The position numbers and the translations under genes were made by a program. A stretch of 47,432 nt of DNA from Phycisphaerae bacterium (GTDB taxonomy: Bacteria > Planctomycetota > Phycisphaerae > UBA1845 > Fen-1342), in the NCBI GenBank assembly GCA_022072445.1, contig JAJVHV010000008.1:1-47432 (forward strand). Reading direction: 5' to 3'. Each line of letters opens with the position of its first letter. The stretch's first letter is position 1. Shown here piece by piece: positions 1-47,432 of the stretch. The notes beneath the pieces are model-generated. The model did no database searches. It was not told where the DNA came from and saw nothing but the letters and a program-made list of their open reading frames with translations.

Positions 1-1400
1 CGTCGGGCCGCCGCGCGCCGCGCGTGCCGCCCCGCCCTGCCGCCGGCGCCCCCGCCGGTTGAGTCAGCATCGGCGCCGCGCCCAGCGCCAGGCCGACTTC
101 CAGCCGCCGGCCGTTTCCCAGCAGCGTGGCGCGGTCGATCACCGCGCTCAGTTCGCGCACGTTGCCTGGCCAGGCGTATGCCCGCAGCAGCCGCAGGTCT
201 TCGGGCGTCGGCATCACCAGCGGCAGGCCGAAGCGCGTCGCCGCCTTCTCCGCAAAGTGGCACGCCAGCGCCGGAATGTCCTCGACCCGTTCGCGCAGCG
301 GCGGCAGTGCGATCGGAAACACCGCCAGGCGGAACCAGAGATCATCGCGGAAACGCCCGACGCGCGCCAGCGCCGGCAGATCACGATGCGTCGCCGCCAC
401 CACGCGTACGTCGACGTGGATCGGCTGCTTGCCGCCGATGCGCTCGATGTAGCCGTCCTGAAGCACGCGCAGCAGGCGCACCTGCGCCGCCGGCGGCAGC
501 TCGCCGACTTCATCGAGAAAGAGCGTCCCGCGGTCGGCCCGCTCGAACCAGCCGTGGTGCGTGTCGACCGCACCGGTGAAGCTGCCCCGCTCGTGGCCGA
601 AGAGCTGCGAGTCGATCAGCTCGGGCGGGATGGCGCCGCAGTTCACGCGAATGAACGGCCCGCCGTGCCGCGCCGATTTCTGATGGATCGCGCGCGCCAC
701 CACCTCCTTGCCCGAGCCGGTCTCGCCCAGCAGCAGCACGGGCACATCCGAGCGCGCCACGACGGCGACACGGTCCATCACCGGCCGCAGTCCCTCGTCG
801 GCTCCGACGATCGGCCCGCTCAGGTCCTTGCGCCCCAGCCGGCCCAGCGCTGACCGGCGTTCCGCCTCCGCCGCCTCGCGCAACGTCTTCAATTCGGCCA
901 GCCGCCGATCGTTCTCCAGCGCCGCCGCGAACGGCTCGAGCAGCATGCGCGCCAACTGCACGTGCTCGCCGTCGAATCGCGCCCCGCGCGACCCAATCAG
1001 GATCAGCACGCCGAACGTCAGCTCGTGCCCGCGCAGCGGCCCGCACAAAAGCTCGCCGCGCACCCCCTTCGGCACGACCACACCCAGTTCGTCGGCCCGG
1101 CGACGGTCGCCGCTCCGCACCACCTCACCCGCCGTGACCCAGGCCGACAACGCCGACACCTGCCCGGCGCTGCACACGCTCCGACGGGGAAGCGCCGCGG
1201 ACTCGTCGTCGATCTGGCCGACCGCGACCGTCTCGAGCGCGGAGCTGGCGGGATCGAAGCGGCGAACAAGGGCGCACTGGATAGGGATGTGTGGCGCGAT
1301 CACGCGCGTGATGATCTCCGTCGACTCGCCGATCTCGATGTGCCGGCACGCCTCACGCCACACGTCGAGCATGACTCGTGGGAATCGCCGCATGAACATC
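1..1400 (-). CDS. Sigma-54-dependent transcriptional activator, GAF-AAA+ (3' end off the window)
   Basis: The frame is open from the left edge to an ATG at 1400 (second in-frame ATG at 1394; a TAG lies directly upstream of 1400). The N-terminal ~170 residues resemble a GAF sensor domain. A sigma-54 AAA+ module follows, with Walker A GETGSGKE, Walker B GTLFLDEVGE, an arginine-finger region FRDDLWFRL and WPGNVREL. The sigma-54 contact loop reads GSFTGA rather than the common GAFTGA. The C-terminal helix-turn-helix lies beyond the window. Family knowledge: such proteins bind upstream sites and use ATP to open sigma-54 promoters. It is divergent from the sulfate operon, whose upstream region carries a matching -24/-12 element, so it probably activates that operon (inference). 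No clear ribosome binding site precedes the start. The domain call is very secure; the effector is unknown. Confidence 0.93.
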
Positions 1401-1464
1401 TATCATATACGATCATAAAGCAAGCATAAACGATAGTTATGCTAGTTTATATACTATTATTTCT

Positions 1465-1493
1465 GTTATATACGTCACGTCTTATAATATAAC
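1465..1493. promoter_or_regulatory. AT-rich inverted repeat in the divergent region, possible activator site
   Basis: Perfect 7-bp arms, GTTATAT and ATATAAC, are separated by 15 bases inside a roughly 100-bp AT-rich island (about 1400-1500) that stands out from the GC-rich surroundings. It lies about 60 bp upstream of the predicted sigma-54 promoter, where enhancer-binding proteins often bind. The binding role is inference only. Confidence 0.35.
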
Positions 1494-1525
1494 GTCATCG
1501 TCGTTCCAATGGCGCATTTTTCGCG

Positions 1526-1541
1526 TGGCATACCACTTGCC
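1526..1541 (+). promoter_or_regulatory. Candidate sigma-54 (-24/-12) promoter of the sulfate operon
   Basis: TGGCATACCACTTGCC matches the sigma-54 consensus TGGCACG-N4-TTGCW. The invariant GG (1527-1528) and GC (1539-1540) have the exact required spacing. Transcription would start near 1552, giving a leader of about 105 nt before the binding-protein gene. The adjacent divergent gene encodes a sigma-54 activator, which supports the call. Confidence 0.65.
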
Positions 1542-1580
1542 CCTTGACCAGTGACGAATCTCCTTCCCAAACCGAGATTC

Positions 1581-1612
1581 CCCGCAGGCGGTGGTGCCGC
1601 ACCGCCTGCGGG
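1581..1612 (+). promoter_or_regulatory. Strong leader hairpin before the sulfate-binding-protein gene
   Basis: Perfect 13-bp arms (1581-1593 and 1600-1612) enclose a 6-base loop. It lies between the predicted transcription start and the ribosome binding site at 1642-1648. There is no U-tract after it, so it is not an ordinary intrinsic terminator. It could stabilise the mRNA, bind a protein, or be a DNA site. I do not recognise a known riboswitch. Confidence 0.5.
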
Positions 1613-1656
1613 ACCTGGAAGTCGCAGGCACGTGTTGTTTCAGGAGGGACGAAACC

Positions 1657-2730
1657 GTGAGCACACATGACACCATCCGAGCGACGACCGCCGGACTGCT
1701 GGCCGCCGCAGTCGCATTCACATCACCATCGTTGGCCGGCGGGCAGCAGAAGCTGCTGAACGTTTCCTATGACCCGACGCGCGAGTTTTACGCGGAATTC
1801 AACAAGGCGTTCGCCGAGCAGTGGAAGCAGAAGACCGGTGACGCCGTCACCGTTCAGCAGTCGCACGGCGGCTCGGGCAAACAGGCGCGGTCGGTGATCG
1901 ACGGGTTGGAAGCCGACGTGGTGACGCTGGCGCTGGCGTACGACATCGACGCGATCGCGGCGAAGAGCGGCCTGCTGCCGGCGGAGTGGCAGCAGCGGCT
2001 GCCGAATAACAGTTCGCCGTACACGTCGACGATCGTCTTTCTGGTCCGAAAGGGCAATCCGAAAGGCACTCGCGACTGGGACGATTTGATCAAGCCGGGC
2101 GTCGAGGTGATTACGCCGAATCCGAAGACGTCGGGTGGGGCGCGCTGGAACTACCTGGCGGCGTGGGCCTACGTCCTGAAACGCGAGCTCGGCGACCTGT
2201 CGAAGGTCGGCAATCCGGCGTTTGAGCAGGAGACGGCGGCGGCGCAGCGGCGGGCGCAGGAGTTTGTGGCGGCGCTCTTCCAGCGAGTGCCGGTGCTGGA
2301 TTCGGGGGCGCGCGGCTCGACGACGACGTTTGCGCAGCGCGGCATCGGCGATGTGTTTCTGAGCTGGGAGAACGAAGCGTTTCTGGCAATCAACGAGCTG
2401 GGCAAGGACAAGTTCGAGATCGTGGTGCCGTCGATCAGCATCCTGGCGGAGCCGCCGGTGGCGCTGGTGGACAAGTTTGCGGACAAGCACGGGACGCGGG
2501 CGGCGGCGACGGCGTACCTCGAATTTCTATATTCCCCGGTCGGGCAGCGGCTGGCGGCCAAGCACTACTTCCGGCCGTCGCGCCCGGAATTCGCCGACGC
2601 GGCGGACGTGAAGCGCTTCGTAAAGGTCGAGCTGGTGACGATCGGCCAGGTTTTCGGCGGATGGAAAGAGGCGCAGCGGACGCACTTCGACGATGGCGGC
2701 GTGTTTGATCAGATCTACAAGCCGAAGTGA
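1657..2730 (+). CDS. sbp: Sulfate ABC transporter, periplasmic binding protein
   Basis: A 357-residue protein of the CysP/Sbp family, which captures sulfate (or thiosulfate) in the periplasm and delivers it to the CysTWA transporter. The start is GTG 1657, with AGGAGGG at 1642-1648, and is followed by a signal peptide of about 27 residues ending near SLAG. The mature protein begins with the family hallmark [11 protein letters not shown], and further on shows [20 protein letters not shown] and [18 protein letters not shown], both typical ligand-site segments. The length is normal for the family. It is the first gene of a complete transporter operon and lies downstream of a candidate sigma-54 promoter. 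Sbp and CysP cannot be separated by eye, so the sulfate versus thiosulfate preference is not fixed by the sequence. Confidence 0.95.
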
Positions 2731-2744
2731 GGCGCGGCGTGGAA

Positions 2745-2776
2745 TGCAGAATGAAGAGTGCAGAATGCAGAATGCA
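2745..2776. repeat. Interspersed repeat, TGCAGAATGAAGARTGC type (copy 1)
   Basis: The element TGCAGAATGAAGAGTGCAG followed by AATGCAGAATGCA lies between the binding-protein gene and cysT. The same element recurs at 3649-3673 and 3753-3777, and inverted at about 21910-21934, 21976-21999 and 22041-22063. It is found only between genes here. Confidence 0.85.
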
Positions 2777-2797
2777 AAGAGCGGGGAATGGCAGGTC

Positions 2798-3637
2798 ATG
2801 CGGATCGCGCTGAAACAGCACAGTGTGCTACCGGGCTTCGGCGTCTCGCTGGGCTATACGATGACGTATCTGAGCTTGGTGGTGCTGGTGCCGCTGGCGG
2901 CGTTGTTTGCTCGCAGCGCATCGGCCGGGTGGGGTCGGTTCTGGGCGGCGATTTGCGACCCGCGCGTGGTGGCGTCGTATCGCCTGACGTTCGGCGCGGC
3001 GCTGCTGGCGGCGCTGATCAACGCGGTGTTCGGCCTGATCATCGCGTGGTCGCTGGTGCGCTATCGGTTTCCGGGACGGCGAATTCTCGACGCCCTGGTC
3101 GACCTGCCGTTCGCGCTGCCCACCGCCGTCTCGGGCATCGCGCTGACTGCGATTTACGCGCAGGGCGGCTGGCTGGGCCGCTGGCTGGAGCCGCTCGGGA
3201 TCAAGGTGGCGTTTACGCCGCTGGGTGTGCTGGTGGCGCTGACGTTCATCGGCCTGCCGTTCGTGGTGCGGACGGTCCAGCCGGCGCTGGAGGATCTGGA
3301 GAAGGAGATGGAAGAGGCGGCGGCGAGCCTGGGGGCGGGGCGCTGGCAGACGCTGCGGCGGGTGATTTTGCCGGCGCTGTTTCCGGCGCTGCTGACGGGT
3401 TTTTCGCTGGCGCTGGCGCGGGCGATCGGCGAGTACGGCTCGGTGATCTTCATCGCCGGCAACATGCCGATGAAATCGGAAATCACGTCGCTGCTGATCA
3501 TCACGAAGCTGGAGCAGTACGACTATGCGGGGGCGGCGGCGATCGCGGTGGTGATGCTGCTGGCGTCGTTCGGGCTGCTGTTCGGCGTGAACGCGCTTCA
3601 GTGGTGGGTGAATCGGCGGCAGCGGGTGGGGGCGTGA
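2798..3637 (+). CDS. cysT: Sulfate ABC transporter permease CysT
   Basis: A 279-residue integral membrane subunit of the sulfate transporter, partner of CysW. The start at ATG 2798 (MRIALKQHSVLPGFG) matches the usual N-terminus VLPGFGVSLGYT; upstream in-frame Met codons fall inside an interspersed repeat and were rejected. About six membrane segments are visible. The EAA loop for contact with the ATPase reads EEAAASLGAGRWQTLRRVILP, followed by ARAIGEYGSVIFIAGN, which is characteristic of CysT/CysU. The ribosome binding site is weak. The gene sits between sbp and cysW with repeat elements in both gaps, which is unusual inside an operon. Confidence 0.95.
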   Translation: MRIALKQHSVLPGFGVSLGYTMTYLSLVVLVPLAALFARSASAGWGRFWAAICDPRVVASYRLTFGAALLAALINAVFGLIIAWSLVRYRFPGRRILDALVDLPFALPTAVSGIALTAIYAQGGWLGRWLEPLGIKVAFTPLGVLVALTFIGLPFVVRTVQPALEDLEKEMEEAAASLGAGRWQTLRRVILPALFPALLTGFSLALARAIGEYGSVIFIAGNMPMKSEITSLLIITKLEQYDYAGAAAIAVVMLLASFGLLFGVNALQWWVNRRQRVGA

Positions 3638-3648
3638 GATGAGCAGAG

Positions 3649-3673
3649 TGCAGAATGAAGAATGCAGAATGCA
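3649..3673. repeat. Interspersed TGCAGAATGAAGAATGC repeat (copy 2)
   Basis: TGCAGAATGAAGAATGCAGA followed by ATGCA lies just after cysT. With the GC-rich palindrome at 3706-3733 it forms a cassette of about 100 bp that is repeated again at 3753-3832. Confidence 0.85.
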
Positions 3674-3705
3674 ACACGCCAGAAACCAATAACACGGAAA
3701 CCCTA

Positions 3706-3733
3706 CCCCGGCCCCTCCCTGGAGGGAGGGGGG
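3706..3733. repeat. GC-rich palindromic repeat in cysT-cysW gap (copy 1)
   Basis: CCCCGGCCCCTCCCT is followed by its near complement GGAGGGAGGGG. The same palindrome recurs at 3806-3832. It could fold as a hairpin in the operon mRNA. Confidence 0.75.
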
Positions 3734-3752
3734 GTGTGAAGGGAATGACGAA

Positions 3753-3777
3753 TGCAGAATGAAGAATGCAGAATGCA
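3753..3777. repeat. Interspersed TGCAGAATGAAGAATGC repeat (copy 3)
   Basis: This copy is identical to copy 2 and starts 104 bp after it, which suggests local duplication of the repeat cassette. Confidence 0.85.
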
Positions 3778-3805
3778 ACAAGTAAACAGTAAAACGGAGA
3801 CCCTC

Positions 3806-3832
3806 CCCCGGCCCCTCCCTGGGAGGGAGGGG
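3806..3832. repeat. GC-rich palindromic repeat in cysT-cysW gap (copy 2)
   Basis: CCCCGGCCCCTCCCTGG continues into GAGGGAGGGG, a 9-10 bp stem. Its right arm overlaps the purine-rich ribosome binding site of cysW, so folding could affect cysW translation (inference). Confidence 0.75.
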
Positions 3833-3838
3833 AGTGGA

Positions 3839-4666
3839 GTGACGGAGCCGGCATGGGTGCGCTGGCTGTTGATCGGGGTGTCGGTTGCGTTTCTGGGGCT
3901 GTTTCTGATCGTGCCGCTGGTGGCCGTGTTCAGCGAGGCGCTGCGCGGCGGCGTGGGTGCGTATTTCACGAGTTTAATCGACCCGGCGGCGCTGAGCGCG
4001 ATCCGGCTGACGCTGCTGGTGACGGCGATCGCCGTGCCGGCCAACCTGGCGTTCGGTCTGGCGGCGGCGTGGCTGATCGCGCGGTTTGATTTTGTGGGGC
4101 GGAGCGTGCTGCTGACGCTGATCGATCTGCCGTTCGCGGTGTCGCCGGTGATCAGCGGGCTGATCTACGTGCTGCTGTTCGGCCTTCAGGGCTGGCTGGG
4201 GCCGTGGCTGAGCGCGCACAACGTGCAGATCATTTTCGCGGTTCCGGGGATCGTGCTGGCGACGGTGTTCGTGACCTTTCCGTACGTGGCGCGGGAGCTG
4301 ATTCCGCTCATGCAGGAGCAGGGCAGCGAGGACGAGCAGGCGGCGCTGTCGCTGGGCGCCAGCGGCTGGCAGATTTTCCGGCGGGTGACGCTGCCGAACG
4401 TGAAGTGGGCGCTGCTGTACGGGGTGATCCTGTGCAACGCGCGGGCGATGGGCGAGTTCGGAGCGGTGTCGGTGGTTTCGGGGCACATCCGCGGGGAGAC
4501 CAACACGATGCCGCTGCACGTCGAGATTCTTTACAACGAGTACAACTTCGTGGCGGCGTTCGCCGTCGCATCGCTGCTGGCGCTGCTGGCGCTGGCGACG
4601 CTGGGGGCCAAGAGCCTGGTCGAGCGGTTCAGCGGCGCGGGCCAGCGCGGCGGAGGCGCGGCATGA
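3839..4666 (+). CDS. cysW: Sulfate ABC transporter permease CysW
   Basis: A 275-residue permease, the second membrane subunit of the sulfate importer. GTG 3839 ([13 protein letters not shown]) is preferred because a purine-rich ribosome binding site precedes it and upstream in-frame codons lie in repeat sequence. Membrane segments are followed by the EAA-loop region [27 protein letters not shown], and by [36 protein letters not shown], a CysW signature. Its stop at 4666 is followed by a 94-nt gap before cysA. That gap carries GGCAGGT/ACCTGCC motifs like those downstream of trpD. Confidence 0.95.
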
Positions 4667-4760
4667 GCGCGGCGCGACCACACGTTGGAAGCGGCAGGTG
4701 GCACACGGGATGGCAAGTCGCAAGCGGCGACCTGCCCTACAGGGGTGGAGGGGTGAGAGC

Positions 4761-5846
4761 ATGAGCATCGAAGTGCGGCACTTGAGCAAGACGTTCGGGC
4801 GGTTTGCGGCGCTATGCGACGTGAGTCTGCACATACCGGACGGCGAGCTGGTGGCGCTGCTCGGTCCGTCGGGCTCGGGCAAGACCACGCTGCTGCGGCT
4901 GATCGCCGGGCTGGAGGCGCCCGACGCGACGGACGGCGCGGCGGTGCTGTTTCACGACGAGAACGTGGCGGGCCGCCCGGTGCGCGAGCGGCGCGTCGGC
5001 TTCGTGTTTCAGCATTACGCGCTCTTCCGGCACATGACGGTGTTCGAGAACGTGGCGTTCGGGCTACGGGTGAAACCGCGCAGCGAGCGTCCGTCGCGGG
5101 CGGAGATCCGCGAGCGCGTGCTGACGCTGCTGCGGCTGGTGCAGCTTGACGGGATGGCGCAGCGCTACCCGAGTCAGCTTTCCGGCGGGCAGCGGCAGCG
5201 TGTGGCGCTGGCGCGGGCCCTGGCGGTCGAGCCGCGCGTGCTGTTGCTGGACGAGCCGTTCGGGGCGCTGGATGCCAAGGTGCGGCAGGAGCTGCGGCAG
5301 TGGCTGCGGCGGCTGCACGACGAGCTGCACGTGACCAGCGTGTTCGTCACGCACGATCAGGAGGAGGCGCTCGAAGTGGCCGACCGCGTGGTGGTCATGA
5401 ACGAGGGCCGCGTGGTGCAGGTGGGAACGCCGGAGGAAGTGTTCCATCATCCTGCGGACGAGTTTGTGATGGAGTTCCTGGGCAGCGTGAACGTGTTTCA
5501 CGGGCGGGTCGAAGCGGGCAAGGCGATCCTGGGACCGCTGACGCTGGACTACGCGAGAGGTGTTGGAGCGAAATCCGCGCCGGCCCGGGCGTTCGTGCGG
5601 CCGCACGAACTGGAGGTCGACGATCACGCCAACGGCCGGCCGTGCTTTGCGGCGGTGGTGCAGCACGTGAACGCGGCGGGACCACGGGTGAAGCTGACGC
5701 TGACGGCGGACGCGGGCGAGTCGCTGCAGGCGGAGGTGTCGCTGGAGCGCTATCGCGAGATGCGGCTGAGCCCGGGGATGGTCGTGTACGTGAGTCCGCG
5801 CGATCTGCGGCTGTTTGTGGATGGGGAACAGAAGGTGGTGGGCTAG
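4761..5846 (+). CDS. cysA: Sulfate ABC transporter ATP-binding protein CysA
   Basis: A 361-residue ATPase that powers sulfate import. ATG 4761 follows the ribosome binding site GGAGGGG (4747-4753). Seen in order: Walker A GPSGSGKT (residues 35-42), Q-loop FVFQHYALF, signature LSGGQRQR, Walker [13 protein letters not shown] and switch histidine [12 protein letters not shown]-terminal TOBE-like domain includes the FVRPHE segment typical of CysA. The length is normal. It completes the sbp-cysT-cysW-cysA set, so the transporter looks functional. Confidence 0.96.
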
Positions 5847-5924
5847 GCTCAGGGCTCAGGGTTCGGGGTTCGCAAAACGACGCGTGGCGCGAGGCGTAGA
5901 CCTGAGGCAGACAGGAGAACTGTT

Positions 5925-6572
5925 GTGTTCGATGCGACGAGCGGAGCTTCACCCTTCGGATTCATGCGGGCCGGCTGCGCGGGCGATCGCGAGGCGGTCG
6001 GGTTCACGGCGCGCTATCAGACATTTGGGCTGCACGAGTTCCTGGACGAGCTGGACGAGTACGTTGGCGCGCTTCCGCTGCCGCTGCTCACCGAGTTGCT
6101 TTCGCGCGTCGTGATCACGCCGGAGGAGATTCACGACTACGTTCAGTTCGATCCGAATCGGTATCGGCGGAATCGCGTCCGTCTTCGGGCGCACTACGAG
6201 GCGCTGGTGCTGTGTTGGCGGCCGGACCAGATCAGCCCGATCCACGATCACGGTGAGTCGAATTGCGCCGTGGCGGTGATCAGCGGCGAGGCGGTGGAGA
6301 TCGGGTTTGCATGGACAGCGGACGGACAGCTGCGCGTGGTGTCGTCGCAGCGCCTGTGCGCCGGGAGCATCACGGCGGCGGCCGGGCCTGACCTGCACCA
6401 GGTTGCCAACTGGAGCCACCCGCAGCGCGATCTCGTGACGCTGCACATTTACTCGCCGCCGCTCATGCGAATGGAGACATACCCGGAGTCGAAGGTGCTG
6501 CGCGTGCCGGCGACGCGCGTGAAGGGCTTGGTGAGCTTCTCAGCGCGGGGGCATCGGCAGCAAGCGGGCTGA
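5925..6572 (+). CDS. Cysteine dioxygenase
   Basis: A 215-residue cupin of the cysteine dioxygenase type I family, which oxidises cysteine to cysteine sulfinate with O2 and Fe(II). GTG 5925 has the ribosome binding site AGGAGA at 5913-5918. The core motif SPIHDHGESNC supplies iron ligands H107 and H109, and H159 in DLHQVAN is the third. Y80 and R82 in YRRN match the substrate-binding Tyr58/Arg60 of mammalian enzymes. C114 and Y176 occupy the positions of the mammalian Cys93-Tyr157 cross-link; many bacterial homologues have Gly at the cysteine position. It follows cysA by 78 nt in the same direction, so it may be co-expressed with sulfate uptake. A role in taurine synthesis or sulfur disposal is inference. 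Confidence 0.9.
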   Translation: MFDATSGASPFGFMRAGCAGDREAVGFTARYQTFGLHEFLDELDEYVGALPLPLLTELLSRVVITPEEIHDYVQFDPNRYRRNRVRLRAHYEALVLCWRPDQISPIHDHGESNCAVAVISGEAVEIGFAWTADGQLRVVSSQRLCAGSITAAAGPDLHQVANWSHPQRDLVTLHIYSPPLMRMETYPESKVLRVPATRVKGLVSFSARGHRQQAG

Positions 6573-6643
6573 AACAGCGCGTGGGCGGTCCGCGTGCTGG
6601 CTGTTTTCACATCGGGTCGTGAATTCAAGCTGGAGGACTTTTG

Positions 6644-8092
6644 ATGACATTCCGTCATCCGATCTCGCATGCGCTGGTATGGGCGGCATGGATCGCGTGC
6701 TGCGGTCCACCGGCGCGCGGGCAGCCGAGCGGCGCGTCGGCGACGTCACAGCCGAGCAGTGCGCCGGCGGCCGCGTCGAAACCAGCCGAGAAGAAACCGT
6801 ACGTCAGCAAGAGCTGGGGCTCGCGGCTGGAGACGCAGCCGCCGGGCTACGCCCGTCCACTGAGTGAAACGGGACTTCCGGGCACGGAGGCGTTTGACTG
6901 GATGATCCTGGGGCTGGAGCACCGCACGCGCTGGGAGTTTCGTGATGATGATCCGAGGCGTCCGATCCTGCGCGACGACAATCAGTTTCTGATGCGTTCG
7001 CGCGGGTACTTCGGGATTCAGAAGGTGCTCGACCCGCTGCGCTTCGGCCTCGAGTTTCAGGACGCGCGGCAATTCAACAGCAGCTTTCCGGAGAGCGACC
7101 GTGACGTCGACGAGAACGAGATCATCCAGCTCCATGCCGAGTTGTACTTCCCCGACGTGCTCGGAAAGAACGAGCCGTTGCGCTTTCAGTTCGGGCGGAT
7201 GTCGCTGGAATACGTCGATCGGCGGCTGGTCGGCCGCAACCGCTGGCGCAACACGACCAACGCGTTCGACGGGTTTCGCGTGCAGCTTGGCGAGGCCGCG
7301 TCCGACTGGCAAGTGGATTTCTTCGCGGCCCAGCCGGTCGAGCGGCGCCTGCGGCGCTTCGACCCGGGCGACGACGAGCGCTGGTTTTACGGTCTGGTCG
7401 GAGCGTGGCGCAAGTGGTCGCAATACGTCACGATCGAGCCGTACTGGTTCGTCCTGGACGAGGACCGCGTCAGTGTGACCGCGGCCGACCGCGAGATTCA
7501 CACGCTGGGTGTGCGCGCGTTCGGGCCGATCGGCAAGAGCGGCTTCGACTATGACGTGAACAATGCGTTTCAATTCGGCGACGACGGCGTGCGCGAGCAG
7601 CGCGCCTACGCGATGTACGCCGAGCTGGGCTACACGTTTCAGCACGCGTGGAAGCCGCGACTCAGCCTGTCGGCGACGTACGGCAGCGGCGACCGCAATC
7701 CGGCGGATCGGACCACGGAGCGATTCGACCGGTTGTTCGCGGTCAACCACGGGTGGTCGACGACCGACGCCTTCACCTGGCAGAACACCATCAGCCCGAA
7801 GCTGCGGCTTGAGCTTCAGCCGCTCAAACAGCTCCGGCTGGACGGTTCGTACGGCGGCTATCTGCTCGCGAGCGACAACGACGCGTGGGTGACGCCGGCG
7901 CGGCGCGATGCGACCGGACTGGCGGGCACGTGTGTCGGGCAGGAGCTGGAGGTGCGGCTGCGTTACCAGATCGACGAGCACATGGAGCTTGAGACGGGCT
8001 ATTCGTACTTCATTCCGGGCGCGTTCGTGGAGAACACGGGCCCGGCCGACGACAGCGACTTTTTCTACTTCGGGTTGACTGTAAAGCTGTGA
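6644..8092 (+). CDS. Outer-membrane porin-like beta-barrel (alginate-export family)
   Basis: A 482-residue exported protein. ATG 6644 follows GGAGG at 6632-6636; a signal peptide ends near PPARGQ, followed by a low-complexity Ser/Ala linker. The rest is a run of amphipathic strands (for example EHRTRWEFRDDD, RSRGYFGIQKVLDPLRFGLEFQDARQF, FQFGRMSLEYVDRRL) ending in an aromatic strand FFYFGLTVKL, as in outer-membrane barrels. It resembles the alginate-export family of 16-18-strand barrels, although the substrate is not shown. It is 71 nt after cysteine dioxygenase. Its place in a sulfate operon suggests anion or sulfonate passage across the outer membrane (inference). Confidence 0.78.
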   Translation: MTFRHPISHALVWAAWIACCGPPARGQPSGASATSQPSSAPAAASKPAEKKPYVSKSWGSRLETQPPGYARPLSETGLPGTEAFDWMILGLEHRTRWEFRDDDPRRPILRDDNQFLMRSRGYFGIQKVLDPLRFGLEFQDARQFNSSFPESDRDVDENEIIQLHAELYFPDVLGKNEPLRFQFGRMSLEYVDRRLVGRNRWRNTTNAFDGFRVQLGEAASDWQVDFFAAQPVERRLRRFDPGDDERWFYGLVGAWRKWSQYVTIEPYWFVLDEDRVSVTAADREIHTLGVRAFGPIGKSGFDYDVNNAFQFGDDGVREQRAYAMYAELGYTFQHAWKPRLSLSATYGSGDRNPADRTTERFDRLFAVNHGWSTTDAFTWQNTISPKLRLELQPLKQLRLDGSYGGYLLASDNDAWVTPARRDATGLAGTCVGQELEVRLRYQIDEHMELETGYSYFIPGAFVENTGPADDSDFFYFGLTVKL

Positions 8093-8129
8093 ACACGCGG
8101 GCGAGTTCGCCCAGGACAGGAGATCGACG

Positions 8130-8321
8130 ATGAAGCGCATCATCCGAAACGTGTCGGTGTTGGCGATGGCGGCGGCGTGCCTGGCCGCGTGCGGCTGCAC
8201 GCCCGTGAAGCAGGGTTTTCGCGAAGGCGTCAGCGACGGCTTCAGCGCGGCGCTGGCGGCGCTGATTGAGACGCCTGTGACCGCGGCGGTCGAGGCGTGG
8301 GTCGCGGCCAACGCTGATTAG
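8130..8321 (+). CDS. Small lipoprotein of unknown function
   Basis: A 63-residue protein with a clear ribosome binding site (AGGAGA, about 8118). The start MKRIIRNVSVL leads into a hydrophobic stretch and a lipobox LAAC with a second cysteine two residues later. The mature part is only about 40 residues and alanine-rich, with possible amphipathic helices. It lies 37 nt after the porin gene and probably shares its transcript. Function unknown; it may accompany the barrel (inference). Confidence 0.72.
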   Translation: MKRIIRNVSVLAMAAACLAACGCTPVKQGFREGVSDGFSAALAALIETPVTAAVEAWVAANAD

Positions 8322-8336
8322 TTCCAGCCGTGGCAA

Positions 8337-8380
8337 GCGGCGTCTCCGCGCGACGTGCCGCACTTCGCGCGGAGCGCCGC
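8337..8380 (+). terminator. Probable terminator hairpin of the sulfate operon
   Basis: Arms at 8337-8353 and 8365-8380 pair over 16 bp with a single bulge around an 11-nt loop, 15 nt after the lipoprotein stop. A second small GGCC palindrome follows. There is no U-tract, as is common for hairpins in GC-rich genomes. Confidence 0.5.
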
Positions 8381-8533
8381 CCGGCCTTGAACCGGCCGGC
8401 TCGTTTCGAGTATCGTCTGCACGTCATTTCGGGTCGAATGTCCTGGCGACCGGCACCTATGCGGGTTGAGTCGTTCAACTCGGGCCGGAGCGCGCCTCAC
8501 GTCAACCGCGACCCGGACACAGGAGTAACAACG

Positions 8534-9703
8534 ATGTTGCGTCGTCACGTCTTCACCGGCGTTGCTTGCGCTGCGCTTACGCTCACCCCGCTGGCCCTGG
8601 GTCAACTCAATCACGCGGACGGCGATGAGGCCGGCGCCGGCGTCGCCGCACCGCGTTTCGTCATTCCGCTCGGCACGCAGGTCGTGGCCCTGCCGGATGG
8701 GCGCGAGGTCGAGTTCGAGACGCAGGAGGTTTGGAAGCCGGCGTGCAGCACGCCCGCCGGCCTGGTCGACTTCGACGACTTGGTGAACATGGCCGTGACG
8801 CACATCGCCGACCTGCAGAATGAAGACGGCATCATCGTGGTGGACAGTGGCGGCGGGCAGCGCGCCGGACTGAACATGGTCTATGTGCTGGGCGGCAGCG
8901 TGCCGCCGGCGGCCGTGCCGGCGTTCGCGGCGGCGGAAGCTTACCTCGAAAGCCAGTTCGCCAACGACCCGATCACCGTGACGGTCTCGGTCAGCTTTGC
9001 GTCGCTGTCGCCGGGCGTGATCGGCGGGACGGGCAGCTCGTATGGCTATGTGGACTGGGCCACGTCGCGTTCGCTGCTGGTGGGCGGGATGGACGCCAGC
9101 GACACGATCCAGAGCTCGCTGCCGTCGGGCACGACCATCCCGGTGCGCTACACGACCGGCAGCACGACCAACGAAACGCGCGTCTTCTGGACGTTCGCGA
9201 ACTGGAAGTCGAACGGCGGTACGGTGAGCGGGAACGACGCGAGCATGCAGTACAGCACGAATTTCCCGTTTGATTATGACCCGTCGAACGGCGTGACGGC
9301 CAACACCATCTCGCTGCAGGACGTCATCATTCACGAGACCGGGCACGCGCTGGGCTTCACCAGCGGCGTTGACTTCCGTTATCGCGACATCGAGACGGTC
9401 GACGTCTTCCGATTCCGCCGCACGGACGGCAGCAGCGACTTCAACCCGGACACGACGGCGGAGTTCACGGCGCGACCGCGCTGGGGCGTGTTCAACAACC
9501 CGAACGACGACGTGAACTTCGACAACATCGCGTCGGAGTATCGGCTTGCCGACGGCTCGCCTTATCAGGCCAGCCACTTCCGCGAGCAGGTGCCCGCGAT
9601 CGGGATCATGGATCCGGCGTTCAGCTACGGCGAGACGTTTTATCCGAACTTCCTGCGGACGAGCGACCTGACGGTGTTCGACGCGATCGGGTACGACCGC
9701 TGA
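8534..9703 (+). CDS. Secreted zinc metalloprotease (HExGH type)
   Basis: A 389-residue exported protein. ATG 8534 follows AGGAG (8521-8525), and a signal peptide ends near ALG. The zinc motif HETGHALGFTSG lies about two-thirds along, with SLQDVIIHE before it; this resembles the planctomycete and myxobacterial family of secreted NF038122-type metalloproteases. A downstream MDP segment (GIMDPAFSYGE) fits a Met-turn like that of metzincins. The C-terminus LRTSDLTVFDAIGYDR is typical of this group and there is no PEP-CTERM or dockerin. Extracellular proteolysis is expected; substrate unknown. An upstream in-frame extension to 8330 has no signal-peptide character and was left out. Confidence 0.82.
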   Translation: MLRRHVFTGVACAALTLTPLALGQLNHADGDEAGAGVAAPRFVIPLGTQVVALPDGREVEFETQEVWKPACSTPAGLVDFDDLVNMAVTHIADLQNEDGIIVVDSGGGQRAGLNMVYVLGGSVPPAAVPAFAAAEAYLESQFANDPITVTVSVSFASLSPGVIGGTGSSYGYVDWATSRSLLVGGMDASDTIQSSLPSGTTIPVRYTTGSTTNETRVFWTFANWKSNGGTVSGNDASMQYSTNFPFDYDPSNGVTANTISLQDVIIHETGHALGFTSGVDFRYRDIETVDVFRFRRTDGSSDFNPDTTAEFTARPRWGVFNNPNDDVNFDNIASEYRLADGSPYQASHFREQVPAIGIMDPAFSYGETFYPNFLRTSDLTVFDAIGYDR

Positions 9704-10097
9704 GGGTGGTTGACTGAAGTGCCGCCTGGAGCGCCGGCCGAGCGATTCGCCGCTCGCCGGCGCTTCATGTTCGGCGGTTGCGTTGCCGGCGCCGAATGTC
9801 GTTCGTCGCTCAGCGCGCCGAAGGCGCGGCGGAGCGTTTGCGATGGTCGCGGATGGCGGCGGCGAGGCAGCTTGGGTGCCGGGGCCTGTCGAAAACCCGG
9901 GGCGATTGGAAACCCGCCCCACCCTGTCATTCAGCGCTTGAGGTTGCGGGCGCGAGGCGCCGAGTCCGGAGGCGCGCTCAGGTCGGTCCCCTTCATTCAG
10001 GCTTGCTCCTCGCTCGCCTTCACGGTCGGGGCCCGCTGGGGGCGCGCGGCGCGAAGGGACTCGCGCCGGGGCGCCGGTGCCCCGTGCGGACGGCGCG
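9704..10097. other. Gene-free gap between convergent genes
   Basis: About 390 bases without a supported gene. Apart from the hairpin at 9730-9764 I see no clear structure. Short open frames here lack ribosome binding sites and conserved content. Confidence 0.6.
9730..9764. terminator. Hairpin after the metalloprotease gene
   Basis: AGCGCCGGCCGAGCG and CGCTCGCCGGCGCT pair with one bulged base around a 6-nt loop, 26 nt after the stop codon. No strong U-tract follows. Confidence 0.5.
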
Positions 10098-10943
10098 TCA
10101 GAACAGGTAGCCGCGAAGCCAGTCGAAGGCGTGCACGACGGCGTTCACGATCATGTCCGAGAAGGCGATCGCCGCGACGACCTCAACCGCCGTGATCGTG
10201 TGGCAGAGCATGATCAACAGGCCGTCGGACTCGAGCAGTGCGACGGCGTAGAGCACGATCGGGATGACGAAGAACGTGTTGCTGTAGGGAATCGGCAGCG
10301 GCAGCGACAGCCCCAGGCTTTGAATCAGCAGGCCGACGCCGCACAGCGTCCAGAACGGTCCGCGCGACATGAACTCGAAGCGCGGGCGGATCAGCTTTTC
10401 CAATCCGCGCGTCCAGCGCGCCAGGCGCACGCCAAGCCAGTCGATCATGCGCATCGACACGGAGTAGGCCCGCAGCCGTTTGGGCAACCACGGGCGGTCG
10501 AACCCGGCGATCATCTGCAGCGCGCCGAACGCGATCGCCAGACCGAACAGATTCGCGATCCCCGGCAGCGGGACGGCGATGATCGCCATGAAGGCCGAGA
10601 GAAAGCCGAAGCCGGCGTGCGCCGTGCGGTCGAGGATTTCGCCGAACGTGATGTTGGTGCGCGGCGGGCGCGGCTTTCGGCCGCTTTTCGACGACGTCAG
10701 CGCGGCGGCGCGCGACGGGGACTCGGCTGGTGCGGCGCCCTCTCCGCTCGGGGCGCCCTCGGCCGGCGGAATGACGCGCGCGATCTCCTTCAGCTCGCTG
10801 AGAATGGTCGACAGCCGCAACGCGCGGCGCGGCGGCGCGGCGACTGGCGGGACCGATGCTTCGCCGGTCGCCGGCGTCCGCGTCGCGGGCGACACCGGCG
10901 CACCGGTCGGCGTTGACGACGGCTCGGGCGGCGCGGCACTCAT
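10098..10943 (-). CDS. ExoD-like integral membrane protein
   Basis: A 281-residue protein. The first ~105 residues are a Pro/Ala-rich, probably disordered cytoplasmic region. The rest matches the ExoD family: ITFGEILDRTAHAGFGFLSAFMAIIAVPLPG, then FGLAIAFGALQMIAGFDRPWLPKRLR, and further hydrophobic segments including LPLPIPYSNTFFVIPIVLYAVALLESDGLL. ExoD was named for a role in exopolysaccharide production in rhizobia; its biochemistry is unclear. The ATG overlaps the stop of the upstream symporter in an ATGA junction, so translation is coupled. The long N-terminal tail is unusual for the family. Confidence 0.87.
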   Translation of the reverse strand: MSAAPPEPSSTPTGAPVSPATRTPATGEASVPPVAAPPRRALRLSTILSELKEIARVIPPAEGAPSGEGAAPAESPSRAAALTSSKSGRKPRPPRTNITFGEILDRTAHAGFGFLSAFMAIIAVPLPGIANLFGLAIAFGALQMIAGFDRPWLPKRLRAYSVSMRMIDWLGVRLARWTRGLEKLIRPRFEFMSRGPFWTLCGVGLLIQSLGLSLPLPIPYSNTFFVIPIVLYAVALLESDGLLIMLCHTITAVEVVAAIAFSDMIVNAVVHAFDWLRGYLF

Positions 10944-12676
10944 GGCGCTACTCCCGGCGCGGCTGCCCCGACCACAACGGGCCGGCGCTCAGAGGCCGCC
11001 GCGCGGCGCGGGCCGGCCAGCAGGACGCCGAACAACAGCGCGACTACGAAGCCGATCGGCACGTTCCAGGGCCAGGCGACGGCGAGATAGCGTGGCGTCG
11101 GGCCGTCGCCGGGCAGCGTGATCCAGGCGAGCATGAGCGGAATGCAGACGCCGGCCAGCATGGCCGCGGCGCGCGAAGCAGCGGACCGAGTGCGGCGGGT
11201 GCCCCAGCGCGCCAGCGCGGCGAGCAGCAGGATCGCCATCGCGGCCGTGGTGGTGAAGCGCGCCCAGGGCTGGTGCCAGGTGACGGCGAAGACGCTGAAG
11301 ACCGAGAGCGGCGCGGCCCAGAGCAGTCCTTCGCCGTCGACATCGACGCGCCAAAGCGCCAGCAGGAACGCGGCCAATAACACGCCGCCGGTGTACGTCG
11401 CCATGGCCAGCGCCAGCGAGAGGATGTTGGGGTAGTGGTCGCGGGCCAGCAGCGCGACATTCGCCATCGCGGACAGCGCGACGCCCCAGCCGACCACGAG
11501 GACTTTGGAAACCAGCAGGTAGTGATGCTCTTCCCCCGGTGCCGCCGGATCGACGCGCCGCTGACGCCAGGGTCGATAGAACGCGGAGATCACGGTCTGA
11601 GCAAGGGCGGCCAGGACGGAGTTCAGGCTGGCGGCGGCGAAGATGCCGGCGATGACCAGGCCGTTCAGTCCGGGCGGCATGCGCTCGATAATAAACAACG
11701 GGAAGACGCCGTCGGCACGCGCGCCGATCCGGGCGGCGGCGTCGGGCGACATCGGGAAGCGCTGGTAGAAGGCAAACAGTCCGGCGCCGACCAGCAGCGC
11801 GAGCAGCGCCACCAGCACGCTGACGCTGCTGCCGATCATCGCCAGGCGGGCCTGCGCCGGACCACGGCAGCAGAAGATGCGCTGCGCGATCATCTGGTCG
11901 GTTCCGAACGCGTTCAGGCACAGCGTCGTATTGCCGATCAGCGCCGCCCAGAAGGCGTACTCCACCGTCGGCCTGAGCGAGAAATCCCAGACGCGCAGCT
12001 TTCCGGCGGCATGTACGACGGAGAACATCTCGCCCCAGCCGCCGGGCAGGTCGCCGACGACAAAGAGCAGCGCGGCGAGCAGCGCGCCGACGAGCACGAC
12101 GAACTGGACGACGTCGGTCCAGACGACGGTGGTGATGCCGCCGAGCAGCGTCCAGAGGATGGCGACGGCACCGATCACCCAGATCGACACGGCGAGCGGC
12201 ACGCCGCTGACGGTCTCGAGAACGATGGCGGTGAGCAGCAGGCGGACGCTCTGCCCGAGCATGGCACCGACGACGAAGAGTGTGGTGGCCAGCGAGCGGA
12301 TGCTCGGTCCGAAATAGCCGGCCATGTAATCATATGGACTGTAGATCTCGTGCTTGTAAAACGCGGGTACGAACCAGACCGCGATGATGACGCGCGCCAC
12401 AATCGAGCTGAGCGCGATCTGCAGGTAGGTGAAGTCACCCCCGGCCGCGAAGACCGCCGCCGGCACGCCGACCATGGTCACCGCGCTGATCTCCGTCGCG
12501 ACGATCGAGCCGGAGACGGCGTACCAGGGCAGTCGCCGGCCGCCGAGGAAGAAGTCGCGGAAGGTGGCCTGCCGGAAGCTGAGGATCGCGCCCAGGAACG
12601 TGGAAATGACGAGGTAGGCGGCGACGACGCTCCAATCCAGCCAGGTGAGGTGAGCGCCGCTCATGCGTTCGAGCAT
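10940..12676 (-). CDS. Sodium:solute symporter (SSS family)
   Basis: A multi-pass transporter of about 578 residues with 13 or more hydrophobic segments. The first segments read DWSVVAAYLVISTFLGAILSFR and then DFFLGGRRLPWYAVSGSIVATEISAVTMVG, the SSS hallmark, with GNTTLCLNAFGTDQMIAQRIF and a later GLNGLVIAGIFAAASLNSVLAALAQT matching conserved segments. Family members drive uptake of sugars, amino acids or other solutes with the Na+ gradient; the substrate is not readable. Start choice is between ATG 12676 and ATG 12664; neither has a strong ribosome binding site. The C-terminal third varies and runs into the ExoD-like gene with a 4-nt overlap. Confidence 0.9.
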   Translation of the reverse strand: MLERMSGAHLTWLDWSVVAAYLVISTFLGAILSFRQATFRDFFLGGRRLPWYAVSGSIVATEISAVTMVGVPAAVFAAGGDFTYLQIALSSIVARVIIAVWFVPAFYKHEIYSPYDYMAGYFGPSIRSLATTLFVVGAMLGQSVRLLLTAIVLETVSGVPLAVSIWVIGAVAILWTLLGGITTVVWTDVVQFVVLVGALLAALLFVVGDLPGGWGEMFSVVHAAGKLRVWDFSLRPTVEYAFWAALIGNTTLCLNAFGTDQMIAQRIFCCRGPAQARLAMIGSSVSVLVALLALLVGAGLFAFYQRFPMSPDAAARIGARADGVFPLFIIERMPPGLNGLVIAGIFAAASLNSVLAALAQTVISAFYRPWRQRRVDPAAPGEEHHYLLVSKVLVVGWGVALSAMANVALLARDHYPNILSLALAMATYTGGVLLAAFLLALWRVDVDGEGLLWAAPLSVFSVFAVTWHQPWARFTTTAAMAILLLAALARWGTRRTRSAASRAAAMLAGVCIPLMLAWITLPGDGPTPRYLAVAWPWNVPIGFVVALLFGVLLAGPRRAAASERRPVVVGAAAPGVAP

Positions 12677-12790
12677 CCCTGCGAGTGTGCCGCGATCCAG
12701 TCCCTGCGAGGGGATTGTAACGGCCGATCGTGTGGAATTCGCATTCCCCGACACATTGAGAGCGATAAGATAGGGTGCGGGCGAACGCAG

Positions 12791-14086
12791 ATGAACTCTG
12801 CGCCGGCCCCGACCGCCTTTTCCGGTGCCGCCATGCGACGCCTCGGGCTTTTGCTTTCGATCGCAACCGCTTTGGCTTCATCGATTTGCAACGCCGACCT
12901 CATCCGCCTCAAGGGCGGCGGAACGATCGACGGCGACGTGCTCAACAGCACCGACACCGAGTGCACGATCCGCTCGCTGGCCGGCGTCGTCCGTCTACCC
13001 CGTTCGGCCATCGAGTCGATCGAGCCCGGCCGCTCGGTTTTCGCCGAATACGATTCCCGCCGACAGCAGACCCCCGACCAGCCCGACCCGCTGGTCGCGC
13101 TGGCCGCCTGGTGTGAGGAACAAGGGCTGACCCACGAGCGTCTGATACATCTGCGGCGAGCGCTGGAACTGTCGCCGGATCATGCCGCGGCCCGTCGGGC
13201 GCTGGGTTTCGCGCGCGTCGGCGACCTGTGGGTCGACGCCCGGTCGGCCGGCGAGTCCGCGGCGAAGGTCGTTGCCCGCGCGGCGGAACGCGCCGTTGAA
13301 GCGCGAAACAAGACGGCCGACGAGCCAGCCGCGGAGGCTGACCCGGAGCGGGCGGCGCGTGCCGTTCAGGCGACGTGGTTCGCGCGCATCCGGGCGGTGA
13401 AGAGTTCGCTGCTGGATTCGGGTGTGCCGCGGTTGGAGAAGCAGGGTCGCGAGCGAATTCGCGAAATCAACGACCCGCTGGCGATCGTGCCGCTGGTGCG
13501 CACCCTGAGCACCGGCGACGCCGACTGCCGCTTGCTGCTCGTGGAGATGCTGGGGCGCCTGGTGTGCGACGAGTCGACGATGAACCTGGCCGTGGTGGCG
13601 CTGGTCGACCCGCGCGACGACGTTCGCTCGGCGGCGCTGAGCCACCTGGAGCAGCGGAGCGACGAGCGCGTCGTGGCCCAGTTTCGCAAAGCGCTGGGCA
13701 GCGGCGACGACGCGCTCATCCGCCGGGCCGCGACGGGTCTGGGCCGTTTCCGGGCGGCGTCGGCCGTGCCCGAGCTGATCCGGGCGCTGACGGCCAACAA
13801 GCGCATGCGGATCGAGACGCCGGTGCAGCGCTACTTTCACGAGATGCCCGCTGAATTTCGCGAGCCGACGCGCATCCGCGCGGGCGGCGCCGACATCGCG
13901 CGGATCACGCCCGAGATCGGATTCCCCGACGCGGGAGCCGTGCTGGCCGTCCGCACCGAACGCCGGCTCGAAACGGTGACCGTCTTTCGCACCGAAGTGC
14001 TCGAAGCACTGAAGGTCATTACCGGACAGAATCTCGGCTTTGACGAAGACGTCTGGCAGCGCTGGTACGAGGAGAACCGACGATGA
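12791..14086 (+). CDS. Secreted HEAT-repeat-like protein
   Basis: A protein of about 431 residues from ATG 12791; ATG 12833 (MRRLGLLLSIATALASS) is an equally possible start, since it begins a signal peptide directly. After the signal, DLIRLKGGGTIDGDVLN...VVRLPRSAIESIEPG resembles a small beta-barrel found at the N-terminus of many planctomycete secreted proteins. A TPR-like helical pair with Ala-rich helices follows. Then come HEAT-type repeats (DPLAIVPLVRTLSTGDADCRLLLVEMLGRL; DPRDDVRSAALSHLEQR; DDALIRRAATGLGRFRAASAVPELIRAL). The end (LKVITGQNLGFDEDVWQRWYEENRR) is also recurrent in such proteins. It overlaps the next gene by 4 nt. Probably a scaffold; no enzymatic motif seen. Confidence 0.85.
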   Translation: MNSAPAPTAFSGAAMRRLGLLLSIATALASSICNADLIRLKGGGTIDGDVLNSTDTECTIRSLAGVVRLPRSAIESIEPGRSVFAEYDSRRQQTPDQPDPLVALAAWCEEQGLTHERLIHLRRALELSPDHAAARRALGFARVGDLWVDARSAGESAAKVVARAAERAVEARNKTADEPAAEADPERAARAVQATWFARIRAVKSSLLDSGVPRLEKQGRERIREINDPLAIVPLVRTLSTGDADCRLLLVEMLGRLVCDESTMNLAVVALVDPRDDVRSAALSHLEQRSDERVVAQFRKALGSGDDALIRRAATGLGRFRAASAVPELIRALTANKRMRIETPVQRYFHEMPAEFREPTRIRAGGADIARITPEIGFPDAGAVLAVRTERRLETVTVFRTEVLEALKVITGQNLGFDEDVWQRWYEENRR

Positions 14087-15267
14087 TGCTCACGATCTCT
14101 GCTTTGTTCGCCGCACTTGTCGCCTGTCAGGACGATCAGCGGGTCGATCGCGACCTGTTGCAGCGTACGTCCGCCGAGCGGCCGGCCGCGGTCCCCGCCG
14201 ATGAGCGCGCCGTGGCCGAGCGGGCGACCGACCCGGCCGAGGTGCAGGCGCGGGCCGACTTGGCGATCGCGCAGGCGCGGGTCGATCTGCTGGCGGCGCG
14301 CAGGGCTCTGAGCGACGGTCGCGCCGCCGATGCCGCCGACACGGCCCGCCGCGTGCTGGCGGCGCTGCGAACACTGCCGCCGGGGATCGACGCGTCGGTG
14401 TACGAACTTCAGGCCGAAGGAGTGTTGGCGCGGGCCGAGCGGCTGAGCGCCGCCGGCGCGAGCGACGCGCCGATTCACGCCGGCCAGAGCGCTCCGGCCG
14501 ACGCCAACACGCAGCGCGACAGCGCCGGAGCGGCCCCGCTCGATCCGCTGGAAGACAAGTCCCGCGCCGCGGCCCGCATCGCGCGGCGCTACGAAGGGGC
14601 TGATACCGATGACATCGACACGCGCGGCGACGCGGCGGTGCTGCGCGAGCGCAGCGTGCGCGAGCAGGAGCCGTCGCCGCACTACGGCTATCGGCCGGGC
14701 GAGGCGATCGTCGACGTGCACGCGCTGCTGCACCGCGACGAGCAGCGCTACTGGTACGAACGCGCCCTGCGGACGGCTTACAAGACCGACGAGGCCCGGC
14801 GGCTGACCGAGGTCGACGAGACGCGCGTCACGCCCGAGGGCGACGTCGCGTTTCCCGACGACTGGCCCGAGAAGATGGCCCGCCGGGCAAAATATCGCGG
14901 CGGCGTGGTGGCCCGTTCGCCCAATTGGACCGACAAGGACGGCCGCGAGTGGTATCTCGCAGTGTACGACATTCACGACCTGATCTACGAACCGCCGAAC
15001 TTCCAGGCGACCGACGGCTTGCCGCTGACGCTGCGTTTGCAGAACGACCTGGATCGCGCCGCGTTGCGCGAGCGCAGCCAGATCTTCAGCGGATACGCCG
15101 ACGACCTGGCGGCAGGCATCCCGCTGCTGCGCTATTTCGGCGGAGTGGATTCGATCGGCGGTTACTACAACCTGGGCCGCCAGGCGGAGATTGTGGACAT
15201 GATCCGGCGATTCAGCGGGCCCTATGCCGATCAGCCGGAGGTGCAGGAGGCGGGCGCGAGGAAGTAA
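14083..15267 (+). CDS. Secreted protein of unknown function, coupled to the HEAT-repeat protein
   Basis: A 394-residue protein starting at an ATGATG that overlaps the preceding stop, so the two are translationally coupled. A short hydrophobic start MLTISALFAALVAC may be a lipoprotein signal. Residues ~50-110 are an Ala/Arg-rich helical stretch with coiled-coil character. The C-terminal half is more globular and aromatic-rich (YRPGEAIVDVHALLHRD, WTDKDGREWYLAVYDIHDLIYEPPNF, ILLRYFGG-like segments). I do not recognise a named domain. It likely works with the HEAT-repeat protein in the envelope (inference from coupling). Confidence 0.78.
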   Translation: MMLTISALFAALVACQDDQRVDRDLLQRTSAERPAAVPADERAVAERATDPAEVQARADLAIAQARVDLLAARRALSDGRAADAADTARRVLAALRTLPPGIDASVYELQAEGVLARAERLSAAGASDAPIHAGQSAPADANTQRDSAGAAPLDPLEDKSRAAARIARRYEGADTDDIDTRGDAAVLRERSVREQEPSPHYGYRPGEAIVDVHALLHRDEQRYWYERALRTAYKTDEARRLTEVDETRVTPEGDVAFPDDWPEKMARRAKYRGGVVARSPNWTDKDGREWYLAVYDIHDLIYEPPNFQATDGLPLTLRLQNDLDRAALRERSQIFSGYADDLAAGIPLLRYFGGVDSIGGYYNLGRQAEIVDMIRRFSGPYADQPEVQEAGARK

Positions 15268-15411
15268 CCGGTTGGGGACTCCCGAATCCGCGCCGGATCA
15301 TTGCGTGGCCGGCTCTTGCCGGGCAGGGGTGCCCTGCCGACGGCTGGTCGCGTCGGCAGGCGCGGTCAAGGTGCATGCTGTCGCCGTCCGGCGTGAGGTC
15401 GTGTCGTGCGC

Positions 15412-15484
15412 GTAGGGTGCATCCCTGATGCACCGCACCGCCTACGGACGCGGGTCGTGTGGTGCGTCGAGGGACGCACCCTAC
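15412..15484. repeat. REP-like palindrome
   Basis: GTAGGGTGCATCCCTGATGC (15412-15431, running to 15434) and its near complement GGTGCGTCGAGGGACGCACC (15461-15480, running to 15484) form an imperfect palindrome. Each arm can also fold on itself. This type of GTAGGGTGCG element is a common interspersed repeat in bacteria. Confidence 0.6.
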
Positions 15485-15585
15485 CGACACCCTACTGAGC
15501 TTCATGATCGGGACTCGGCGCCGTGAAGCATGCCCGCAAGGCGTTCGGGGCGCTTGTGCGCGCGACGAGGTCCACTCTGGTCGAA

Positions 15586-15740
15586 CCCCTCCCTTACGAG
15601 GCTGTCGAAATACTCGATTCAGCATGCACGGAATACCAAGAATGGGGCTTCCGACCCCGGTCTTGCGAGCGAAAGAGTGCATTCGCGGGCCTGTCGAAGT
15701 ACCCAAGAGCGAGTATTTCGACAGCCTCATCAGGGAGGGG
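15586..15740. repeat. MITE-like element with 31-bp terminal inverted repeats
   Basis: The 31-bp left end (15586-15616) and right end (15710-15740) are inverted copies with three mismatches; both contain GAGGCTGTCGAAATACTCG or its complement. The 93-bp interior has no gene. Size and structure fit a non-autonomous mobile element, or a large cruciform. I cannot see a convincing target duplication. Confidence 0.5.
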
Positions 15741-15758
15741 TTTCGTAGCGCCCCAGCC

Positions 15759-15978
15759 GAGCCCCGACCGTGAGGGAGGGGTTTCGTAGCCCAGCGTGAG
15801 TGCGCCCCCAGCCGAGCCCCGACCGTGAGGGAGGGGTTTCGTAGCCCAGCGTGAGTGCGCCCCCATCCGAGCCCCGACCGTGAGGGAGGGGTTTCGTAGC
15901 CCAGCGTGAGTGCGCCCCCATCCGAGCCCCGACCGTGAGGGAGGGGTTTCGTAGCCCAGCGTGAGTGCGCCCCCATCC
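15759..15978. repeat. 55-bp tandem repeat, four units
   Basis: Unit starts at 15759, 15814, 15869 and 15924 are exactly 55 bp apart and begin GAGCCCCGACCGTGAGGGAG. Units differ by at most a base or two (CAGCC or CATCC at the end). Because 55 is not a multiple of 3, all minus-strand frames stay open, which produces spurious ORFs. Shorter units of 13 bp (GAGCCCCTCATCC) continue the array to about 16006. Confidence 0.92.
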
Positions 15979-15980
15979 GA

Positions 15981-16206
15981 GCCCCTCATCCGAGCCCCTC
16001 ATCCGAGCCCCGACCATGAAGGCGACCGAGGAGGGAGCCTGAATGGAGGGGTTTCGTAGCCCAGCAGGAGTGTCAACCGTATTCGACGGTCGTTCGCGCT
16101 GTGCCAGGAAACCGCTTGCTGACGCGCGCGGCTCGCTTGGCGTCCGCGCCTCGGCCTACGGCGTCTTCGTCAGCAGCTCGATGAACGCGTCGATGTCGAA
16201 CGCGTT
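15981..16206. repeat. 226-bp direct repeat, left copy
   Basis: It is identical to 17270-17495, at a period of 1289 bp. It covers the 3' flank and last codons of the first dockerin gene; its partner does the same for the second. Confidence 0.92.
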
Positions 16207-17244
16207 GACGCTGCCGTCGCCGTTCAGGTCGGCCAACATGCGGTCGCAGTGCGGCGCGAGGGCGTCGTAGGCCGCGTCGCCCATCACCGCCGCGATGAAC
16301 GGGTCGATGTCGAACGCGTTCACCCAGCGGTCGCAGTTCAGATCGCCCTTCTTCGGCGGGACGTAGCACGCCAGCCCGCCGGCGGTGACGAAACGGCTGT
16401 TGTAGATCAGCGCGGATTCGCCGCTGGGAACGTATACAGCGTACACGCCATCACCCTCGGTCACGGCATACAGCCTGTCGGGATCTTCGCAGAACGTAAT
16501 AGCGAAGTAGTTTCCACACGTGAAACCCGTTGACACAAGGCGGCGCGAGCTTGGGTCGACACCGTTGTAAGCGTGGATGGCGACGCCTGCACAATCCAAC
16601 AGCCATGTCGACACAAAGAGGTTGCCGAGCGGGTCGAATTCGATGCACGCGACTCTAGTCAAGTCGCCGAACCGCTCAATGCGACCCCATTGGTCCATTC
16701 GGTAGACCCCACCCCTTCCAATGTATACGTTGCCGTCGGGCCCCGACGTTACGGTGAAGAATGAGCCGTTCCCTATTTTTGTCGATGGCGGATGATCCGC
16801 CGGAAACTTCAGCAGCGCGTAGTAATAGTCGTCCGTGACGTAGAAGTTCCCCGCGCGGTCCCAGCCCAGCCCGTTGGATCCGATCGGCCCGCCGATGCCG
16901 TCGTTCGCGTCATGCGCCGTGGTCGCGTTGCCGGCAGGATCGATGTCCGCCACGCGCGCGTTCCAGTAGCTCAGAATGCGCAAGCGCTTCCCGTCCGGCG
17001 AAAAGCGCAGCCCCGTCAGGCCGCACAGTCCGTCGCTGCGATCCGCCAGAAACCAACTCTCGCCGCTCTCAGGATCGAACTCCACCACGTAGTCCTTGCG
17101 CGTCGCGGCACACATTTCGCCCCCGCCGCGGTACTCGGGCAGGAAGAGATGGCCGCGCTTGAAGCCTTCAGTATTGGGTTGCGCACGGACAGAAGCAGAA
17201 AACGAACAGGCGATGCAGACAATCGTGAATCGAGACCATGTCAT
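16156..17244 (-). CDS. Secreted beta-propeller protein with C-terminal dockerin-like domain (paralogue A)
   Basis: A 362-residue exported protein from ATG 17244 with signal peptide MTWSRFTIVCIACSFSASVRAQ. Residues ~25-300 look like a beta-propeller of the SMP-30/NHL sort, with repeated FSPDGKRLRILSYW, GLGWDRAGNFYVTDDYYY, SGPDGNVYIGRGG and IEFDPLGNLFVSTW strands. The last ~60 residues hold two Ca-binding dockerin-type repeats: GDLNCDRWVNAFDID and ADLNGDGSVNAFDID. Planctomycetes carry many such dockerin-like tails without known cohesin partners, so a surface or complex-targeting role is inferred. The next gene is its tandem paralogue. Confidence 0.88.
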   Translation of the reverse strand: MTWSRFTIVCIACSFSASVRAQPNTEGFKRGHLFLPEYRGGGEMCAATRKDYVVEFDPESGESWFLADRSDGLCGLTGLRFSPDGKRLRILSYWNARVADIDPAGNATTAHDANDGIGGPIGSNGLGWDRAGNFYVTDDYYYALLKFPADHPPSTKIGNGSFFTVTSGPDGNVYIGRGGVYRMDQWGRIERFGDLTRVACIEFDPLGNLFVSTWLLDCAGVAIHAYNGVDPSSRRLVSTGFTCGNYFAITFCEDPDRLYAVTEGDGVYAVYVPSGESALIYNSRFVTAGGLACYVPPKKGDLNCDRWVNAFDIDPFIAAVMGDAAYDALAPHCDRMLADLNGDGSVNAFDIDAFIELLTKTP

Positions 17245-17269
17245 GCTGGTTATTCTACCCGCAGCGACA

Positions 17270-17495
17270 GCCCCTCATCCGAGCCCCTCATCCGAGCCCC
17301 GACCATGAAGGCGACCGAGGAGGGAGCCTGAATGGAGGGGTTTCGTAGCCCAGCAGGAGTGTCAACCGTATTCGACGGTCGTTCGCGCTGTGCCAGGAAA
17401 CCGCTTGCTGACGCGCGCGGCTCGCTTGGCGTCCGCGCCTCGGCCTACGGCGTCTTCGTCAGCAGCTCGATGAACGCGTCGATGTCGAACGCGTT
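17270..17495. repeat. 226-bp direct repeat, right copy
   Basis: It is base-for-base identical to 15981-16206, while the upstream coding parts of the two paralogues differ clearly. This points to recent conversion or unequal crossing over at the 3' ends. Confidence 0.92.
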
Positions 17496-18542
17496 CACGC
17501 TGCCGTCGTCGTTGAGGTCGGCCAGGCTGCGGTCGCAGTGCGGCGCGAGCACTTCGTAGGCCGCGTCGCCCATCACCGCCGCGATGAATGGGTCGATGTC
17601 GAACGCGTTCACCCAGCGGTCGCAGTTCAGGTCGCCCTTCTTCGGCGGGACGTAGCAGGCAATGCCGGTGCCCCTGTATATGGAATACTCCTCGCTCTCC
17701 CGGATCGTCGTGATTCCGCCTGTGGGCACGTCGAGCGCGTAAACGCCCTCGGCATCGGTCGCGTAGAGCGTGTTGGAGTCCTCGCAGAACGTGATCGCGA
17801 AGAAGTCCGAGCAGTTAAAGCCGGTCGTCACCACGCGCCGCGACGTCGGATCAAGCCCGTCGTAGGCGTGAATCACGTAGCCTTGACAGCCCGTGATGCT
17901 CGTCGCCACGAAGAGGTTGCCGTGCGGGTCGAACTCAATGCACGCGACATTTGTAAGATCGCCGAATCGACGCCGCGTGCCGATCGGGTGGAGCGCGAAG
18001 ACGTAGCCACCCCAGCCCGAGAGGTAGACGTTCCCGTCTGGTCCGGCTGTCAGCGTGTAGTAAGAGGCGAATCCCAATCGCTGCTTCGGCGGCGCGTCGC
18101 GGGGGAATTTGAGAAACTCATAGTAATAGTCGTCGGTGACGTAGAAGTTTCCCGCGTGGTCCCAGCACAGGCCGTTCGCCCCGATCGGTCCGCCGATGCC
18201 ATCGTTCGCGTCATACGCTGTCGTGACGTTGCCAGCAGAATCAATATCGGCGATGCGCGCGTTCCAGTAGCTCAGCACGCGCAGGCGCTGGCCGTCAGGT
18301 GAGAAGCGCAGCCCCGTCATGCCGCACAGGCCGTCGCTGCGGTCGGCCAGTTCCCAGCGCTCACCCGTCAGCGGATCGATCTCGTCTACCCAGTTTTTGC
18401 GGTTCGCGTTGCACATCTCGCCGCCACCGTACCGCTGTGTGAAAATGTGCCCAGATACGAACCCATCACTATTCGGCTGGGCGAATCCGACCGGCGTGGC
18501 CGAGCAAGCGACTAGGAGAATCGTGAACAGCGTCCGGCGCAT
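17445..18542 (-). CDS. Secreted beta-propeller protein with C-terminal dockerin-like domain (paralogue B)
   Basis: A 365-residue paralogue of the gene at 16156-17244, same orientation, from ATG 18542 (MRRTLFTILLVACSATPVGFAQ signal peptide); a TTG at 18551 is a less likely start. Propeller strands correspond one to one with paralogue A (FSPDGQRLRVLSYW, GLCWDHAGNFYVTDDYYY, AGPDGNVYLSGWGG, IEFDPHGNLFVATS) and the dockerin pair is nearly identical (GDLNCDRWVNAFDID, ADLNDDGSVNAFDID). The third strand region and the part before the dockerin differ most. Function unknown; probably surface-exposed. Confidence 0.88.
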   Translation of the reverse strand: MRRTLFTILLVACSATPVGFAQPNSDGFVSGHIFTQRYGGGEMCNANRKNWVDEIDPLTGERWELADRSDGLCGMTGLRFSPDGQRLRVLSYWNARIADIDSAGNVTTAYDANDGIGGPIGANGLCWDHAGNFYVTDDYYYEFLKFPRDAPPKQRLGFASYYTLTAGPDGNVYLSGWGGYVFALHPIGTRRRFGDLTNVACIEFDPHGNLFVATSITGCQGYVIHAYDGLDPTSRRVVTTGFNCSDFFAITFCEDSNTLYATDAEGVYALDVPTGGITTIRESEEYSIYRGTGIACYVPPKKGDLNCDRWVNAFDIDPFIAAVMGDAAYEVLAPHCDRSLADLNDDGSVNAFDIDAFIELLTKTP

Positions 18543-18555
18543 GATTGACAATTAT

Positions 18556-18853
18556 ATCCTGGGGAATGGGCATCAGCAAGGCTGGCCAGCCCCGTCGACC
18601 GTGGGTGAAAAAACGCTCGTACTTGCGAACTCTCGCGCAGGCGCCCGCCAGACCCGTCTGCCTGGTGGGGCCGACGGTCGCGAGTGGACTCAATTCGGCC
18701 GAGTTTTTCACGCCGCTCGCGTGACTCCTGCTCGACTTCCGACCGTGTGCAACAATCCGGAATCTGGCACACGTATTGCTGGCAAGACTCTAACGAGTGC
18801 GTCACTCAACGGGCCGCGGGATCGCTAGCGGATCGTTCCGAAAGGAGCCGATC
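18556..18853. other. Divergent intergenic region
   Basis: About 300 bases between the divergent dockerin and oxidase genes must hold both promoters. I see no convincing -35/-10 pair, only the clear ribosome binding site AGGAG at about 18843 for the plus-strand gene. Confidence 0.5.
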
Positions 18854-18994
18854 ATGAAGCACCATGTGCTCGTAATCCAATTCGCGCTCGCCATCATCGC
18901 AATGAGCGCCACCCCCATCGTGGTCGCACAAGACCCATCCGTCGGGGGTGAGTGGTATCCGAACACCACCGACGGCTCTCCATGCCCACGATGA
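18854..18994 (+). CDS. Signal-peptide fragment of the copper-radical oxidase, out of frame with its body
   Basis: A 46-residue open frame with a strong ribosome binding site (AAAGGAG at 18841-18847). It begins with a good signal peptide (MKHHVLVIQFALAIIAMSA, cleavage after VAQ). The next residues, VGGEWYPNTTDGSP, look like the first blade of galactose-oxidase-like proteins, which usually start with a G-W motif. The frame stops at 18992. The oxidase body continues in the -1 frame from about 18982. So this is the 5' end of the same gene, separated by a one-base loss (or two-base gain), a sequencing error, or a frameshift signal. Confidence 0.7.
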   Translation: MKHHVLVIQFALAIIAMSATPIVVAQDPSVGGEWYPNTTDGSPCPR

Positions 18995-20484
18995 TGATCC
19001 ACGGTAACGTCCTCAAGACCGGCCGCGTCTTATTCGTTTCGAAGGATGAGATCATCGAAAACGCGGCCTTTGTATACGTTCCCGCCGCAGACGGGAAAGG
19101 CGCTGGCACAACGTATGACGTGCCGGAGGCTCCGTGGCCGATTTTCTGTTCTGGTCACTCACAAACTACCGATGGACGCATATTCTTTGCTGGCGGCGGC
19201 GGAGGAAGTGAGAGCGGCACGACTCGCTGCAACATCTTCGATCCCGATGTCAACGGCGGCGCTGGCGACTGGGTCGCGCTTAGCGCATTCGACTCGACGA
19301 TGACGCTGCCCGGAGGTTGTGACGATACGCAGCCTCGCAACGACCCGCGCTACTACCCCACCTGCACCACGCTCGCCAGCGGCAAGATTCTCGTCACCGC
19401 CGGCCGCACCACGCTCAGCAACCCGGATTGCCATCCGGCCGACGCGCCGCGCATCTTCAACCCCAATGCCGCGCTTGGTAGCCAATGGACTGTGATCTTT
19501 GACGCGCCGTTCGCCGACGTCGCCAAGCCCATCCAATGGTATCCGTTCATGTTCCAGCTCTCCAACGGCCCCATCTTCATGGGCGGCGGAAGGTACTTCG
19601 GCATCAGCGGAGACCAGATCGGCGCGCAGTCGCTCAGGCTCGACGCCAGCGGCGGCTCGTGGGAAAGTCCATCCACGCCGCTCCTGGCCGACTTCTACGG
19701 CGGCTCGGCCGTCATGTATCGGCCCGATCTGGTCATCAAGACCGGCCACGCCGCCAACTCCGACCTTGGCGACGGCAAACAGGCGCAGAAGATCAACGCC
19801 ATCGGGACAGACGGATGGCAAGAACTACCCGCGATGGATTACAAGCGCGGCGACCACTACCTTCTGGTGTTGCCCGATGGAAAGGTCCTGGCGGTCGGCG
19901 GCGCAGACGATGAAGGCGCGCGTGTTCCCGAACTGTTCGACCCCGACAACGAGTCCGCCGGGTGGGTGGACATGGCCACCATGCCGCGACAACGGGTCTA
20001 TCACTCGTCCGCCGTCGTGCTGCCCGACGGACGCGTCCTGATCGGCGGCGGCGACTCCGACACTGATGACAAGAGCGCTCACCTGTACTCCCCGCCCTAC
20101 CTCTTCGACGAGGACGACAACAACATCAACGACGTTTCCGGCGTGCGGCCGCAGATCACACAGGCCCCGGCGGCGATCGGCTATACCAAGACTTTCAATG
20201 TCTACAGCGACCAGGTGTCGTCCATCACGCGTGTGACGCTGGTGCGTCTCGGCTCGTCCACGCATTCGTTCGACATGAATACCCGCTTTCTGGAGCTCAG
20301 CTTCACGGTGCCATCCACCGGGACACCGCGCCTGAAGGTCACCGCGCCGGCGCACGGCTTCATGGCCCCGCCGGGATACTACATGCTCTTCATCCTGAAA
20401 CCTACGCCCGCGCAGGACAATCGCCCGAACGTCTGGTACCCTTCGCGCGGACACATTCTGAAACTGGAGATGCAGTTGTTGTAG
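18982..20484 (+). CDS. Galactose/glyoxal oxidase-like copper radical oxidase (AA5-like), frameshifted from its signal peptide
   Basis: A 500-residue body with kelch-type propeller blades and a C-terminal DUF1929 domain. Numbering from ATG 18982, the copper-radical site is complete: C56 in FCSGH and Y125 in RYYPT (the Cys-Tyr cofactor pair), Y340 and H341 in RVYHSS, and H428 in STHSFDMN. Repeated LPDGKVLAVGG and LPDGRVLIGGG blades are clear. Family enzymes oxidise primary alcohols or aldehydes with O2, making H2O2, outside the cytoplasm. ATG 18982 has no ribosome binding site; true initiation is probably at 18854 in another frame. Because all catalytic residues survive, the frameshift is either very recent, an error, or recoded. 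A terminator-like hairpin follows. Confidence 0.87.
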   Translation: MPTMMIHGNVLKTGRVLFVSKDEIIENAAFVYVPAADGKGAGTTYDVPEAPWPIFCSGHSQTTDGRIFFAGGGGGSESGTTRCNIFDPDVNGGAGDWVALSAFDSTMTLPGGCDDTQPRNDPRYYPTCTTLASGKILVTAGRTTLSNPDCHPADAPRIFNPNAALGSQWTVIFDAPFADVAKPIQWYPFMFQLSNGPIFMGGGRYFGISGDQIGAQSLRLDASGGSWESPSTPLLADFYGGSAVMYRPDLVIKTGHAANSDLGDGKQAQKINAIGTDGWQELPAMDYKRGDHYLLVLPDGKVLAVGGADDEGARVPELFDPDNESAGWVDMATMPRQRVYHSSAVVLPDGRVLIGGGDSDTDDKSAHLYSPPYLFDEDDNNINDVSGVRPQITQAPAAIGYTKTFNVYSDQVSSITRVTLVRLGSSTHSFDMNTRFLELSFTVPSTGTPRLKVTAPAHGFMAPPGYYMLFILKPTPAQDNRPNVWYPSRGHILKLEMQLL

Positions 20485-20522
20485 CCAGGTCGCAAACGCC
20501 GAACCGCCGATGAATTCACAAA

Positions 20523-20560
20523 AGCCTGGCGCGGGCAGATACCCCGGCCAGGCTCGTTTT
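20523..20560 (+). terminator. Intrinsic terminator after the copper radical oxidase
   Basis: AGCCTGGC (20523-20530) and GCCAGGCT (20547-20554) form a stem, extended by an inner G/C stretch, and are followed by CGTTTT. It lies about 40 nt after the stop. Confidence 0.6.
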
Positions 20561-20625
20561 CGTCGCTCCCTTTTCGGTGCCTTGCTCCCTTTGTTCCTTT
20601 GTTGTCCTGTTTCCTTGTCTTTGCT

Positions 20626-21828
20626 TCACACAAACAGCGCCGACCCCACGTTCTCGTCATACGTCTCGCCATCGAGCTGGAAGATCGGCTTGGGGTCGAA
20701 GCCCAGCCAGTCGCGGATCGCGCTGCTGAACACCGCCCGGAAGTCCACGTAATACGGCAGATTGTCTTCGTTCAGGTCCGAGGACGTCACAGCCTGCCCG
20801 TGCAGCCCGCCGTTGACGCGCGGCCCCACCAGCAGCATGTGGTTGCCGTGCCCGTGGTCGGTGCCGGGGCTGCCGTTCTCGCGGTTGCGGCGGCCGAACT
20901 CGGTGTAGAACAGCACCGCCGTGCGGTCCCACAGTCCCATCGCCTTCATGTCGTTGACGAACTGCTCGAACTCGTCGTTGAGCTCGGGGAACAGCCGCTG
21001 GTTCGCCGTGAGCTGCGAGCCGTGCGTGTCGAAGCCGCCGTACTCGACCTTGAAGACTTGCGTGCCGAGCTTGGCGCTGGCGAGCTGCGCCGCCCGGTAG
21101 AATTCGCCGCGCGACGCGCCCGTCGAGACGAATCCTTCCGTCTTGGCGCGAATCTCAGTGCCGAGCTGATCGATCTTGCTGTACGTGTCCAGCAGCGCCT
21201 GCTGCGTCGGCGTGCGGTTGGTCTTCAGCCGCGCCAGCCGGCCAAACGCGTCCTGGGCCGCCTGCCGGTAGGTCTGGTCCGGATAGCCGTAACGCGTCGG
21301 ATCGCCGATCGTCTGCGTACTCAGCACGCCGAAAGGCAGGTTGAAATACGTCTTGCGCAGCCGCTCGTACCACGGCGCCGCCGTCCCGGCGCCCGAGCCG
21401 AGGTTGCGCACGCCGAACTCGTAGATTTCCTGGCTCTCGAAGTGCGAGCCGTTGCCCTTGGGATAGGCCACCTGCTGAACGATCGCGAGCTGCCGCTGCG
21501 CGTACAGCGCGTTCATGAACGGGCAGTGGTTCGTGATGCCCAGATCGGGATGATCGGAGAGCGGCGTCACGTCGGCGGCCCGCAACGCGAGCTGCGGCCG
21601 GTTCGACTGATACGTCGGATTCGTGAACGGCGCCAGAAAACTCAGCGCGTCCATTCCGCCGTTGAGCTGGCACAACACCAGAATGTTCCCCGTCCCCCCG
21701 CTCGATTGCGCGTAGCTGCGCGCAACCATGTTCAGGATCGGGTCGGCGAAGGCCAGCGCGCCCAGGCTCTTGCCGGCGTTGGCCAGAAAGCGGCGACGAC
21801 TGAGTTCGTTGCATTCACGACAGCTCAT
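20626..21828 (-). CDS. DUF1501 family Tat-exported protein
   Basis: A 400-residue protein from ATG 21828, with CAGGAG 6-10 nt upstream. The N-terminus SRRRFLANAGKSLGALAFADP is a Tat signal. DUF1501 features include GNILVLCQLNGGMDALSFLAPF, a GGFDTHGSQ motif, VLFYTEFGRRNRENGSPGTDHG and NHMLLVGPRVNGGLHG; the DTH and DHG motifs place it near the alkaline-phosphatase/sulfatase fold. Planctomycetes usually encode it next to a DUF1800 protein, as here. The biochemical role of the pair is unknown. The 257-nt gap to the DUF1800 gene consists mostly of tandem repeats. Confidence 0.92.
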   Translation of the reverse strand: MSCRECNELSRRRFLANAGKSLGALAFADPILNMVARSYAQSSGGTGNILVLCQLNGGMDALSFLAPFTNPTYQSNRPQLALRAADVTPLSDHPDLGITNHCPFMNALYAQRQLAIVQQVAYPKGNGSHFESQEIYEFGVRNLGSGAGTAAPWYERLRKTYFNLPFGVLSTQTIGDPTRYGYPDQTYRQAAQDAFGRLARLKTNRTPTQQALLDTYSKIDQLGTEIRAKTEGFVSTGASRGEFYRAAQLASAKLGTQVFKVEYGGFDTHGSQLTANQRLFPELNDEFEQFVNDMKAMGLWDRTAVLFYTEFGRRNRENGSPGTDHGHGNHMLLVGPRVNGGLHGQAVTSSDLNEDNLPYYVDFRAVFSSAIRDWLGFDPKPIFQLDGETYDENVGSALFV

Positions 21829-21876
21829 ACCATGCTCCTGTGTAGAGCAGCCGCCCCCGGCTGCACTCCCCACGCT

Positions 21877-22071
21877 TCCGGCTGCACTCCCGATCACCCG
21901 CCTGCGTTCTGCATTCTGCATTCTTCATTCTGCATTGCCGTTCCGGCTGCATTCCCGATCACCCGTCTGCGTTCCGCATTCTGCATTCTTCATTCTGCAT
22001 TGCCGTTCCGGCTGCACTCCCGATCACCCGCCTGCGTTCCGCATTCTGCATTCTTCATCTGCATTGCCGTC
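21877..22071. repeat. 65-bp tandem repeat, three units
   Basis: Each unit contains CCGGCTGCACTCCCGATCAC (one copy CATTCCC), CGCCTGCG or a variant, and the inverted form of the GCATTCTGCATTCTTCATTC interspersed repeat. Units start about 65 bp apart; the last has lost one base in its TTCATTCTG part. It fills the gap between the DUF1800 and DUF1501 genes. Confidence 0.85.
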
Positions 22072-22085
22072 GCAGCGCCCATCGA

Positions 22086-23948
22086 CTACCGTCCGATCAC
22101 GCGCTCGTCCATCGCCATCAGCCGGATCATCTCGTACACGTGCCGCGCCTGATAATCCGGGTCCTCCAGGTGAAACGCGCGCCACCCGCCCTGGTCGAGC
22201 ACTTCCATGTAGATGTCCTTCTCCTCCTGCGTCAGCGGCAGGTGAAACACGCCCGCGATCGCGTCCACGATCTGCGGCCGAACCTCGCGCTGGCTCCAGT
22301 TCTCGACCGCCGGCAACAGGTGGAACGGCACGTCCTCGGTGTGATTGGGGCCATAATCCATCGTCCGCCCCAACGCCTTGACGCGGCTCAAGATCCACTG
22401 GTCCTGCACCCAGCCGAGATCCTCGCTCCAACCCTCGACACCCGGCGGGTTCAACAGATCCTGCCCCGCACTCGACAGGTCGTCGGCCAGTTGGTCAAAG
22501 AGGTAACCTTGCGAGTCCTCGCTGTAGACGTGCATGTCCAGCGTCCGCGCCACGCCGACAAAGTGCTCGACCGGCGTGGTGACCTGGTTGCCGCGCGCGT
22601 CGGGCGAAAAGAGCGCCTGGCTGACCAGGATTTTCCGGACCAGCGGCGCGATCTGGAAATTCGACGCGACGAACGAATCGGCCAGCTCCTTCACCAGCGC
22701 GTCGGACGGATGATCGTGCACGAAGAACGCGAACAGGTTGCGGGCCACGTACTCGGACGCTTCCGGCTGCGCCAGCGTCAGATCGACCACGCTCTGGTAC
22801 GAATAATTGGCCGGTCCGCTCGTGCGGCCCGCGAAGATCATCTTGTTCGTCTCGTCATGATTCAGCAGATCGTAAATCGGACGCGTGTCCTGCTCCCAGT
22901 CGCGCAGCAGCGTGATGCCGGTAAACGCCCGCGCGCTCTCGCGGATATCGGCCTCGGTGTACAGCCGGTCGCGGCCCAGCGTGAACAGTTCCCAGAACTC
23001 GCGCGCGTAGTTCTCGTTCGGACTGGTCTTCGGACTGTTCGCGCCGTCCAGCCAGATCAGCATCAGCGGATCGAGCGTCAGGTCGATCAGGAACTGGCGA
23101 TAATCGCCCAGCGCGTTCCGCCGCAGCATCTGCCAGTGAAACACGCCCAGGTTGCGGTCGCGCCAGTCCGAAATGACGCGCTGCGAGGTGGCGAAGCGGT
23201 CGTGCCAGAACATCGCCATGCGTTCGTGCAGCGGATTGGGACTTTCGATCAAGTGCACCAGCCAGCGTTTTGGGATGTTCTCTTCATACGAATCCGCCAG
23301 CAGCGTCACAGCTTCCGGAACCGGCTTGGCCGTCAACAGATCGTCAACCGTCGCGAAAAGTCCGCGCTGCACGGCGGCGGCCACCTGCTCGGGCGTCGCG
23401 CCCAGCGCGGCGCGGCGAAGCAGGTGATACGCCTCGTCCGAAGTGAGCGAGTTGCGATACTCGGACGCGGCCTGCGGATGGCCGGCGAACTCGGACGAAA
23501 CCTCGACGATGAACGCCGCCTCGGCGGACGCTTCGCCGCCTCTGCCGTCGCGCACCACGAGCGCCAGCTTGACTTCGTTGTTTTCGACGACGTAGGGCGT
23601 CGTGAACGAAACAGCGACGTCCGAAGTCGAGGAGAACGTGCCGGTCGGGCCGCTCACCTGCGACCACTCGAACTCCAACGCGTCGCCGTCCGGATCGCTC
23701 GATGCAGACGCATCGAGCGACATGGCGACTCCGGGACGAATGCCGGCGTTGGGTGAGTATGAGAAGCTGGCGGTGGGGTTGTCGTTGAAGATTGTGCCGC
23801 CGCTGCTCCCGCCGCCGAACAATCCGCCGAGCACGCCGGAGTTTTCGTCGTCGCCGCCGGCGTTATCGCCCTGCGGGCAGCCGCCGAGCAGTGCGAGGGA
23901 GAGGATTGGCAGGGCCAGAACGAGGCGCAGCACACCCACGCGATCCAT
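22086..23948 (-). CDS. DUF1800 lipoprotein with PKD-like domain
   Basis: A 620-residue protein from ATG 23948, preceded by GGAGA. The lipobox is LLGGC in LSLALLGGCPQG. A Gly/Ser/Asn linker is followed by a PKD-like domain (ASFSYSPNAGIRPGVAMSLDASASSDPDGDALEFEWSQ). The DUF1800 core then begins with TSDEAYHLLRRAALGATPEQV and contains HERMAMFWHDRFATS, NYAREFWELFTLGRD, EADIRESARAFTG and PPGVEGWSED, all family hallmarks. It lies upstream of the DUF1501 gene on the same strand and would be co-transcribed unless the tandem repeat interferes. A role in surface or vesicle-associated processing is speculative. Confidence 0.92.
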   Translation of the reverse strand: MDRVGVLRLVLALPILSLALLGGCPQGDNAGGDDENSGVLGGLFGGGSSGGTIFNDNPTASFSYSPNAGIRPGVAMSLDASASSDPDGDALEFEWSQVSGPTGTFSSTSDVAVSFTTPYVVENNEVKLALVVRDGRGGEASAEAAFIVEVSSEFAGHPQAASEYRNSLTSDEAYHLLRRAALGATPEQVAAAVQRGLFATVDDLLTAKPVPEAVTLLADSYEENIPKRWLVHLIESPNPLHERMAMFWHDRFATSQRVISDWRDRNLGVFHWQMLRRNALGDYRQFLIDLTLDPLMLIWLDGANSPKTSPNENYAREFWELFTLGRDRLYTEADIRESARAFTGITLLRDWEQDTRPIYDLLNHDETNKMIFAGRTSGPANYSYQSVVDLTLAQPEASEYVARNLFAFFVHDHPSDALVKELADSFVASNFQIAPLVRKILVSQALFSPDARGNQVTTPVEHFVGVARTLDMHVYSEDSQGYLFDQLADDLSSAGQDLLNPPGVEGWSEDLGWVQDQWILSRVKALGRTMDYGPNHTEDVPFHLLPAVENWSQREVRPQIVDAIAGVFHLPLTQEEKDIYMEVLDQGGWRAFHLEDPDYQARHVYEMIRLMAMDERVIGR

Positions 23949-24139
23949 GTGGAATCTCCGTGCGTCTGAAAAACACGAGCCCGGCGCAGCGCCGCAAGGC
24001 CGTGGACGAAGGTCGACGGTCGTCGACATTCGGCGGCCCGCGGCGCAGTATCAGGAAGCGTGAGTCCCCCGGATAAGAGGTCGGAAAAGTGCGTAGCGGA
24101 GTCAACCCAGATTGCCAGGGACTCCTGGCTTACTCCGAC

Positions 24140-24535
24140 CTAAAGCGTGCGCTGCTGTCGTATTTCAACGAGATGGCCGGCGGGGTCCGATACGAGCAGG
24201 CGGTCGTCGCTGTGGAACAGACCGCGCTGCCGCGTGTATGGCACTTCGTGGCTGCTGAGGCGCGCTTCGAGACCGGGCAGCGAACTGACGGTAAGAGACA
24301 GCCGCGGGCGCTGCGGGTCGACGGCCGCGTCGTGCGCGAAGCAGAAGAGCACGCTGTGGCGGGCGGTGCCCGCGCCCCAGCCGCCGGGGATTTGGCGATG
24401 ATCGGGCCAGGCGGGCAGTCCGATCAACCCGAGGTAAAACTGCTGAAGGCGCGACAGCCGCTCGCTGGGGATGCCGACGCGGACTTCGCGCACGGCGTGG
24501 ACGGCGGCGTCGGGCTTCTTCGGACGTGCGGCCAT
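24140..24535 (-). CDS. VOC (glyoxalase/bleomycin-resistance) family protein
   Basis: A 131-residue protein from ATG 24535 (GTG 24559 possible). One VOC module is visible: AVREVRVGIPSERLSRLQQFYLGLIGLPAW, a middle beta segment SVLFCFAHDA, and the second half RLSLTVSSLPGLEARLSSHEVPYTRQRG...LLVSDPAGHLVEIRQ, ending with the usual DPxGHxVEI motif. VOC proteins bind metals or small molecules in diverse roles. The usual first metal histidine is not obvious, so catalysis is uncertain. It stands alone downstream of trpD. Confidence 0.83.
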   Translation of the reverse strand: MAARPKKPDAAVHAVREVRVGIPSERLSRLQQFYLGLIGLPAWPDHRQIPGGWGAGTARHSVLFCFAHDAAVDPQRPRLSLTVSSLPGLEARLSSHEVPYTRQRGLFHSDDRLLVSDPAGHLVEIRQQRTL

Positions 24536-24610
24536 GACGTCCAGTGTAGCGACAGACACGCTGGGGCGTCAGGGCGTGGGGCGGCAACCGTTGGCGCGCC
24601 TTTGGGTGGG

Positions 24611-24650
24611 GGCGGGCTTCCAGCCCGCCGTGAGCGGGCATGATGCCCGC
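24611..24650. repeat. Double palindromic repeat between the VOC gene and trpD
   Basis: Two adjacent palindromes, GGCGGGCT-TCC-AGCCCGCC (24611-24629) and GCGGGCATGATGCCCGC (24634-24650), form a REP-like unit of a type common in GC-rich genomes. Confidence 0.65.
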
Positions 24651-24688
24651 CCTACCCTGCGAAGTTGGGCGGATGAGATGCCCGCTCC

Positions 24689-24714
24689 GGCAGGTCGCCC
24701 GACAGCGACCTGCC
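24689..24714 (-). terminator. Hairpin after trpD
   Basis: A perfect 10-bp stem, GGCAGGTCGC and GCGACCTGCC, encloses a 6-nt loop. It is 5 nt past the trpD stop codon in the direction of transcription. No U-tract follows. Confidence 0.5.
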
Positions 24715-24719
24715 CGACC

Positions 24720-25745
24720 TCAGGGAGTACGCCCGTGGCTGAGGGCCCGCCAGCGATCGAGCGTGGCGCGGGCGCGGCCCTCGTCGAGCGCGGCGCGGGC
24801 CTGGGCGGCGCCGTCGGTCCAGTCGCGGGCGCGGCCGGCGACCCACAGCGCAGCGGCGGCGTTGAAGACCGTCATGTCGCGGGCCGGGCCGGGCTCGCCC
24901 GAGAGGACCCGCTCGATGACGGCCGCGCTCTGCGCCGCGCTGTCCACGAACACCGTCTCAAGCGGAGCGGGCGCGGCGCCGATGACCGACGGATCAACCG
25001 TTTCGTATGCGAGCGTCGCGCCGTCCCAGCGCGCCAGCCGGCTGGCACCGGCGATGCTGAGATCGCAGAGGCCCTCCAGTCCGTGCACGACCATGGCGCG
25101 CGTCGCGCCGAGACGGCGCAGACATTCGATCAGCAGCGCGACGTGCTGCGGCCGGCTGACGCCCATCAACTGCCGCTGCACGAACGCCGGATTGGTGAGC
25201 GGGCCGACGAGGTTGAAGATCGTCCGCACGCCCAGGGCCTGCCGCACGGGTGCGGCGTGCTTCATGGCCGGATGCTGCCGGACCGCAAAGAGAAACGCGA
25301 CGCGGCAGTCCGCCAGGCAACGTTCGAGCGTGGGCACGTCGGCCTCGATGTTGATGCCCAGCGCGGCCAGGCCCTCGGCCGACCCGCTGGGGCGCGCCGC
25401 GCTGCGATTGCCGTGCTTGGCGACGGTGGCGCCGGCCGCGGCGGCGACGATCGCGACGGCGCTGGAGACGTTGAACGTCGGCTTGCCGTCGCCGCCCGTG
25501 CCGCAGGTGTCGATGGCGTCGGCACCGTCGGGCGCGCGGACGCGCGCGACGCGCTGCCGCATGGCGCGGGCCGCGCCGACCAGCTCGTCGACGGTTTCAC
25601 CCTTCGCGGCCAGCGCGGCGAGGATCGCGGCCAGCACGCGTTCGTCGACCCGGCCGTCCATGACCTGCTCGAAGAGCGCGTGCGCGTCGCGGTCGGAGAG
25701 GTCGCGTCGCGCGATCAGGTGGCGTAGTGCGTCAGCGGGCAACAT
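24720..25745 (-). CDS. trpD: Anthranilate phosphoribosyltransferase
   Basis: A 341-residue cytosolic enzyme of tryptophan biosynthesis that joins anthranilate to PRPP. Start ATG 25745 (MLPADALRHLIARRDLS) fits the usual N-terminal helix; longer frames upstream are Pro/Arg-rich non-protein sequence. Signature motifs are all present: DTCGTGGDGKPTFNVSS, ATVAKHGNRSAARPSGSAE (KHGNR loop), FNLVGPLTNPA and VVHGLEGLCDLS. Usual length. It is not next to other trp genes in this window and lies divergent from the cobalamin riboswitch. Confidence 0.95.
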   Translation of the reverse strand: MLPADALRHLIARRDLSDRDAHALFEQVMDGRVDERVLAAILAALAAKGETVDELVGAARAMRQRVARVRAPDGADAIDTCGTGGDGKPTFNVSSAVAIVAAAAGATVAKHGNRSAARPSGSAEGLAALGINIEADVPTLERCLADCRVAFLFAVRQHPAMKHAAPVRQALGVRTIFNLVGPLTNPAFVQRQLMGVSRPQHVALLIECLRRLGATRAMVVHGLEGLCDLSIAGASRLARWDGATLAYETVDPSVIGAAPAPLETVFVDSAAQSAAVIERVLSGEPGPARDMTVFNAAAALWVAGRARDWTDGAAQARAALDEGRARATLDRWRALSHGRTP

Positions 25746-25819
25746 GGGTGATGGCGGCCTCTTGAGTCGTGGACGCCGCGGCGGCCGGGGCGCTCGCGCC
25801 GGCCGCGCGGATTTTTGTC

Positions 25820-25848
25820 TTGACAGCGCCGGCTCTTCAGGGTAACAG
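25820..25848 (+). promoter_or_regulatory. Candidate sigma-70 promoter for the riboswitch transcript
   Basis: A perfect -35, TTGACA (25820-25825), is followed after 17 bp by TAACAG, a weak -10 (25843-25848). Transcription would start just before the riboswitch aptamer, which suits its placement. Confidence 0.45.
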
Positions 25849-25861
25849 AATAGCAACGATT

Positions 25862-26046
25862 GCTGGTGTCCGGCGCTGGGAGCGCCGGAAGAATAGGGAA
25901 TCCGGTGCGAATCCGGAACGGTCCCGCCGCTGTGATCGGGTGCAGTTCGTCGCAGGCGTCATTGGCCGCGAGGCTGAGAAGACGCGACGAAGCGAACCGG
26001 CTGAAGTGAGAGGCCGGAGCAGCCCGAGAGTCAGAAGACCTGCCAG
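25862..26046 (+). ncRNA. Cobalamin (B12) riboswitch
   Basis: The conserved core is clear: GGGAATCCGGTGCGAATCCG, then CGGTCCCGCCGCTGTGATCG, and the 3' B12-box AGTCAGAAGACCTGCC near 26030-26045. Order and spacing match the cobalamin riboswitch family. It lies on the plus strand, divergent from trpD and upstream of the PEP-CTERM/beta-propeller/prepilin-like gene set. Family knowledge: cobalamin binding normally lowers expression of the downstream genes. The downstream leader is long (about 380 nt), so the expression platform is not obvious. Confidence 0.9.
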
Positions 26047-26426
26047 GTGATCGTCAAGGTAGAGGTTGCCTTCGCGGTAGAGGCAGACCGACATGTCAAT
26101 TTCTCTCGAAAGCGCTTCCCCCCATCCGGTTTTTCGTCTGTGCTCGAATTGCGCCTCACGGATGCGGTGTGTTCGCACTTCGGCGGAATTGACACGTCAT
26201 CGCACACGGCGGAGATGAAAGAAGCCCTGCCCCATGCGACGCGTCCGGTGGAGTCCGGGCGCGTCGCGGGGCGGGAAATTACAGGGCTCACTGGCGAGAC
26301 CTGCTCTCCGAGGTGATCGAATTGGTTCGTAGCGCTTGCAACGAACCGCACTGCTGGCAGCTCCGCGCTCATGGCGACCTCACGGCCGTCCGACCTGCGT
26401 GGTCGGATCTGGAAGGAGAGGAGCCC
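26047..26426 (+). other. Long leader between the riboswitch and the first gene
   Basis: About 380 nt lie between aptamer and start codon. There are small imperfect hairpins (for example 26063-26090) and one very strong hairpin (26229-26272). An open frame at 26047-26316 starts with GTG, has no ribosome binding site and was not accepted as a gene. Confidence 0.55.
26229..26272 (+). promoter_or_regulatory. Strong hairpin in the riboswitch leader
   Basis: GCCCC, GCGACGCG and CCGG pair in order with CCGG, CGCGTCGC and GGGGC around a TGGAGT loop, giving 17 pairs with small internal loops. It is 155 nt before the first start codon and could be an expression platform or a processing site. No U-tract is seen. 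Confidence 0.45.
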
Positions 26427-27254
26427 ATGCTGTCACGCGCTGCGCAACGCCTCTTTTTTTCAACGCTCTGTGCGAGCGCCTTTGCCCCGCAAACGTGGAG
26501 TTTCGACATCGGCGACCCGTGGGCCGATCGCGTGGTGGCCTATCATGGCGGCGTCAATCCCACGCTGCCCTACACCGATCCACTCACGTCGGTTGGATCG
26601 CCGGAGCGCTTCACCGGCGAGGGCGTGTTTCCGAGCGTCGTTTCGGTCTACAGCGGCGCGTACGGCGTCGATGAGATCGTCAGCGTCGGCGAGGGCGGCT
26701 GGCTGACCGTGGCATTCGATGAGCCGATCACCGACGATCCGTCGCACGCTTACGGCGTCGACCTGATCGTGTTCGGCAACGGCTTTCTGTTCGATTCGGA
26801 CGGCGACGACTTGGCCGATAGCGCGTTTGACGAGGGGCCGTTCAGCATCTCGGTCAGCGACGACAACGTCGTTTATCACACGCTGGGCGTCGACTTCAAC
26901 GACGCGGTGTTCCCGGTGCAGGGGTACAACGACTCCGGACCGTTCGATCCGGTGCCGGGCAATTCGCCTTCAGATTTTCTCAAACCGATCAACCCGGCGC
27001 TGGGGCTGAGTGATCTTTTCGGCTTGAGCTACGCGCAGATTGTGGCGTTGTATGACGGATCCGGCGGCGGAATCCCCGTGGACATCGCCGCGTCCGGATT
27101 GTCGGCGGTGAACTACGTGCGGATCGACGTTCCGACGGACGATTTGCGCGACGTGAGCCCGGAAATCGACGCGTTCGCGGCGGTTCCGGAGCCTTCGAGT
27201 GTTGTGTTTACCCTGGCGGCAGGTTTCGTGCTCCGCCGGAGGGGAGCGCGTTAA
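26427..27254 (+). CDS. PEP-CTERM surface protein under a cobalamin riboswitch
   Basis: A 275-residue exported protein from ATG 26427 with a strong ribosome binding site (AAGGAGAGGAG at 26413-26423). The signal peptide is MLSRAAQRLFFSTLCASAFA. The body is a beta-rich domain: GEGVFPSVVSVYSGAYG, VDLIVFGNGFLFDSDGDD (possibly calcium-binding) and YAQIVALYDGSGGGIPVDIA with NYVRIDV. The C-terminus VPEPSSVVFTLAAGFVLRRRGAR is a PEP-CTERM sorting tail (PEP motif, helix, basic end). This links it to exosortase processing and the cell surface. It is not a known cobalamin protein, yet lies directly downstream of the riboswitch. The start choice is secure. Confidence 0.88.
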   Translation: MLSRAAQRLFFSTLCASAFAPQTWSFDIGDPWADRVVAYHGGVNPTLPYTDPLTSVGSPERFTGEGVFPSVVSVYSGAYGVDEIVSVGEGGWLTVAFDEPITDDPSHAYGVDLIVFGNGFLFDSDGDDLADSAFDEGPFSISVSDDNVVYHTLGVDFNDAVFPVQGYNDSGPFDPVPGNSPSDFLKPINPALGLSDLFGLSYAQIVALYDGSGGGIPVDIAASGLSAVNYVRIDVPTDDLRDVSPEIDAFAAVPEPSSVVFTLAAGFVLRRRGAR

Positions 27255-27259
27255 TCGCT

Positions 27260-27294
27260 CGCGACCGGGGCGTGCGTCCGCCGCCCCGGTTGCG
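27260..27294 (+). promoter_or_regulatory. Intergenic hairpin inside the riboswitch operon
   Basis: A 13-bp stem with one mismatch (27260-27272 with 27282-27294) sits 5 nt after the PEP-CTERM stop and 24 nt before the next start codon. It may tune expression of the downstream genes or protect the mRNA end. Confidence 0.4.
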
Positions 27295-27318
27295 ACGATA
27301 ACGTCGCGGGAGGGTCCA

Positions 27319-28740
27319 ATGACCACGACATCGACATCGTTGATTCGACCAATTGTGACGTGCCGCACGGTGTTGGCGCTGCTGCTGACCGTCGTCGCTC
27401 CCCGGTTGGGCGCGGCGGGCGACTGGACACACCTGGCCGGCGACCGGCAGCGCAGCGGCCTGGCCGAGCAGGCGCCGCGCACGCTTCAGGAGACCGTCTG
27501 GAACGCGACGCCGCTGGCCGACGAGGAACTCATCGGCATGAGCAGTCCGGTGGCCTTTGGCGGGCGCGTCTTCATTGCGGCGCGGGTCTACAGCGGTTTT
27601 ACGCACGTGAACAACGCGATCATCGCTTTCCACGCCGGCACGGGTGCGCGGCAGTGGCGGACGCTTCTGGCGGCCGACGTGTTCGACAGTTGGTCGAGTC
27701 CGGCGGTCGACGTACGGAATGGCTCGGTGGTCGTGGTCTCCGGGAAGCGCGTGTATGCGCTCAACGTGGCCAACGGCGCGCAGCGCTGGGAGCGGCTCCT
27801 GACGCGGAACTTGGTGAACGCGTCGCCGGTGGTGACCGACGATCTGATGAGCGGCGTGTCGCCGGCGAATCGCGTGTTCGTGACCGACTTCGATGGGTTC
27901 AACGCGGGCGGGTCGCTGCACGCGATCAACGTTGACTCGCGCGTCGCGGGCGACAATCCGTACGACCCGGGTCAGGTGGTCTGGTCGGTCGGGCAGGTGG
28001 GTTCGAGCGGCAATTCGCCCGCCTACGAAGATGGCGTCGTGTATGTCGCCAGCGTGGGCGGGCTGGTCCGCGCACTGAACGCGTCAAGCGGCTCGGTTAT
28101 CTGGCAGCGCACCATCAGCTTCGCGGGCGATCCGCAGTTCTCAGGGTTTTACGGCGGCGTGTGCGTGCGCAACGGAGCCGTCTTTCTGGCGAGCTACATC
28201 TTTGACGGCACCGGCGACGTCGCCGACCTGTACAAGCTGGATGCGGCGACGGGCGACGTGGTCTGGTCGATTCCGTGCGAACGGACGGTCTCGATTCCGG
28301 TCGTGACCGACGACGGCCGGATCTTCCTCCCAGCCGGACTTGAAGCCCCCGGCTCGGCGATCAAGGTGCAGGCGTTCCGCGACGACGGCGTCAGCGCGAC
28401 CAAGCTCTGGGACACCGACGTCGACTCGGCCGGCGGGCTGGTCGTGGGCGGCTGGAACTACCACGCGGCGTTTGACGATGACCGGCTCTACGTCGGCACG
28501 CCGGACCCGTTCGCCTTCTTCCAGCCCTACGTCGAGATGAACGTGCTGGACGTGACGCGGACGCCGGATGATCCGTTCTTCGTCGCGGCGACGCAGGCCG
28601 GATCGGGGGGCACGCCGGCGATCGCGTCGGGGATTGTCTACTCGGTCGGAGTCGACGGGCTCGTTGCCGTGACGTCGACGGCGCGGATCACGCAGAAGGA
28701 ATCGCTCGGCGCCATCGACCGCGACTGGGTGGAACCATGA
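27319..28740 (+). CDS. Secreted PQQ-like beta-propeller protein
   Basis: A 473-residue exported protein from ATG 27319 with ribosome binding site GGGAGGG. A signal peptide ends near RLGAAG. Repeated blades of PQQ-like type follow: VYALNVANGAQRWERLL, VVYVASVGGLVRALNASSGSVIWQR, LYKLDAATGDVVWSI, and similar strands through the whole protein; the fold is probably a seven- or eight-bladed propeller. No PQQ dehydrogenase catalytic residues are recognised. In Bacteroides, BtuG is a surface beta-propeller that binds cobalamin and belongs to riboswitch-controlled operons. That is only an analogy here. It overlaps the next gene by 4 nt (ATGA). Confidence 0.87.
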   Translation: MTTTSTSLIRPIVTCRTVLALLLTVVAPRLGAAGDWTHLAGDRQRSGLAEQAPRTLQETVWNATPLADEELIGMSSPVAFGGRVFIAARVYSGFTHVNNAIIAFHAGTGARQWRTLLAADVFDSWSSPAVDVRNGSVVVVSGKRVYALNVANGAQRWERLLTRNLVNASPVVTDDLMSGVSPANRVFVTDFDGFNAGGSLHAINVDSRVAGDNPYDPGQVVWSVGQVGSSGNSPAYEDGVVYVASVGGLVRALNASSGSVIWQRTISFAGDPQFSGFYGGVCVRNGAVFLASYIFDGTGDVADLYKLDAATGDVVWSIPCERTVSIPVVTDDGRIFLPAGLEAPGSAIKVQAFRDDGVSATKLWDTDVDSAGGLVVGGWNYHAAFDDDRLYVGTPDPFAFFQPYVEMNVLDVTRTPDDPFFVAATQAGSGGTPAIASGIVYSVGVDGLVAVTSTARITQKESLGAIDRDWVEP

Positions 28741-29531
28741 GCCGCCGGGCGTTCACGCTGCTCGAACTGCTGGTCGCCGTCGCGGTGATCGCCGTGCTGG
28801 CGGCCGTGCTGCTGCCGTCGCTGTCGGCGGCCCGCGAGCAGGCGAAGCGCGTCATCTGCGCGACGCGCCTGGCGCAGTTGGCGCGCGGCTTTCACATGTA
28901 TGCCGGCGAGTTTCGCGGGCGCGTCATGCCGCTCTGGTACGCCGAGGCGGGCACGGCCGGCGGCGGGGCGCCGGTGTTCTGGTGGGGCACGAACGACGCA
29001 GCGGGCGTCGATCACACGCGCGGCTTTCTGTGGCCGTATCTGGCGAGCGAGCTTCGGCACGATGGCCTGTATGAATGTCCGCGGCAGCCGTGGGGGACGT
29101 ACGTGCCGCAGGGGTCGGCGTTGTCGCTCACCAGCACCTATGGCTACAACGGCTATTACCTCTCGCCGGCCAACACGCCCGGCTGGTCGAGCCTGATCGG
29201 GCATCGGCCCTGGCAGAACGTCGACGTGATGAAGCTGCCGCAGCGCGTCTTCTCATTTGCGGATACGGCGCTCGACACCGGCGGCGACCTGTCCACGAAC
29301 GCGGCGCTCCTCGATCCGCCCATGCTCTTTCAGACCCGCGGCCGCTGGCGCATCAACGGCAGCCCGACGACCTCGTTCCGGCACGGCGGAAAGGCGTTGG
29401 TCGGCTTCGTCGACGGGCATGTCGACGTCGTGCTCCCCGCGGCCGAAGCGCTCACCTCGCCGCACCTGAACATCGGCTCGGCGAGCGTCACGAACGACCC
29501 GGGATATGTGCCCGACTGGGAATCGTGGTAG
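28737..29531 (+). CDS. Prepilin-like protein with DGH motif, last gene of the riboswitch operon
   Basis: A 264-residue protein beginning MSRRAFTLLELLVAVAVIAVLAAVLLPSL, a type IV prepilin/pseudopilin N-terminus with the FTLLE motif cut by prepilin peptidase. The body ends with FRHGGKALVGFVDGHVDVV, the DGH motif typical of the numerous planctomycete DUF1559-like pseudopilins. Its ATG overlaps the preceding stop by 4 nt, so it is translationally coupled to the beta-propeller. Pseudopilins of this type are exported and sit in the envelope; most are uncharacterised. A link to cobalamin is inferred only from position. Confidence 0.88.
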   Translation: MSRRAFTLLELLVAVAVIAVLAAVLLPSLSAAREQAKRVICATRLAQLARGFHMYAGEFRGRVMPLWYAEAGTAGGGAPVFWWGTNDAAGVDHTRGFLWPYLASELRHDGLYECPRQPWGTYVPQGSALSLTSTYGYNGYYLSPANTPGWSSLIGHRPWQNVDVMKLPQRVFSFADTALDTGGDLSTNAALLDPPMLFQTRGRWRINGSPTTSFRHGGKALVGFVDGHVDVVLPAAEALTSPHLNIGSASVTNDPGYVPDWESW

Positions 29532-29555
29532 GCCAGGCGGCCCGAAGCGCGACGC

Positions 29556-29561
29556 TATAAT
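29556..29561 (+). promoter_or_regulatory. Candidate -10 box for cinA
   Basis: A perfect TATAAT ends 20 nt before the cinA start. No good -35 is seen at the usual distance. GAGGAC just before the start codon serves as a ribosome binding site. Confidence 0.4.
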
Positions 29562-29581
29562 CGCGCGCTCCGAGGACGCAC

Positions 29582-30832
29582 ATGCGACGCGCGTGGATCA
29601 TCTCCATCGGCACCGAGCTGACGCTCGGCCAGACCGTCGATACGAATTCGGCGTGGCTTTCGCGCGAGCTGGCGGCGCTGGGCATCCGGCCGCTGCGGCA
29701 CCTGACGCTGCCGGACGAGCTGCCCGACATCGCCGAGGCTCTGGCCGGAGCCTGCCGGCACTGCGAGCTGGCGCTGGTGACGGGCGGTCTGGGGCCGACC
29801 GCCGATGACCTGACGCGCGAGGCGCTGGCCGCGGTCGCCGGCGTGCCACTCGAGCTGAACGCGGCGAGCCTGCGCGAGATCGAAGCGTTTTTTGCGGCCC
29901 GCGGGCGGACGATGTCGGAGGCGAATCGCTCGCAGGCGCTCTGCCCGCGCGGCGCCGCGATGATTTCGAACTCGTGCGGCACGGCGCCGGGAATTCACGC
30001 GCGCATCGGCGACTGCGAACTGTTCGTCATGCCCGGCGTACCATCCGAAATGACCAGCATGTTTGCCGCGTACGTCGCGCCGCGGATTCGCGCCCTGGGC
30101 GCTGGCTCGGTGCTGCGCAGCCGCGTGGTGCAGACCTTCGGCATGGGTGAATCCGACCTGGGGGCGCGCATCCGCGACCTGATGCAGCGCGGGCGCAACC
30201 CCGAGATCGGCACCACCGCGGCGCTGGGGGTGATCGGCGTGCGGATCAACGCAATGGCCGCGGACCCGGCGGCGGCGGACGCGCTGCTCGACCAGGCCGA
30301 GGCCGAGCTGCGCGCCCGGCTCGGTCCGCTCGTCTATGGAATCGACGATCAGACGTTGGCGGGTGCGGTCGGGCAGTTGCTGCGCGACACCGGCCGCACG
30401 CTCTCGACCGCGGAGTCGTGCACCGGCGGGCTGATCGGCAAGCTGCTGACCGATCAGCCGGGCAGCAGCGCGTATTTCGTGGGCGGGACGGTCGCGTACA
30501 CCAACTCGGCAAAAACCGCGCTGCTGGGCGTCGACGCGCGGCTGATCGCGCAGCACGGCGCGGTCAGCGAACCGGTGGTTCGGCAGATGGCCGCCGGCGC
30601 GCAGCGCGCCCACGCCAGCGACTACGCCGTCGCGGTCTCGGGCATTGCCGGACCGGATGGCGGCACGCCCGAAAAGCCGGTTGGGACGGTCTGTATCGCG
30701 GCGGCGGGCCTCGAACGGACCGACGCGCGAACCTTGCGCCTCGGCGCCGACGCGTCGCGCGACGCAATCCGCCAGCGGGCCGCGACCGCGGCGCTCAATG
30801 CCCTGCGCCTCATGCTGCTGAACCAGACGTGA
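29582..30832 (+). CDS. cinA: CinA family protein (nicotinamide-nucleotide amidohydrolase)
   Basis: A 416-residue two-domain protein. The N-terminal COG1058/MoCF-like domain shows IISIGTELTLGQTVDTNSAWLSREL and ALVTGGLGPTADDLTREALA, with FVMPGVPSEM. The C-terminal PncC-like amidohydrolase domain shows TAESCTGGLIGKLLTDQPGSSAYFVGG and VSGIAGPDGGTPEKPVGTV, the active-site region. Family enzymes recycle nicotinamide mononucleotide to nicotinic acid mononucleotide; the N-terminal part of some homologues acts on ADP-ribose. The length is normal for full-length CinA. It has its own TATAAT just upstream and so is probably transcribed separately from the riboswitch operon. Confidence 0.95.
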   Translation: MRRAWIISIGTELTLGQTVDTNSAWLSRELAALGIRPLRHLTLPDELPDIAEALAGACRHCELALVTGGLGPTADDLTREALAAVAGVPLELNAASLREIEAFFAARGRTMSEANRSQALCPRGAAMISNSCGTAPGIHARIGDCELFVMPGVPSEMTSMFAAYVAPRIRALGAGSVLRSRVVQTFGMGESDLGARIRDLMQRGRNPEIGTTAALGVIGVRINAMAADPAAADALLDQAEAELRARLGPLVYGIDDQTLAGAVGQLLRDTGRTLSTAESCTGGLIGKLLTDQPGSSAYFVGGTVAYTNSAKTALLGVDARLIAQHGAVSEPVVRQMAAGAQRAHASDYAVAVSGIAGPDGGTPEKPVGTVCIAAAGLERTDARTLRLGADASRDAIRQRAATAALNALRLMLLNQT

Positions 30833-30998
30833 GTGCAGCCGGTCGGGCGATCGCTGGCCGGTGGCCGATAGAAGGGTCGGCCCGCGCCTGGGCCAAGCGG
30901 CACTGGTGGACCCGAAGTGCGGATCGCCGGTAGACTTACGCGCTGGGCTCGGCCGGGCTGTGCCACTGGCTGTTCCGCGGACTTGATGGAGCACGCAA

Positions 30999-32150
30999 AT
31001 GTTCGGCTGCGTCGTCTCGATAATCGCGCTCGTCGTGATGCAGAACACCCCGGCTCCGCCCGCGCCGCCTGCCAACGTCGCGCCGCAGGAGCAGACGCCC
31101 ACTTCGGCGCCGACGAGCGAGGCCGGGCCGGCGATCGCGGCGCCCGACCTGTCCATGCTGAGCGTACCGGACCTGCTGGCGGCAGCCGAGCGGCAGAAGC
31201 AGCCGGGCGGCGATCTGGACCTGTGCCAGCGGATGTACGGCACAATCCTGCAGCGCGAGCCGCGCAACGTCGCGGCGCTGCTCGGCATGTCGGAGCTGGC
31301 CGAGCGCGTGCGGCAGATCGACGCGTCGCGACGTTACCTGCTCGAGGCCCAAAAGACGGACAAGAACGACCCGCGCGTCAACATCGCGCTGGGGCGCATG
31401 TACGTCCGCTCGCAGAACTGGCGGCAGGCGATCGCGTATCTCGAAACCGCCGAACGCTTCGCGCCGCGCGAGCAGCAGGCCGAGATCAAGATGTATCTGG
31501 CGTTCGCGAATTACTTTCTGGGGCGCAAGGCCAAGGCCAGCGCGTACGCCGTTCAGGCCATCGATCTCGATCCGGAGAGTTATGAGGCCCGGCAGGTCAT
31601 GCTGATGACGAAGAGCGCCGCGAAGGATTACGACGGCGCGCGGCAGGAATGCGACGTCATCATGAACATCGCGCGGAAACGTCTGAACGAGAATCCCTCC
31701 GACCGGGCGAACATCGACCGCATGGTCCAGGCCATCCGCATGAAGCGCGAAGTGCTCGGCAAGTATCACATCTCGCTCATGGAGCTCAACGCCGACGGCC
31801 AGGCGACCGACCGGCCGCTGCCCGGACGTGGCCCGCAGGCGTCGGCGGCGCTGGCGGAGATCGTCGACCTGCACGTGCTCGAGGGCGAGCTGGTCTACAC
31901 GCTCAACCTGCTGGAGAACGCGGTGCCGCTTGCGACCAAGGCGGTCGAGTTCGATCCGGACAACGTGAAGCTGCTGCTGACGCTTGGAAAACTGCTGGCC
32001 AACACGTCGCAGGCCGGACCGGCCGTCGACGTGTTCCGCCGCGTGCTGGAGATCGACCCCGCCAACGCGGAAGCGGTCCGATACCTCGATACGCTGGGTG
32101 CCGGGCGCGCCGCGCCGACCTCGGCGCCGGCTGCGACGCCAACGCCGTAA
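30999..32150 (+). CDS. TPR-repeat protein, probably envelope-associated
   Basis: A 383-residue protein from ATG 30999. The hydrophobic start MFGCVVSIIALVVMQNTPAP could be a signal or anchor, followed by a Pro/Ala/Gln-rich linker. TPR units follow: GTILQREPRNVAALLGMSELAERVRQ, AQKTDKNDPRVNIALGRMYVRSQNWRQAIAYLETAERFAPR, and a last pair with TKAVEFDPDNVKLLLTLGKLLANTSQAGPAVDVFRRVLEIDPANAEAVRYLD. TPRs bind other proteins; the partner is unknown. It converges on the VKOR-DsbA gene with a 23-nt gap. No ribosome binding site stronger than GGAG is present. Confidence 0.87.
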   Translation: MFGCVVSIIALVVMQNTPAPPAPPANVAPQEQTPTSAPTSEAGPAIAAPDLSMLSVPDLLAAAERQKQPGGDLDLCQRMYGTILQREPRNVAALLGMSELAERVRQIDASRRYLLEAQKTDKNDPRVNIALGRMYVRSQNWRQAIAYLETAERFAPREQQAEIKMYLAFANYFLGRKAKASAYAVQAIDLDPESYEARQVMLMTKSAAKDYDGARQECDVIMNIARKRLNENPSDRANIDRMVQAIRMKREVLGKYHISLMELNADGQATDRPLPGRGPQASAALAEIVDLHVLEGELVYTLNLLENAVPLATKAVEFDPDNVKLLLTLGKLLANTSQAGPAVDVFRRVLEIDPANAEAVRYLDTLGAGRAAPTSAPAATPTP

Positions 32151-32173
32151 CGCCGCGTCGGCCGCACGCCCTC

Positions 32174-33529
32174 TCAGGGATTCGAGGCGGGTTGCGTCGC
32201 GGCCGGTTCGACGCCGAGCAGAGCGTCCCACGTCTTGTCGTTGTGCCAGTACTCCAGCCGCCGGCCGTTCAGAAACACCGCCGGCACGCTCGTGACCTTC
32301 AGCCTTCCACCCAGTTCGCAATCCTCGCGGACGCGGTCGGCGACGGCCGGTGAGCCGCGCGCCGCCGCGAATGCGGCGCGGTCTGCGCCCAGCGCGGCGG
32401 CCCAGTCGTCGAACTCCTCCAGCTCCAGGTCATTCTGACGTTCGTAGAGAACCCCGCGCAGCTTCTCGAGCAGCGCGCCTCCACCGACGATGCGGGCCGC
32501 CTCGGCCGCGCCCGCGGCGCGACACGCCGCAGGATGCGAAACGCGCGTCTGCGACGGATTGCAGCGCGAGTCAAGCGGGAAGTGGCGAATCGCGACGCGA
32601 AGCCGGCTTGGGTGCCGCGCGACAACCTGCCGGATGCGCTCGTGCAGCGTCCGGCAGGTTGGGCACTCGAAGTCCGAGAAGACGACGACCGTGTTGGGCG
32701 CGGTCGGATCGCCGACGAATGGCTCGTCCTCGCGCAGCGGAATCTCGTGCGCCGGCTCGCGGAAGAAGTCGAGCCGGGCGTAGTCGGCGTCATTGATGAT
32801 GTCGTTCAGCTTCCGCTGCGTCACGCCGATCGTCTGCGCCTGCATTCCGAGCGTGGCGTAGCTGACCTGAAGGTAGGCCATCAGCAGGGCGGCCAGCATC
32901 GACGCCAGCGCCAGCGATCGGCTCGGGTGCGGGTTGAATGCCGGGCGCACCGGCCGGCGCCACGGAAATGCCGCCAGCGTCAGCAGCGCCAGCAGCAGAT
33001 TGATGACGTGCGTCGCCAGACAGCCCTGGCAGATTCGCCGCAACTGGAATGCCATGACTTGCGTCAGGTCGAGCGACACGGTCGCCCCGATCAGCACGAC
33101 ACATGCGATCGGCACGTGCCACCAGCGCCGGTCGAACGTCGGCGGTCCGACGAAGGCGTACCAGACGCCGGCCAGGGCGAAATAGGCCATGCCCAGCGCC
33201 GCCCAGGGCATGCCCGTGGCGCGGGTCGGGTCACCGCTGCGACCGGCACTCGAGAAGACACGCGCGCGGTGCGAACGCAGCACGGAGAGACAATCGCCCT
33301 CGCCGGTCGGGCCGCACTTCGCCGCGATCAGCGGGTTGGTCGCGTCGACGCCGAGCGAGAGCCGCAGCAGATCGACGCTGATCCACCAGCCGGCGGCGGC
33401 GAGGATGACAGCCGCCCAGCGAATCCAGCGACGCGGGGCGGGCGCGGACGCTTCGGGCGGAACGGGCGGAACGGGCGAAGCGGGGCGGGCAGGCGGGGCA
33501 CTCGAAGCCGGCGACGGCAGGTCACTCAT
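32174..33529 (-). CDS. VKOR-DsbA-like fusion, disulfide bond formation
   Basis: A 451-residue membrane protein from ATG 33529. After a Pro-rich tail of ~30 residues come hydrophobic segments of a vitamin K epoxide reductase domain. The loop cysteine pair is KCGPTGEGDCLSVL, and the active CXXC is CQGC in LRRICQGCLATHVIN. A linker leads to a thioredoxin/DsbA-like domain with CPTC in VVVFSDFECPTCRTLHERIR and a cis-Pro-type segment LKVTSVPAVFLNG. Family knowledge: the VKOR half reoxidises the DsbA half using quinone, replacing DsbB. Both halves look intact. It would form disulfides in the many exported Cys-containing proteins here. The 24 residues after CPTC include two extra cysteines in a loop. 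Confidence 0.92.
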   Translation of the reverse strand: MSDLPSPASSAPPARPASPVPPVPPEASAPAPRRWIRWAAVILAAAGWWISVDLLRLSLGVDATNPLIAAKCGPTGEGDCLSVLRSHRARVFSSAGRSGDPTRATGMPWAALGMAYFALAGVWYAFVGPPTFDRRWWHVPIACVVLIGATVSLDLTQVMAFQLRRICQGCLATHVINLLLALLTLAAFPWRRPVRPAFNPHPSRSLALASMLAALLMAYLQVSYATLGMQAQTIGVTQRKLNDIINDADYARLDFFREPAHEIPLREDEPFVGDPTAPNTVVVFSDFECPTCRTLHERIRQVVARHPSRLRVAIRHFPLDSRCNPSQTRVSHPAACRAAGAAEAARIVGGGALLEKLRGVLYERQNDLELEEFDDWAAALGADRAAFAAARGSPAVADRVREDCELGGRLKVTSVPAVFLNGRRLEYWHNDKTWDALLGVEPAATQPASNP

Positions 33530-33591
33530 GCGTGGGTTTCCGATCCGAGTCGTTCGACGCGACGGCCATCGGCCCATCGGCGGAGCGCGCG

Positions 33592-35241
33592 TCAGCGACG
33601 CTCGAACACGCGGCAGTATATCCCGTCGCGGGTGTGCCGGCCGCCGTGCCAGATTTCAGCGAATTCGTTTCGGCCTTGTATCAGGGTGAGCGGGATGTCG
33701 TGCGGCGGCTGGTTGCAGTAGCGCACGTCCCAGATGAACAGCCCGCCGGGCGGCAGGCGATCCAGCCGTTGAAGCGTCTTGAGCCGCGCCGGCGGCTGTG
33801 ACAGATCGAGGAACTGATACACCCAGGCATTCGCCGAGAGGATCGGACGCGCTGAGAGACCGTTGGCCCGCAGCCAGTCGGTCGCCTCACGCACCATGAG
33901 CTGATCTTCCTGGAGCACGTGCGGCGTCGATTGCGCGAGTGTCTGGCCGAAGCTGGAGAGGATCAGCAGCGCGGGGCACGCTAGCAGCGCCAGCGCCCGG
34001 CCGCGCGACAGCCGCAGCCAAGCCAGCACCAGACTGGCGCCCACAACCAGCAGCAAAGGCGTGCGCGTCCCCCACCACAACCACGGCGAGCGCTCGCTCT
34101 CCGCCGCGACCCAGAGCACGGCAATCGCGGCGGCGATTCTGAAGAGCATGCCGCGGATCGCGCTGACGTTGTGCGGCGTGAATTCGTCGGCTACCCGCGC
34201 GACAGCCTCGCCGACGCCGGTTCGCGCGCGCGCCCATCTCGCGCGGATCGGCTCCAGAAATGCGGAGAGCGCGTCGGCCGCCGCCACCGCCAGAATGGGC
34301 GCCAGCGGCACGAGAAACCGCGCGTAACCGCCGCTGCTGAACAGCCCGAACCGGTAAATCAACACGTGCGTGAGCAGGTAGGCTAACCCGCAGCCGATCC
34401 AGAGCGCTCCGCCGCGCCGTCGAAACGTGAGCGGCGCGCCCGCGGCGGCCAGCGCGATCAGCCCGGGGCTGGCGGCGGCCAGCCAGCGCTCCAGCATGGT
34501 CAGCATGGTTCCATGGCCGTAGAACGCGGTGGGCTTGGCGTCGAGCAGGTTCGCAAGCGGCGCACTTCCGACGAAAAGCAAGTTGAGCAGATTGTGCGCG
34601 ACGGGCGCCCAGAGCAGAAGCCACCACGTGACGGGAATCGTCCAGCGCCCGCGTCGCGTCGAATTTCGCGTCCACGTCGCCAGCGCCCAGATGGGCAGGA
34701 GGATCAACGCCTCCTGCCGCGTGACGCAGAAGAGCGACGCCAGCACCGCGGCCCAGCGCGGCCGGCCGTGCAGGTGCAGGTACATGGCGGCGCTGAGATA
34801 GAACGCCAGCGCCGTCTCGGTCAGCGTGGTGTAGCTGAGCGAGAACGTCATCGGCGCGACCCAGAATAGCGCCGGCGCGGCACAGGCCGCGCGAATACCC
34901 ATACCGCGGGCCACGCCGTACACCAGCCACGCGGTCAGCGCCGTCAACAGTCCACTGAACGCGCGGGCCGCAAGCCAGCCCGGTTGCGCCGGCAGCGCGT
35001 AGAGCAGCGTGAAGCCTGGCCGCCCCCAGTCGTTCAGCAGATACTCCGGGTACTGCCACGCCCAGCGCGCCATCTGCAGGTGCGTCAGGTCGTCGTCGTG
35101 ATAGACTCCGTCGCTGGCCCACGCCATGCGGATCGAGAGACCCAGCCCGGCCAGCGTCGCCAGCAGCGCGAACAGATCGCTCGCGCGGCGTGACGCCACG
35201 CGCGCTGCCGGCACCCGACCCTTTGCGTCCGTCTGGTTCAT
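33592..35241 (-). CDS. Glycosyltransferase family 39-like membrane protein
   Basis: A 549-residue polytopic protein from ATG 35241 (MNQTDAKGRV). The first segment is followed by the acidic motif YHDDDLTHLQMARW, as expected for the GT-C fold of PMT/ArnT-type enzymes. About ten hydrophobic segments follow, and the C-terminal part is a soluble domain (VREATDWLRANGLSARPILSANAWVYQFL...). GT39-like enzymes transfer sugars from polyprenyl phosphates to proteins or lipids outside the cytoplasm; the substrate here is unknown. No ribosome binding site is obvious. Neighbours are the VKOR-DsbA fusion and an RNA methyltransferase, so context says little. Confidence 0.75.
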   Translation of the reverse strand: MNQTDAKGRVPAARVASRRASDLFALLATLAGLGLSIRMAWASDGVYHDDDLTHLQMARWAWQYPEYLLNDWGRPGFTLLYALPAQPGWLAARAFSGLLTALTAWLVYGVARGMGIRAACAAPALFWVAPMTFSLSYTTLTETALAFYLSAAMYLHLHGRPRWAAVLASLFCVTRQEALILLPIWALATWTRNSTRRGRWTIPVTWWLLLWAPVAHNLLNLLFVGSAPLANLLDAKPTAFYGHGTMLTMLERWLAAASPGLIALAAAGAPLTFRRRGGALWIGCGLAYLLTHVLIYRFGLFSSGGYARFLVPLAPILAVAAADALSAFLEPIRARWARARTGVGEAVARVADEFTPHNVSAIRGMLFRIAAAIAVLWVAAESERSPWLWWGTRTPLLLVVGASLVLAWLRLSRGRALALLACPALLILSSFGQTLAQSTPHVLQEDQLMVREATDWLRANGLSARPILSANAWVYQFLDLSQPPARLKTLQRLDRLPPGGLFIWDVRYCNQPPHDIPLTLIQGRNEFAEIWHGGRHTRDGIYCRVFERR

Positions 35242-35296
35242 GCGCCAATGAGCAGAGCCGATCCGCACCGCTTTCTCAAGCGCCGCGACGGCGCTG

Positions 35297-36046
35297 TCAG
35301 CCCTCCGAGGCCGGTGGCGCGGCGCGCTGCCGGCAGGCCTCGGCCAGCGCGATGGCCGCGGCGTGCGAGAGCGAAAGCGACGATGGACCGCCGCGCGTGG
35401 CGATCGACATGAACCGGTCGCAGACCGCCCGCACGGCGCCGCTGAGTCCGCGCTTCTCGCCGCCGATGGCGATCAGGCACGGTTGCGTCAGATCGCGCTC
35501 GTGCAGCCGCCGCCGCGCCGCGGCCAGGCAGCCGAAGATGCGCACGCCGCGGCGCTTCAATTCGATCAGCAGCTCGACGCCCTCGACGCGCGCCAGCGGC
35601 AGCCGTTCATATGCGCCGCTCGACGGGCGCGACACCTCGACCGGGTCGAAATCCCACAGGTGCTTCTTGATCAGCACCGCGTGGACGCCCATCGCATCGG
35701 CCGTCCGCAGCGTGAAGGCCAGGTTGCGGGCGTCATCGACGCCTTCGAGCAGCAGCAGCAGCGGCGGCTCGCGCAGCCGATCGACCAGCTCCAGCAGTGC
35801 GGCCGGCGACAGCCGCGGCTTGCTCGAACAGACTGCGATGATCCCGCCATGCGTCGTCCCGTGCGCCAATGCGTCCAGTTCGGCGGGCTCCACGTGGCGA
35901 ATCGGTACGCCGCAATCTCCGGCGAGTCGCAGCAGATCCACGACGCGGGCCGGATGTGTGCCCTGCCGCACGAGAATGACGGAGATGCGGCGTTGCCGGG
36001 CTTCCAGCGCCGCGAGAACGGACTGTTGGCCTTCGATGTGTTCCAC
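35297..36046 (-). CDS. TrmH/SpoU-family RNA 2'-O-methyltransferase
   Basis: A 249-residue protein. The N-terminal ~80 residues look like the SpoU substrate-binding domain (EGQQSVLAALEAR..., VPIRHVEPAELDALAHGTTHGGIIAV). The SPOUT domain holds the three family motifs: GVDDARNLAFTLRTADAMG (motif 1), CLIAIGGEKRGLS (motif 2) and SLSLSHAAAIALAEA (motif 3), which form the SAM-binding knot. It resembles RlmB, which methylates 23S rRNA G2251, but the target cannot be told from the sequence. Start ATG 36046 is the usual N-terminus. It precedes the M16-like gene's 3' end by 51 nt on the same strand. Confidence 0.9.
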   Translation of the reverse strand: MEHIEGQQSVLAALEARQRRISVILVRQGTHPARVVDLLRLAGDCGVPIRHVEPAELDALAHGTTHGGIIAVCSSKPRLSPAALLELVDRLREPPLLLLLEGVDDARNLAFTLRTADAMGVHAVLIKKHLWDFDPVEVSRPSSGAYERLPLARVEGVELLIELKRRGVRIFGCLAAARRRLHERDLTQPCLIAIGGEKRGLSGAVRAVCDRFMSIATRGGPSSLSLSHAAAIALAEACRQRAAPPASEG

Positions 36047-36097
36047 AAATTCGCGCGGTGCCTCGCTGGCTGGGGTCCTTGAATCGAAACGTCGCGC

Positions 36098-38605
36098 TCA
36101 GGGCCGCGAATCGGCCTTCGCCGGACGCCGCTCCGCCGGCCAGCGGCGCTGGATTTCGGCGTCGGCCAGATACTCGGCGATGGCCGCGGGCCCGTCGCGT
36201 GCCAGCACGCCGGCCGCGCGGGCCAACCGTCGGGCGGTCGCGACCTGCGCCGGCGGGACCTTTCCGTCGTGGATGTCAGTCAGACGGCGCTTGAGCCGCT
36301 CGAATAGATCGTCGGCGTCCGTCTCCGTGCATTGCGTCCGCGCCACCAGGACACCCGCCGCCGTCGCGTCGCACGTCCAGCGCCATCGTCGACTGGCGTC
36401 AAGAGACGTGTCCGTACCGGATGGGGCACCCATCAGCCACGCCAGCTCTGCAGCGGCAAGGTCCGGCGCGGCGCCGTCCGCCGCGAGAATCGCAAGCGGA
36501 ATCTCGGCCCCCAGCTCTATTCGGACGCGCCCGTCGGCGGCGCGGCGCGCTTGCCGCCGGAATCCGCTATCCAGCTCAATCCGCTTCACGACCGGCTGAT
36601 CCGTCGCCGCGCCGGCCGGCGGGCGGGGCTGCGCGGGCGGCTCGTCGTCCAGCAGCCGCCGAACCGCGTCTGCCAGCGCCGCGGGTTCGACTTCGCCGAC
36701 CACGATTGCGATTCTGTGCGGTCCGGGCGGAAGGCAGCGCCACTGCATTTCGAGCATTTGCGGGACCAGTGCGGCGGGACAGGCGCCGGTTGCCGTGGCG
36801 ACCGAACCAGCGCGATCGATCTCGATGCGCATGCCGTGATGAACCAGATAGTCCGCCAGTCCCGCGGGCAAGTCGATCTCGCCGACCGAATCCGCGTGTG
36901 CGATCGTGCGGACAGCGGCCTGCGGATAGCCGGCCAGCGGGCTGACGATCAGCTCGGTGGCGCCCGGCAGATCGAACCGCACGGTCGGCGGCGTCGCCTC
37001 GCCCGCCAGCGGCGCGGCGGCGTTCGAGGCGGCCGCGAGCAATGCCAGCGCCTCGCCGCCGTCGAGCGCCTCGGCGCCGTCGGGCAACGCCGGCCGTCCG
37101 CGGCTGTTCTCTTCTTCGCGGGCGACAGCCGGGCGCGTGGTGGGCGATTCAGCGCCAGCGACACATCTCAGAATGACGCGCCGCTCGCGTGCCAGGCGCA
37201 GCGCCGCCGCCCCCACGTCGCGCACCCCGAGCCGCTGCGTGCGCGGCAGGTCGTAGCGCGACAGCAGCACGTCGCCGCCCACGACCTCATGCATGCCCAG
37301 CAGGCGCGCCCGGTCCGCGAAGCTCGCAGCGGCCGCCGCGGCCTCGCGCCACAATGCGGCGCGAAGGGCGTGCAGCGCCGCGGGTTCGGGCAGTTGCACC
37401 GGCGCCGACTCCAGAGCGGCGGCGAGTTCGTGCTGCACCGCGGCGTGCAACGGCGCCTCGGCCGGAACAAACAGCAGCAGCGCACCAAGATCGCGCCACT
37501 CGTAACGCGACCAGCGCGGCGCCCCCGCACCGCAACGTCGCAGCCGCGCCGCAAGACCGTCATGGGCCGCATCGCATGTCAGCACGAACAGCGCGTCGAT
37601 CGCGGTGTTTTCGAAATATGCCCAGCCCGGCGTCAGCCAGCCGAAGCACACACCCGCCTCGCCGCCGCCTTGGAAGTCCGCCGCGATCGCAATCTCGTCC
37701 GGCAGCGGCGCGTCGGCCGGCGCCGGCGGCTCCGTCCACGGCAGATCGCCGAACAATCGCCGTACCTCGTCCAGAACCGCCCCCCCCGCCACGTCGCCAG
37801 AGACAATCAGCGTGGCGTTGCCGGCGACGAACCAGCGCCGCACGCATTCTGGCACCACGCCGGGCGCTGGCGGCGGCGCACCATGCCGCGGCGGTGCATA
37901 TGGGTGCCCCTCGAAGAGCCGCGCGAGGACGGCGCCCGCCACCGTCGCCGTCGCGGGATCGCCGAGGAGGTCGCTGTCGCCCGACACCGGCTGTTCGTAC
38001 GCGCTTCGCGACTCGTATTCCGCCGCCGACTTGCCGACGGCGCTCTCGCTGGCCGTCGCGGCGAACCGCATGCGCTGCGCCTCAATCGCGAGGATGGCCG
38101 AGACCGCCTCGCGCGGAGCAATGGATGCGAAACAGCTTGCATCGCGGATCGTGGCGCTCTCGACCTTCGCACCCAGGGCGCGCAGCCGCAGCGCGGCGTC
38201 GCCAGCGTCCGCCAGCAGCCGCCGTGCTGCCGACGCGACTCCCGGCTGATCCGGCGGATCGAGACGCGAACCGGCCCGATACCACAATTGCACGCTCACG
38301 AGCGGAAGACTGTGATCTTCAACAATGACGATCGAGAGACCGTTGGAAAGGCGGGCAACGCGCGGCAGCGCGCTCTCGTCGGCGGACGTCTGCGGCTGCG
38401 AAGTTGAGGATCGCGGCGAGTCGGCTGACGGGAAGTCCTGCTGCGCGCCGCCGCGAAGGCGAGGCGTGTTCGCCGCCGCAGCCGCGAAGCCGGTCACCAG
38501 CAGCACAGCGCCGACGGCGATCGAAGCCGCGGTGCCGGTGCGGCGCCACGCATTTCGAGAACGCAACCCGCGACGCGCACTTCCCAATCCGACTCTCACA
38601 CGCAA
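36098..38605 (-). CDS. M16 peptidase-like protein without the zinc motif
   Basis: An 835-residue exported protein. No ATG start is present; TTG 38605 or GTG 38599 is possible, each followed by a basic region and the segment SIAVGAVLLVTGFAAAAA. The M16 N-domain is clear (LSNGLSIVIVEDHSLPLVSVQLWYRAGSRLDPPDQPG). At the site of the HxxEH zinc motif the sequence reads GVASAARRLL, so both histidines and the glutamate are lost. Later parts resemble the second M16 domain and a further partner domain. Inactive M16 subunits usually work as partners of active ones, as in mitochondrial processing peptidase alpha. No active partner is in the window. It is 17 nt from the AP-superfamily gene on the same strand. 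Confidence 0.82.
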   Translation of the reverse strand: MRVRVGLGSARRGLRSRNAWRRTGTAASIAVGAVLLVTGFAAAAANTPRLRGGAQQDFPSADSPRSSTSQPQTSADESALPRVARLSNGLSIVIVEDHSLPLVSVQLWYRAGSRLDPPDQPGVASAARRLLADAGDAALRLRALGAKVESATIRDASCFASIAPREAVSAILAIEAQRMRFAATASESAVGKSAAEYESRSAYEQPVSGDSDLLGDPATATVAGAVLARLFEGHPYAPPRHGAPPPAPGVVPECVRRWFVAGNATLIVSGDVAGGAVLDEVRRLFGDLPWTEPPAPADAPLPDEIAIAADFQGGGEAGVCFGWLTPGWAYFENTAIDALFVLTCDAAHDGLAARLRRCGAGAPRWSRYEWRDLGALLLFVPAEAPLHAAVQHELAAALESAPVQLPEPAALHALRAALWREAAAAAASFADRARLLGMHEVVGGDVLLSRYDLPRTQRLGVRDVGAAALRLARERRVILRCVAGAESPTTRPAVAREEENSRGRPALPDGAEALDGGEALALLAAASNAAAPLAGEATPPTVRFDLPGATELIVSPLAGYPQAAVRTIAHADSVGEIDLPAGLADYLVHHGMRIEIDRAGSVATATGACPAALVPQMLEMQWRCLPPGPHRIAIVVGEVEPAALADAVRRLLDDEPPAQPRPPAGAATDQPVVKRIELDSGFRRQARRAADGRVRIELGAEIPLAILAADGAAPDLAAAELAWLMGAPSGTDTSLDASRRWRWTCDATAAGVLVARTQCTETDADDLFERLKRRLTDIHDGKVPPAQVATARRLARAAGVLARDGPAAIAEYLADAEIQRRWPAERRPAKADSRP

Positions 38606-38622
38606 GCTGCACGCGGTTTGGT

Positions 38623-40323
38623 CTACTGCAAGTAGCCGAGGTCGCTCAGCCGCTGCTCGACTTCCAGCCGCTCGTCGTCCGAATAGACCGGCGCGTGTTC
38701 CTCGACCGACTTCTTCACCGGCGGCTCGCTTTCGACGACCGGCGGGACGACGAACGCGTCGTGCAGCACGCGGCCCTCCATGTCCAGCGGAACGCGCAGC
38801 CCCAGCGAAGCGAGCACCGTCGGCGTGATGTCGACGATGTTGCCCTCGATTCGTGCTCCCCGCCGCACGCCGGGGCCGCCCATCGCGACGATGCCCTCGA
38901 CGCGGTGCGTGCCCTCCAGCCGGTCGAGGCTGCTCCAGCGGACCGGGCGCGTCCCGCGAATCTTGCGGACCACCGCCAGCCCGGGATGCGGCGCCAGCAG
39001 CAGATCGGGCAGATCGTCCGCGTCCTCGCGATTGCAGCCGTACAGCTCCTCAGTCTTGTACACCTCGGGGAAGATGCGAATCTCGCGGCCCTCGGGATCG
39101 CGCGTCGTGGCCGCCGAAAGCTGGGCCGCGATCTCACTTCGGACCTGCTCGTATTCGGACGGATCGACGACGCCATACGGCCCGCGGCCGCGCACGTTCA
39201 TGTAGAGGAAGCCGTAGATACCCGCGTGCACGACGCAGGCCCGCGTGCGGCTCCAATCGACCGCCAGGTCGCGCTCGATGCCGTGGTTCCCCTGCTCGAA
39301 GCGCGTCGCCTTGCCCTTGGTCATGCGCCGCGCCAGATGCGCCACGCGCGTCGCGGCCCGCTGCCAGCCGTTGTGCAGCGTCAGATAACCCCACTTCTGC
39401 AGCAGCAGGTTGGGCTGCGCCTTGCCGTCGAGACTGCCGTGACCATGGTCGCTCATGATCAGCACGGCGGCGTCGTGCGACCGCGCGTACTCGAAGAGCT
39501 GCCCCAGCACGTCGTCCAGCCGCGTCAGGCAGCGGGCCACCATCTCGGCCTGCTGCGGATACGAACCGGCCGTCCGCGGGTCGATATATTTCCACGCCTT
39601 GTGCTGAAGGTTGTCCACCAGCTTGAACAGCACCATCAGCACGTCCCAGCCGAACTTCTCGCCGCAGTGCCGCGTCAGCACCCAGCCCTGGTCGAAGCTC
39701 TGCGAGATGTAGTCGAGATTCCGCGCCAGCACGCCGTCGCCCCCCAGCGCCTTGCGCTGCCAGTTCGTCCGATAGTCGTACGTCGGCAGAACGCGCAGAA
39801 TCTCGTCCTTGAGGTCCGGCGGCCAGGTGAAGTTCGCCTTGGTGCTGGGCGTCTCGAAGCCGCTGATCATGAACCCGTTGACCTTCTTGGGCGGATAGGT
39901 CATCGGGACGTTGATGCTGCCGACGCGGAGCTCCTTCTCGCTCAGCAGCTCCCAGAGCGTTTTCTCGCGAATCTCATACGTGCTATTGAACGTCAGGGCG
40001 TGATTGCGGACGTCGAATTTCTCAAAGTCCAGTATCCCGTGACGGCCCGGACCCTTGCCCGTCATGAACGTCGTCCACGCCGCCGGCGTGATCGGCGGTT
40101 TGGTCGAGTGCAGGATGCCGGCGGCGCCGTCGCGGATGAATCGTTGCAGGTTCGGCATTCGCCCGGCGTCCATCATCGGATTGAGCACGTCGAAGGTCGC
40201 GCCGTCGAGGCCGATAATCAGCAGCCGGTCGATGACCGGACGCAACGGCCGCATGCCGGAGACGCTGCGCGCAGTTCCCGGACGATCCGTGCGTGCTAAA
40301 TCCGCCGTCGCCGTGGTATTCAT
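38623..40323 (-). CDS. Alkaline phosphatase superfamily protein (phosphodiesterase/nucleotide pyrophosphatase-like)
   Basis: A 566-residue protein from ATG 40323, with GAGGAG upstream. Metal site I appears in LLIIGLDGATFDVLNPMM, and the threonine nucleophile region is TKPPITPAAWTTFMTGKGPGRHGI. Further metal ligands lie in IMSDHGHGSLDG and in ERFEQGNHGIERD-like sequence, and the end GNIVDITPTVLASLGLRVPLDMEGR is typical of the family. Family members hydrolyse phosphodiesters or phosphonates or transfer phosphoryl groups. No signal peptide is evident, so a cytoplasmic or membrane-associated enzyme is likely. A TATACT -10-like box lies 70 nt upstream (40390-40395). Confidence 0.9.
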   Translation of the reverse strand: MNTTATADLARTDRPGTARSVSGMRPLRPVIDRLLIIGLDGATFDVLNPMMDAGRMPNLQRFIRDGAAGILHSTKPPITPAAWTTFMTGKGPGRHGILDFEKFDVRNHALTFNSTYEIREKTLWELLSEKELRVGSINVPMTYPPKKVNGFMISGFETPSTKANFTWPPDLKDEILRVLPTYDYRTNWQRKALGGDGVLARNLDYISQSFDQGWVLTRHCGEKFGWDVLMVLFKLVDNLQHKAWKYIDPRTAGSYPQQAEMVARCLTRLDDVLGQLFEYARSHDAAVLIMSDHGHGSLDGKAQPNLLLQKWGYLTLHNGWQRAATRVAHLARRMTKGKATRFEQGNHGIERDLAVDWSRTRACVVHAGIYGFLYMNVRGRGPYGVVDPSEYEQVRSEIAAQLSAATTRDPEGREIRIFPEVYKTEELYGCNREDADDLPDLLLAPHPGLAVVRKIRGTRPVRWSSLDRLEGTHRVEGIVAMGGPGVRRGARIEGNIVDITPTVLASLGLRVPLDMEGRVLHDAFVVPPVVESEPPVKKSVEEHAPVYSDDERLEVEQRLSDLGYLQ

Positions 40324-40665
40324 CGATGTTGCTCCTCGGAATCGGGGCGGCGCCGCGCTGCCGCGCCGGGATTACTCGGACCGGCGCGTAGTATAAGCCG
40401 TTGCTGCCGGGCGCGTTACACCTGGTCCGAAGAAATATCGCTCGCGGCGGCGTGATCGACACCACCAGGTCACCCGCGGTGCGGCGCGATTCTCAGACGC
40501 GCAGATTCTTCCGCAATCGTCGCCGCTGAATGTGATGCTTTCAACACTGGCGCGTGCGGGGGGCCAATGCCGCCCGCGTCGATGGGCCGCACCCCGAAAG
40601 CGGGGTGATGAGTGTGTACAACATTCAGACAGGGTCTGTCGATTCTGATGGGAGCGTGCCAAAAC
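40324..40665. other. Divergent intergenic region
   Basis: About 340 bases between divergent genes. A TATACT box on the minus strand (40390-40395) may serve the AP-superfamily gene. I see no repeat or RNA element. Confidence 0.5.
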
Positions 40666-41328
40666 ATGAAGAGCCTCGGAACACTGTGCGCGTGGCGCCG
40701 CCATATCCTGTGCTGCGCGTCGATACCGTGCCTGTCGCTGCTAGCCAGCGCTTCCAGCCCCTCTGACCCGGTTCTGCGCATCGAGGAGGACTGGACGCTG
40801 GTGCTCAACGAGCCGAACGAGGACCGCCTGTCTCCTCAGTTTCACACGGTGATGTCGCCGCGGGGAGATACGGACAGCTTTTTCGGACAGGTGCTGTGGA
40901 ACTACCGCGAGACGTATGACGTGCAGGACGGGACGACGTTCGCCGCGGGCGGTTTGCAGCTTCAGGGCTGGAACGGCTTGAGCATGACGGCCCGAAAATC
41001 GGTCGGCAGCTCACAGCTCAGCGTGTACGCCGAGACGATCCGCTGGACGCAGGTGCTGGAAACGGACGGCTCGACGCTGACGTTCGGCATCGACAACGGG
41101 CAATCCGTGACGTGGGGGACGTTCGGCCGGGAAATGCGCATCACGAGCAGCGCGGCGGTGAGCGATCTGAACTCGTACAGCACGAGCACGTCGGTCGATA
41201 ACTCGTGGATCACGTACGGCGCGAACCGTGTCGAGCGGATGGTGATCACCGAGGTGCGGCGTTACGGCCCGAACGGCATGATTTCGCGCGACACGACGCA
41301 GCGCGTCGTCTACGAAAGGGAGGACTAG
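40666..41328 (+). CDS. Secreted protein of unknown function
   Basis: A 220-residue protein from ATG 40666 with a GGGAG ribosome binding site. The signal peptide MKSLGTLCAWRRHILCCASIPCLSLLASAS is long and Cys-rich. The mature part is a beta-rich single domain (RIEEDWTLVLNEPNEDRLSPQFHTVMSP, GGLQLQGWNGLSMTARKSVG, SVYAETIRWTQVLETDGSTLTFGIDNG) with many Ser/Thr. I do not recognise the family. Its stop is 3 nt before the TadG-like start and both share a ribosome binding region, so they form an operon. This suggests an adhesive or pilus-related role (inference). Confidence 0.72.
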   Translation: MKSLGTLCAWRRHILCCASIPCLSLLASASSPSDPVLRIEEDWTLVLNEPNEDRLSPQFHTVMSPRGDTDSFFGQVLWNYRETYDVQDGTTFAAGGLQLQGWNGLSMTARKSVGSSQLSVYAETIRWTQVLETDGSTLTFGIDNGQSVTWGTFGREMRITSSAAVSDLNSYSTSTSVDNSWITYGANRVERMVITEVRRYGPNGMISRDTTQRVVYERED

Positions 41329-41331
41329 CCC

Positions 41332-42552
41332 ATGCCGGCCGCCTCATTGCATCCATCAGCGCGCCCGCGCTGCGCGGGCGGACGTCCGGCCCGGGACAAT
41401 CGACGCCGCGCGGGCGTCGTCGTGATGGTCGCGGTGCTCATGGTCGCGCTGCTGGGAATGGCGGCGCTGTCGGTCGACGTCGGGACGCTCTACGTCGCAC
41501 GCACCGAGCTGCAGCGCGTGGCGGACTCGGCGGCGATGGCCGCGGCGAGCAAGCTGCTGGACGAGGATCGACTGAAGGGCAGCTCGAACATGGCCGAGGA
41601 AATGAGCGCCGCACGGACCGAGGCGGTGCACTTCGCCCTGGCGAACTGGGTGCTGAACGGGCACCCGGAACTGGATCCCAATACGAGCAACAGCGCGTCG
41701 GGCGACGTCGTCATCGGTTACATCTACGATCCGAGCAACCTGGGCGAATCGCTGAACCTCGGCGACCCGTCGCTCTACAACAGCGTGCGCGTCCTGGTTC
41801 GACGTAACTCCATCCGCAACGGATCGATACTGCACAAGTTCGCCACGATCTTCGGCAACTCGTCGGCCGACCTGGGCGCCACGGCCACCGCGACGTTCAA
41901 GGACGGCGTCGTAGGCTACAAGGTCACCGACAAGACCGGTAACGCCGATCTGCTGCCACTCGCGCTCCAGAAGGACTATTGGGCCGGGCTGCTGGACTGG
42001 TCGCTGTCGACGGGCGACAACTACGCCTATGACCCGGCCACGGGCGCGGTGACCGCCGGGCACGACGGCATTCCGGAACTGAATCTGTTTCCCGGGGCCG
42101 GGAGCGGGCAGCTTCCGCCCGGTAATTTCGGAACGGTTGACATCGGCTCGCCGAACAACAGCGCCGCCGACCTTTCGCGTCAGATTCGCTACGGCATCAG
42201 CGCTGACGACCTGGCGTATTTTGGCGGTGAACTGAATCTGGGGTCGGATGGCGTGCTGCCGTTGAACGGCGACACGGGACTGACGGCGTCGATCAAGGAC
42301 GACTTGATCTCGATCCTGGGGCAGCCGCGGGCGATTCCGATCTTTTCGACGGTGTCGGGTCCGGGCAACAACTCGGTGTTCAACGTGGTCGGATTTGTGG
42401 GCATTCGCATCATGAACGTGCGCCTGACCGGCGCGATGAAATCGAAGGAAGTGGTGATTCAGCCGGCGTACGTGGTTGACGACGCGGTCATTACCGCGGC
42501 GGGGGCGGGCAGCAGTTACTTCGTCTACGAGCCGGTTCATCTCACGCGCTGA
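41332..42552 (+). CDS. TadG-like protein with Flp pilus-assembly N-terminus
   Basis: A 406-residue protein from ATG 41332. After ~25 residues rich in Arg, the segment RRRAGVVVMVAVLMVALLGMAALSVDVGTLYVARTELQRVADSAAMAAASKL is the TadE/TadG-like anchor and helix (PF13400-type). The rest is a large beta-rich extracellular domain with Asn/Ser/Gly-rich parts (TSNSASGDVVIGYIYDPSNLGESLNLGDPSLY, GRQIRYGISADD-like). TadG proteins serve tight-adherence pili; no other Tad genes are in the window. GGGAGG before the start lies in the end of the preceding gene. Confidence 0.87.
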   Translation: MPAASLHPSARPRCAGGRPARDNRRRAGVVVMVAVLMVALLGMAALSVDVGTLYVARTELQRVADSAAMAAASKLLDEDRLKGSSNMAEEMSAARTEAVHFALANWVLNGHPELDPNTSNSASGDVVIGYIYDPSNLGESLNLGDPSLYNSVRVLVRRNSIRNGSILHKFATIFGNSSADLGATATATFKDGVVGYKVTDKTGNADLLPLALQKDYWAGLLDWSLSTGDNYAYDPATGAVTAGHDGIPELNLFPGAGSGQLPPGNFGTVDIGSPNNSAADLSRQIRYGISADDLAYFGGELNLGSDGVLPLNGDTGLTASIKDDLISILGQPRAIPIFSTVSGPGNNSVFNVVGFVGIRIMNVRLTGAMKSKEVVIQPAYVVDDAVITAAGAGSSYFVYEPVHLTR

Positions 42553-42723
42553 GCGCCGCGCGTCGGAGTCCCGCGGCGGTCGGCGGTGGCGTGGGCTCCG
42601 ATGGTCATTCTCCGCATTCCGCGATCCGTCGAGAGGGTCGAGCGGAGTATTGACGGGCGGGCGCGTGGCCTAGTAGCATGGATTCAGTTCAAGCGGCGCC
42701 TCGGGCTGGGGACGGAGGTGCGC

Positions 42724-44658
42724 ATGTGCAGGCGTGGGCGGGTCAAACGAATGCGGGCGAGTTGCTGCGCGCGGGTCGCGTGTGGTGCGATCGGCGCGCT
42801 GGTTGCAGTCGGCGGGGGGGGGGGGGCGCCAAGCGTCTTAGGGGGTGATCCGTTCTGGGGGATGTCGAAGAGCACGGGCCAGTCGGCGAAACTCGAGCCG
42901 ACGGTCGCGGTCGGGCAGAATCGGATTGTCCAGGTCGGCAACACCCGGATCATCGTGTATGACCGCGACGGCGTCGAGCAGTGGCGCGCGCGGCTGGGAG
43001 TCGGCGAGGATTCGAGTTTCGCGACTGATTTCTGGGACGGCCTCGATTCAGAGCTGATCGGCACGACCGACGCACGGGTGATCTATGACCAGTTCACGAG
43101 CCGGTTCATCGTCACGATTCTCGAATGGGGTGTTCCGCAGCATCAGCCACCGACCAAAGACCGGATCCTGATTGCGGTATCCAAGGGCGGAACGAATGAC
43201 CCGGTCGACGCTTCGGGCGACTACGGGTCCGGCAGCGGGTCGTGGTACAAGTTTGCGGTCGACGCTCAGCGGGTTCCGACGGGTTGTCAGACTGAGTACG
43301 GCGTTGACTACCCTGGTTTGGGATGCACGGCCAACTGGATCGCGGCCACGAGTCGCGCGGTGGATTATTCGGGCACGGAATGCTTCAAGGGTCACGCCGC
43401 ACACATCCTGCGGAAACCGCCCACGGGTGTGTGGACGTATCAGTCGGGTTATTACAGCAGCGCCTCGAACTACGTTGTGGCCTGGATTGCCAATCCGTAT
43501 CCGGAGGATGAATTGCTTGCGCTGCCGATGCCGGCGCACGTGTTCGGATCGCAGGCGACCGAGACGCTTTATCTGGCGCAGTTGGCGGCGAAGAACGTCT
43601 CGGGCCAGGGCAAGCTGCGCGTTCACAAGATCACGGACCCGTTCGGAAGCCTCGCGCTGACATCGGCCGAGTTTGGCGTGGGTGCGGTCAATGCAGACAA
43701 TCAGCAGTTCCAAAGTCAGCTTTGTCCGGGAGCGGACTTTGGAGATGTCAGTCGCTCGTTGGGCAACGTTCAGAACGCTGTATTCCGCGATAGCGCATTG
43801 TATCTCAGTTATGAGCACGCCGCATCGGCTGTCGGCGGTGGTCCAACCTCGCGCGTGGTCGCCCGCTGGCACGTTCTCGACACTACGAACTGGCCTCCGT
43901 CGCTCAGCCAGACCGGTGTGCTGGACGGCGGTCGAATCTTCAAGAGCGACAACCCGATCGCGGATCGACCGATTCACTTCATGTATCCGATGGTCATGCC
44001 GTGCGAGGACGGTAGCATGGGGCTATTCGTCACGCGCGTGTATTCTGGGAGCTACGTCAATCTGTATTTCACAGGCCGTCGTTCGGGTGATCCTCCAAGT
44101 CAGTTGACGGCGCCGATGGCGCTTCTTCAGGCTGCACCTGCGGGCGTTCGCGTGCCCAGCAAGTGGGGGGAATATGAGGGTATCGCATTGGATCCGACCG
44201 ACGGCAATCGCGTTTGGGCGACGGCGCAGCTTGGCCGCTGCGCTGGCGCGTGCGTGCCGTGCACCGAAGACGGCGAGTACGAGGAAGTCTACCACACCGC
44301 GATCGGCAGCTACAAAGTCCCCGCGTCGACGACGACGTATCAGCTCACGCTTCAGCGCCAGAGCGGACAGAAACCGTCGTCGCTGACCATCAAGTACACG
44401 CCGCCCGAGATCGTCTCCGCCTACAGCGACATCACCCTCAGCAGTTCGACACCGACGGCGGTGCTGACGTTTCCGCTCGGGACTGCCGTGACGTTGCGCG
44501 CCCCCGACCTGGAGTCGCTCTCGCCGCCGTGGGGATTCCGGCACTGGCTGGTCGACGGTGTGCAGGTGATCGGCCAGGATCATCCGCGGCAGATCACAAT
44601 CAACATGAGCGCGAACCACACGGCGGTGCCGGTTTATCTCCCGTCGGCGTATCCGTGA
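42724..44658 (+). CDS. Large secreted beta-propeller surface protein with InlB-B-like C-terminal domain
   Basis: A 644-residue protein from ATG 42724, with GGAGG at 42714-42718. The signal peptide MCRRGRVKRMRASCCARVACGAIGALVAVGG runs into a stretch encoded by 13 consecutive G residues (42814-42826). Residues ~50-500 are propeller-like (LEPTVAVGQNRIVQVGNTRIIVYDRDG, ARVIYDQFTSRFIVTILEW, DPTDGNRVWATAQ) and have many Cys. The last ~100 residues (TAVLTFPLGTAVTLRAPDLESLSPPWGFRHWLVDGVQ...NMSANHTAVPVY) resemble a divergent InlB B-repeat. Parts of that domain recur as remnants at 45540-45613 and 46384-46601. Probably surface-exposed; function unknown. Confidence 0.78.
   Translation: MCRRGRVKRMRASCCARVACGAIGALVAVGGGGGAPSVLGGDPFWGMSKSTGQSAKLEPTVAVGQNRIVQVGNTRIIVYDRDGVEQWRARLGVGEDSSFATDFWDGLDSELIGTTDARVIYDQFTSRFIVTILEWGVPQHQPPTKDRILIAVSKGGTNDPVDASGDYGSGSGSWYKFAVDAQRVPTGCQTEYGVDYPGLGCTANWIAATSRAVDYSGTECFKGHAAHILRKPPTGVWTYQSGYYSSASNYVVAWIANPYPEDELLALPMPAHVFGSQATETLYLAQLAAKNVSGQGKLRVHKITDPFGSLALTSAEFGVGAVNADNQQFQSQLCPGADFGDVSRSLGNVQNAVFRDSALYLSYEHAASAVGGGPTSRVVARWHVLDTTNWPPSLSQTGVLDGGRIFKSDNPIADRPIHFMYPMVMPCEDGSMGLFVTRVYSGSYVNLYFTGRRSGDPPSQLTAPMALLQAAPAGVRVPSKWGEYEGIALDPTDGNRVWATAQLGRCAGACVPCTEDGEYEEVYHTAIGSYKVPASTTTYQLTLQRQSGQKPSSLTIKYTPPEIVSAYSDITLSSSTPTAVLTFPLGTAVTLRAPDLESLSPPWGFRHWLVDGVQVIGQDHPRQITINMSANHTAVPVYLPSAYP
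42814..42826 (+). repeat. Homopolymer G13 tract in a coding region
   Basis: Thirteen consecutive G bases encode Gly residues in the signal-peptide region of the surface protein. A change of one base would shift the frame. Such tracts are known phase-variation sites, but could also be a sequencing weak point. Confidence 0.8.
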
Positions 44659-44892
44659 GGATTCGGAGGACTATCATCATGTCAAGTCGTAGCTTCTCAT
44701 TGCTGCTCGTCGTCGTACTCGGTGCGGCAAGCGCGCCCGCCCAGCCCAAGGTCCGGTTCTTCTTTGACAGGCAGGGCGCGGCCGAACAGGAAGATCGTGG
44801 CATTGGTGACCTCTTTTTTGAAAACCCTGTTGCGGATGGTTCAGAACGCCTGTACTTGTACGGTCAGTTTCTGAGTCGCGTCGTCAGCACGT
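44599..44892. repeat. About 290-bp direct repeat, copy 1 (period 955 bp)
   Basis: Nearly identical to 45554-45847 (about seven differences). It covers the end of the big surface gene, the gap and the first ~70 codons of PEP-CTERM copy 1. A tandem duplication made copy 2. Confidence 0.88.
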
Positions 44893-45425
44893 GGGAGGGA
44901 ATTGGGCTCGATATTGAGATATCGGGAGGAGGGACGATTACCGCCTGGAACATTTACAACCATAACACCGGACTCGGCGTTCCGCGTTGGACCGGGATGA
45001 GCAAGAAGATGGGCGCCACTCCGACAACGAAGCTCGACGATCTGTTCATGCTCAGCATTGGTTCACCCTTCTTTGGGCTACGACTCAAGGACGCCGAGAC
45101 GATCGATTTCAAGCACTTTCGCGAACACCAGGAAGACGGGATCACGGCCTTCGGAAATACGCTGCTCGGTTACATCGACGTGAGTTCGAACGGAAGCCTG
45201 TATTCCGAAATCCGCCTGGGCGTTGGAGCACATGGGATTTCGTCGCTCGAGGGCGGCGTGACGCCGAAGGAGATCGCGTTTGGCTTCGGCGACGAGGGCG
45301 CCGGCATCTGGAGCAACAGCTACGGCATGCAGAGCCCGATCGCCGACGCGGTGATTATCCCCGAGCCGGCCACGCTCGGGCTGATGCTCGTGGCGGCGAG
45401 CGTGTGGCGAATGCGGCGGCGCTGA
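44679..45425 (+). CDS. PEP-CTERM surface protein, tandem copy 1
   Basis: A 248-residue protein from ATG 44679; ribosome binding site GGAGGA at about 44666-44671. The signal peptide MSSRSFSLLLVVVLGAASAPAQ is followed by a beta-rich domain (VRFFFDRQGAAEQEDRGIGDLFFENPVADGSERLYLYGQF; GLDIEISGGGTITAWNIYNH). The tail IPEPATLGLMLVAASVWRMRRR is a standard PEP-CTERM sorting signal. Its N-terminal third is almost identical to the copy at 45634, and the C-terminal third is similar (GVTPKEIAFGFGDEGAGIWSNSYGMQSPIADA), while the middle has diverged. Function unknown; exosortase processing is predicted by the tail. Confidence 0.86.
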   Translation: MSSRSFSLLLVVVLGAASAPAQPKVRFFFDRQGAAEQEDRGIGDLFFENPVADGSERLYLYGQFLSRVVSTWEGIGLDIEISGGGTITAWNIYNHNTGLGVPRWTGMSKKMGATPTTKLDDLFMLSIGSPFFGLRLKDAETIDFKHFREHQEDGITAFGNTLLGYIDVSSNGSLYSEIRLGVGAHGISSLEGGVTPKEIAFGFGDEGAGIWSNSYGMQSPIADAVIIPEPATLGLMLVAASVWRMRRR

Positions 45426-45539
45426 CAAGTCATGCAGGATGGGTATCGCTCGGCGCCGGCCGGTCCACCGGCCGAAACGGGTGTTCGAGCGGAGCGATGC
45501 CCACCACGGTGTCAAACGCGCAGCGGCCCAGGATCACCC

Positions 45540-45613
45540 GCGGCCAGATCAAGATCAACATGAGCGCGAACCACACGGCGGTGCCGGTTTATCTCCCGTC
45601 GGCGTATCCGTGA
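45540..45613 (+). pseudogene. Remnant of the InlB-B-like domain 3' end (duplicated)
   Basis: Sequence coding for INMSANHTAVPVYLPSAYP with a stop, identical to the end of the large surface gene but without the rest of the gene. It is a passenger of the 955-bp tandem duplication and no longer has a start. Confidence 0.7.
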
Positions 45614-45847
45614 GGATTCGGAGGACTATCATCATGTCAAGTCGTAGCTTCTCATTGCTGCTCGTCGTCGTACTCGGTGCGGCGAGCGCACCAGCCCAGC
45701 CCAAGGTCCGGTTCTTCTTTGACAGGCAGGGCGCGGCCGAACAGGAAGATCGTGGCATTGGTGACCTCTTTTTCGAAAACCCTGTTGCGGATGGTTCAGA
45801 ACGCCTTTACTTGTACGGTCAGTTTCTGAGCCGCGTCGTCAGCACGT
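45554..45847. repeat. About 290-bp direct repeat, copy 2
   Basis: Second copy of 44599-44892; offset 955 bp. See the first copy for details. Confidence 0.88.
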
Positions 45848-46383
45848 GGCAGACCATTGGGCTGGACATTGAAGTCAGCGGCGGCGGCGTGATCACGTCG
45901 TGGAGTATCTACAATCACACGATGGCAACGGGCTTCGCACGCTGGACAGGCATTTCCAAGAAGGATGGCGTGGGCCCCATCACAAAGTTAGACGACGTTC
46001 TCATGGGTGCGATTCTGAATTTCAACTTTGGGCTTCAGCTCAAGCACGCCGAGACGGTCGATGTCAAGCACTTCCGCAACCAGCAGGAGGATGGCGTCGG
46101 CGCGTATGGTAACACGCTGCTCGGCTATATCGACGTGAGCTCAAACGGAGAACCGTATTCCGAAGTCCGCCTTGGCGTCGGCACGAATGGAATCTGGTCA
46201 CTGGAGGGCGGTGTCACGCCAAAGGAGATCGCTTTCGGCTTCGGCGATGAGGACGCGGGCATCTGGAGTAACAGCTACGGCATGCAAAGCCCGATCGCCG
46301 ACGCAACCATCACACCCGAGCCGGCGACGCTGCTGCTTCTGATAGGCGCGGGCTCCGCCGTGGCATCTACGCGACGCCGTTAG
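45634..46383 (+). CDS. PEP-CTERM surface protein, tandem copy 2
   Basis: A 249-residue protein from ATG 45634, same ribosome binding site as copy 1. Signal peptide MSSRSFSLLLVVVLGAASAPAQ. The domain is as in copy 1 but with changes in the middle (SGGGVITSWSIYNHTMATGFARWTGISKK, LDDVLMGAILNFNFGLQLKHAETVDVKHF). The tail TPEPATLLLLIGAGSAVASTRRR is a functional-looking PEP-CTERM signal. A remnant of the InlB-B-like domain starts right after its stop. Confidence 0.86.
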   Translation: MSSRSFSLLLVVVLGAASAPAQPKVRFFFDRQGAAEQEDRGIGDLFFENPVADGSERLYLYGQFLSRVVSTWQTIGLDIEVSGGGVITSWSIYNHTMATGFARWTGISKKDGVGPITKLDDVLMGAILNFNFGLQLKHAETVDVKHFRNQQEDGVGAYGNTLLGYIDVSSNGEPYSEVRLGVGTNGIWSLEGGVTPKEIAFGFGDEDAGIWSNSYGMQSPIADATITPEPATLLLLIGAGSAVASTRRR

Positions 46384-46601
46384 CCGTGCTCAACGCCGGG
46401 CACACGTCCGAGGGCCGTAACTACGCTAATGGCGCGAACGTCACGCTGCGCGCGCTGAACATCAGCGGATACGACTTCAAGCACTGGACGATCAACGGCT
46501 TGCAGGTAGCGTCGCCGGTGCCGGGCCAACCGCCGCCGCGGCAAATCAACGTGCTCTTGTCCGGCAATATCACCGCCGTTCCGGTCTACAAGCTTCCGTA
46601 G
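46384..46601 (+). pseudogene. Second, longer remnant of the InlB-B-like domain
   Basis: A frame of ~71 codons without a proper start or ribosome binding site, encoding ANVTLRALNISGYDFKHWTINGLQV and later RQINVLLSGNITAVPVY. It matches the C-terminal domain of the large surface protein in diverged form. It sits immediately after the PEP-CTERM copy 2 stop and before the third PEP-CTERM gene, repeating the arrangement seen at 44400-44679. Confidence 0.65.
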
Positions 46602-46617
46602 CTCTAGGGGTACACAC

Positions 46618-47331
46618 ATGAGGTACACCATCACCTTTCTACTCGCCGCGGGCGTCGTTTTTGCGTGGCCGCCAGAAGCATCACCCCAGGGCGCACGCTT
46701 CTGGTTCTCTCGCGCCGGAGCAGACGAGTTCGAACCAATCAGCGGCACGCCCAGCGACTTCGTCGACTTTGACAACGGCGGCATTCCATACGTCGTCAGC
46801 GACGTGGCGTCGGTTGACTTATTCGTGTGGGGATCGCTGGGTACTCTCGTCGACCGATACAACCGACTCGCGTTTGATATCAACGTGTACCCTTTCATGG
46901 GGGATGTTTGGCTATCAGACTCACAGTTCTATCAGGGCGTTGATTCCGCGGGAACACCACGGTGGACCGTTGTCGAGCAAGGAACTCGGATGATGCACAC
47001 CCTGCAGGATAGTGTGATGTTGACTGTCGGCGGTGCCCGCGGTTTCGCTGAGCCGCCACCCTACGACCTGCAATACGACCCGACGACGCGCTCGCTGCTC
47101 CTGGGCGTCATCACGCTTTCCATGACGCCCGGCGCGCAGGCCGACATTTTCTTCGGCGTCGGCACGCCCGGCTTCGACGCCATCCCCGACATTTACGACA
47201 TCTATTTCGGCTGGGGCGACGGACTCGTCGACCGGACCGAGTGGGGTTTCGAAAGCACATTCGCCGACGCGCGCATCGTTCCCGAGCCGGCGGCGCTGCT
47301 ATTAGTAGAGCCTATCCCAAAACCACTTTGA
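46618..47331 (+). CDS. PEP-CTERM-like surface protein with IS-truncated tail
   Basis: A 237-residue protein from ATG 46618, ribosome binding site AGGGG. Signal peptide MRYTITFLLAAGVVFAWP. The body is distantly like the two copies before it (ARFWFSRAGADEFEPISGTPSDFVDFDNG; DIYDIYFGWGDG). The C-terminus reads VPEPAALLLVEPIPKPL: the PEP motif and helix start are there, but the basic end is lost because the IS end begins at 47308 and supplies the last codons and stop. So sorting by exosortase is probably lost. Original function unknown. Confidence 0.78.
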   Translation: MRYTITFLLAAGVVFAWPPEASPQGARFWFSRAGADEFEPISGTPSDFVDFDNGGIPYVVSDVASVDLFVWGSLGTLVDRYNRLAFDINVYPFMGDVWLSDSQFYQGVDSAGTPRWTVVEQGTRMMHTLQDSVMLTVGGARGFAEPPPYDLQYDPTTRSLLLGVITLSMTPGAQADIFFGVGTPGFDAIPDIYDIYFGWGDGLVDRTEWGFESTFADARIVPEPAALLLVEPIPKPL

Positions 47332-47432
47332 GCAGTAATAATGTGCATCCGAGGTGCAAGAACCCTTGAAACAGTGGCGTCGACTTTTCCCAGCGAATGC
47401 ACAAGCGGCGGAAGTTCTGAATCCAGGCGATC
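47308..47432 (-). mobile_element. End of an IS5-like insertion sequence (partial)
   Basis: The terminal sequence GAGCCTATCCCAAAACC begins at 47308 and matches the usual IS5-family end (GAGCCTGTCCCAAAACC type). It extends beyond the window. The insertion lies inside the PEP-CTERM coding tail; the base pair TA before it may be part of a target duplication. Confidence 0.75.
47312..47431 (-). CDS. IS5-like transposase, C-terminal end (partial)
   Basis: The minus-strand frame is open from the right edge to a TAG at 47312-47314. It encodes IQNFRRLCIRWEKSTPLFQG followed by FLHLGCTLLLL and a short end, the usual C-terminus of IS5-family (IS427/IS1031-like) DDE transposases, which end with RRL-x-RWEK and a FLHLAC helix. 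The catalytic part lies off the window. The short distance between stop and element end is typical for IS5. Confidence 0.8.
   Translation of the reverse strand: MAWIQNFRRLCIRWEKSTPLFQGFLHLGCTLLLLKVVLG

Follow-up and report, generated by a model that had tools for sequence, protein, structure and literature searches.

A cobalamin riboswitch in the genome of a Phycisphaerae planctomycete precedes a three-gene unit, encoding a secreted protein (A), a beta-propeller (B) and a pseudopilin (C), that we read, with a probability of roughly 0.73, as a cell-envelope operon for corrinoid capture under repression by B12. Because the linkage recurs across dozens of relatives' genomes, the majority showing no TonB-type receptor, the unit is probably how these bacteria catch B12. 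If confirmed, it would be a concrete, testable candidate for B12 scavenging by TonB-poor planctomycetes, would extend the BtuH-type domain past the gut bacteria of its first description, and would give one of the phylum's many pseudopilins a likely purpose. The window (the whole stretch of DNA analysed, 47,432 nucleotides) contains these features:

25848..26061, + strand: cobalamin riboswitch aptamer RF00174 (covariance-model scan, 104.2 bits, E 4e-25)
26062..26426, + strand: leader from aptamer to gene A, read from the sequence, with Shine-Dalgarno-like AAGGAGAGGAG at 26413-26423
26427..27254, + strand: gene A, secreted PEP-CTERM-like protein, by profile comparisons and alignments a homologue of the BtuH cobalamin-binding domain
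26775..26786, + strand: residues 117-120 of A (G-N-G-F), which align with BtuH2 Gly398-Asn399-x-Phe401
27180..27242, + strand: residues 252-272 of A, a PEP-CTERM-like sorting signal (by eye; PF07589 below cut-off)
27319..28740, + strand: gene B, PQQ/BamB-type beta-propeller (PF13360, PQQ_2, 2.3e-22)
28737..29531, + strand: gene C, pseudopilin with H-X9-DG-like motif, of the riboswitch-linked group (PF07963, 2.5e-6)

The first-pass annotation, made from the sequence alone, had placed a cobalamin aptamer at 25862-26046 and named an Rfam covariance search as its check; that search bears it out, with a slightly longer match that spans the full RF00174 model (1-189 of 189) at a score far above the gathering score of 31.5. 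It is the one RF00174 match found in the 5.25 Mb genome, and it lies at the gene A locus. The Shine-Dalgarno-like sequence sits just 5' of the gene A start, in a region that is partly paired when the leader RNA is folded. A terminator-like site was looked for on the + strand of the leader and none was found, nor was an expression platform. A crude scan of 60 leaders gave terminator-like hairpins in 18, against 6.2 expected from mononucleotide shuffles, and suggests termination in some of them. No sigma-70-like promoter was found between 25000 and 30000, a result that carries little weight for planctomycetes.

Gene A (ATG at 26427, 275 codons for amino acids) is, by profile comparison, homologous to the cobalamin-binding domain of BtuH and BtuG1 from Bacteroides thetaiotaomicron. 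Searched against the PDB, profile A2 matched the BtuH domain of BtuG1 at 1.9e-30 and BtuH2 at 2.3e-20, and profile A6, which includes the window protein, matched BtuG1 (8blw_B) at 2.2e-13 and BtuH2 (7biz_A) at 8.9e-8. The window-type profile A3 alone had no PDB match by hmmsearch; it aligned to a BtuH2 fragment with hhalign at 92.9% and 3.8e-7, and is linked to A2 at 5.4e-31. The first-pass statement that none of the three genes is a recognised B12 gene thus fails for A, whose kinship with a superfamily of B12 binders comes to light only through profile searches. On sequence grounds we infer that the window protein would bind B12 as well. In BtuH2, which binds B12 at picomolar KD, the Gly398-Asn399-x-Phe401 region makes phosphate and lower-ligand contacts (PMC8941943). 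Of 45 A sequences, 44 have Asn at the position of phosphate-contacting Asn399; the Phe401 equivalent is Phe in 28 of the 45, and the window protein has both; the Gln333 equivalent is Gln in 14 of the 45 and is not Gln in the window protein, which therefore retains the BtuH pocket in part only. The loops of His476, Tyr510, Trp511 and Trp577, examined by eye in a shorter region where the alignment is unreliable, have no evident counterpart there. Neither Gln333 nor the corrin-side aromatic contacts of BtuH2 are evident in window-type A. The predicted structure of A, from an alignment with two relatives (A7), has a mean pLDDT of 38.9.

Protein A shares with BtuH2 and the BtuG1 H-domain (7biz, 8blw) a homologous globular domain with the Asn399-x-Phe401 motif, predicted secretion and cobalamin-riboswitch control. 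It differs from them in having PEP-CTERM-like or dockerin-like C-termini in place of a lipoprotein anchor, a pseudopilin as partner, and no adjoining TonB receptor (0 of 61 riboswitches). The naming of A as a PEP-CTERM protein holds to the eye, since its C-terminus runs from VPEP through a hydrophobic stretch to RRRGAR, but both curated cut-offs are missed (Pfam PF07589 14.7 against 20.7; NCBIfam 13.1 against 16). Exosortase gave two strong matches in the window genome and was positive in 57 of 61 genomes. Identity of A with DUF4465 was considered and rejected, as there was no Pfam match at E up to 1 and none among 11 A2-type relatives. DUF4465/BtuJ proteins are likewise secreted B12 binders, BtuJ being found in riboswitch-controlled loci (PMC13398666, PMC12751083); among the DUF4465 members tested is one of Mucisphaera calidilacus, a Phycisphaerae planctomycete to judge by a paper title.

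The arrangement was followed through the window genome and 60 relatives of the same order, in which 61 riboswitches were found, usually one per genome. A like unit lies downstream of the riboswitch in most relatives, which places the arrangement beyond chance. A strong C match occurs within 8 kb downstream of 55 of the 61 riboswitches, and a TonB plug domain within that distance of none. By gene order, counted with a simple longest-ORF caller that sometimes takes antisense frames (e.g., in G032) and over-extends starts, A follows 43 of the 61 riboswitches, the pseudopilin 52 and the propeller 18; A homologues are present in 44 of the 61 genomes. The pseudopilin, not the propeller, is the riboswitch's most constant partner in this order. 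One genome with three riboswitches (G030) has a C of its own for each, and another with two (G035) has two. Eighteen of the 61 units have no detected A; some of these are contig ends or failures of ORF calling, but in several the riboswitch is followed by other proteins or by nothing but C.

RF00174 was present at 17 of 20 and at 9 of 12 loci scanned. In a separate set of 20 A loci, picked across the phylum from A6 profile matches after those to the dockerin alone had been set aside, it was present at 17. Beyond the order A and C go together less regularly, with C at 10 of these 20 loci. The phylum-wide A6 matches, 36 of 199, cannot serve as a count of BtuH domains because they include some to the dockerin alone, at profile positions beyond about 220. 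A candidate A locus in Christiangramia (L033) was set aside, the match being probably due to chance, since its ORF list, by eye, held no A-like protein and its contig no cobalamin riboswitch.

That the first long gene after such a riboswitch can be a TonB receptor is seen in other planctomycete families, where in 21 genomes a plug domain lies no more than 1 kb downstream of a riboswitch of the same family (as at loci L160, L163 and L173). An ordinary BtuB-type transport locus that had been misread is nevertheless refuted for the window, whose riboswitch leads into A, B and C: these match no receptor or transporter family, and the count in this order is 0 of 61.

The proteins between riboswitch and C differ strongly among genomes. 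Those of about 240 residues (A4) had no credible PDB match, and in Pfam only PEP-CTERM and dockerin/EF-hand matches were of use; propeller-like ones (A5, mostly family f8) had no credible PDB match either. The intervening proteins scanned had no Pfam match to DUF4465. In five genomes of family f37 the C match is the first ORF longer than 110 residues on the riboswitch strand, followed in three of them by DUF6580-like and BtuF-like genes. In the only one scanned with Pfam (L174), the C relative scores 43.6 bits for DUF1559 against a cut-off of 23.3 and lies beside a DUF6580 membrane protein and a protein with a Peripla_BP_2 domain. Matrix formation and attachment are typical roles for PEP-CTERM proteins and pseudopilins, and the variable intervening proteins, together with the partial BtuH pocket of the window protein, would suit a B12-responsive remodelling of the surface, in which low B12 calls forth adhesive proteins and pili for attachment to B12 producers and A binds no B12. 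We hold this to be quite improbable, given the homology of A to a demonstrated B12-binding domain and these two neighbours of C at the L174 riboswitch.

Gene B begins 64 nt after A, overlaps C by 4 nt, as had been noted, and by eye has an N-terminus resembling a signal peptide. Its description as a PQQ-like beta-propeller is confirmed by the PQQ_2 domain, and its profile (A9) matched the BamB chain 8orr at 2.5e-18. The proposed analogy to the Bacteroides propeller BtuG finds no support: the 60 best PDB matches listed for the B profile do not include the BtuG1 chain 8blw_B but consist of BamB, designed propellers, PQQ enzymes and a few more. In BtuG1 an H-domain is itself joined to a propeller, a likeness to the A/B pair. 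The earlier suggestion of surface corrinoid capture is hence kept on the riboswitch linkage and the BtuH-type homology of A, and loses the propeller as a BtuG analogue.

Gene C carries a prepilin N-terminal motif (N_methyl, PF07963, 27.2 bits against a cut-off of 21.2), and falls below cut-off for both DUF1559 (20.7 against 23.3) and H-X9-DG-CTERM (15.4 against 19); a pseudopilin had been called correctly. With DUF1559/H-X9-DG pseudopilins the C group has in common a prepilin signal, two invariant Cys and the HX9DG region in the alignment; it is set apart by its tie to the riboswitch and by score, C reaching 317 bits in the window genome against 137 for the next pseudopilin listed. This test of specificity is partly circular, because 19 of the 23 rows of profile A8 were drawn from riboswitch units of the same 61 genomes, so that the bit-score gap, from at most 39 candidates scored per genome, is its informative part. 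A CinA gene lies downstream of C; CinA is not among the 40 largest neighbour clusters listed and was excluded from the unit.

The corrin-ring gene CbiC was found in none of the 61 genomes, the MetH domain Met_synt_B12 in 57 (strong in 54) and a FecCD permease in 59 (strong in 56). Permeases of this type also import iron chelates, and by eye no ABC ATPase was seen beside the FecCD gene of the window genome. Riboswitch and MetH domain do not track each other strictly: G003, G030, G038 and G056 have the riboswitch and no MetH-domain match. They weaken a reading of G014 (97% complete), which lacks riboswitch, A and strong C and has only a weak partial MetH match, as a co-loss of the unit and the need for B12.

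Under the favoured reading of a capture operon, low cellular cobalamin would permit expression, as cobalamin riboswitches generally do. Protein A would be secreted, sorted via its PEP-CTERM-like signal, and bind cobamides by its BtuH-type domain, with B a presumed accessory surface protein for which other secreted proteins stand in elsewhere. Since none of the 61 riboswitches has a TonB plug within 8 kb and no plug match at all was found in 37 of the 61 genomes (single-contig G023, G032 and G036 included), C, encoded as part of the apparent operon, would most likely belong to a pseudopilus of T2SS/T4P type, serving to export the capture proteins, display them or reel them in. Corrinoid in the periplasm may then pass through a FecCD-type permease to methionine synthase and other B12 enzymes.

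To our knowledge, B12 in Gram-negative systems crosses the outer membrane via TonB-dependent BtuB. A plug domain occurs somewhere in 24 of the 61 genomes, at least one in each, namely the window genome, in a single protein (G000:C28) away from the unit, and 23 relatives. Capture alone therefore deserves some weight as a possible, less favoured account: A would gather B12 at the surface, entry would be by an unlinked porin or TonB receptor, and C would be a T2SS-type secretion helper for A and B with no role in uptake. The Bacteroides BtuH is likewise only accessory to BtuB (PMC8941943, PMC10404256). The scarcity of plug domains, genome-wide and at the riboswitches, argues against the TonB route and not against a porin. 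The bolder extension of the capture reading, rather unlikely in our estimation, is TonB-independent uptake within this order, and perhaps in family f37, in which a riboswitch-run pseudopilus of C would carry or retrieve A, with B or other partners, over the outer membrane in place of BtuB, as a vitamin-capture pilus. A distant parallel may lie in the fibres of planctomycete crateriform structures: although their ligand is a polysaccharide instead of a vitamin, and no link to C is shown, they are pili-like and bind dextran from outside, and a connection to uptake was proposed there (PMC5394234).

In the window, a full-length cobalamin riboswitch precedes three genes of the same strand. The covariance-model match bears out the aptamer proposed in the first-pass annotation, and the 4-nt overlap reported there between the last two genes, B and C, is seen in the sequence.

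25848-26061, + strand: cobalamin riboswitch RF00174, full-length
26427-27254, + strand: gene A, secreted PEP-CTERM-like protein
27319-28740, + strand: gene B, beta-propeller
28737-29531, + strand: gene C, pseudopilin

A gap of 64 nt separates A from B, and the layout behind the riboswitch is operon-like. Upstream of the riboswitch, on the opposite strand, lies a trpD-like gene. The cinA gene lies 50 nt past C and is absent from the 40 largest neighbor clusters listed. No second RF00174 copy was found anywhere in the window's genome, a 96.7% complete assembly of 5.25 Mb split over 50 contigs.

As a single query, A matched no B12 family in domain and sequence searches; its kinship is visible in profiles. 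Profile A2 was built from divergent A proteins that occupy the same position behind the same riboswitch (7 of 11 from planctomycete family f8, three from the window's own f1 and one from f4). Against the PDB it matched the H-domain of BtuG1, a B12-binding surface protein of Bacteroides (8blw_B, residues 390-519 and 612-659; E 1.9e-30), and its counterpart BtuH2 (7biz_A; E 2.3e-20). By hhalign, A2 is homologous to the window-type profile A3 (99.9%, 5.4e-31), and a combined A profile that includes the window protein matches both chains (8blw_B, 2.2e-13; 7biz_A, 8.9e-8). Compared directly with a BtuH2 fragment, A3 gives 92.9% (3.8e-7); an hmmsearch of A3 alone against the PDB found neither the BtuG1 nor the BtuH2 chain. 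Taken at the level of profiles, these searches show A to be homologous to the B12-binding domain of the BtuH2/BtuG1 type, and the earlier statement that none of the three is a recognized B12 gene does not hold for A.

The BtuH2 study (PMC8941943) describes contacts of Asn399 with the phosphate of B12, Gln333 with the ribose and Phe401 with the lower ligand. Among 45 A proteins the Asn is kept in 44, the Phe in 28 and the Gln in 14. The window protein retains the first two as Asn118 and Phe120, whereas the corrin-side contacts of BtuH2 have no evident counterpart in the alignment of window-type A, so that binding of B12 by A is rated as likely. The predicted structure of A (pLDDT 38.9) is too low in confidence to use.

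The first-pass annotation had likened the propeller to BtuG, the riboswitch-controlled surface propeller of Bacteroides. This analogy is not supported: domain and profile matches place B in the BamB/PQQ type, and it is not recognizable as a BtuG. Elsewhere in the order the unit holds other proteins, including propeller-like proteins before A (profile A5, mostly in f8), dockerin-tailed proteins and a family of about 240 residues (profile A4); neither the A4 nor the A5 profile has a credible PDB match. Members of the A4 family have PEP-CTERM or dockerin-like ends and no informative Pfam match. They lie between riboswitch and C at four loci where A was undetected (L105:2405-3136, L106:10671-11447, L107:6792-7487 and L108:8244-9026) and are placed before A in other loci. 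The family is a candidate for a further corrinoid-related group.

Conservation was followed in 61 genomes, the window's own and 60 relatives from its family and order; A homologues are present in 44. Rfam scans at loci of A relatives detected RF00174 at 17 of 20 in one set and 9 of 12 in another. Of the six loci lacking it, L012, L020 and L025 sit close to or at a contig end, L022 and L031 have the riboswitch beyond the stretch scanned, and the L033 match is probably due to chance. Direct search of the genomes gave 61 riboswitches in 56 of them, exactly one in 52 of those 56; more than one riboswitch-C unit is present in G030 (three) and G035 (two). Among called ORFs on the same strand within 9 kb downstream, A follows 43 of the 61 riboswitches, C 52 and B 18. 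Genome-wide C-profile matches place a strong C within 8 kb of 55. Three of the other six riboswitches are at contig ends (G029_C327, G060_C204, G001_C202); the remainder are G013_C237, G018_C173 and that of G031, where C is encoded elsewhere in the genome. No riboswitch was found in G009, where A, B and C sit at a contig edge (L044), or in G024, which has C; G005, G014 and G025 have neither riboswitch nor strong C (best E 4e-38, 1e-32 and 2e-28). G014, of the window's family and 97% complete, also lacks A and matches the MetH activation domain weakly and in part.

Pseudopilins are numerous, with 7 to at least 39 C-profile matches per genome. Among the matches listed, the riboswitch-linked C of the window genome scores 317 bits against 137 for the next pseudopilin, and the best match sits downstream of a riboswitch in 52 of the 60 genomes that have one listed. 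Riboswitch-linked C is by these scores a distinct pseudopilin group, in a test that is partly circular since the profile was built mostly from such proteins.

Across 199 planctomycete genomes the riboswitch was found in 169 and a TonB plug in 147. At 20 A loci chosen across the phylum, some cut by contig ends, RF00174 is present at 17 (not at L145, L150 or L159) and C at 10. Other families carry the riboswitch ahead of TonB receptors, with a plug within 1 kb downstream in at least 21 genomes. When 20 riboswitch loci of other families (L160-L179) were read in detail, A was found at none. Five of them, each from family f37, open with a C match, counting ORFs of more than 110 residues on the riboswitch strand; others begin with TonB receptors, and several, judged by eye, with neither (L179 with a MetE-like protein). 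Three of the f37 loci (L164, L166, L174) combine C with genes for a DUF6580 membrane protein and a BtuF-like binding protein, both downstream of it, as well as for a diphthamide-synthase-like ATPase (PF01902) and a small lipoprotein-like protein. These readings were made by eye, and Pfam bears them out for L174; DUF6580 is a possible component of a B12 transporter. No TonB plug was found in the eight f37 riboswitch genomes listed, nor within 8 kb downstream of any of the 61 riboswitches of the studied order. Where many other planctomycete families have a TonB receptor, the studied order and f37 thus have a pseudopilin, which suggests that the pseudopilin has replaced the receptor behind the riboswitch.

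The corrin-ring gene CbiC was matched in none of the 61 genomes. The MetH activation domain was matched in 57, strongly in 54 and weakly in G014, G028 and G057. G003, G030, G038 and G056 have riboswitches and no such match, so riboswitch and MetH are not strictly coupled; G030 (9.3 Mb; L058, L064, L119) has its own C behind each riboswitch. A FecCD permease was matched in 59 genomes, strongly in 56 and weakly in G006, G017 and G050. It adjoins an ABC ATPase in several genomes by eye, and the one neighbor checked (L130) is a PF01497 binding protein; beside the copy in the window genome neither ATPase nor binding protein was seen by eye. TonB plug domains occur in 24 genomes, the window's included (one there), and exosortase in 57.

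The riboswitch, the operon-like layout, its conservation, the homology of A and the lack of a linked TonB receptor are directly established. In the proposed mechanism, B12 would repress the unit through the riboswitch, and A would be located at the cell surface and bind B12. C would most likely form a short pseudopilus that works together with the pilus or general secretion machinery to display the capture proteins or draw them back. For comparison, dextran binding by planctomycetes has been described on pili-like fibres of their crateriform structures, and a link to uptake has been proposed (PMC5394234). Among the papers listed in searches of the open-licence literature in PMC, none describes a riboswitch with a PEP-CTERM/pseudopilin arrangement, and no paper on BtuH in Planctomycetes was found.

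Two adjacent proteins of 362 and 368 residues (16156-18551, - strand) match no Pfam family at 1e-4. They match the propeller-B profile in an iterated search (8e-54 and 3e-47), a link that is uncertain because the profile contained A-bearing ORFs. The window also holds the following features.

2742-2776: GAATGCA heptamers
15751-15985: tandem array, 55-nt unit x 4.3, 99% matches
18952-24029: galactose/glyoxal-oxidase-like protein adjoining a DUF1501 and DUF1800 pair on the opposite strand
21876-22070: tandem array, 65-nt unit x 3.0, with heptamer runs like CTGCATT inside
32174-33577: protein combining a VKOR domain with a DsbA-like thioredoxin domain
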